IMG/VR virus record: IMGVR_UViG_3300003885_000024
Location: 1-32,682 of that record
Source: a virus
DNA length: 32,682 nucleotides
Strand: one strand, 5' to 3'
Position numbers and translations under genes: made by a program. Below, piece after piece: positions 1 to 32,682 of the stretch (position 1 is its first letter; every line of letters starts with the position of its first letter). The notes under the pieces were generated by a model. It saw only the letters and a program-made list of their open reading frames with translations. It was not told the origin of the DNA and made no database searches.

Positions 1-1
1 A

Positions 2-409
2 ACTGGAATTTATAGTTCATGGCGAGATATGATTCGAAGATGTACTAGTCCTAATCTTAAAAATTATAAATATTATGGAGATAGGGGTATTGTTGTTTGC
101 AAAAGATGGATGGAATTTTCTAATTTCCTCAAAGACATGGAGAACGAATGGAGACCTGAACTTACCATTGAAAGAAAAGACAATAACAAAGGGTATTTCC
201 CTAGAAATTGTCGATGGGCAACAAAAAAGCAACAAGCCAGAAATAGACGAAATAATCACCTAGAAACATTTAATGGTAAAACTCAATGTTTAGCAGAGTG
301 GTCAGAAGAAGTTGGAATTCCTGCAAGAATTATTCAGCAACGGATAAGTCGTGGTTGGATGCCAGAAAAAACACTAACAACACCAGTCCGTAAGAAAAGG
401 AAAAAATAA
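2..409 (+). CDS. HNH-type nuclease-like protein, 5' end outside the window
   Basis: The reading frame is open from base 2, so the gene starts upstream; the ATG at 29 lies inside the conserved domain and is not the start. Visible motifs are YYGDRGI, an aromatic RW pair, a TIERKDNN stretch and NCRWATKKQQARNRRNN. I recognise this pattern from phage proteins annotated as HNH endonucleases, often free-standing homing enzymes. The last ~45 residues (FNGKTQCLAEWSEEVGIP...ISRGW) match the helix-turn-helix-like tail usual in this family. The stop overlaps the next ATG (TAATG). Nuclease activity is inferred from family resemblance only. Confidence 0.75.
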   Translation, partial: TGIYSSWRDMIRRCTSPNLKNYKYYGDRGIVVCKRWMEFSNFLKDMENEWRPELTIERKDNNKGYFPRNCRWATKKQQARNRRNNHLETFNGKTQCLAEWSEEVGIPARIIQQRISRGWMPEKTLTTPVRKKRKK

Positions 410-1425
410 TGGCAGCACCTCTTTCTGGAATACTAAGAAGTATCAACAGAAACAAAAATCGTCCTTTGAATATACTGATGGCCAACAATCACGAGGGCTA
501 CAGTGCAACCCTAGCAAAGACTGGTCATAACTTTTATGTTTTACAACATGCTAAATTTCATAAATGGAGCAACAAAGAAAGGTCTATTCCTTCTAACTTC
601 TTCTTTTTGGAAGGGAATGAAATTGCGCAACAATTAAAAACAGACATAGCATTTGATCTAGTTTTAACTCAAAACAGAATTGATCATTATCCGATTTTTA
701 TTCAACTAGCTAAACAGCTTAACTGCCCATTATTACAAATGGAACACACATTGCCATGGCCGGATTGGAACGACTCGACAACCGAGCGCATAGGACATCT
801 CGAATGTGATCACAACATCTTTGTTGCCGACTTTTCTGTTGGAGCATGGTTCCACGATTCCAAAGACCCAAATGTACAGATTATTCACCACGGCATGGAT
901 ACTGACTATTGGGATGGCTGGGTCGGCGGTGATGGGAAGATAATGACTGCTGTTTGGGATTACATAAAAAGAGATCGAATATGCGGCTTCTCTATATGGA
1001 AAGAGGTTACCAAAGAATTACAGGTCAATCCTTGGGGTGAAACACCCGGCCTATCAAAAATGGCCGACAGCACAGATCATCTTAGAGAACTGTATAGTAA
1101 TGCCTCCGTATTTCTAAACACCACCCTTTGGTCGTCTTGCCCATTCTCTCTACTAGAAGCAATGTCTGTAGGCTGTCCGATAGTGACAACAGCAACTACA
1201 TCCATACCAGAGTTTATAAAGAATGGAGTAAATGGGTTTATCACTAATGATCCAATAGAAATGAAGAAACATCTCGTAGAACTAATCGAAGATAAAGATA
1301 TGGCACTTGAGATTGGTGCTGCTGGAAGAGAAACTGTTCTGAAGCAGTTCGGACAAAAACAATTTATAGACGCATGGAATGAGGCATTTAGAAAAGTTTC
1401 TGAATGTCCAACTGGTAGATATTGA
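409..1425 (+). CDS. GT4-like glycosyltransferase
   Basis: 338 aa. The C-terminal half has the layout of a GT-B (family 4) glycosyltransferase: HGMDTDYW at 161-168 and, at 247-259, SLLEAMSVGCPIV, the usual Glu-containing donor-sugar site, followed by NGVNGF at 272-277. The N-terminal half (LNILMANNHEGY) fits the acceptor-side Rossmann domain. The region between residues 170 and 215 is shorter than in bacterial GT4 enzymes. Start and upstream stop overlap by one base. It heads a run of sugar-transfer-like genes on the same strand. Donor and acceptor cannot be told; virion or host-surface glycans and modified DNA bases are all possible. Confidence 0.8.
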   Translation: MAAPLSGILRSINRNKNRPLNILMANNHEGYSATLAKTGHNFYVLQHAKFHKWSNKERSIPSNFFFLEGNEIAQQLKTDIAFDLVLTQNRIDHYPIFIQLAKQLNCPLLQMEHTLPWPDWNDSTTERIGHLECDHNIFVADFSVGAWFHDSKDPNVQIIHHGMDTDYWDGWVGGDGKIMTAVWDYIKRDRICGFSIWKEVTKELQVNPWGETPGLSKMADSTDHLRELYSNASVFLNTTLWSSCPFSLLEAMSVGCPIVTTATTSIPEFIKNGVNGFITNDPIEMKKHLVELIEDKDMALEIGAAGRETVLKQFGQKQFIDAWNEAFRKVSECPTGRY

Positions 1426-1444
1426 TGAAATGGAGAAAATCAAT

Positions 1445-1915
1445 ATGAAATTGAACCTTGGTTGTGGACATGACATCCGTACTGGATATATCAATATTGA
1501 CAAAATACCACAAGGACAAGCATCGCCAGATATATACAGGCAGGGAGATATTCAGTCATTGGATTGGCTAGTTGAAGACGGTACTGTAGAAGAGATAATT
1601 GTTATTGATAGTTTAGAATACTTGCCAACAGCAGTGATTAAGATGGCTTTGATTAACTGGGCTAAAAAATTATCTGATGGAGGAACACTTAAACTTCTAG
1701 TGCCCGATTGTCATGCTATATCCAAAGCCTTTGCGATTGGTCAATTCAATCTTCAACAATATTCAAACATGATTCTTGGTACTCAAGAAGGGAACGACAA
1801 CAGACTGGCTGTTATAGACGCCACTACCCTTTTTGATATACTACAGGAATTAGGATTGACTATTCATCTTAAGAGATATGAAGGTGTTGCAATTTATGTA
1901 GAGGCAATAAAATGA
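1445..1915 (+). CDS. small SAM-dependent methyltransferase-like protein
   Basis: 156 aa from the ATG at 1445, chosen because GGAG lies 9 bases upstream and the protein then opens directly with the SAM-binding motif LNLGCG (residues 3-8) followed by GYINID. In-frame ATGs at 1379 and 1430 only add unconserved residues. DSLEYLP and GGTLKLLVPD fit strands 4 and 5 of a class I methyltransferase fold. At about 156 residues it is short for the family and may lack part of the substrate domain, so a non-catalytic Rossmann protein is possible. Its stop overlaps the next ATG (ATGA). The position between glycosyltransferases suggests a sugar-related substrate. Confidence 0.65.
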   Translation: MKLNLGCGHDIRTGYINIDKIPQGQASPDIYRQGDIQSLDWLVEDGTVEEIIVIDSLEYLPTAVIKMALINWAKKLSDGGTLKLLVPDCHAISKAFAIGQFNLQQYSNMILGTQEGNDNRLAVIDATTLFDILQELGLTIHLKRYEGVAIYVEAIK

Positions 1916-2676
1916 TAACAACAGGTTGTGAGGGGTGTTGTTTTTTGAAGAAAGACAACCAAGATAAGGCGTGTGTCCTGAATCAGATGTGCGCATCAAA
2001 AGATGGACAAGCATTTACTCCTGGATATTGTCGAATGTGTCGCAGCAATGCGTGGGCCAAGAAGCAGAAAGATTTATCAGTAAAGACTCTCTATGGCCAA
2101 GTTATGGAAGAGCGAGCTATTAAAATGGACTTATTGGTATTCTTTGATGAAGCATTCAATACTTTAGCCCATCTAGAACGGACACTAAACACTGATTGGC
2201 ATAACAATTGTGTGCAAAAAATCATTATACTAGATGTTACCGGATTTGGAAATCGGCAAAATTTAGCCCTACAATATCTCAACAGCAAAAAACACACAGT
2301 ACCAATCACAGTAGACAGTAGTGTGGAGCACGAGTCTGTTAGCCAACGAGGTGACTCAATCAAAAGACTTTCTAATAAGGTGACAGCACCATTCTTTTTT
2401 GCAATACCCGCTGGTACAATATTGAATAATTTCGATATATTTGCCAGAATGATCCAATATGTTCCGAGCAGGGTTATTCACTGGTCGGTTCCTTTTACGG
2501 TAGGAAGTACGGCTATTATTCCAACAGAATTCAATTATGGACTTTTTATTACGGCACCATATAAATCACTCATGAAATATCCTGAAGTCGAATCATTTAC
2601 AAAACAGTTAAAGAAAGAGGAACTTGAAACTGAGATGGGGCTTTCCTGGTTGTGTGCTGATGTGTGGTTATCATGA
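1912..2676 (+). CDS. Cys-rich N-terminus plus GT-A-like domain, function unknown
   Basis: 254 aa. The first ~45 residues hold seven cysteines (6, 9, 10, 21, 27, 40, 43), spaced like a metal-binding knuckle. Residues ~70-250 resemble a nucleotide-diphospho-sugar (GT-A) fold: hydrophobic strand DLLVFFD, helix, strand KIIILDVTG and a later FFFAIPAGTILN that could replace the usual D-x-D strand. No D-x-D is visible, so catalysis is doubtful. Start and stop overlap both neighbours by four bases (ATGA), so it is translated with the glycosyltransferases beside it. Relation to GT2 enzymes is an inference. Confidence 0.5.
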   Translation: MITTGCEGCCFLKKDNQDKACVLNQMCASKDGQAFTPGYCRMCRSNAWAKKQKDLSVKTLYGQVMEERAIKMDLLVFFDEAFNTLAHLERTLNTDWHNNCVQKIIILDVTGFGNRQNLALQYLNSKKHTVPITVDSSVEHESVSQRGDSIKRLSNKVTAPFFFAIPAGTILNNFDIFARMIQYVPSRVIHWSVPFTVGSTAIIPTEFNYGLFITAPYKSLMKYPEVESFTKQLKKEELETEMGLSWLCADVWLS

Positions 2677-3443
2677 TAAAAGATAACGAAAATGTAACCA
2701 TTATTATAGCTACTCATAACAACTCAACAACCATTAAGCGAGCAGTTGAATCTGTAACAAAAGGTGTTCGTCCAGCAAATCAAGTTATAATCGGAGATAA
2801 CGATTCACAAGATGGTACATATGATATCCTTTGCGAAATGCTTGGTGCAAAATCCGTGACAATAGATGACAAAACTGGATTGCCGCCACAGTTTGAAGGT
2901 CAAATTGATGGAATACCAGTAAAGATTTTCAGGAAACGACTAAGCACTATAGGCAACACATTAAACATAGCTATGCAAATGAAATGGCAAGGTGTAACCA
3001 TATTCGGTTTCATGGACCCAACTAGTTGGTATGCTCCAGACAAAATATCGCAAGCGATAAGAGTTTTCAATGGTCACCAATCTATAGCATGTGTAGTTAG
3101 TGATTTCTATAATCACCATTCAGACGGCAGGACAGAAAGAGTCTTCAGATGTTCTTTTGACATGCAACAATTCTTAGCACATTTTCCGTATGACCGTAAT
3201 TTTTTGATTAGACAACAAGTATTTCCAAAGTTGAAAAGAGGTTTTGATGATCAAATGTCTGTCAGGGAGGATTACGACCTAATACTGAGAGTATCTGAGA
3301 TAGGATTGATTTATCACATACCGGTACCACTGCATCATAACACCATTTCTAGTATTGATGAAGATGATAGGCAGTCTATAACACAATGCGAAAATAGTGC
3401 TAGACAAATGGCAGCGAAAAGAAGGGGTCAACCAAGTGTCTAA
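2673..3443 (+). CDS. GT2-like glycosyltransferase
   Basis: 256 aa from the ATG at 2673, which overlaps the previous stop (ATGA); a GTG nine bases upstream is less likely. VTIIIATHNN (8-17) and IIGDNDSQDGT (39-49) are the two standard N-terminal GT2 motifs. The later FMDPTSWYAPDKI (113-125) sits where family members have a D-x-D-x-W metal and sugar site; the second Asp is absent, although the Trp and the P-x-K-I are kept. SVREDYDLILRVSEIG near residue 200 matches the acceptor-side ED motif. I take it as a diverged but probably folded GT2 enzyme. Confidence 0.72.
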   Translation: MIKDNENVTIIIATHNNSTTIKRAVESVTKGVRPANQVIIGDNDSQDGTYDILCEMLGAKSVTIDDKTGLPPQFEGQIDGIPVKIFRKRLSTIGNTLNIAMQMKWQGVTIFGFMDPTSWYAPDKISQAIRVFNGHQSIACVVSDFYNHHSDGRTERVFRCSFDMQQFLAHFPYDRNFLIRQQVFPKLKRGFDDQMSVREDYDLILRVSEIGLIYHIPVPLHHNTISSIDEDDRQSITQCENSARQMAAKRRGQPSV

Positions 3444-4053
3444 AAAAAACAAAAATACCAGACACAAAGATGCTTTCCGTAGAAAAGAAAATGCCACTGC
3501 CGAAATGGACAAGCTTGGACTGAAACTAGACGACGACATAGCTTTGGTTGGCTTTGTTTTCAAATATCTAGCTGTTTCTCATCTGACATACTTGGGACTT
3601 TCATCTATCAACCAACTATGTAAGAAATATGTCGGTATAGATATCTGTGTATTCTCTCAGCATATAGTCCAACCATGTATACCACTGCTTTGTCCTGTGT
3701 TTGGTATGTCTGATTTAATCAGATGGAATAATCATCCACTAATAACAACTAGCATAGGCACTACAATAGCTGCATTGTCTAGTAATGCACCTATAGTCTA
3801 TCATTATGCTTTCGACCCAGAATTTATAGACAAGCATCACATAGAACCTGCTGATTTATTTCCAGCATTCTGTGATCCACGAGTACGGGTTATAGTGAGA
3901 CATGAATCTCACAAAGAATTGATTGAAGAGGAATTCGGTATTAAAACCAATGATTTAATTGTGCCAGATTGTGATGCAGAATTGTTGGTTAAATTAGTGT
4001 TAAAGGAGATGAAAAATGACGACAAAGACAAAGCCGCCGACAAAAATGGGTAA
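3436..4053 (+). CDS. Rossmann-like protein of the glycosyltransferase operon, unknown function
   Basis: 205 aa from the GTG at 3436, chosen because GAAGGGG lies 8 bases upstream; an earlier GTG at 3397 has no such site. The first ~30 residues are basic and polar (SKKNKNTRHKDAFRRKEN). The rest alternates hydrophobic strands and helices (PLITTSIGTTIAALSSNAP, VRVIVRHESHKELI), as in a GT-B-like half or other Rossmann fold, but no family motif is clear. It overlaps the previous gene by 8 bases and the next by 38. The context suggests a partner of the sugar-transfer proteins; I do not recognise it. Confidence 0.6.
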   Translation: MSKKNKNTRHKDAFRRKENATAEMDKLGLKLDDDIALVGFVFKYLAVSHLTYLGLSSINQLCKKYVGIDICVFSQHIVQPCIPLLCPVFGMSDLIRWNNHPLITTSIGTTIAALSSNAPIVYHYAFDPEFIDKHHIEPADLFPAFCDPRVRVIVRHESHKELIEEEFGIKTNDLIVPDCDAELLVKLVLKEMKNDDKDKAADKNG

Positions 4054-4924
4054 ACCTGAACTAAAGGAAGCGCTGCTTGCGCTAGGTTACAAAGAAGAAC
4101 AACTTACCGACGATCAAGGAAAGGGTCTAAAACGACCTGCGTTGCTTGATAAACTCAATGCACACAAACAGGTAGAAGAAGGTCTTATGATTATTGTTGA
4201 CGAACATGAAGATGATGATGTTGGCATAGCAGTTGTGCAAGACGAACAAGGTGAGCAGGAAAACTCAGAAGAAGTTCTACCAGAAGAACTTGATCCTCCA
4301 ACACCAAACGATCCAGGATGGACACAGTATGTGCTTGGGAAATTCCTAGAAGACGAGGTGGATGGCAAGAATCCTCGTGTAGAAGGATTGCGACGGGTGG
4401 CTGGGGAACTCGTTGGAGAACTTATGGAAGAAGGGTGTGACCTAATAGCAGCCCCGACTGAGGAAAACCGATTCAGAGCATGTGCAAAAGCGTGGGGAGT
4501 ATTCCTAACTCCAGATGGACATACGAAGCGATTTGAGGCACTAGCAGATGCCCACAGTGAGAACTGCTTTGAAGACTACGCTACATATCTAGTCGCTATG
4601 GCAGACACAAGGGCAAAAGGTCGAATGTATCGCAATGCTTTGTGTTTGAGGCGTGTTGTCTCTGCCGAGGAAGTCAGCAAGACTATGGGTGCCGCCATTG
4701 ACGTACAGAAGGGTGGTGCCATTCACACTAGCCAAATCAGCATGATCAGAATGATATCGGACCGCAACGATTTCGATATAGGCGAAGTGCTTAATAATTT
4801 GGGTATTAAATATGAACTCAATGAATCAACTGGGGATGTCAACTTACAGTCGTTGACTTACGAAGACGCTCTCGCTGCCGCCAAGAGTATGCGAGAAATT
4901 AAAGAAGCTAAGGAGACAAAGTAA
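4016..4924 (+). CDS. putative single-strand annealing (Rad52-like) protein with SAP-like N-terminus
   Basis: 302 aa. Residues ~11-51 (GKPELKEALLALGY...RPALLDKL) look like a SAP/HeH-type DNA-binding module. A very acidic linker (~58-100) follows. The core ~115-230 carries PRVEGLRRVAGELVG and ADTRAKGRMYRNALCLRRVVSAEEV; I associate these with phage annealing-type recombination proteins, in which a TARAEGRALRKAL-like stretch is typical. GGAG lies 7 bases before the ATG, inside the end of the previous gene. The next gene, overlapping by one base, looks like an ssDNA-binding protein, which supports a recombination or replication role. The family assignment is from memory. Confidence 0.5.
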   Translation: MTTKTKPPTKMGKPELKEALLALGYKEEQLTDDQGKGLKRPALLDKLNAHKQVEEGLMIIVDEHEDDDVGIAVVQDEQGEQENSEEVLPEELDPPTPNDPGWTQYVLGKFLEDEVDGKNPRVEGLRRVAGELVGELMEEGCDLIAAPTEENRFRACAKAWGVFLTPDGHTKRFEALADAHSENCFEDYATYLVAMADTRAKGRMYRNALCLRRVVSAEEVSKTMGAAIDVQKGGAIHTSQISMIRMISDRNDFDIGEVLNNLGIKYELNESTGDVNLQSLTYEDALAAAKSMREIKEAKETK

Positions 4925-5403
4925 TGGGAGACGAAAAAAAGTTTAGTAAGGGCTTTGTCTTGTACAAGGCAAGGGTGGATGGGAACGGCGCTGCTTCACA
5001 GTGGAATTTAGGATCAGACAAAGAATGTGTCTTCCTAGAAATGGCAAACCAAAAAGGCAAGGATGATAGCGGCAACGCTAGGTTTGACTGGGATAACAAG
5101 ATTCGTTTCAAACTTGGAGACGCAGATATCGGAGAGATTCTTTCAGTACTTGTTGGACTCCAGTCTGCTGTTGGCCCATTCGATTCAGCTAGTAAGAAAC
5201 ACAAGGGTCTATTCCATTCAAACCAGAACGGAAATGCTATCTTGTATTTCGGGAAGGATGATAACGGAAGGTTCAGAATTTATCTAAGTGTAAAACGTGG
5301 AGATACGAAGACAGTTGTGCAACACACACTCAGCAAGGGCGAAGCGTGTTTCCTTAGTACACTATTGCGTCGTGCTATAGAAGTGATGTACTTATGGGAT
5401 TAA
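4924..5403 (+). CDS. putative PC4/Whirly-like ssDNA-binding protein
   Basis: 159 aa; the ATG overlaps the previous stop (TAATG). The pattern of short beta strands (GFVLYKARVDGNGAASQW, KIRFKLGDADIGEILSVLVG, KGLFHSN, AILYFGKDDNGRFRIYLSVKRG) followed by a C-terminal helix (FLSTLLRRAIEVMYLW) is what I expect of a PC4/Whirly-type ssDNA-binding fold. I see no enzyme motif. Coupling to the annealing-like protein suggests the two act together on single strands. It is the last gene of the rightward run and overlaps the convergent gene by four bases. An alternative is an unrelated beta-rich phage protein. Confidence 0.45.
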   Translation: MGDEKKFSKGFVLYKARVDGNGAASQWNLGSDKECVFLEMANQKGKDDSGNARFDWDNKIRFKLGDADIGEILSVLVGLQSAVGPFDSASKKHKGLFHSNQNGNAILYFGKDDNGRFRIYLSVKRGDTKTVVQHTLSKGEACFLSTLLRRAIEVMYLWD

Positions 5404-5756
5404 CCTGAATTGCTTTTGACTTTTAGGTCAACCTCCATACGTTCCATCAGGGCTTTCAAAACAGATACATCAGTTCGTAAGTCTCCAACAGTATTTGTTA
5501 AATTAGCAATGCTTATCTGCAACTGAGTCATCTGGCCAGCTATAATTTCAGCGAAGCGATCCAACTCTTTTTGGGTCGCTTTTTCATGTGCTTCGTCAGC
5601 TATCACCATGGCAGCTATCTCAGTCGTATGTCTCACTAGTGTGTCACTAAGTCGTTGCTTCTCTACACCCATAGAGAATGCTGTACCAGCTATACCTCCG
5701 ATAATTCCAACAATCAAGCCGACAAAACCATATAATGTGTGTTGTTTTTTTGTCAT
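5400..5756 (-). CDS. membrane-anchored coiled-coil protein
   Basis: 118 aa. Residues ~8-29 form one hydrophobic, Gly-rich membrane segment (VGLIVGIIGGIAGTAF) after a short basic N-terminus (TKKQH). The remaining ~85 residues are heptad-like (IAAMVIADEAHEKATQKEL, NLTNTVGDLRTDVSVLKAL) and would be a long coiled coil. This layout suits a phage lysis or envelope protein such as an inner-membrane spanin, or a scaffold-like membrane protein; nothing decides between them. The ATG lies one base after the upstream stop, with GGGGG 6 bases before it. Its 3' end overlaps the opposite-strand gene by four bases. Confidence 0.7.
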   Translation of the reverse strand: MTKKQHTLYGFVGLIVGIIGGIAGTAFSMGVEKQRLSDTLVRHTTEIAAMVIADEAHEKATQKELDRFAEIIAGQMTQLQISIANLTNTVGDLRTDVSVLKALMERMEVDLKVKSNSG

Positions 5757-5757
5757 C

Positions 5758-6075
5758 TTATCCCCCTAGCTCTATCTGTTCTAATATGTCTCTTTGCCAA
5801 TGATCTCGGGTTATAATTAAAAAGTTCAATCCGTGTTTCTCATAGAAAGCTTCTTTCCTCTTAAGTTTATCATCTGAACGAACTTCCATCAAGCCATCAT
5901 ACTCAATCCACAAGTCGTAATCAGGTAGATAAAAATCCGATATACTACGACTTGGTTTTGGAAGATGTTTGTGTGGTTCATACTCGATGTCGTTCATCAG
6001 AAGCCAATCAGCAACATTTGCTTCAGACTTAGAATCGTAAGTTTCGCCGTCCAGTCCTATTTCTTTTCGCCACAT
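5758..6075 (-). CDS. small PD-(D/E)XK-superfamily nuclease-like protein
   Basis: 105 aa. The likely active-site residues are Glu18 (in SKSEANVADWL), Asp47 (DFYLPDYD), Glu58 (WIEYDG) and Lys70 or Lys72. The order E...D-x6-D-x3-E-x-D...K is that of small restriction-endonuclease-fold proteins such as DUF559/Vsr-like enzymes in phages. The canonical E-x-K is E-Y-D here, with lysines 12-14 residues later, so the catalytic set is somewhat shifted. AAGGTG lies 5 bases before the ATG. It lies downstream of the late terminator (6091-6133), so it depends on readthrough or a promoter of its own. Confidence 0.65.
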   Translation of the reverse strand: MWRKEIGLDGETYDSKSEANVADWLLMNDIEYEPHKHLPKPSRSISDFYLPDYDLWIEYDGLMEVRSDDKLKRKEAFYEKHGLNFLIITRDHWQRDILEQIELGG

Positions 6076-6090
6076 AAATCACCTTAAAAG

Positions 6091-6133
6091 AAAAAAAGGG
6101 AGCTATGATCGTCGGGACAATCAACACTCCCTT
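6091..6133 (-). terminator. rho-independent terminator of the late structural run
   Basis: On the - strand a seven-base stem AAGGGAG/CTCCCTT, extended inside by TGAT...ATCA pairing, is followed by a run of seven T. It comes about 22 bases after the stop of the last small virion gene, so it should end the long leftward tail transcript. Confidence 0.85.
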
Positions 6134-6154
6134 AGTATTCATGTAAGAAATCGT

Positions 6155-6796
6155 TTACAAGTATTCGAGTTGCACGTACAAACCGAAGGCTTCCTTTGAA
6201 CCAATGCTCAACGGAGTAGCAGAAATGCAAGTATACCAGTCGTGACGTACATCCTGTGAATCAGTACCAGACGGACTGAGACCACCACTAGCGGAACTGC
6301 TAAGTAGCGCCACAGTGACACCGGAACCGGACGGTGCGACCCATCCAGGATGACTCGCCGGTGCCAACGCAGTACCACTTGAGCTAACACCAGAACCGCC
6401 GTTAGCAACCTGAAGCACCTGGGTTTTTACACCAGTGGCTCCAGCATTAATGCTTGTGCGATCGAAGATGCGAAGCTCTGCGTTCTGGGTTTTAACCGCA
6501 CTATCGAATGTAAATCGTACATTCAATGTACCAGAATTGATAATAACTGCTGATGGAACGATTGCTGGAGCACCATTGATGATTACACCAGAAGTCACAG
6601 TGTCATACTTACCATTCGTAGCTGTTGGACCTGCTGGAGCACTGCCATCACTCGCACTGATAAAGGTACTATCTTGATACTGCCCGACTTGAACCGAAGT
6701 TCCGAATGATGCTCCAAAAAAGCCTAAACCAGACGCATTAAGGTCCACCCAGACTCCCGCGCCTTGTCCTGCGTAAAAGTTAATCGCTGCTGCCAT
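6155..6796 (-). CDS. virion-associated protein, paralogue A
   Basis: 213 aa from the ATG at 6796, which has GGGAGGTG a few bases upstream; a GTG at 6805 lies in that ribosome site. Beta-rich, Gly/Ser-rich sequence with no enzyme motif. It shares with the next gene upstream (6894-7529) the blocks SGLGFFG, a Tyr-x-x-x-TF segment, N-x-KY, VRFT/IRFT, HDWY and a C-terminal LEYL, so the two arose by duplication. I recognise similar proteins from uncultured tailed-phage contigs without a known role. Its place at the end of the tail operon suggests an outer tail, baseplate or decoration protein. Confidence 0.75.
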   Translation of the reverse strand: MAAAINFYAGQGAGVWVDLNASGLGFFGASFGTSVQVGQYQDSTFISASDGSAPAGPTATNGKYDTVTSGVIINGAPAIVPSAVIINSGTLNVRFTFDSAVKTQNAELRIFDRTSINAGATGVKTQVLQVANGGSGVSSSGTALAPASHPGWVAPSGSGVTVALLSSSASGGLSPSGTDSQDVRHDWYTCISATPLSIGSKEAFGLYVQLEYL

Positions 6797-6846
6797 GTCT
6801 TTCACCTCCCTTCAATTTTTTCAAAACCGTTTTCTAACCCGTTTGA

Positions 6847-6855
6847 TTATACACC
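6847..6855 (-). promoter_or_regulatory. GGTGTATAA element, putative late promoter
   Basis: One of four exact copies of this 9-mer, all on the - strand and all upstream of structural genes. Here it lies 51 bases before the ATG of paralogue A and reads on into TATAATC, a good -10 box. No convincing -35 box is seen, so a phage-modified polymerase or an extended -10 is possible. Confidence 0.5.
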
Positions 6856-6893
6856 AATAACCATCAACTGTGGTTGTTGTATCACTTTATTTT

Positions 6894-7529
6894 TTACAAA
6901 TATTCTAACTCAAAGGTCGCGCCGAACTGTTTATCTCCCAATTGTGTAGGAGTACAACTCAAGGCGACATACCAGTCATGTTGAGCACTAAGCTCTTCAA
7001 AGCCAGCCTTTCGTACCCCATTCAATCCTGGAGAATTGACTACAGATATATAGTTAGAACCAGACGCACTAATGTCTGACCACACTGCATCGCTATAAAC
7101 ACTCTCTACTGTCTGAATACGACTTTGATGACGAATCTCTGCTACGAGAAATGTTAGATTACTAGCAGGTGTTGTCTTGTTTGCTAGGCCACCGGTAAAA
7201 CTACCATCAAACACATACAGCTTAGCCTGTTGAGTAAAAATTGCAGACCCGTGTGTAAATCTGATGTTGATGGTAGCCAATTCATTAGGCAAGTTCCTTA
7301 ATGCAATACCAGAACCTTCCTGGCCGTGAATAACACCAGATGCACCATTGTATTTGTTATTATTGCACTCAAAACTCTCGACAGCACCACTTGCATTTGT
7401 AACAAATGTACGTCCGTTATAGCTGCCTATAGCTACAGCCGCACTAAACCCTGTATCCCCGAAAAAGCCCAATCCAGAACTTGCAGGAACAAGGGTATCT
7501 TCACCAGCATACAATTCCAATGTTGCCAT
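6894..7529 (-). CDS. virion-associated protein, paralogue B
   Basis: 211 aa, ATG preceded by GGGAGG. It follows the same pattern as paralogue A (SGLGFFGDTGF near the start, NNNKYNGASGVI, LATINIRFTHG, AQHDWYVALS and a final LEYL), so it is a diverged duplicate, stronger at the two ends than in the middle. The protein is beta-rich, with no transmembrane or catalytic signature. About 98 bases separate it from the start of paralogue A, including a second promoter-like element, so the two may be expressed at different levels. The assignment as a structural protein rests on context and composition. Confidence 0.75.
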   Translation of the reverse strand: MATLELYAGEDTLVPASSGLGFFGDTGFSAAVAIGSYNGRTFVTNASGAVESFECNNNKYNGASGVIHGQEGSGIALRNLPNELATINIRFTHGSAIFTQQAKLYVFDGSFTGGLANKTTPASNLTFLVAEIRHQSRIQTVESVYSDAVWSDISASGSNYISVVNSPGLNGVRKAGFEELSAQHDWYVALSCTPTQLGDKQFGATFELEYL

Positions 7530-7546
7530 ATCTTTCCTCCCTTCGT

Positions 7547-7555
7547 TTATACACC
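7547..7555 (-). promoter_or_regulatory. GGTGTATAA element, putative late promoter
   Basis: Second exact copy of the motif, 18 bases upstream of the ATG of paralogue B and immediately downstream of the previous stop. A transcript from it would have a leader of only a few bases before the GGGAGG site, so it may instead serve as part of the leader. Confidence 0.45.
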
Positions 7556-9277
7556 TTATACTTCAACACTATAGGTTTTAGAGTTCATATTTGTTCCAGT
7601 AATACTAAAAGACAATTGTAGAGCTGGAGATGTAAAATTCTTGACATTATCTGGATTTCCCAAAGAAGTGTGAGATTCTACGGGAGACAATAGTTCTATA
7701 TCAGGACCGGAGATAATAGCATTTTCAAACCAAAACTCAGGTTTCATACGCATGAGCATTAGTAGTGAGTGGGAAGAATCCAAACGTGCTGTCATTCTAA
7801 TTGAATTACATCCAGGGCTTAACACAAATGTTTTATTAAAATCAACGCCCAAAGGAGTCTGATCTGCAACGATTGGAACGATTGGGTTAATCTCAAGGGT
7901 GAATGGACTGTTTAATATCTGGGAAATTTCTGAACTGCTGTCTTCAAATGTTTCTTCAGTTTTAAGATCGCTGGTGTCTAACCATGATTTATCCCAACTG
8001 AACTCATTAGTTATAGAAGTTGATATTTTTATTTGTTTTGCGACTACTTCTCTTGCATTAACAATGAATGGTCCAATAAATCTTACTATATCTTCCTCTT
8101 CTTCTGCATCAAAAGCAACATCAACAGTAGTACTTTCAAACCAGTAGTTAGTAGGGTCTTCTATTAAATTCTTAGAGATAGCGTTGCCTTCTAATGTTAT
8201 AGTTTGTAATTCCAAACTTGCATTTGATATATTGACGACGAAATCCACCAACATATAAGAAGCTACAGAAATTATTCTTCCCTTTTCTAGGTCATCATAC
8301 TCATTTATGAATTCTTTGAAATAAGTACCGCCAACCATCTGAAGTGGAACTGTGTTTATTACGGAATTTAATTCTGTTATCGACCTGTAGTCACCCATAT
8401 TATTTGGTCCATCATGATATAGTGTTGATCCAGTTAATATATTCAGAGCTTCTAGAGGTTGAGCAGTATTGCTTTGAAAATAAGATGTACCTTTTGCTTC
8501 AAAGCTTTGCGTTTCTCTAATTGTAGTAAGCGGATGATCATAAGGTCGTCCCAAGTAATTCTCAAACGTATCGTGGTCTTGATCATCCCAAGGACTAGTA
8601 GGATCAACAAGTGTAAAATCCATAGAAACTTTATTGTTTAAGGTTGATGAAGAAGTTGCAAGTTGTTGTATTATATCTCTAAAATATTGTATTATATCTA
8701 AATAAGAACTCAATGCTTTGTTATTGAACAAGTCTGTCAAATTTTGTAGTTCTATTGTATTTGTGGAAGGTGTATGAGTTGCTGGGGTAATTACACCTGT
8801 CGGATCAACATTAAATGTTTTGAACCAATCAGAAGGTATTTCTGTAAATACTGGATAAATATCTGACAAACCTACTGTGACAATAGAACCGTTTGCCAAC
8901 GATAAAGGCATATCAATGTTAACGATAGGGTCAAAACTAATTGGATTGCTTCCAGCATGTATATCTAACAACATACGCAAACCATAAGACATTCTACCAA
9001 ATGTATCCAATAGACCTAGTATATGCCCAGGATTTTTATAATCTATTCCTGGATTTCCCTTACCAAGTCCATCGTGATTACCCCCAGGCGTATATATCGT
9101 AGGCATATAATCAATAAACTCATATGGATCAAAACCAGCAGCTACTAATGTTGTTGGATTTGGATACAGGATGCCTTGATATCCACCACAGAATATCCCT
9201 TTGTCTGGCTGAAAAGGGTTGTACCCCTGTAAAGCCAAACTGAGCAGTTTATTATCAGTTAAAAGACCTATTGCCAT
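7556..9277 (-). CDS. large tail or baseplate protein, unrecognised
   Basis: 573 aa from the ATG at 9277 (AIGLLTDNKLLSLALQGY...). Longer frames would need TTG starts and would reach into the previous gene. I see no domain I can name. The protein is rich in Asn, Asp, Ser and Thr, largely predicted beta, with a short acidic run (AEEEED). Its position directly after the hub-like gene and before the two small virion proteins points to a baseplate, tail-tip or receptor-binding part. Its sequence is more AT-rich than the neighbouring tail genes, which would fit a rapidly changing host-contact protein. This is inference only. Confidence 0.7.
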   Translation of the reverse strand: MAIGLLTDNKLLSLALQGYNPFQPDKGIFCGGYQGILYPNPTTLVAAGFDPYEFIDYMPTIYTPGGNHDGLGKGNPGIDYKNPGHILGLLDTFGRMSYGLRMLLDIHAGSNPISFDPIVNIDMPLSLANGSIVTVGLSDIYPVFTEIPSDWFKTFNVDPTGVITPATHTPSTNTIELQNLTDLFNNKALSSYLDIIQYFRDIIQQLATSSSTLNNKVSMDFTLVDPTSPWDDQDHDTFENYLGRPYDHPLTTIRETQSFEAKGTSYFQSNTAQPLEALNILTGSTLYHDGPNNMGDYRSITELNSVINTVPLQMVGGTYFKEFINEYDDLEKGRIISVASYMLVDFVVNISNASLELQTITLEGNAISKNLIEDPTNYWFESTTVDVAFDAEEEEDIVRFIGPFIVNAREVVAKQIKISTSITNEFSWDKSWLDTSDLKTEETFEDSSSEISQILNSPFTLEINPIVPIVADQTPLGVDFNKTFVLSPGCNSIRMTARLDSSHSLLMLMRMKPEFWFENAIISGPDIELLSPVESHTSLGNPDNVKNFTSPALQLSFSITGTNMNSKTYSVEV

Positions 9278-9296
9278 ATTGTTCAATAATCCTATC

Positions 9297-11612
9297 CTAC
9301 GCTTGCGGTGGCGCAAAAAGTTGTGGAGCTTGTTCTATGAACGGTATGTATGGACCACTTTCATCAGTCAAAGAAAATATGCTGACAGTGACACGAGTTC
9401 CAACAGGTAGCAAAGCTGGTCTTAAGTCTAGCTCAGACAAATTCCTAACATTAGTCCATTCTTCTTCTAGCCAAGTTGCTGAAAGAATTGAATTACTAAA
9501 ACCCCCAGTAAGTACAGAAGCTAAATTCAGTCTTTTGACAGTATACGTTGGAGTTATGGAGCTAGCAAACGTAATTATACCTAGACCGCCTTCTGGTCTT
9601 TCAAATACAAAATCTCTGTCTACACCTGTTGGACCTCTAAGGTCATCCCCCGTTTCTGGCTCTGGAGATACATCAAAAATTTCTTCTTCCCTGGGTATTG
9701 TATCGTTGTTTGGTTCTTGTCTCTTAAACTCACCAAGTTCACGAGTAAACAAATTCATCATATATCTTGTCGTGATACCGTTAACGCCAAATCTAACAAC
9801 AATCTCTGTGATACTGCTTCCTGTCCCAACAGATTCTCCTATATTGATACTAGGAATTCCAGCAACTTCTAACTGTCCAGTATTGATGATAGATAAGTTG
9901 GGCAGCACCGAAGTTTTTCTTTCAGCAATAACTCTTAGTAGTTCTTGTGCTGTTGAGTTTAAGTTACCACGAATACCGAAAATCCATGGAACCAAATTGT
10001 TATCAACAGATAAATCCGATCTACCTTTTCCTAGAAGTGAACTTCGTATATTGGGGGCGGTGGTGTTCCATGGTCCATAGCGAATACCTCTGTCTCTCAG
10101 CGGTATCCATGCTTGTGATATCTTATCCTGACGTGTCAACCTATCTTCATTAGCTGTTCTCCCACCAGAATCGAGATCAAGTCTGGTTAGAGCGATAGGC
10201 AGTGTTATGATTAAATATCTACATTCTTGCTGAACAGTACATTTCATAAATGACTTACCATCCCGTTGTATTAAATTGTTAGAATTTTCAACCAATGGAG
10301 CCCAAGTAACCTTATTTGATCCTCCAAAAATTTCGGAAAGTTCAACAAAGGCACCCCACTTGCCACCATCTGTTGTCATTCTGATAAGTGTGTTTGGATC
10401 ACATAATGTATTAACAAGTGGATGACTGACGCCCTCCCACCATCCGGCACTAACCAATTCTGGAAAATTAGGCAAATCTTTTCCTGATTCAGATAATTCA
10501 TTCTTATTCAACTGGATATAGAATTTTTTTCCCCAAAAATTATTCATATACCTTTTCAGGGAAGCAAGATCAGTCTTATCCATTTTGTCATCTAAGTCGC
10601 CATTTAACACATCTTCCATTTCTGACACATCAGTTCCGACCCTACGTACCGCACAGTTAGTCTCGTCTTTTGTTGGATAAGAAGGGCTAGACAAAGGAAC
10701 ACCAGAAGAATCAAAACCCCAAAATTGCTGTAATCTAGAACTCCCGAATAGCTTTAATTCATCCTTAATTCCACCCCAGATAACTTTGTTTGTAATTATG
10801 TCATTATTCTCAAAGCCTTCGATACGACGGATAACATTACCTGAATGTAAAGCAGCTAATTCCTCTAAACCCAATATGTTCGAATTAACTATCCCAGTGA
10901 TTCTTCTGACGATTCTGATTGCTATGACTATCGTGTCATCAGTAGAACTTTTCCGTTCAGATTCCACCCACCAATCTGCTCCGACAGCATTGCAGAATTC
11001 AGTAATTGTAGATACTAGTGATCTTACTTCTCCTGTGAAAAAGTACTGATTTATTCCTTCTCCAGAAAAATTTGTCAAATCTTTCAAGGCAGTCATGTCT
11101 ACTTCATACACATCATTGCCATACACAAGAGTAGAAGCTTCAACTCTATCTATTATAGTTGAAAAAAGTGTGCCATTCTCTTTAGCGACACAATCTACAT
11201 CGGGAGAACCGGAACTGGATAATGGTCCTATATACACAACATTGGTGTCTACTAAAATTGCCTCTATCTCTGGTTGATCGACGTAAATGTTAGTCAGATT
11301 TGCTGAATCCAGAACAGTCCTACAATCAGTCAATCTAACAGAATATACCCCAGTCCCAGCAACGTCTGTCATTACATTTTCCCACGACTGAACGATTCCT
11401 AGCAAACTCAATGATCCGAATTCAATAAGTTGTGCTGATCTTACATCGTTTTCTGCTAATGTAAAGTCTTGATCAGTTTCTTGTATTACTGTAACTGTAA
11501 AAACTATAGGTTGACCATTGAATCCCATTTGAGATGTAATGTTCTTTAGCGAGCAGCCAAAAATCTTTGACGTCACAGCCCCGGATATTTGTGTAAATAT
11601 AGTTTCATCCAT
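9297..11612 (-). CDS. tail hub-like protein
   Basis: 771 aa. The N-terminus (ISGAVTSKIFGCSLKNITSQ..., GLGFNG-like turn, GIVQSWE, YSVRLTD) resembles the first beta-barrel domain of phage hub proteins of the gp27/gpD type, which open with a modified barrel followed by a second domain built on the same plan. A Trp-rich middle and a proline-poor beta-rich C-terminus follow. The start lies four bases after the upstream stop, with AAGG 8 bases before the ATG. It is preceded by another tail protein and followed by a probable baseplate component. The hub assignment is an inference from local resemblance and order. Confidence 0.6.
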   Translation of the reverse strand: MDETIFTQISGAVTSKIFGCSLKNITSQMGFNGQPIVFTVTVIQETDQDFTLAENDVRSAQLIEFGSLSLLGIVQSWENVMTDVAGTGVYSVRLTDCRTVLDSANLTNIYVDQPEIEAILVDTNVVYIGPLSSSGSPDVDCVAKENGTLFSTIIDRVEASTLVYGNDVYEVDMTALKDLTNFSGEGINQYFFTGEVRSLVSTITEFCNAVGADWWVESERKSSTDDTIVIAIRIVRRITGIVNSNILGLEELAALHSGNVIRRIEGFENNDIITNKVIWGGIKDELKLFGSSRLQQFWGFDSSGVPLSSPSYPTKDETNCAVRRVGTDVSEMEDVLNGDLDDKMDKTDLASLKRYMNNFWGKKFYIQLNKNELSESGKDLPNFPELVSAGWWEGVSHPLVNTLCDPNTLIRMTTDGGKWGAFVELSEIFGGSNKVTWAPLVENSNNLIQRDGKSFMKCTVQQECRYLIITLPIALTRLDLDSGGRTANEDRLTRQDKISQAWIPLRDRGIRYGPWNTTAPNIRSSLLGKGRSDLSVDNNLVPWIFGIRGNLNSTAQELLRVIAERKTSVLPNLSIINTGQLEVAGIPSINIGESVGTGSSITEIVVRFGVNGITTRYMMNLFTRELGEFKRQEPNNDTIPREEEIFDVSPEPETGDDLRGPTGVDRDFVFERPEGGLGIITFASSITPTYTVKRLNLASVLTGGFSNSILSATWLEEEWTNVRNLSELDLRPALLPVGTRVTVSIFSLTDESGPYIPFIEQAPQLFAPPQA

Positions 11613-11616
11613 AAGA

Positions 11617-13344
11617 TTAACCTTCTGTTACTGTGTGTGTTCTATTTCTTGTATATTTACCAGTACTAGGATTCCATGTTTCCCTATCTGTATCTAGTAT
11701 ATATGATCCAACAACAAATTGATCTATCAATGGTATCCCTCCAGCAGCATCCATAATATCCGCGATAGTATCATTGTCTGGTTTAACAGCGTGACCCTCA
11801 GAACTATAACTAACAGCAATTTGTTGAGCAGTCGCAGTATTCATTCTTTGTATTATAGGTCCAGCCAATCTTCCAGGAATGGTTATTTTAGCAGAAATAG
11901 TTTGTGGATATGTTGTGTCTACAGATATATCCACATTATTATCATCTCTGTCTGTCCACGTCCATGTCGTTCTAGATGAACCCTGTGTTTCATTCAGGGC
12001 ACTAGACTTCGATATATGGACACCAGTAAACGTAACACCTGCTGGCTTTTGTGAACCTATGAGCAGGACAGCCAAGGTACGAGCATCAACATCTGAAGGT
12101 ATATTACTTCTGGCATTGTTAAGTCGTTCTGTTTTTGTATCCCCATTACCCCCTATATCAACATTCAATGACAAATTGTAAACACCATCGCCAGAGTTGA
12201 AAGACAATGTAGCCTCACTACCCTGAGTGAAAGATGCATCTTCACTTGCAGACCAATTGAAGTTAAAATTAACAACAGCATCTTTTTCGTTAACGGTAAT
12301 TGTCTTCTGTGTGGGGGTTGTTGGAACAACAAAACCATCCAACATTGTACCCAACGCTGTTTCTGTTACTGTCTTCGCTTGACTATTGGTTGGAGTAGCT
12401 GTCTTAGCATTAGCAAGGGCTGATGACCCACCAGTTCGCTCTTGTTCTTCTAAACCATAAATAGTACCAGTGTAGCTTACATCAACAGAATCATTTTCTG
12501 ATCTATGGATAACAGTAAACGACTGCTCTGAAAATGTTGCCGCTGTTTCCCCAGGGCCAGCTTCTCTGATGGTCCATGTTTCTGTAATAGCATAACTACC
12601 GTCTCTCTCTGAAACATTAGTGCTCTTACTATAATCTCCGTTTACCCAATTAGTAAAGCCAGTGGTAAAAGAAACAAAAGTACTATCTGGCGTACCGTCT
12701 ATTCTTGCGTCAGCCCAACCCTTAGCATTACTCCAAGCAGCAGTCTCATTGCCTGTCACCTCATCAAATGTCATTTCTCCCTTAGCGCTAACGGAGTGAG
12801 TAATCTCGTACACTTTTCCGTCGTGCCCAGCAACTTCATTAAATTGCCACTCTTCAGAAACGCTCTCTATACCAGAACCATCAAAACTATCCTCATCTAT
12901 AATCCCAGTTAGATACTCTGCTTCTAGACTGATTTCATATGGACACCGATCTGCCCATTGTCCTTCTGGAAAATTGATAGAAAGAACTTTTGGACGACAT
13001 TTGACTGGAGAAGAAGCACCTCCGAACCATTCAAGCTGTTTGCCATCTTCTCTAAAAAGCCACCTTAGAGCCTCTTGTTTACGCTGTATATTAACGAACG
13101 GAATATCACCACCAACATACGCTTCGTCTGGTGGGGAGCCACTGAGCGTCCAGAAAGCATTGGATGGGTCGCCTAGAGGATATGCACCACTTGGGGAGCC
13201 ACGGAATGGAAGAAGTGTCCCTGTTAATGAAATATCATACAACACTCCGTGTTTTCTACCGTCACTAGATGTGCGGTAAACCTTTGATATCCTTATCAGT
13301 GGTGCTGGAATAATTGCTTTGCTATCGTATACTACTAAAGCCAT
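11617..13344 (-). CDS. tail protein with repeated beta domains
   Basis: 575 aa; ATG preceded by AAGGGAGG. The N-terminal ~150 residues (IRISKVYRTSSDGRKHGVLYDI, LTGTLLPFRGSPSG, EWFGG) are a compact domain I associate with long-tail phage tail proteins. Residues ~165-540 contain at least three related segments with alternating patterns such as WQFNEV..., ITETWTIREAG, NFNFNWSASED and TTWTWTDRDDN, each followed by a Lys/Asn-rich turn and an NARSNIPSDVDARTL-like helix, so the body appears to be a tandem beta-sandwich array. No enzyme motif. It sits between the fibre-like gene and the hub-like gene. Confidence 0.7.
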   Translation of the reverse strand: MALVVYDSKAIIPAPLIRISKVYRTSSDGRKHGVLYDISLTGTLLPFRGSPSGAYPLGDPSNAFWTLSGSPPDEAYVGGDIPFVNIQRKQEALRWLFREDGKQLEWFGGASSPVKCRPKVLSINFPEGQWADRCPYEISLEAEYLTGIIDEDSFDGSGIESVSEEWQFNEVAGHDGKVYEITHSVSAKGEMTFDEVTGNETAAWSNAKGWADARIDGTPDSTFVSFTTGFTNWVNGDYSKSTNVSERDGSYAITETWTIREAGPGETAATFSEQSFTVIHRSENDSVDVSYTGTIYGLEEQERTGGSSALANAKTATPTNSQAKTVTETALGTMLDGFVVPTTPTQKTITVNEKDAVVNFNFNWSASEDASFTQGSEATLSFNSGDGVYNLSLNVDIGGNGDTKTERLNNARSNIPSDVDARTLAVLLIGSQKPAGVTFTGVHISKSSALNETQGSSRTTWTWTDRDDNNVDISVDTTYPQTISAKITIPGRLAGPIIQRMNTATAQQIAVSYSSEGHAVKPDNDTIADIMDAAGGIPLIDQFVVGSYILDTDRETWNPSTGKYTRNRTHTVTEG

Positions 13345-13355
13345 TTTATCCTCCC

Positions 13356-16238
13356 TTAATACCCGTGTACATACAGGTTCCCTCTGGTATTATACACCTG
13401 ATTACCAGCATCCAAGAACAAATTAAGACCACCTGGGCCATTGTTGAATAGACCAGATACACCCATTAAGTAAAACAATACTGTTCCACTCTCTTGCCCA
13501 AAGAGTCCTTCAATGAATAAATTGCCAGACGAAGAATAGTTAACTGGGGCTGCACCAGACATATACAAGTTGGATTTACCGAAATAACCAGGATCAACTT
13601 TCAGAAATAGATTCCACGGATCACTATGAGAATCGTTTGGTGTAAACCCTATTCTTGAAGGATCATCTGGATCAATGCTACAAACGAAATTGACAGATTT
13701 GCTGAATAAATTGCCTCGTGGTGATGAACCAGAAGCATGACCAAATGTATACAAATTACATATTGCAGGAATCGTTGTGTCTGCTTTCAAGAACATAATC
13801 CATGCTTCGTCGCTGGTTGGATTACCAGATTGTGTCTTGAGGAACAACGTCCAAGCTTCTGTCCCGCCAGCCGTATATGGAAAATCAGCATTGATAGCTT
13901 CTAAATAGAATGGCACTTTGTTGAATGTCTGTGTTACACCAGATTCTCCAGATGCTATGATGAATCCTTGGGTGAACAGATTTGCAGTGTTGTTAATATC
14001 ATTGTCTTCTGTTTTCAGATACAGAGTCCAATTGTCCCGAGATCGCAACGGACCAATCCATAGACCAAATGAATCATTGATACTTTCTGATCCGTATATA
14101 TTAAAATCTGGACTTTGGTCTCCAAAGGGATAGGCAAAATCATTGATATTACCAGGGTATGTAAAGGTACCACTTGATACTATAAACTCTGGTCCCTTAA
14201 CGAAGAAGTTACCGCTAGATACCATGGATTCTGGTGCCTTAATAAAGCAATTAGTAGAACCAGAAATCGCCGAAACACCATGTATAAATAAAGCAGCATT
14301 ACCGCTAGACTCTAAAAATTCAAAAGTTTTAAGGAATAAATTGCTATTACCTGATGATAAGGTTGGACTAGACATAAACAAAGATGGTGAATCACCAACT
14401 ATTTGAATACCAGGCGCAAGACCACCGCTTGTTCCGACAATAGTTGGTGCAGCAATGAACAGACTCACAGATGAAGAAGAAAAGGATGGACCACTAATAA
14501 ACAAAGGTGAAGGATAACCTGGCAAAACATCTATGAATAATGTTAATCCGCTTGGATATTGAGGTTCCTGAAGTGTGTTTCTGGATTCATATCCCAATAT
14601 TATTAGTGGTGCATTGTAGGCACTAATACTAGGAATTGATTTGAAGTTATCCCAGTATCCAAGAAGTACGAAGTGGTCTAGTGATCCAACAGCATCTTCA
14701 GAGTATGTTTCTATTCCCGACCCAACAGTTGTTTGCCAACATTGAGCAGTTCTGTAGATAGAGCCGCCAGTTTGTGTTTGATTTAATTTTCTCTCAAGTG
14801 AAGAATATAATTCTCTCGACCCTTGAATTATAGAATTAGTGTTATCATTGTGACCATGAAGCAAAGATGCCACTGCGTCTGGTGGAACACCACTAAGAGC
14901 TATAGATTCCCAAGTGTTGTCGGCAGAAGGATTTGCCTCATCGTCTTGATAAACATCAGTATAATCTCCTGGGGGTTCCTCCCAGTATCCCATTAAATAG
15001 AATTGTTGAAAATCATTGTTCGCAAATTCTGCCCAACTTTGTATTGTAGCATTAATACCACTCGTTTGTAAAGAGGATGTCCAGCAAGCATAGTTGTCTG
15101 GGTCTGGGAAGTTATCCCCCCAGTTCATTCTATATTTACGATCATCAGTGTTGCCAACTGATCTCAATCCTTGAATATTACCAAAACTTCCTACTGCAAT
15201 AATCTCTACTATAGAACCACTGGTTGCACCAAATGTATCTAAATTAACATTATTCCATGTGCTTGTAGGAGTTGAACCAGAAAAACTAGTAGCTAGTTCG
15301 ACATATTTAGTTCCTGCCCAATATCCCATTAAAAAGAAATCTACACCGCTTGGGGCGTAGTGTTCTATTTTTCCTCCAGACAATTGGACATGCATTGTTG
15401 TTGAATTATATCCACCAGCAAATCTAGCAAAATATAGGTTTATACGTCTATCTAGGGTTGAGCCAGGGGTTCTTACTCCAACAAAATAATCTAAGTCTAC
15501 ATTCCCGGATACACCTATTAAAATTTCAGCAGTAATATCTGGTTGACCAGATGGAACAAATTCAGAAAGGTCTTTTTCTTCCCAAGTATCCTTTGAAGAT
15601 GGAGTCCATGTTTGAAAATCTTCTACATATTGTATTAGCCCCCCAGGACTAATAACCTCTTTATATGCAGCAATAACACTGGTTACATCAGAATCAGCGG
15701 CAGAAGTCCACGCGCTACCAACAGTCTCAATGACCGTGGATATCCGCTCTTGAACATACTCGCGCAAATCTTCGGTTATCTCTGTGAAACCCGGTGCGGG
15801 AGTCCCAGCATAGGCATTGAAGTTCCGTGACGATGTTATAATCACCGTATCCTCAACAGTTGTAGTAATATTTCCACACGGGTGTATCGTACCTGTTGTC
15901 TGCTCAGCCTGACCGGCTACGTCCAATGTGATATTTTTGTCGTATTCGAATATAGTAGCTCCGATAGCGGATGCTGAACCAGCAGTTACAGTCACCGTCG
16001 TTACTCCGGAGGCAACATTTGACGAATGATATAGCTCGGCTACACGGGTGGCGATGTTTATTTGATCTTGTGTGTATGTGTTACTGTTATTATCTGTTAC
16101 AGAAGTTGCTGCTGAGAATGAGTGTCCAATAGCAACTACGATACTATTACCTGAAGTAACGGCGCTATCGAATACAATATCTAGAGACGTACCATTGGCT
16201 ACCCGAGCGCTATTATTCTGAACTTGTGTTATAGCCAT
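13356..16238 (-). CDS. fibre-like structural protein with LF(I/L) repeats
   Basis: 960 aa; the ATG follows the previous stop directly, with GAGGT seven bases before it. Residues ~1-130 form an Ig-like domain of a type common in surface proteins (SLDIVFDSAVTSGNSIVVAIG). Residues ~200-540 hold three or four copies of a unit built around FYLMGYWE / LMGYWAG / LLGYWDN. From ~550 to the end many short repeats centre on [N/S]-L-F-[I/L/M]-x-G or -K, separated by Ser/Gly-rich linkers. Such a beta-repeat build fits a tail fibre or a sheath of the tail tip. A transcription element overlaps its 3' end. Confidence 0.72.
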   Translation of the reverse strand: MAITQVQNNSARVANGTSLDIVFDSAVTSGNSIVVAIGHSFSAATSVTDNNSNTYTQDQINIATRVAELYHSSNVASGVTTVTVTAGSASAIGATIFEYDKNITLDVAGQAEQTTGTIHPCGNITTTVEDTVIITSSRNFNAYAGTPAPGFTEITEDLREYVQERISTVIETVGSAWTSAADSDVTSVIAAYKEVISPGGLIQYVEDFQTWTPSSKDTWEEKDLSEFVPSGQPDITAEILIGVSGNVDLDYFVGVRTPGSTLDRRINLYFARFAGGYNSTTMHVQLSGGKIEHYAPSGVDFFLMGYWAGTKYVELATSFSGSTPTSTWNNVNLDTFGATSGSIVEIIAVGSFGNIQGLRSVGNTDDRKYRMNWGDNFPDPDNYACWTSSLQTSGINATIQSWAEFANNDFQQFYLMGYWEEPPGDYTDVYQDDEANPSADNTWESIALSGVPPDAVASLLHGHNDNTNSIIQGSRELYSSLERKLNQTQTGGSIYRTAQCWQTTVGSGIETYSEDAVGSLDHFVLLGYWDNFKSIPSISAYNAPLIILGYESRNTLQEPQYPSGLTLFIDVLPGYPSPLFISGPSFSSSSVSLFIAAPTIVGTSGGLAPGIQIVGDSPSLFMSSPTLSSGNSNLFLKTFEFLESSGNAALFIHGVSAISGSTNCFIKAPESMVSSGNFFVKGPEFIVSSGTFTYPGNINDFAYPFGDQSPDFNIYGSESINDSFGLWIGPLRSRDNWTLYLKTEDNDINNTANLFTQGFIIASGESGVTQTFNKVPFYLEAINADFPYTAGGTEAWTLFLKTQSGNPTSDEAWIMFLKADTTIPAICNLYTFGHASGSSPRGNLFSKSVNFVCSIDPDDPSRIGFTPNDSHSDPWNLFLKVDPGYFGKSNLYMSGAAPVNYSSSGNLFIEGLFGQESGTVLFYLMGVSGLFNNGPGGLNLFLDAGNQVYNTRGNLYVHGY
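13390..13398 (-). promoter_or_regulatory. GGTGTATAA element inside the end of the fibre-like gene
   Basis: Third exact copy of the motif, 45 bases upstream of the ATG at 13344 and within the last codons of the upstream gene. It continues as GTATAATACC, containing TATAAT. If active, it would let the hub-side genes be transcribed separately from the long tape-measure transcript. Confidence 0.45.
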
Positions 16239-16583
16239 TTATGTTACCTCGATACCAACACCTATATTCATAGTCTTATTATTTACCAGCCGCACGCGAA
16301 TAAACCAACCCACAAGATTATCTACATCGAAATATAACCTGGGTCGATCACTTGGAATTTTCTTACTAGTGTCTATGCCCATCCCATGATAATTTCGCCA
16401 TGTCACCCCATTCTGTGAAATCTGTGTTTGTAGTTTGACGTTAACACCGGCTGTGTTCCAGTCTATATTATCACTGTCGATATCTATGACAATTGACTTA
16501 CTATTCGGTGGTATCTTCACGGAAGCAGAAAATCTTTCACCTGAGTCTCGTCTGTTTTTTATGAAAACATCTATTCTTGCCAT
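16239..16583 (-). CDS. small structural protein downstream of the tape measure
   Basis: 114 aa from the ATG at 16583, which has GGAGG 12 bases upstream; a longer frame to 16673 would overlap the tape-measure gene and has no ribosome site. The protein is beta-rich, with an ARIDVFIKNRRDSGERFSASV start and alternating strands (IVIDIDSDNIDW, VNVKLQTQIS, WFIRVRLVNN), typical of a small tail-completion or distal-tail component. I do not recognise a family. Its ribosome site overlaps the end of the tape-measure gene, so the two are probably coupled. Confidence 0.75.
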   Translation of the reverse strand: MARIDVFIKNRRDSGERFSASVKIPPNSKSIVIDIDSDNIDWNTAGVNVKLQTQISQNGVTWRNYHGMGIDTSKKIPSDRPRLYFDVDNLVGWFIRVRLVNNKTMNIGVGIEVT

Positions 16584-16599
16584 ACTATATTGATTCCTC

Positions 16600-19500
16600 C
16601 TATACAACACTCTCAAAAGTCTTAGACAGTTCAGAGTTGCCAGACGCAGAAGCGAGTTGTTGTAAGACCACACGAATCTGCTCTTTTACTACACGCTCTG
16701 CAACAGCCTCAAATTCAGAAGTGAATTCCTTGGCTGCACTTGCAACACCCTTAACATCAACTTTAATTTCACTCATCGTCTCGATGTCAATACCAACGCC
16801 CTCTTTCATGGCACCTGCTATTGTAGTCATCTCGTCGCTAAGAGTTCCCATACTTTCTTGTGTCTTGCTAGCCACTTCGTTGTTTACAGCAATAGCCTCA
16901 GTATTCTCTCCTAATCCTTCTACTACTAAAGGCTCTTCTGCATCTTCGACAGCTAATTCTGCGGCCTGCTGTGTTTGTACATCGACAGCATTGGTAATAG
17001 CGTCTACCCGTTCACCAAGAGCATTAACAGCCTCGGTTGTCTGAATAATAGCCTCTCTTGCCCCTTCTCCTTCAGCAACAGCAACAGAAGCATTTTGTTG
17101 TGATGTCGCAGTTTCTCTTTGTGTGTCGGCTACTACCTGCATTTGTGTTGCAAAATCAGATATACCTTGGCTAGCCAATATCATATCAGCCCCACCCTGT
17201 TTCATGTCTGTAGATGCGACTCTAGTTTGTTCAGTTGATTGTTCTGTTGCGTCAGCGGCCATTCTTATTTCGGAAGCAGCTTGTTGGATATCAGAGGCAG
17301 AAGAAGAAATCTGTTCGAATACTCGCGGAGCAGACTCGGTTTCTGGAACACGCTCTGGAACTGGCGTTAACCGCAGTATTGTATCCTGCAATCCCTGGCT
17401 CAAACCCGGCACCAATTTCTCTGGTTGTCGAGCAACCGATGGGAACTGTATTAATGTTTGGATACTTTCCGATAAGTCTGTGAGAGGGCGATTCAGAGCA
17501 CCTATAAAATCGATTTCTTTTATAGCTGGTTGTTTGGCTTGTTCCTGTAGTGCCTGTGCGGTAGCGCGAGCGACAGCCTCAGAATCAAGACCACTTTTAC
17601 CAATAAGTTTAGGAATATCAAAAATGAAACCATCAAATTTATCAAGCATCCTTGACAGGGCACCACTAGCAACTGCACCTGAGATATCACCACTGAAAAG
17701 CTGTCTCCTAGCAGAATCCGCAGCCATAGTTGCGGCTACTTGTCTCATTGTCTCAAACACATTTTCTATTCTGCCTCCGAAAACTGCCGACTGTGCAGTA
17801 TTTCTATCAAGGATTTTTTGTTGAGTGCTAACCGCCTCTGGAACAGGACGTCGTTGTGTAAAAGCACGCCCTTCTGGTGTTACTGTTACGTTAAGAGCAC
17901 TAAGTCCTTTCCTTAAATCCCCTTGAGTCAAAGCAGATGTGAACACTTTTATAGCATCAGTGCTTTTTACTAATGCATCAGCAAAAAACTGTGCTGGTTC
18001 TACAAAAGCTTGGGAAACATCTATAGATATTTGTGCTTCGGCAAGTTGACGCTGTCTGTTCATTTGTTCAACGATTTCACCGCTCAATTCTGATATTCTT
18101 CTTGCACCGGCTTCATCAGTAGGTAATCCGGCATCTCTTCTTCTTCCTTGTAAGTCAGCAAACGCTTGTGGAGATAATTCTGCTGATTTCTTGAGTAGTT
18201 CAAAAATGGCTTGTAAATTTATTAGTTTCTCACCAGTTTCTCCCAATTCTCGTCTTAACGCATTACTCGCAATCCCACCATCTTTCGTAGCTTCATTTAC
18301 TTTCCTAAATATGTTAGCATAATCTTCAGTGGTGGGGATAAGGTCGTTCAAAATATTTCCTATTAATTTAGTATTTGTTCCAAAGTCTATGATAGCTTGT
18401 TGAGCACCTACCGTACCTAACTCAATATCTGCTAATCCACCAGTATCTATACCAATTGCTTCTAGGCTTTTGGTTAGATTGTTTGCTATAGTTGTTGCCA
18501 AATTCGCAGTACCAATATCCTTAATCGCCAATAATTCTAGACCAGACAGCTCTAAATTCAATTGTTGATTTTGCGCATTTATCCATTTTGTAAAAATAGT
18601 TATTGATGCATCAAAAAATGGCTGTTGACCGCCAAGCGCATCTGCCATAGCTTTTTCTAGAATGTCTGAATCTGGTAATAACCCACCTTTTTCAGTAAGT
18701 GCTGACCTTAGCTGTCCTGCTATATTGCCTGCTGTGGCCCTGAAAAGGGCTTTAGCCTCTGGAGGAAGTTTTTTTGGCAACGTTTTCTCAAACTCTTTCA
18801 AAAAATCGTCGAAAACATCAAATGGATCAACCTTTTGATCTTTTAATAGAGACACTAACGAATCTGACTTAGCTTTGCTCGCTACTATTGAATCAAAAAA
18901 AGAATCTAAACCTTTACCTATGTCAATTACATTTGTCGCAAATCCCTCTAGTCCCTTGAAACGACTTATGTCAAAAAAGTCTCCAAGTTGTCCAGAGCTT
19001 ACTATGTTTCTGACAGCTTTTTCGGAAACATCCGTATCGGGTAGGGGTATACCTATACCTCTGCCTATATTTTGGCTAAGTTTGTTGAATGTTTGCACAT
19101 TAGATTCAATTGCTCTTGCGGCCTTACCAACCGAATCACTCAACAGACCAAGTTGACTACTAAGTTGAATGGGTACGTTCAATGTACGAAAGTCACTAGA
19201 AGCTTTTTCGATAGCGTTCGCAAGTTTACTAATTTCAACATCAAGTCGTGATTGTTTTATACTACTAGCTATTTTGTTAAGACCACCAGCTTGTTTTATC
19301 ATAGCCCGACGTATACGACCAGCAGCTTCAATATTGCCACCAAATGATTGAGCAAGTAACTGATCCAATCCACTTTCGAGTCCTGTTCCTCCAAATTCTT
19401 GTATGGCAGATCGAATAATTTCGTTTAGCAAATCTGGATTATTTCCGACAATATCTTCAGTCATTTGTTGTGCATCGGCATCACTAATTGCGAACAATCC

Positions 19501-21636
19501 TTCGCCTTGGAATAAATTACCAAGCCCCGCAACGACACTGGCCATTGACCCTGAAAGTCCTTCTTCGAATCGATCTGCTGATTCTTGTATAGCATCTATA
19601 GAGATTACTCCTAATCCTCCAACAGTCTCTTGTAAGGAACCTATGTCACCAGCTTCGATATCTGGTACTTTAGTTTCAGACACCTTTTGCGCAGCAGTAT
19701 CTAAAATACTTTGTATATCCAAATCTACAGCCTTGGTTGCAGCAAATGTAAACGCACCAAGTGCGACAATAGCAGTAGCTAATGCTCCACCGAATGGAGT
19801 GAATAACTTAAGAGCACCACCAATGGCTCCGACAACACTTTTTCCACTGATTAGAGAACCAGCTATACCTATGATAGCAGCAGCCTTAATAAATTCGGAA
19901 GCCATCAGACCGGTAGAATCACCAGCCTCCCTGAATGATGAAGACAATTTATCTGACGCCAGAATAATAGCAGCGGCACCAGCCAATTGACCAAGTGGTG
20001 ATGTTGCAGCGCCCCTTAGCCCACCCAAAGCTCTTGCTCCAACACCACCAGCAGCAGCAGCACTTCCGGCGCTCAAACCTACACCCCCGGCCAATCTATT
20101 TTGGACACGTTGTCTAGCTGTGACACCAGCAACTCCACCAGCACTAATGGAACCAAGTACTGCTGGTATTCCGCCACCGATGCCAACAGTACTCATGAAC
20201 GCCAATGCTTTGCTAGCAGTTCCTATTGAAATAGCCAGCAATTTGAAACCAGCAGCAAATCCAATAATAGTTGTAAGTATCGGAATCACAGGTTTAATGG
20301 TATCAATAAAGAAAACAAAAGCCTTTCCTAATTGTGTTGCCCCACGAATAATTGGGACGAACAATGGTTGTGCCAATGACTGAACAAGCTTATTCATTTC
20401 TTGAACTAATATGTTCAACTGTGCTTGGAGACTTTGTAATCCTTGTTCTGCAACCCTACCAAATTCTCCAGCAGAATTATTTGCTGTGCCGATTGCATCA
20501 TTCATAACATCGATATTGCTGACTAAAGCAAGCAAACGAGAAATCTGTCGTCTGCCACCAAGCTTTGTGCCGATTTCAATTCGATCCTGAATACTGACTG
20601 TATTTTGTAGTGCAACAGCAATTCGCTTAATAGCTTCAACTGGATTTCCTGCTTCAATCGCCTCTGATATACGAATTCCTTTACCTTCTAGAAAATTAAC
20701 GATATTAGGATCAGCAAGACGAGAAGAAATCGTTTTCATAAATGTACCGACAGTCTCGGCACTTTCTCGTGTAGATTGTCGAATTGTCGTAAACACACCA
20801 ACAAATTCTCGGAATGTACCACCTATAGCTTCAAACGCAGCACCACCACGAGATATACCTTTAGCGATATCTTCTGATGACGCAGCAAATTTGTTAGACA
20901 CCGCCGTCAAAACATCAAGAACTTCAGTTGTAGATAGTCCCTCTTTTCTGAATTGATTAAGAGCAGCAATAGAACCCTGGATAGCTGCATCTATTGTTTC
21001 AAAAGAAGGAGTCAAAGGAACCTTAGACAGTGCTGATAATGATTCTGTTAATTGATCCCCGCGTTGACCAGCCTGTGCTAGCACCTGAGCAACACGAGCA
21101 AGTTCTGACGCAGACGTTCCAGTATTTGCCGCCAGATCAAGAACTGTGTTTCTCAGGCTCTCCATCTGTGGTATTGTCCGGCCCATAATTTGAGTAACCT
21201 TCAACATCGCAGCATCAAATTCAATAACTGCCGCTGTTGCCTTAGCTATTCCACCGAGAGCAGCAAATGGGACCACAGTGACAGCCAAGAATGCGGCATA
21301 CCTTTGGCCAGCTATTTTCATAGATGAGCTAAAACCATCGGCCTTTATGGAAGCCTTACCCATTCCGGCGGCGACGACCCTGGTTGACCCAGCAGCTTTT
21401 GTCTGAGACGTAGCAAGTTTATTGTTTGCAACAGTGACCTTATTCGTAGCACCTGCTAGTGTTGTAGCAGCAGCGGCTTGTACTCCAACACCAGCAGCAA
21501 CTCCACCAGCCCCAGCACCGCCAGCGACAGCAACTCCTGTTTGTGCAGAGCCCTTAACCTGCGAAAGAGCAGCCTCAACCTTTTGAAGACCGAGAATCTC
21601 TTTAATTCGAAGATTAACATCAAGCACAAATGCCAC
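16600..21636 (-). CDS. tail tape measure protein
   Basis: 1,678 aa from the GTG at 21636 (AGGG upstream). Residues ~1-110 are Ala/Gly/Val-rich, and ~115-420 match the conserved TP901/PhageMin tape-measure region (AVIEFDAAMLKVTQIMG, GTSASELARVAQVLAQAG, ALNQFRKEGLSTTEV). Hydrophobic segments lie at about 430-480 and 580-640, as expected for the part entering the host membrane. The rest is helical and Gln/Ala/Ser-rich. By the usual rule of about 1.5 angstrom per residue the tail would be near 250 nm, which implies a long-tailed sipho- or myovirus. It fixes the identity of the whole late module. Confidence 0.95.
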   Translation of the reverse strand: MAFVLDVNLRIKEILGLQKVEAALSQVKGSAQTGVAVAGGAGAGGVAAGVGVQAAAATTLAGATNKVTVANNKLATSQTKAAGSTRVVAAGMGKASIKADGFSSSMKIAGQRYAAFLAVTVVPFAALGGIAKATAAVIEFDAAMLKVTQIMGRTIPQMESLRNTVLDLAANTGTSASELARVAQVLAQAGQRGDQLTESLSALSKVPLTPSFETIDAAIQGSIAALNQFRKEGLSTTEVLDVLTAVSNKFAASSEDIAKGISRGGAAFEAIGGTFREFVGVFTTIRQSTRESAETVGTFMKTISSRLADPNIVNFLEGKGIRISEAIEAGNPVEAIKRIAVALQNTVSIQDRIEIGTKLGGRRQISRLLALVSNIDVMNDAIGTANNSAGEFGRVAEQGLQSLQAQLNILVQEMNKLVQSLAQPLFVPIIRGATQLGKAFVFFIDTIKPVIPILTTIIGFAAGFKLLAISIGTASKALAFMSTVGIGGGIPAVLGSISAGGVAGVTARQRVQNRLAGGVGLSAGSAAAAGGVGARALGGLRGAATSPLGQLAGAAAIILASDKLSSSFREAGDSTGLMASEFIKAAAIIGIAGSLISGKSVVGAIGGALKLFTPFGGALATAIVALGAFTFAATKAVDLDIQSILDTAAQKVSETKVPDIEAGDIGSLQETVGGLGVISIDAIQESADRFEEGLSGSMASVVAGLGNLFQGEGLFAISDADAQQMTEDIVGNNPDLLNEIIRSAIQEFGGTGLESGLDQLLAQSFGGNIEAAGRIRRAMIKQAGGLNKIASSIKQSRLDVEISKLANAIEKASSDFRTLNVPIQLSSQLGLLSDSVGKAARAIESNVQTFNKLSQNIGRGIGIPLPDTDVSEKAVRNIVSSGQLGDFFDISRFKGLEGFATNVIDIGKGLDSFFDSIVASKAKSDSLVSLLKDQKVDPFDVFDDFLKEFEKTLPKKLPPEAKALFRATAGNIAGQLRSALTEKGGLLPDSDILEKAMADALGGQQPFFDASITIFTKWINAQNQQLNLELSGLELLAIKDIGTANLATTIANNLTKSLEAIGIDTGGLADIELGTVGAQQAIIDFGTNTKLIGNILNDLIPTTEDYANIFRKVNEATKDGGIASNALRRELGETGEKLINLQAIFELLKKSAELSPQAFADLQGRRRDAGLPTDEAGARRISELSGEIVEQMNRQRQLAEAQISIDVSQAFVEPAQFFADALVKSTDAIKVFTSALTQGDLRKGLSALNVTVTPEGRAFTQRRPVPEAVSTQQKILDRNTAQSAVFGGRIENVFETMRQVAATMAADSARRQLFSGDISGAVASGALSRMLDKFDGFIFDIPKLIGKSGLDSEAVARATAQALQEQAKQPAIKEIDFIGALNRPLTDLSESIQTLIQFPSVARQPEKLVPGLSQGLQDTILRLTPVPERVPETESAPRVFEQISSSASDIQQAASEIRMAADATEQSTEQTRVASTDMKQGGADMILASQGISDFATQMQVVADTQRETATSQQNASVAVAEGEGAREAIIQTTEAVNALGERVDAITNAVDVQTQQAAELAVEDAEEPLVVEGLGENTEAIAVNNEVASKTQESMGTLSDEMTTIAGAMKEGVGIDIETMSEIKVDVKGVASAAKEFTSEFEAVAERVVKEQIRVVLQQLASASGNSELSKTFESVV

Positions 21637-21648
21637 TTATATCACGCC

Positions 21649-22590
21649 CTAACTTTTTAGTTTTGTAGTAGTTTTCTTTGTTTTACTCTTTTTGGGATTA
21701 GCTTTTTTGACTTTTGTTTTATTCGTCTTCTTTGCTACTTTAACTTTTACACCAATAGTCCCAACCACTACTTCTTCACCACTTTCATCATCTATAAACG
21801 GTTGCGAAGCATCTACTAGCAAATTTCCCTTTTCGTCAACGGGACGACCAAACGTATCGACCATCTGTCCTTCTCGGTCAACATATCTTCCATCCTTATT
21901 CACCAGCCTGCCATCACGATCTGTCATTGTACCATCACTTCGAACATAGCGTCCATCATCGTCAATCATACCTGCATCTTTAAGCCATTTCATCTCAAAC
22001 ATGCTTTTGTGCATGTCGGTCTCTAACCCATAGACCATATTTGCCAAAGCTCTGGCACCATCCATCAGTGCTGTTTCATCTTGTCGATCAACGTATTCTG
22101 TATGGTTTTTCAGAACAGGAACACCAGTGTCAACAGAAACAAAACACTTAACCAGTAAAAACTCAAAACGAAAATTTTCCGCCTGAGATTCTACTGTGGC
22201 AGAATCAAATGCCTGTCTCTTGGCGTGCTTTTCCATAATCAATTGTCTCTTTTCTGCCATCTGTATAGCCAACGCTCTACCTTCGGATAGTTTAATACCA
22301 CCCTTTTTAAGCATTAACTCTTGAGCACGAATTTCAAGAGCCAGTTTTTCAACCTCAATAGCATCCCCCAAAGTCCATATACCCATCTTGGTCAGATACT
22401 CTTCGAGTTCTGCCCGAAGCAATAGTCTGTTGGTAGGATTTTGCGATCCACTACGAATCAGAGATGCCATTTTCAGATTGTATGCCATGTTCGCTTCCTG
22501 ATTGATTTTGTTGGTTGGTCGTACAACTGCCAATTTCAATTCTTTTCCATCAACATCTACTGTGTTGACCAACGTCCTTTTAGTTTCCAT
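21649..22590 (-). CDS. pre-tape-measure protein with heptapeptide repeats
   Basis: 313 aa from the ATG at 22590 (GGAGG eight bases before it); the TTG at 22605 would spoil that site. Residues 1-200 are helical with a short beta start (VDVDGKELKLAVVRP). Residues 212-260 are seven exact-length seven-residue repeats of the form D-G-x-x-V-x-x. The C-terminus is strongly basic (KKTNKTKVKKANPKKSK). Its place just upstream of the tape measure is that of a tail-assembly chaperone or a tail-tube-associated protein, but no frameshift site joining it to its neighbour was found. Function is unassigned. Confidence 0.7.
   Translation of the reverse strand: METKRTLVNTVDVDGKELKLAVVRPTNKINQEANMAYNLKMASLIRSGSQNPTNRLLLRAELEEYLTKMGIWTLGDAIEVEKLALEIRAQELMLKKGGIKLSEGRALAIQMAEKRQLIMEKHAKRQAFDSATVESQAENFRFEFLLVKCFVSVDTGVPVLKNHTEYVDRQDETALMDGARALANMVYGLETDMHKSMFEMKWLKDAGMIDDDGRYVRSDGTMTDRDGRLVNKDGRYVDREGQMVDTFGRPVDEKGNLLVDASQPFIDDESGEEVVVGTIGVKVKVAKKTNKTKVKKANPKKSKTKKTTTKLKS
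21811..21957 (-). repeat. seven tandem 21-base coding repeats (heptapeptide xGxxVxx)
   Basis: Encoded units in order: DGRYVRS, DGTMTDR, DGRLVNK, DGRYVDR, EGQMVDT, FGRPVDE, KGNLLVD. The Gly is invariant and the spacing never changes, while codons differ, so the repeat is old or under protein-level selection, not a fresh slippage product. Confidence 0.9.
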
Positions 22591-22948
22591 CGGTTTTTCC
22601 TCCAAAGTCCATACGATACCCTTCGAACTCTACACGGTGTAGGTCTATTTCCATACCCAATGCACGTGATTGGGCATTTCCTTTGTCAAGGATGTTCTTG
22701 CGAACTTGATCCCATAGTATACGGTTTGCTTTTTGCTCTGTGGTAATTTGATCTTCTGGTAAACTGTGACCCCATAGATCAAAACCAAACGTATTTTCGA
22801 ATTCAGCCAAAGCAGAAATAAAGCAAGTTCTAAATTTCTTGTGCGATATTTTCTTCAAGCGTTCTTGTGAGTCTTTTGAAATGCGCCCCTTTTGAGCTTC
22901 TTTTTGTGTTCGTCTTAATACAGCTAACTCTTCCTCTTTCATAGACAT
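22580..22948 (-). CDS. small tail-module protein
   Basis: 122 aa from the ATG at 22948, chosen for AAGGGG six bases upstream; the longer frame to 22984 would overlap the previous gene by 26 bases. Mostly helical and charged, with KFRTCFISALAEFENTFGFDLWG in the middle and ILDKGNAQSRALGMEIDLHRVEFEGYRMDF near the end. I have seen comparable KGN...R...Y...W/GY endings in phage tail-cluster proteins but cannot name the family. The stop overlaps the next start by 11 bases in a +1 relation, so a conventional -1 frameshift fusion is not possible here. It may be a tail-assembly chaperone by position. Confidence 0.7.
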   Translation of the reverse strand: MSMKEEELAVLRRTQKEAQKGRISKDSQERLKKISHKKFRTCFISALAEFENTFGFDLWGHSLPEDQITTEQKANRILWDQVRKNILDKGNAQSRALGMEIDLHRVEFEGYRMDFGGKTDGN

Positions 22949-22958
22949 AACTATCCCC

Positions 22959-24041
22959 TTACCTATGACTAATATTTTTGACATGTTTTCTCTGTTTATC
23001 CATTAGCTGTTGTCGCATTTCATTTTGACTATCTGGCATATCTTGTTCCTTGATAGCACCCTTTCGTTCTAACAATTTTTGACGAGCCCTAAGCTGAGTA
23101 CGAGCACCAGGATCATTCATTTTGTAAATCTTCTTGGCCCCATCTTGATCAGCCATAATAAACTCTTCATTGCGACCTGGTTTATTTGGTTTATTAATCT
23201 TATTCTTTTGTGTTCCACCCTCTATTTTTTCACCCTGACGAATAAACCATGAATCCAACAAATCGTCGTCATAAACAATATCACTTGAAGGGCGTTCAAA
23301 CGCAGAATAAACAGAATCATAGATAGTTGACCAATATGCTAACTCCCTTTGATTTAACGACCATGCCGAAACTGGATTCGAGAACAAGTCATTGGTACTC
23401 TTTGCTATCTCCCAATGCATTCTCCATTGCTGTGATCTAGCTAGTGATCTTATGAAACTAATCGGTATACGCGATGTATAAAAGAAAGCACTACAAAGTT
23501 GACTTATCAACCCTGTATCACTATAGTTATCAAATTCTTCTTTGGTGTTCCAGAAATGCTGTCCATCTTCTCTCTCTGCTATCTGTCCAATTAAAAATCT
23601 TTGTTGACAAATTTCAGCATGAGCTTCTGCACTATTCTGTAACAGACTGTGTCGTTTGTTTAATCGTTCAACCAAAGCATCCTCAGCACGACGCAAAAGG
23701 GAACGAGCTTGTTCTAGCCGTGTTGTGTTGAACAAGAAATCCAACAATCCACGCCTGATTGTTTGAATATCTTTTTGTATCCCTTCAATTTTTTCTTCCT
23801 CATCTAAACTCCATCGTTCTAACTCGATGAGGCTCTGGAGTAGTTCGTCTTCAGGAGGTAGACCAATGACAGCAGCGCGTTGACGCTCTGTTTCGTAAAC
23901 CATAGCAGCTTGTGTCTGTTCTTTTGGGGTGGGAGGATGGAGTAGAAGTGAGACAAGACTTCCCTCTTGGGTGCTGACAGTTACAGGGATATATCCCCAA
24001 CTGATCCTGGCAATAAGCCGTTCTTTTGCGGCTGCATCCAT
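22959..24041 (-). CDS. first gene of the visible tail run, unrecognised
   Basis: 360 aa; AAGGTG lies six bases before the ATG. The protein is helical and highly charged. A beta-like opening (ISWGYIPVTVSTQEGSLVSLLLHPPTP) is followed by helices with many Glu/Gln/Arg (QARSLLRRAEDALVERLNKR), then a Trp/Tyr-rich middle (QWRMHWEIAKSTNDLF) and a basic tail ending in KNISHR. No enzyme or membrane motif. It is separated from the tRNA genes by about 110 bases holding a GGTGTATAA element. A tail-assembly role is suggested only by its position two genes upstream of the tape-measure neighbour. Confidence 0.7.
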   Translation of the reverse strand: MDAAAKERLIARISWGYIPVTVSTQEGSLVSLLLHPPTPKEQTQAAMVYETERQRAAVIGLPPEDELLQSLIELERWSLDEEEKIEGIQKDIQTIRRGLLDFLFNTTRLEQARSLLRRAEDALVERLNKRHSLLQNSAEAHAEICQQRFLIGQIAEREDGQHFWNTKEEFDNYSDTGLISQLCSAFFYTSRIPISFIRSLARSQQWRMHWEIAKSTNDLFSNPVSAWSLNQRELAYWSTIYDSVYSAFERPSSDIVYDDDLLDSWFIRQGEKIEGGTQKNKINKPNKPGRNEEFIMADQDGAKKIYKMNDPGARTQLRARQKLLERKGAIKEQDMPDSQNEMRQQLMDKQRKHVKNISHR

Positions 24042-24111
24042 CTAACACCTTCCCAGTTCCAAAGTATACAGTGGTACTGTCTATCCAGACCTAAGTCCTA
24101 TCCTACAAATC

Positions 24112-24120
24112 TTATACACC
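24112..24120 (-). promoter_or_regulatory. GGTGTATAA element, putative late promoter of the tail run
   Basis: Fourth exact copy of the motif, 71 bases upstream of the first tail gene (ATG at 24041) and 33 bases downstream of tRNA-Gln. A separate TATAAT about 25 bases further upstream could be a second start. This is the best-placed candidate for the start of the late tail transcript. Confidence 0.5.
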
Positions 24121-24152
24121 ATATTGATGATAAAAATAAGTGATTATACTAA

Positions 24153-24223
24153 CAGTCCTACCAAGAATCGAACTCGGACTTATTGGGCCAAAACCAATCG
24201 GGCTTCCATTACACCATAGGACT
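24153..24223 (-). tRNA. tRNA-Gln (UUG)
   Basis: Cloverleaf on the - strand: acceptor AGTCCTA/TAGGACT, anticodon stem ATTGG/CCAAT with loop TTTTGGC (anticodon UUG), T-arm CCGAG/CTTGG with TTCGATT loop, discriminator G as in tRNA-Gln. The D stem has one mismatch. CCA is not encoded. Confidence 0.9.
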
Positions 24224-24227
24224 AAAA

Positions 24228-24315
24228 CGGAAGATAGACGAATCGAACGCATGACGCTCATCACGTCACCCCGGTTTTCAAGACCGGTTGGGACTCCATT
24301 ATCCAGGTACCCTCC
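24228..24315 (-). tRNA. tRNA-Ser (UGA)
   Basis: 88 bases with the long variable arm expected of serine tRNAs (TGACG...CGTCA). The anticodon stem CCGGT/ACCGG closes loop CTTGAAA, giving anticodon UGA. The acceptor GGAGGGT/ATCTTCC uses two G-U pairs, and the T stem has one mismatch. Discriminator G, CCA not encoded. Confidence 0.9.
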
Positions 24316-24323
24316 AGTGCGCA

Positions 24324-24360
24324 CAAAAAAACCGAACAACCATCGAAGGATCGTCCGGTT
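24324..24360 (-). terminator. strong terminator-like hairpin just upstream of tRNA-Ser
   Basis: On the - strand AACCGGACGATC pairs with GGTTGTTCGGTT over 12 positions with several G-U pairs, loop of 7, followed by seven T. Only about eight bases separate the T run from the 5' end of tRNA-Ser, so tRNA-Ser and tRNA-Gln must come from readthrough or from a start inside this region. Confidence 0.75.
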
Positions 24361-24393
24361 CTGTGTGTTTGATTGTACGTGAATCTACATAGT

Positions 24394-24456
24394 CTACCCC
24401 AGACGGCCCTTTGACCGTTGATTACTGGATTGGGATGACTGTTGTTTTAGCTTCAT
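24394..24456 (-). CDS. possible 20-aa peptide
   Basis: ATG at 24456 with GGAG six bases upstream, encoding MKLKQQSSQSSNQRSKGRLG, a basic Gln/Ser-rich peptide. It is the only start with a good ribosome site in the ~290-base gene-free stretch 24316-24604. It could be a leader peptide or chance. Confidence 0.25.
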   Translation of the reverse strand: MKLKQQSSQSSNQRSKGRLG

Positions 24457-24519
24457 TTCGTTCTCCGTTTTGTGATTGCCCCTTACACACATCAGTCTAG
24501 TCAGTTTTGACGAGAGGTG

Positions 24520-24560
24520 ATAGACAATCTTACATACTTTTATACACAATCATAGACAAT
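24520..24560. repeat. 9-bp direct repeat ATAGACAAT, copies 32 bp apart
   Basis: Copies at 24520-24528 and 24552-24560, in the same orientation and about three helical turns apart, flanking TGTGTATAA on the - strand (a one-base variant of the putative late promoter motif). The arrangement looks like an operator pair around a promoter, but it is based on two copies only. The rest of 24361-24604 shows no gene. Confidence 0.35.
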
Positions 24561-24604
24561 AACATAGTCACTTCCATCTTTTTTTTGACGGTATTTCTAT
24601 CCAA

Positions 24605-24679
24605 TAGGCTTGGGGGGAGTCGAACCCCCGACTACCGGTCCCAGTGACCGGCGCTCTAACCCGACTGAGCTACAAGCCC
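24605..24679 (-). tRNA. tRNA with anticodon CUG by standard numbering, lacking U33
   Basis: The cloverleaf is otherwise perfect: acceptor GGGCTTG/CAAGCCT with one G-U pair, D stem GCTC/GAGC, anticodon stem CCGGT/ACCGG, T-arm GGGGG/CCCCC with TTCGACT, discriminator A. The seven-base loop is CACTGGG. Position 33 is therefore A, where nearly all tRNAs have U, and bases 34-36 are CUG (Gln). A discriminator A is not the Gln identity base, so the amino acid is uncertain. CCA not encoded. Confidence 0.8.
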
Positions 24680-24736
24680 TAAAGTCTATACTCGGAGTTT
24701 CACCGATACTATCAGTTTGGAAGCTGCTGTTAAACA

Positions 24737-25786
24737 CTACAGAGACACAACATTGCCATGAGGACGAATCAACTTCATTACATAATCATCCACACGTTTT
24801 TCCTGCCCATCAAAACGAGCAAACATAGCTGGCGTATGACTAACCCTTTTGGCAGCAAGAGCGAATGCCACACGATTTTCTCGATCTACAATACTAACAA
24901 ACTGGTGGTTGATTTCTTGTCTAATGTCGAAATAGCTAGACTCAAGAACTTCAGCTATAGCATTCAACTGATCGTGATATTCTTGATCTACCTCGTTCCA
25001 TACATCTTCTGTCACTTTGCCGTCTTGCATATTGTTCCAGATGGTTAATGGTGTCAAATTGGCCAACAAGGCACTTCTGCGAAAATAATCTTCAGACTTA
25101 ATTTTCACCCTAAGCCCGTTGTCGAATCGAATAACAAAACCTTCCATTTCAGAACCAGATACAGTTTTAATCTGACCACGACAATACCCAAGCCAATTAC
25201 GATCATAGGATTCGGTTATGGTAAATCCGAACTCTTTACTCCATTCCTCAACTTGCTCCCACTCGTATTCTTCTCCAGTATGTCTATTATAGGCAGCCAA
25301 TAGTACTAGGTCTTCCCTGTTGCCATAGTTCACTACGATCTTGGTCGCAGGACAGATAAGCTCAAACAGCAGCGTTACTTTGTCTGGCAACCCGGTCAGG
25401 TCGTATCGTTTCAGGAACTCTGTAGCCCATATTGCGCCAACGCTCTTGAACGAACCTCTGGTAGCTATTCGGTGTTGTCCACCATCTCTATAAAGGATAC
25501 CAAGCCATCCGTCTTGTTTTTTGAATATTCTGAATCCATCACGCCACGGAAGATTCCGCTCCTGTGTGTCTATTCGCTGGTTCATATTGAAGAATTTAGG
25601 GAAAGGTTGTGCGACTACTTCTCCCGTTTTTCTATTGTATATATTTCCACGGCTATTAAGGGTAATGTCGTCCCAGTGTTTGCAGTGATTCGCGTAGGTG
25701 TAGATAACAAGGTCTCCACGATTGTCACATCTGAGAACCTTCTGGCCTACAAGCGAATCTCTTATTTTTATGAATTCATGTTCCAT
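24737..25786 (-). CDS. rnlA: T4 Rnl1-type RNA ligase
   Basis: 349 aa from the ATG at 25786 (GGAG eight bases upstream); the longer frame runs into tRNA-Lys. Nucleotidyl-transferase motifs are in order: I, K90-Q-D-G (K90 the AMP-accepting lysine); Ia-like ATRGSF at 108-113; III, LLFELICP at 139-146 followed by KIVVNY; IV, EGFVIRF at 215-221; V, VKIKSEDYF at 227-235. Spacing and the C-terminal helical domain fit T4 RNA ligase 1, which reseals tRNA cut by host anticodon nucleases. It lies between tRNA genes, 20 bases downstream of tRNA-Lys(UUU). No 5'-kinase/3'-phosphatase partner is seen in the window. Confidence 0.9.
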   Translation of the reverse strand: MEHEFIKIRDSLVGQKVLRCDNRGDLVIYTYANHCKHWDDITLNSRGNIYNRKTGEVVAQPFPKFFNMNQRIDTQERNLPWRDGFRIFKKQDGWLGILYRDGGQHRIATRGSFKSVGAIWATEFLKRYDLTGLPDKVTLLFELICPATKIVVNYGNREDLVLLAAYNRHTGEEYEWEQVEEWSKEFGFTITESYDRNWLGYCRGQIKTVSGSEMEGFVIRFDNGLRVKIKSEDYFRRSALLANLTPLTIWNNMQDGKVTEDVWNEVDQEYHDQLNAIAEVLESSYFDIRQEINHQFVSIVDRENRVAFALAAKRVSHTPAMFARFDGQEKRVDDYVMKLIRPHGNVVSL

Positions 25787-25806
25787 TTTTATATCTCCAT
25801 AACAAC

Positions 25807-25878
25807 TGGGTCGGGTGGGACTCGAACCCACGACCAAAGGGTTAAAAGCCCCGTGCTCTGCCGCTGAGCTACCGACCC
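25807..25878 (-). tRNA. tRNA-Lys (UUU)
   Basis: 72 bases: acceptor GGGTCGG/CCGACCC, D stem GCTC/GAGC, loop CTTTTAA giving anticodon UUU, T-arm GTGGG/CCCAC with TTCGAGT, discriminator A. The top of the anticodon stem has one mismatch (position 27-43) and a G-U pair. CCA not encoded. It lies immediately upstream of the Rnl1-type ligase gene. Confidence 0.93.
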
Positions 25879-25880
25879 AA

Positions 25881-25964
25881 TGTGCGGGGCAGGATTCGAA
25901 CCTGCAAGTCCCAGAAGGGAAACGGGGTTACAGCCCGTCGAGCCACCAATTGCTCAACCCGCAC
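25881..25964 (-). tRNA. tRNA-Tyr (GUA)
   Basis: 84 bases with a long class II variable arm (CCC...GGG), as in bacterial tyrosine tRNAs. Acceptor GTGCGGG/CCCGCAC, anticodon stem ACGGG/CCCGT with loop CTGTAAC (anticodon GUA), T-arm GCAGG/CCTGC, discriminator A. Two bases separate it from tRNA-Lys. CCA not encoded. Confidence 0.94.
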
Positions 25965-25991
25965 GTCTACCAATTCAGTCACGAGACCAAT

Positions 25992-26064
25992 TACCCCGAG
26001 TAGGATTCGAACCTACACTGACATGGTTCTAAACCATGCGCCTCTGCCATTGGGCTATCGGGGC
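25992..26064 (-). tRNA. class I tRNA with anticodon UAG (nominal Leu)
   Basis: 73 bases: acceptor GCCCCGA/TCGGGGT, anticodon stem CATGG/CCATG, loop TTTAGAA (U33 present, anticodon UAG), variable loop of only five bases (TCAGT), T-arm GTAGG/CCTAC, discriminator A. A UAG anticodon reads the leucine codon CUA, yet bacterial leucine tRNAs have a long variable arm, as the other Leu tRNA here does. Charging is therefore uncertain. CCA not encoded. Confidence 0.85.
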
Positions 26065-26289
26065 TCAATTACCCATAGGATAATGCTTCTCTTCGTAATC
26101 ACCAACCACCAACACTAAAGACTCAAGAGATAATCGCTGAACAACAGTTGGCTTGTCTATGTTGCTGAGCAAATCAACGATCTCTAGCGACATATCGTAT
26201 TCATCACATGTGTGTACCCCGTTGGCACATAATTCTATCATCGTCATTTCGTGTATAGCCAATGCTTCCAATATTTCCTTTTGATCCAT
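26065..26289 (-). CDS. small phage protein, unknown
   Basis: 74 aa from the ATG at 26289 (AAAGG seven bases upstream); the longer frame to 26364 would run through tRNA-Leu. Acidic, mostly helical: DQKEILEALAIHEMTMIELCANGVHTCDEYD, then a helix (LSLESLVLVVGDYEEK). It has a pair of cysteines but no known motif. Its stop abuts the 5' base of the next tRNA, so processing of that tRNA would cut the message exactly at the end of the ORF. Confidence 0.6.
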   Translation of the reverse strand: MDQKEILEALAIHEMTMIELCANGVHTCDEYDMSLEIVDLLSNIDKPTVVQRLSLESLVLVVGDYEEKHYPMGN

Positions 26290-26304
26290 TTTTTTACCTT
26301 TCAA

Positions 26305-26386
26305 TACCCCTGGAGGGAGTCGAACCCTCAAGTCCTTTCGGACAGCGGAACTTAAACCCGCCACGTCGCCATTGCGTCACAGGGGC
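26305..26386 (-). tRNA. tRNA-Leu (UAA)
   Basis: 82 bases with a long variable arm (TGTCC...GGACT), acceptor GCCCCTG/CAGGGGT, anticodon stem GCGGG/TCCGC with loop TTTAAGT (anticodon UAA), T-arm GAGGG/CCCTC, discriminator A. It is a normal class II leucine tRNA and contrasts with the short-armed UAG tRNA about 240 bases away. CCA not encoded. Confidence 0.94.
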
Positions 26387-26445
26387 TAAAACCATTTCAT
26401 TTTTTGATAGTCGATGACGATATCAAATGCTATCCTAGTAGACAT
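26386..26445 (-). CDS. possible 19-aa peptide
   Basis: ATG at 26445 with GGAGG four bases before it, encoding MSTRIAFDIVIDYQKMKWF. The stop codon uses the first base of tRNA-Leu. The good ribosome site suggests translation, but the peptide is very short and resembles nothing I know. Confidence 0.35.
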   Translation of the reverse strand: MSTRIAFDIVIDYQKMKWF

Positions 26446-26612
26446 ATTTCCTCCGGTAGTATCCCGAAGGTATCCAACCACCATTCCTTCGGCTTATCAC
26501 GATGCTTTCGCCACGCCGTTTGTCCGCGACTTATACATTTTTCCTTACGATCCCTCTCCTGCTCAACCCATTCTCCGAATACGAACTTCTCGTTATCACT
26601 ATGCCCCCTAAT
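26430..26612 (-). pseudogene. coding-like frame without a normal start codon
   Basis: An open frame of about 60 codons whose translation looks like protein (FGEWVEQERDRKEK, KHRDKPKEWWLDTFGILPEE) but has no ATG or GTG in frame and a TTG only near the end. The first possible codon after the upstream in-frame stop region is ATT at 26612, which overlaps the stop of the preceding gene. The run AGGGGG at the junction would be a ribosome site or an indel-prone run. It may be a decayed gene, a +1 frameshift extension of the preceding gene, an ATT-started gene or a sequence error. Confidence 0.4.
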
Positions 26613-26832
26613 CCAACTCTATCTTTCGTGTCTTGCTATGCTTTCTTTTCTTTTTCTTAGTCTTATTTTTCTTTTTTTCTTCTTCAATAGTCGGAAGTAT
26701 TATGTCTTCTGGCATCTGTTTCATGTAGGTTTTACCAGGAGGTGGAGTATATAACTTATCTTCATTCTTGAAAATCTTGAATATAGTTCCTTTCTGTGCG
26801 TACTGACTTTGAAATATCCTGACACCAAACAA
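26608..26832 (-). CDS. Lys-rich small protein, TTG start or readthrough product
   Basis: 74 aa if started at TTG 26832 (GGA eight bases upstream). Hydrophobic/basic N-terminus (FGVRIFQSQYAQKGTIFKIF), then YTPPPGKTYMKQMPEDI and a highly basic C-terminus (KKKNKTKKKKRKHSKTRK). The frame is open for 11 further codons upstream (YSYGDLLDGIK), also protein-like, up to an in-frame TAG that ends the previous ORF. The natural start is therefore unclear: TTG, or readthrough of that TAG. The Lys-rich tail suggests nucleic-acid binding; no family is recognised. Confidence 0.5.
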   Translation of the reverse strand: MFGVRIFQSQYAQKGTIFKIFKNEDKLYTPPPGKTYMKQMPEDIILPTIEEEKKKNKTKKKKRKHSKTRKIELD

Positions 26833-26865
26833 TTTTATTCCGTCTAATAGGTCTCCATAGCTATA

Positions 26866-26997
26866 CTATGGGATCGATTGAAGCAATTCTACTAGATCAT
26901 CACTGTTTACCAGCAATCCTTCAAGTTCTTGAATGCTGCGACCTTTCAATTTCAAGCTAAAAAGAGCCTCTTGAATGTTTTTCTTACCAAACGCCAT
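26866..26997 (-). CDS. 43-aa ORF ending in TAG, in frame with the next gene
   Basis: ATG at 26997 encoding a compact helical peptide (AFGKKNIQEALFSLKLKGRS, IQELEGLLVNSDDLVELL). GGAAGA lies upstream of the ATG. The composition and the amphipathic helices look like a real domain, for instance a small helical module at the front of a larger protein. Its TAG stop is followed in the same frame, without another stop, by the Lys-rich ORF to 26608, giving a possible 130-codon protein if the TAG is read through or is a sequencing error. Confidence 0.5.
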   Translation of the reverse strand: MAFGKKNIQEALFSLKLKGRSIQELEGLLVNSDDLVELLQSIP

Positions 26998-27014
26998 ACT
27001 TATCTTCCCACAAC

Positions 27015-27281
27015 CTATCTGGACAAACTTTTGTATCTTTCAAGCAATCTAATAAGTCTGTCCGCATCTTGAAGCTTTATCATCGCACAGTCCCAATGAC
27101 CGTATTTACACTTGTATCCAAATAGATATTTGATTGCAATCCAGAGTCTACCGAAAAACCCGTGATACCGATTCAAAAAAACTGATGTATAAAGCTCAAC
27201 ATCATTCGGATCGTAAGCGTCTAACTTGAATCTCAGAGTATGTTCGTCAGTCTCACAGATACACTCAAAAAATTCACTCAT
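27015..27281 (-). CDS. conserved small phage protein, unknown function
   Basis: 88 aa from the second of two adjacent ATGs (27281), seven bases after AGGAGG; the ATG at 27284 would add one Met. The longer frame to 27326 runs through tRNA-Asn and is rejected. FFECICETDEHTLRFKLD at the start, VELYTSVFLNRYHGFFGRLWIAIKYLFGYKCKYGHWDC in the middle and DADRLIRLLERY at the end match a small family I know from many phage genomes without a role. Cys and His residues (CIC, CKYGHWDC) could bind a metal. Confidence 0.75.
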   Translation of the reverse strand: MSEFFECICETDEHTLRFKLDAYDPNDVELYTSVFLNRYHGFFGRLWIAIKYLFGYKCKYGHWDCAMIKLQDADRLIRLLERYKSLSR

Positions 27282-27296
27282 CATTTTTCCTCCTAA

Positions 27297-27369
27297 CTTA
27301 CCGGACGGGAGTCGAACCCGCGACATTCTCGTTAACAGCGAGATGCTCTGTCCACTGAGCTACCGGCAA
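27297..27369 (-). tRNA. tRNA-Asn (GUU)
   Basis: 73 bases: acceptor TTGCCGG/CCGGTAA, D stem GCTC/GAGC, anticodon stem TCTCG/CGAGA with loop CTGTTAA (anticodon GUU), T-arm GCGGG/CCCGT, discriminator G as usual for Asn. Its 5' end lies five bases after the 3' strand of the RNase P RNA P1 helix. CCA not encoded. Confidence 0.94.
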
Positions 27370-27374
27370 GATCG

Positions 27375-27580
27375 TATAGCCCTCATAGCAGGGATTCTGT
27401 TTGAGTCTCCGTCATTTATCTATGCCGCTACCCGACCATTATGGTGCTGCTCACCCACTAGGTCTATTTGCGTTGCAGCCTCCGTGGTTACAGGCTCGTA
27501 TCAACGCCTACCACGTTAAGCAGTGCTGTCCCTAGCTTCCTCAGTACGGTCTTACAGTACCGCGACGGAGCGGGGCTATA
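27375..27580 (-). ncRNA. rnpB: RNase P RNA, compact phage-encoded form
   Basis: About 206 nt on the - strand, lying exactly between tRNA-Pro and tRNA-Asn. Helices visible: P1 TATAGCCC (27580-27573) with GGGCTATA (27382-27375); P2 CTCCGTC (27570-27564) with GACGGAG (27413-27407); P3 CGGTAC (27562-27557) with GTACTG (27547-27542). P4 pairs AGC-U-AGGG (27537-27530) with CCCUGCU (27393-27387), including the single bulged U that is the hallmark of the catalytic core. Conserved single-strand blocks GAGGAAG, AAATAG, GATAAATGAC and ACAGAA are in the right order. Bacterial RNAs are ~350-400 nt, so peripheral domains are reduced. It is expected to cut 5' leaders from pre-tRNAs with a protein subunit, not seen here. 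Confidence 0.9.
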
Positions 27581-27581
27581 A

Positions 27582-27653
27582 TCAGGGTGGTAGGATTCGA
27601 ACCTACGACTTCTCGGCTCCAAACCGAGTACTCTTCCACTGAGCTACACCCTG
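27582..27653 (-). tRNA. tRNA-Pro (UGG)
   Basis: 72 bases: acceptor CAGGGTG/CACCCTG (C1-G72 and discriminator A, as in proline tRNAs), anticodon stem CTCGG/CCGAG with loop TTTGGAG (anticodon UGG), T-arm GTAGG/CCTAC with TTCGAAT. Its discriminator base is one nucleotide from the 5' end of the RNase P RNA P1 helix. CCA not encoded. Confidence 0.93.
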
Positions 27654-27841
27654 TGTAACTCCTTAAGATAAGAACCTGTCCCTTCTGGTCCCCATCCAAG
27701 TTCTTCGTCAACTTCTGCTCCAGTAACAATGTCAAATTTCCAACAACCACAATGAATAAATTTGTCATCAATAGATGTTATCTTCAATTTTATAGGAATA
27801 ATTGCTGCCAACATTCTTGTAACGGTGTCTCCAATTTTCAT
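27644..27841 (-). CDS. conserved small phage protein, unknown function
   Basis: 65 aa. KIGDTVTRMLAAIIPIKLKIT, then a strand ending in IHCGCWKFDIVTGAEVDEELGWGPEGTGSYL; I know this pattern from short phage and bacterial hypothetical proteins with a small beta-barrel look. No strong ribosome site is seen before the ATG at 27841, only a weak AAAG. The last ten bases of the ORF, including its TAG stop, are the 5' end of tRNA-Pro, so RNase P processing of the tRNA would remove the stop codon from the message. Confidence 0.65.
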   Translation of the reverse strand: MKIGDTVTRMLAAIIPIKLKITSIDDKFIHCGCWKFDIVTGAEVDEELGWGPEGTGSYLKELHRV

Positions 27842-27876
27842 ACTTTATACCAATCACAGTTAAGGGAGTCTAATTT

Positions 27877-28062
27877 CTATTCACATCCAATCACTTCAAC
27901 ATCAATTCCACGTTTCTTAGCCTCACAAACTATATGCTTGGTCCCTTTCGATTGTGACAAATCGTCATGAAAGGCAATGAGTAGATGAGGCTTTGTATCA
28001 AGCATCTTGATGTTCCTTAATGGGTTCCCTGCCCCTGGCAGACAACTATTTATGGACAACAA
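27877..28062 (-). pseudogene. C-terminal fragment of a DUF2493/SLOG-like protein
   Basis: The frame encodes LPGAGNPLRNIKMLDTKPHLLIAFHDDLSQSKGTKHIV... which matches the second half of DUF2493 (SLOG, DprA-like) proteins, where GP-x-RN-x-x-ML and LVIAF...GT occur. The first half, with the GGARGAD nucleotide-binding motif, is missing, and the frame opens only with a TTG directly after the stop of the upstream gene. It is either a decayed remnant or a short form coupled to the gene before it. At 61 codons it is about half the family length. Confidence 0.6.
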
Positions 28063-28287
28063 TCATTCATTATCATCATTAATGAATTTGGATTTGAATT
28101 CCTTCATCTGAGCAATCCTTTCCTCAGCCTGTTTACGTGTTGCATAGCATCCGAAATTGCGACCTGTCTTCTCACTATAAACACAATATGGCTTGCTTTT
28201 TTTCTTGCCGTCCTTACGGATTACTGCTGCTGCTGCCTCAGCAAGTCTATCTGTCGCCCTCATAATTTCCTTGTTCCAATCTTTCAT
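28063..28287 (-). CDS. small conserved phage protein, unknown function
   Basis: 74 aa; AGGAGG before the ATG. A helical, Ala-rich first half (MRATDRLAEAAAAVIRKDGK) is followed by KPYCVYSEKTGRNFGCYATRKQAEERIAQMKEFK, a small domain I recognise from many phage proteins. The two cysteines and the basic residues suggest nucleic-acid or metal contact, but no function is known to me. It ends in TGA directly before the DUF2493 fragment and overlaps the upstream 47-aa ORF. Confidence 0.7.
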   Translation of the reverse strand: MKDWNKEIMRATDRLAEAAAAVIRKDGKKKSKPYCVYSEKTGRNFGCYATRKQAEERIAQMKEFKSKFINDDNE

Positions 28288-28390
28288 CTCTCCACCTCCT
28301 TAGTCTTATGATTTGTTCAATTGTTAAGTAATACTTGTATGGTGTCTTAGATTTTCCTTTACGACGACCATTAGATAACCGTATACTCAT
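28247..28390 (-). CDS. 47-aa basic ORF
   Basis: ATG at 28390 with GGAG six bases upstream, encoding a basic helical peptide (SIRLSNGRRKGKSKTPYKYY, LTIEQIIRLRRWRDERLEQG). It overlaps the start of the next gene by 41 bases in another frame, which is longer than usual here. The good ribosome site and the protein-like composition favour a real gene. Confidence 0.45.
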   Translation of the reverse strand: MSIRLSNGRRKGKSKTPYKYYLTIEQIIRLRRWRDERLEQGNYEGDR

Positions 28391-28391
28391 T

Positions 28392-28649
28392 TTAATCTCC
28401 GTCACGAGGAAGTATTACCACATTATATGGCATAAAAATCACCTTGTCTTCAAGCTGTACCTCTTTGATAAGAAATGGGACAAGCCCCCAAATCTGACAA
28501 CCAACCTCGTAAGCCCTATCGTGTGTATCATAGAAATCGTGTACAATAGTCCCTTGAACCAATGCGAACTTGCCAGTATGGTGTTTACACCACTCTTCGC
28601 GGTTCTGGTCAAAAAAACCCAATTCGACGTCTAATACGTGATCTGTCAT
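28392..28649 (-). CDS. DUF5678-like small protein
   Basis: 85 aa; AGGAG a few bases before the ATG. LGFFDQNREEWCKHHTGKFALVQGTIV followed by DFYDTHDRAYEVGCQIWGLVPFLIKEV is the pattern of short proteins grouped as DUF5678, common in bacteria and phages and of unknown role. It is a small alpha/beta domain without catalytic residues I can point to. An 87-base gap upstream contains only small hairpins. Confidence 0.6.
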   Translation of the reverse strand: MTDHVLDVELGFFDQNREEWCKHHTGKFALVQGTIVHDFYDTHDRAYEVGCQIWGLVPFLIKEVQLEDKVIFMPYNVVILPRDGD

Positions 28650-28736
28650 ATCTCTCTCCTAACGACCCCTGTTGGGATAATGGTCTCACGGACCCAGCAA
28701 GACACAAAAAGGCAGCACGGGTCACCACAGTGACTC

Positions 28737-28949
28737 CTAGCCACCTACTAGTCCAGCAAGGGCAGATGCGAATCCACCTGCGAATTTACCACTGTTGTCA
28801 GTAAAAAGCTCCCAGCACGTTGAAAAACCAGACACACATGCTGAAACATCCCAACCACCAACATTACTAACTAGCCCTTCTAATAGATGGCAGCCACTAC
28901 ACAAAAACATAGACGATGTAAGAAAAATTATACATAATTTCTTACGCAT
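28737..28949 (-). CDS. small predicted lipoprotein
   Basis: 70 aa. Basic start (MRKK), hydrophobic segment (LCIIFLTSSMFL) and a lipobox-like LCSGC with the probable lipid-carrying Cys at residue 20; position -3 is Cys instead of the usual Leu, with Leu at -4. The remaining 50 residues are short and Gly-rich (GKFAGGFASALAGLVGG). Phage lipoproteins of this size act as outer-membrane spanins or in superinfection exclusion, and either is possible. If it is a lipoprotein, a Gram-negative host is slightly favoured. The ATG overlaps the upstream stop (TAATG). Confidence 0.6.
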   Translation of the reverse strand: MRKKLCIIFLTSSMFLCSGCHLLEGLVSNVGGWDVSACVSGFSTCWELFTDNSGKFAGGFASALAGLVGG

Positions 28950-29203
28950 TACATATCACCCCATCCACTTCCTTTTCCACGTTTCTTCACACTTGGAGCC
29001 TTCTTCATAGGAGGAAATCTACGATAAATCTCCCCTGCTGTGATTTTTCTTAGTTCTTCTAACCAAACATCTTCTGACTCAGGCGTCCACACATTAGGAC
29101 TTACAATCGAATCAAGTATCTCTTGATCCGGTGGTTCTATCTCAGCCCGTTCTCTCTCCTGGATTTGCCGTTTTTGTTTATTTTTCTTCTGACTGTGATC
29201 CAT
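28949..29203 (-). CDS. charged small protein, unknown
   Basis: 84 aa; AAGGG nine bases before the ATG. Highly basic/acidic N-terminus (HSQKKNKQKRQIQERERAEI), a central PDQEILDSIVSPNVWTPES and a basic, Gly-rich end. It is probably disordered at both ends with a short helical core. It overlaps the upstream gene by 26 bases and the lipoprotein gene by one. No family recognised. Confidence 0.55.
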   Translation of the reverse strand: MDHSQKKNKQKRQIQERERAEIEPPDQEILDSIVSPNVWTPESEDVWLEELRKITAGEIYRRFPPMKKAPSVKKRGKGSGWGDM

Positions 29204-29432
29204 CTTGAATACCCTTATTCAAAAGAAGGTGTGCGAACATCGCCTTCTTCATAGGTCCAATATCATTATACACACAACCCTTTACCCAACGTCCCTCAAC
29301 AAAAGATAAATAACACTTAGTGGCAACACAAATCTCTTTTTGTGTCTTGCCATCAATTTCAGTATCCAACCAATAATTTGAAGTTGCACTGTTTGTCACT
29401 TGGCCACAGTTTGTACATATTGCTATCGGCAT
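29178..29432 (-). CDS. small zinc-ribbon-like protein
   Basis: 84 aa from the ATG at 29432 (GGGTAG upstream); an ATG at 29444 lies deeper in the preceding gene without a ribosome site. The opening PIAICTNCGQVTN has a C-x2-C knuckle, and later cysteines (EICVATKC and KGC) could complete a metal site. The middle strand YWLDTEIDGKTQKE suits a zinc-ribbon of the kind in which a second pair of ligands follows a beta hairpin. Role unknown; nucleic-acid binding is a guess. Confidence 0.6.
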   Translation of the reverse strand: MPIAICTNCGQVTNSATSNYWLDTEIDGKTQKEICVATKCYLSFVEGRWVKGCVYNDIGPMKKAMFAHLLLNKGIQDGSQSEEK

Positions 29433-29800
29433 TTTTCTACCCATTTCGCAGCAGAAGCGATATCTAAAGATATGAATGGAAGCTTGATAGCATGTGGGAG
29501 AACGCGAAGTATATTATCAGCACCGGCTGGATTACAAGAATGTATAACACACGGTGTTTCTTTGTTCTTTGTAAACGAAGCAATAAACTCTGCAAGTTTA
29601 TATCCGGTGTTATTTGCAAATGAATCAACAAACTCTTCTCCTCCTAGATCATGGTCTAGAAAGAGTAGGTCATACTTGTTGTTTACAACAAGACTTGTGC
29701 CTTCTTCTACGGTTTCGGCATGATCTATGTTATGGCCAATCAATTCTCGCCGGAACTTAACCATACGATGCTTATTGTCTTCCAGAATGAAAATCTTCAT
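29423..29800 (-). CDS. receiver-like protein of the cyclic-phosphate-processing (cREC) type
   Basis: 125 aa. MKIFILEDN (acidic pair E7, D8), then YDLLFLDHDLGG with D49 and D51 around H50, TGYKLAEFI, and CVIHSCNPAGADNI. The DHD and the HS-x-NP motifs set it apart from phospho-accepting CheY domains and match the family I know as the cyclic-phosphate-processing receiver domain, proposed by comparative genomics to act on RNA ends. The chemistry is a prediction in the literature, not shown here. Its position between RNA ligase genes and tRNAs fits an RNA-repair role. The ATG overlaps a tiny ORF and starts after AGGA. Confidence 0.75.
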   Translation of the reverse strand: MKIFILEDNKHRMVKFRRELIGHNIDHAETVEEGTSLVVNNKYDLLFLDHDLGGEEFVDSFANNTGYKLAEFIASFTKNKETPCVIHSCNPAGADNILRVLPHAIKLPFISLDIASAAKWVEKCR

Positions 29801-29830
29801 CAGTAGCTCAATCCTTTCTGATATCGTTCT

Positions 29831-29890
29831 CTACGACTGTGTCTTCCGTATTTCAATTTCGTCACAACCTAATATTACTCGCAACATCAT
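29831..29890 (-). CDS. possible 19-aa peptide
   Basis: ATG at 29890 (or the next ATG, 29887) after AGGAGG, encoding MMLRVILGCDEIEIRKTQS. The ribosome site is as good as that of real genes nearby. An overlapping GTG frame of 21 codons (TKLKYGRHSRRERYQKGLSY) ends exactly at the ATG of the receiver-like gene, so this leader could carry a short coupling peptide. Confidence 0.35.
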   Translation of the reverse strand: MMLRVILGCDEIEIRKTQS

Positions 29891-29908
29891 TTTTCCTCCT
29901 ACTCACAA

Positions 29909-30199
29909 CTACAATTCGACATCTCCTGCCGAATGAATCTTCTCATCTTCGTAGGGTACCATAACCCTCCGACGAAATTCCGCTTGAGCTTCTGACAAGG
30001 CAGACGAGACAACAGCCATTCTCGCATATCCACGTTTCCCACCGGTATCTTCATCGCACAAAAGCTTAGCAAGACGAAACAAGACATAGTTTAGTTCGCC
30101 CGATAATTCATCATTACTAGCTCTGGCATTCAGAATCTCGGCCAAGCTATTTATCAGAGTGTCATACTTCGCTCTATTTTTCTTTGGGATATATGGCAT
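29909..30199 (-). CDS. conserved phage protein, DUF6899-like
   Basis: 96 aa; AGGAG four bases before the ATG. It opens with MPYIPKKNRAKYD, has GELNYVLFRLAKLL in the middle and ends with SEAQAEFRRRVMVPYEDEKIHSAGDVEL. This start/middle/end pattern is that of a common small phage family (I recall it as DUF6899) of unknown role, mostly helical. Six bases separate it from the ligase gene upstream, so the two are probably in one transcript. Confidence 0.7.
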   Translation of the reverse strand: MPYIPKKNRAKYDTLINSLAEILNARASNDELSGELNYVLFRLAKLLCDEDTGGKRGYARMAVVSSALSEAQAEFRRRVMVPYEDEKIHSAGDVEL

Positions 30200-30206
30200 T
30201 ATACTC

Positions 30207-31172
30207 CTAGCTCTTGCTCAGATACCGATTGCCTACCACTTTAAGCTGAACTCTTCCTATCTTTCGGTCTGTTCGCTCATGAACTGGTTTCACAACAACC
30301 CCTTCGAGATAATGAGACGCCCCAGGCCATCTACTATCTCCCTCAGCGAATTCAAGAATCTGCTTTTTATTGAAAGCACCTCTGTGAACCAGCGGTACCC
30401 ATTGTAAAGGAGCACCAACCTTATGTGCTACGTCGAAGTCTAACCACTGATCGCCTTGTAAAATATCAAAAGCAGCAAAGAATATACGACCATCTGTCGA
30501 TCCATATTTCAAATCCTGAACCTGACCGAATACTTCACCGTACACTGTCAACCCTTGGTTATGTCGCAACCAAGATTCCAGGGCCATGTTCTGTTGTAGA
30601 ACTTTCCACCAAAGGTTTTTCGGGTCTTCCTTCTTCCAGAATTTACGCGAACCACAGAATATCACATCATCGACACATGAGAATCGAGCATTTGCTCCGT
30701 GTATCTTTTCTGTGACAACAACCTCTTCACCTTCTGTAAAATTATCAGAATACTTACGGAAATTAAGTACATCGTATGTTGGGAAAAAACCCTGCGGTGG
30801 TGTCACATTGTCTCCACCTGTAGTTAAGTGACCACGCACCTGTGGTTCGTAATGAATAATCCCAAGTCGCTCCATGAAGTCATCACCAAGATTCGCATCA
30901 GCCGGTGCTGTAATCAATAGTCCAACAGACCATTCGCCTCGCAGCTTACGAGCCTTAATACGACGGTGCTTGCCCAAGAACTCAAATTCCTTTGTCTCAG
31001 GAACAATGCTGTCTGGAGGGATATAGATAGCAAGATCACCATCACTCCAATCCGCTGTACGAACGGCGCATTGAAAATCCCCAACCATAACAAGGCTGAG
31101 GGAATCAGCATTTGGGTGTTGCTCAAGTTTGACCTTGACAACATCACAGGTGTGTTCGGCTACTTCAAACAT
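30207..31172 (-). CDS. RNA ligase of the Deinococcus DraRnl/Rnl5 type
   Basis: 321 aa. The N-terminal ~100 residues (HTCDVVKVKLEQHPNADSL, AIYIPPDSIVP) form an OB-like domain as in the Deinococcus ligase. The catalytic half has motif I at 155-160 (E-K156-IHGA, K156 the AMP-accepting lysine), Ia-like CGSRKFW, III YGEVFG at 211-216, IIIa FFAAFDI at 231-237, IV LEGVVVKP at 289-296 and V LKVVGNRYL at 310-318. The set is complete, so activity is expected. This type seals 3'-OH/5'-PO4 nicks, often template-bridged. It differs in design from the Rnl1-type enzyme at 24737-25786. The ATG overlaps the upstream stop (TAATG). Confidence 0.88.
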   Translation of the reverse strand: MFEVAEHTCDVVKVKLEQHPNADSLSLVMVGDFQCAVRTADWSDGDLAIYIPPDSIVPETKEFEFLGKHRRIKARKLRGEWSVGLLITAPADANLGDDFMERLGIIHYEPQVRGHLTTGGDNVTPPQGFFPTYDVLNFRKYSDNFTEGEEVVVTEKIHGANARFSCVDDVIFCGSRKFWKKEDPKNLWWKVLQQNMALESWLRHNQGLTVYGEVFGQVQDLKYGSTDGRIFFAAFDILQGDQWLDFDVAHKVGAPLQWVPLVHRGAFNKKQILEFAEGDSRWPGASHYLEGVVVKPVHERTDRKIGRVQLKVVGNRYLSKS

Positions 31173-31477
31173 TATTCAGCATCTCCTGCGCTTCTTCTAC
31201 GTCTCAATGGCGGTAATACACTTGGAGCCGGTGATGGAAACTGTGGCTTTTTTGGCTGATCTGGCCACGGTGGTTCTACAGTTGGTCGTTTGATGATTTC
31301 AATATTTTCCGGTAGTGTCTGTTGTAGCACAGCAACCGGCGGGTTTTTGATCCGACCAATTTCATTCAACAGGAAACTGACAACAGCACATAGTTCATAT
31401 ATTAAAACTTTCGGATTCTTAGTTCCCGTACTTCGTCTTATGTCTTCCAACTTTACTTTCACTTCTTTAATGTCCAT
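31172..31477 (-). CDS. small Pro-rich-tailed protein, unknown
   Basis: 101 aa from the ATG at 31477 (GGAG five bases upstream); the longer frame to 31510 lies inside the preceding gene. Helical first half (DIKEVKVKLEDIRRSTGTKN, PKVLIYELCAVVSFLLNEIG), then a proline-rich disordered tail (PPWPDQPKKPQFPSPAP) ending in basic residues (RRRRSAGDAE). It is coupled by overlaps to both the phosphoribosyltransferase and the ligase. No family recognised. Confidence 0.6.
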   Translation of the reverse strand: MDIKEVKVKLEDIRRSTGTKNPKVLIYELCAVVSFLLNEIGRIKNPPVAVLQQTLPENIEIIKRPTVEPPWPDQPKKPQFPSPAPSVLPPLRRRRSAGDAE

Positions 31478-32021
31478 CTTTGCTCCAAACTGCCACGTAT
31501 GGCATTTCACGGTATCTACCGTTATAATCCAGTCCGTACCCTATTACAAAATCGTCGGGAATATCAAACCCGACGAAACCAGGAGTTACACCAGTGAGAG
31601 CTTTTCCAGTCTTACGCAACAATACAGCAGTCATAATACTCTCAGTAGACTGCAACTCCAAATTTTCTCTGACCATGTTTATTGTCTTACCGGTATCCAA
31701 GATGTCGTCCAACAATAATACATGAGCATTATGTAACGATCTGGTAGGTTGAGTAATAATCTTTGGTTTCTTAGCTATCGTTGTTTTGCCTGGATAAGTA
31801 GACACCCTGATAAAATCAAGCTCTACACGAATCGATAACTTCCTAACCAAATCTGCCATAAAGAACATAGCACCCGTCAGTATTCCTATAATAACAACAG
31901 GTTCTTGTGTCCTCATGTACCACCATTGTCCTAGATAGTACTCATCAATCTCCGTAGCGATATCTGCAATTCGGGCATGAAGGCTTGCTTCGTCGATGAG
32001 TGTTTTCATCTTGTTATTCAT
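31467..32021 (-). CDS. hpt: hypoxanthine-type phosphoribosyltransferase
   Basis: 184 aa. The PRPP-binding motif is VLLLDDILDTGKTI (101-114). Further family marks are VVIIGILTGAMFF (42-54), the catalytic-loop stretch STYPGKTT (74-81) and DDFVIGYGLDYNGRYR near 156-171, which is characteristic of HPRTs. Length is normal (bacterial enzymes ~175-185 aa). It would salvage purine bases to IMP/GMP at PRPP cost. In a phage this suggests nucleotide supply, or a diverged use of the fold. It begins 28 bases downstream of the tmRNA, so the tmRNA promoter probably drives it too. Confidence 0.9.
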   Translation of the reverse strand: MNNKMKTLIDEASLHARIADIATEIDEYYLGQWWYMRTQEPVVIIGILTGAMFFMADLVRKLSIRVELDFIRVSTYPGKTTIAKKPKIITQPTRSLHNAHVLLLDDILDTGKTINMVRENLELQSTESIMTAVLLRKTGKALTGVTPGFVGFDIPDDFVIGYGLDYNGRYREMPYVAVWSKDGH

Positions 32022-32049
32022 AGCGTCTCAATAAAGAGGCGATTTCTTT

Positions 32050-32399
32050 TGGTGGAGATGTTGGCATCCGAGAGCCAAGTCCAGAAATCATTCCAATTCT
32101 GCTTCTACGTGCATAGTCAGATATTTAATTCTCGAAGCCACGAACGCCAACTGACGGGCTTTCGTTTTTCCACGTCCGACTATTGCTTCGCTTTGATCAG
32201 GTCAGATATCAGATCATAGCTAGCCCACTGGTCATCGTCGCACGGAATAGCAGGCGTCTTCCGATTGACTAGCTACTTACGCAGCCATTTTGAAGCGAGA
32301 TTCGCCGTTTAAGCGTTTTGTCAGTTGTTTTACGAGGCCCACTGACAACCTCGGCACGCAACATTATCTTCCTCGATCCTGTCAAAACCTTTCATCCCC
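32050..32399 (-). ncRNA. ssrA: tmRNA (transfer-messenger RNA), complete
   Basis: About 350 nt on the - strand. The 5' end GGGGATG pairs with CATCTCC at the 3' end, followed by A-CCA, so CCA is encoded. The 5' domain has GGTTTTGACAGGATC and GTGCCGAGG...GGCCTCGTAAAAC, the tmRNA hallmarks. The 3' domain has TGACTATGCACGTAG, GGAATGATTTCTGGA and a T-arm TTGGC/GCCAA. A short reading frame in the middle ends GCT GCG TAA, encoding ...NGESRFKMAA, a plausible proteolysis tag; the codon in the E. coli GCA resume position reads TTA. It is expected to rescue stalled ribosomes with SmpB from the host. Confidence 0.93.
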
Positions 32400-32416
32400 A
32401 TACCTTCTTCTACACC

Positions 32417-32422
32417 ATTATA
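32417..32422 (-). promoter_or_regulatory. -10 box (TATAAT) of the tmRNA promoter
   Basis: A perfect TATAAT lies 17 bases before the mature tmRNA 5' end, so a start ~7 bases downstream gives a ~10-nt leader for RNase P to remove. No good -35 is visible. The box sits inside an 8-bp inverted repeat ACACCATT/AATGGTGT, a possible operator. Confidence 0.65.
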
Positions 32423-32500
32423 CGGATGACCAATGGTGTTGTTTCACAAAAAAACCAAAAATACACCAGAAGAATCCTAAAATAGACACAGCGATACGCC

Positions 32501-32534
32501 AATAAAAAAGCGAGGGCCATATTTCAGACCCTCG
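32501..32534 (-). terminator. rho-independent terminator upstream of the tmRNA
   Basis: On the - strand an eight-pair stem CGAGGGTC/GGCCCTCG with loop TGAAATAT is followed by CTTTTTTATT. It ends the transcript arriving from the right edge, so the tmRNA and the genes after it form a new transcription unit. Confidence 0.88.
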
Positions 32535-32581
32535 GTTAAGAACGACGCGCAAGGATGACGTAACTCGATTTTGACGCCTGC

Positions 32582-32680
32582 TTACTTCTTTCGTTCATCC
32601 TTATTATACACATAAGATCGAGCTTTGGCTTTGGATTCGGCTATGATCTTTGCGCGAACTGAAATAGGACGTGTCTTATT
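32582..32680 (-). CDS. C-terminal end of a gene entering from the right edge
   Basis: The - strand frame is open from the window end to a TAA at 32582, giving 32 residues (NKTRPISVRAKIIAESKAKA, RSYVYNKDERKK), a basic helical tail. It is followed after ~47 bases by the terminator. The rest of the gene lies outside the window and no function can be given. Confidence 0.6.
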   Translation of the reverse strand, partial: NKTRPISVRAKIIAESKAKARSYVYNKDERKK

Positions 32681-32682
32681 TT

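Follow-up and report, generated by a model that had tools for sequence, protein, structure and literature searches.

The stretch of viral DNA analysed here (IMG/VR record IMGVR_UViG_3300003885_000024, 32,682 nucleotides, referred to below as the window) carries on its minus strand, at positions 27375 to 27580, the gene for a phage RNase P RNA. The RNA measures 206 nt from one strand of helix P1 to the other and is supported by Rfam, by a phage covariance model (R1) and by covariation. It is tightly enclosed by tRNA genes of the same strand. Its 5' end adjoins a tRNA-Pro gene (UGG, 27582-27653) at a distance of 1 nt, and a tRNA-Asn gene (GUU, 27296-27370) begins about 4 nt past its 3' end. Six more tRNA genes of the same cluster (two for Gln, one each for Lys and Tyr, two for Leu) are found at 24152-26386 (minus strand). 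Further RNA-related genes, likewise on the minus strand, encode a tmRNA (32050-32399; RF00023, 120 bits), an RNA ligase of the T4 Rnl1 type (24737-25786; PF09511, 60.8 bits; phrog_562), a second RNA ligase (30207-31172; PF09414, 84.7 bits; phrog_968) and a protein with a cREC (cyclic-phosphate processing receiver) domain (29423-29800; PF20274, 48.4 bits). A phosphoribosyltransferase gene is also located near the RNA. As a side observation, the proximity of the cREC protein to the two RNA ligases and the tRNA cluster suggests a tRNA repair module. Note that the phage is represented by a 32.7-kb fragment and that its RNA-processing gene set is visible only for that part.

The window has been binned as contig C4 of a 2.04-Mb bacterial metagenome-assembled genome (MAG), and this could speak for bacterial sequence having been misassigned to phage contigs. 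However, the MAG has a separate full-size rnpB gene (RF00010, 240.9 bits) as well as rnpA elsewhere, while the window contains phage tail genes, among them that for a tape-measure protein of 1,678 amino acids (PF10145, 71 bits), and is collinear with viral contigs of 160 and 56 kb. In addition, a copy of the RNA resides in the complete genome of an isolated phage, Stenotrophomonas phage DLP6, which contradicts misassignment, and in records bearing terminase genes (matches in 16 of the 36 other records with the RNA, many of which are fragments). Misassignment can thus practically be dismissed.

The conserved sequence blocks follow each other in the window in the order GAGGAAGC, GCAACGCAAATAG, GGGTAG, AGATAAATG and ACAGAA or, in RNA letters, GAGGAA, GCAACGCAAAUAG, GGGUAG, AGAUAAAUG and ACAGAA, just as in known RNase P RNA. 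The Rfam model RF00373 (RNaseP_arch) matches over the exact span 27375-27580 with 33.3 bits (E 4.2e-8). This lies under the curated cut-off of 84, and the RNA goes unseen at the Rfam gathering threshold. The same applies to several relatives that reach 45-66 bits with RF00010 against a cut-off of 100; curated Rfam thresholds miss all copies tested, including the one in the cultured phage. With regard to membership in clan CL00002, it is therefore the score threshold that fails and not the structural features, as the blocks GAGGAA, AAAUAG, AGAUNAAUG and ACAGAA are present in the correct order. Model R1 gives 167.4 bits for the window RNA, with the caveat that this RNA belongs to its training set, and the folding z-score of -2.7 is weak by itself.

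The secondary structure comprises a complete catalytic core; all positions given refer to the minus strand. In P1, the 5' strand UAUAGCCC (27573-27580) and the 3' strand GGGCUAUA (27375-27382) form 8 bp, a perfect pairing of both RNA ends that closes at exactly 27580 and 27375. P2 (UCCGUC at 27564-27569 with GACGGA at 27408-27413, 6/6 pairs) is a pseudoknot crossing P4 and shows covariation although it is outside the model. P3 is a hairpin at 27542-27562 (helix 1 of the covariation analysis). P4 is formed by the 5' strand AGC(U)AGGGA (27529-27537) with its single bulged U and the 3' strand UCCCUGCU (27387-27394), which is preceded by ACAGAA at 27395-27400. The CAAAUAG block and P15 occupy 27426-27472 (helices 5-7, covarying), with the P15 apical loop GGUGAGCAG at 27447-27455 and a flanking helix at 27470-27472/27426-27428. 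The specificity region (27476-27528) is strongly reduced and consists of the covarying helix P5 (CAGC/GCUG, 27525-27528/27476-27479), J5/7 (ACUGCUUAA, 27516-27524) and a P7-like helix of 5 bp (27511-27515/27483-27487) that encloses one inner hairpin. Just 45 nt separate the two P5 strands, and these form one compound hairpin. In bacterial RNase P RNA, P9-P14 holds the tRNA elbow. The window RNA has no counterpart of P9-P14 and thereby lacks this feature of the type A specificity domain. The conserved strand AGAUAAAUG lies at 27413-27421. P18 is absent as well; it is also missing from relatives L004, L294, L318 and L373 and is present in L039, L051, L107 and L397 (DLP6). The reduction is thus specific: the specificity domain has been trimmed to a single compound hairpin, and P18 has been lost in many members and kept in some. 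Inspection by eye for a P6 helix showed that 4 bp (CUGC/GCAG) are possible in L039, L051 and L107, and elsewhere no more than 2-3 bp; such a helix is not claimed.

When 50,697 phage records were searched by BLAST with the window RNA, nothing real emerged, and homologues were reached only by pattern scans that were grown with the family and by the covariance model. A search pattern describing a P18-less RNase P RNA returned one second copy, L004, directly upstream of a tRNA-Lys gene within an 18-gene tRNA/tmRNA cluster. Motifs common to this copy and the window (CACTGCTTAA after P5, GGTGAGCAG in L15) then led to more. Through these, named phage records were reached, first DLP6 and the 634- and 595-kb phages and afterwards those of 735 and 642 kb. 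Most matches of loose patterns were due to chance and were removed by motif or model. R1, derived from ten phage copies with P2 excluded, found copies on which it had not been trained, with scores of 57-162 bits. When applied to three huge phages chosen by accession alone, it was positive for two (484 and 462 kb) and negative for the third (636-kb LR756504); R1 was also negative in the cultured jumbo phages G, Atu_ph07, CcrColossus and RaK2 and in an Alishewanella phage. A final pattern scan added 20 copies on contigs of up to 527 kb. In total, iterative searching resulted in 37 distinct RNAs, i.e., the window RNA and 36 homologues, ranging from 185 nt (L004) to more than 250 nt and borne mostly by large or giant phages, as a rule within or close to a group of tRNA genes. 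The uncultured bearers include phages of 735, 642, 634, 595, 484 and 462 kb. In cultured phage DLP6, the RNA (RF00010, 54.7 bits) occupies an unannotated stretch before a tRNA-Arg gene. Members found by patterns were partly selected for the pattern motifs; the pairing statistics given below are independent of those motifs.

Several records deserve mention in their own right. In L295 (IMGVR_UViG_3300033182_000991, about 838-1511, minus strand), the P3 loop contains a 623-nt insert with an ORF resembling an HNH endonuclease, and P1, P2 and P3 are still able to pair across it. In L361 (722-905, minus strand), the core of the RNA is intact and the 5' strands of P1 and P2 were not found upstream; the gene may be truncated, permuted or replaced. 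L294, a contig of unsettled viral status that carries a cluster of 13 tRNAs, has a match to the bacterial small SRP RNA above the cut-off (5828-5917, minus strand; RF00169, 49.9 bits), located downstream of its RNase P RNA at a distance of about 480 nt. L373 encodes, within a phage tRNA cluster, a tRNA with a CUA (amber) anticodon (4924-4996), labelled tRNA-Pyl by ARAGORN and possibly a suppressor. DLP6 has a match to the permuted tmRNA family (L397 1866-2087; RF04321, 136.8 bits) that is missing from the annotation of the record.

In the alignment of the 37 sequences, 95.8% of the 1,155 model cells are paired, and in 30 of 33 pairs both positions have changed. Covariation scores 0.693, as compared with 0.171 for shuffled sequences and no more than 0.093 for slid partners. 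P1, P2, P3, P4, P5, the P7-like helix and P15 all covary heavily. Eight pairs make up P4, seven of which covary; 98.6% of its cells are paired, and the bulged U is found in 37/37 members. A helix table made by hand agrees, with the caveat that its strands were picked by eye. As the alignment had been fitted to the structure, two tests outside the model carry particular weight. P2, which the model does not contain, has 93.1% of its cells paired and a score of 0.774 versus 0.212 for shuffled sequences. P1, which lies wholly outside the model, has 7 bp or more in 33 of the 35 members that could be tested versus 31% of swapped partners, with a mean of 10 bp versus 6 for swapped flanks. These findings are complemented by the behaviour of R1, which was built from phage sequences only and also picks, with 36-53 bits, rnpB genes in the MAG and in relatives of it; two such chromosomal loci were checked and are canonical RNase P RNAs (RF00010, at least 240 bits). 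By kind, the phage RNA is RNase P RNA. That it is an active ribozyme is only inferred, because there are no transcript, cleavage or RnpA-binding data. The most decisive evidence that the window RNA is real is the set of 36 homologues, in which almost all pairs show compensatory change, together with the P1 helix of at least 7 bp in 33/35. The existence of the RNA is near certain and its homology is shown; 27375-27580 (minus strand) holds a complete RNase P RNA.

An earlier note, made from sequence alone, had proposed a phage-encoded RNase P RNA of 206 nt at 27375-27580 on the minus strand. It had drawn P1, P2, P3 and P4 with a single bulged U, and listed conserved blocks in the correct order. 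All of this held: P1 closes at exactly the ends given, the helices covary, the U is invariant, and the phage origin is supported by the tape-measure protein (PF10145) and by synteny with the 56- and 160-kb viral contigs. It had suggested a covariance-model check with the bacterial models; the Rfam match obtained was to RNaseP_arch, significant by E value and below the cut-off. The observation it had named as a refutation, homologues in which P1, P2 and P4 are not kept by compensating changes, was looked for, and the helices proved to be kept by such changes. Its description of a strongly reduced RNA that has shed peripheral domains and kept the catalytic core also stands, amended in that the specificity domain survives as one hairpin and P18 is lost only in many members.

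The distribution of the gene is patchy, as the relatives found via the RNA ligase, L012-L015, have no RNase P RNA. The same is true of MW202545, which shares the tRNA-Pro/tRNA-Asn pair by BLAST. L013 is syntenic with the window phage (69% identity over 4 kb) and contains an empty site at 3280-3429, where merely 3 nt separate the same tRNA-Pro and tRNA-Asn genes and an intervening RNase P RNA is lacking. The RNase P RNA gene thus comes and goes within tRNA arrays. This patchiness and the empty site in so close a relative, together with a 5' end that is broken or odd in two members, would fit a passenger, i.e., a captured bacterial rnpB decaying without function in a tRNA array. However, only selection on the fold can produce compensatory changes in 30 of 33 pairs across 37 sequences, and the passenger explanation is virtually ruled out. 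In a tree, the phage RNAs stand apart from seven bacterial RNAs (UFBoot 97), and the bacteria join beside the P18-bearing L039, L051 and L107. We make no claim of a single origin because seven RNAs sample bacteria too narrowly.

Two of the huge phages encode an RnpA protein of their own, at L398 1465-1812 (634-kb phage, 44.3 bits) and L424 1435-1803 (642-kb phage, 52.5 bits), both above the TIGR00188 equivalog cut-off of 38.35. The two proteins are 52% identical to each other, resemble solved RnpA in sequence and have the RNR motif (RNRIKRLMRE and RNRVKRLMRE, respectively). Near rnpA in the 642-kb phage there is an ORF that by eye resembles a tRNA nucleotidyltransferase; it has no NCBIfam hit. 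No RnpA turned up in the remaining phage records that were checked, where host RnpA is presumably used. One could argue that the RNA is a decoy or inhibitor, an RNase P-derived core that binds pre-tRNA or the RnpA of the host and thereby blocks the host enzyme. The loss of the specificity domain, the RNase P possessed by the host and the lack of RnpA in most records checked are in line with this. Against it stand the well-conserved core nucleotides with the P4 bulged U in every member, the frequent location inside phage tRNA clusters, which need RNase P, and the two phages that bring RnpA as well. In a pure decoy, there would be no need for the active site to persist. We consider a decoy very improbable.

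A tRNA starts 16-30 nt past P4, i.e., right behind P1, in 7 of 17 members examined, and the RNA is sandwiched between tRNAs in the window, L441, L445 and L464. Several giant-phage copies are not adjacent to tRNAs. The RNA of L107 is immediately followed by a hairpin and T run resembling a terminator, so that some copies probably are separate units. In bacteria, the GGU of loop L15 binds the 3' end of the tRNA. This GGU is retained in most members, including the window, and is lacking in L15 of DLP6. CCA is encoded by none of the eight window tRNAs (24152-27653) versus all 26 DLP6 tRNAs examined. Since encoded CCA and L15 GGU do not match up in either phage, a CCA-L15 contact remains uncertain. 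In principle, the RNA could have an altered substrate choice, cutting mainly tmRNA, mRNAs or host transcripts and leaving tRNAs to the host enzyme. Relaxed choice is expected where elbow recognition is lost, several giant-phage copies lie away from tRNAs, and tmRNA, two RNA ligases and the cREC protein are encoded nearby in the window. Nevertheless, tRNA adjacency in many diverged members suggests tRNA processing, and most members keep the L15 GGU. This alternative also appears highly improbable.

The reading we prefer, and regard as likely, is that of a genuine phage RNase P of reduced form that serves to mature the tRNA arrays of the phage and usually relies on host RnpA; catalysis, expression and benefit are inferred. 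Judging from its position between tRNA-Pro and tRNA-Asn, the RNA would be co-transcribed with the phage tRNA cluster. Because it directly adjoins or is sandwiched between tRNAs, it should be freed from the precursor during their maturation. RNase P also makes the cut that creates the 5' end of tRNA-Asn, and this would leave a few nucleotides beyond the 3' end of the RNA. The RNA adopts the standard fold of the catalytic domain, with P1, the P2/P4 pseudoknot and bulged U, P3, P5 and P15, as shown by covariation. It would bind RnpA, usually that of the host; for at least two of the huge phages, gene content suggests that the protein comes from the phage itself. The putative enzyme may then cleave the leaders of phage pre-tRNAs and possibly of pre-tmRNA. 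The specificity domain that reads the tRNA elbow is missing; the core and loop L15 would recognize substrates by their acceptor stem and 3' end. So reduced an RNA can work in principle, given that the C-domain (catalytic domain) of Escherichia coli and Pyrococcus furiosus RNase P RNA shows catalysis in vitro when isolated (PMC5839562). The need for a phage copy is not obvious, because the MAG around the window already has RNase P; a likely benefit would be tRNA maturation that is independent of host rnpB during takeover of the cell.

RNase P is a near-universal ribozyme, an ancient RNA enzyme that trims tRNAs. If our reading is true, some phages supply the initial step of tRNA maturation themselves, and the boundary of virus-encoded functions moves. 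With this family, nature also offers near-minimal RNase P RNAs that are rich in covariation and lack a tRNA-elbow platform, which renders the minimal RNA need of bacterial-type RNase P directly testable, and with the copy in DLP6 that Rfam misses, an isolate for such tests exists. A bolder reading, which we also deem probable with catalysis inferred, is an unrecognised class of RNase P in large tailed phages: an RNA of about 190 nt that is close to catalytic-domain-only, works with host or phage RnpA, is matured inside the tRNA arrays it processes and forms a complete viral holoenzyme in the largest phages.

The earlier view that an RNase P RNA gene is very unusual in a tailed phage must be amended, since the RNA recurs in many large tailed phages, though no earlier viral report was found. 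No viral RNase P RNA came up in the open-access literature searched. Subscription papers and preprints were outside its scope, so that priority is uncertain. Huge phages are known for translation genes, tRNA sets and tmRNA (Al-Shayeb 2020, PMC7162821); the main text of that study does not mention RNase P, ribonuclease P or rnpB, and phages are likewise absent from a 2026 paper on the evolution of RNase P. Among cellular RNAs, which in bacteria typically measure 340-420 nt, bacterial type A (RF00010) shares P1-P5, P15, the P2/P4 pseudoknot, the bulged U, the conserved blocks and, with some phage members, P18. In contrast, the phage RNAs start at 185 nt, have a one-hairpin specificity domain without P9-P14 and often lack P18. 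RNase P RNAs of CPR bacteria (PMC8172020) are of the bacterial type and lack P12, P13, P14 and P18 in a few genomes, but are chromosomal genes of cellular genomes and not viral; this likeness does not rest on sequence comparison. Type P/T of Pyrobaculum and other Thermoproteaceae (Lai 2010 as cited in PMC4919922) retains the catalytic domain with nearly no specificity domain and no P18, features that the window RNA shares. Type P/T is archaeal and cellular, whereas the phage RNAs have their own J5/7 (ACUGCUUAA) and L15 (GGUGAGCAG) and are accompanied by bacterial RnpA in two phages. This RnpA and the one isolate, which infects a bacterium, are what bears on lineage and protein partners in an analysis without a tree against archaeal RNAs or a search for archaeal subunits. 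The phage RNA is new by its bearer and a new reduced variant by structure, closest in plan to the Pyrobaculum form and apparently working with bacterial-type partners.
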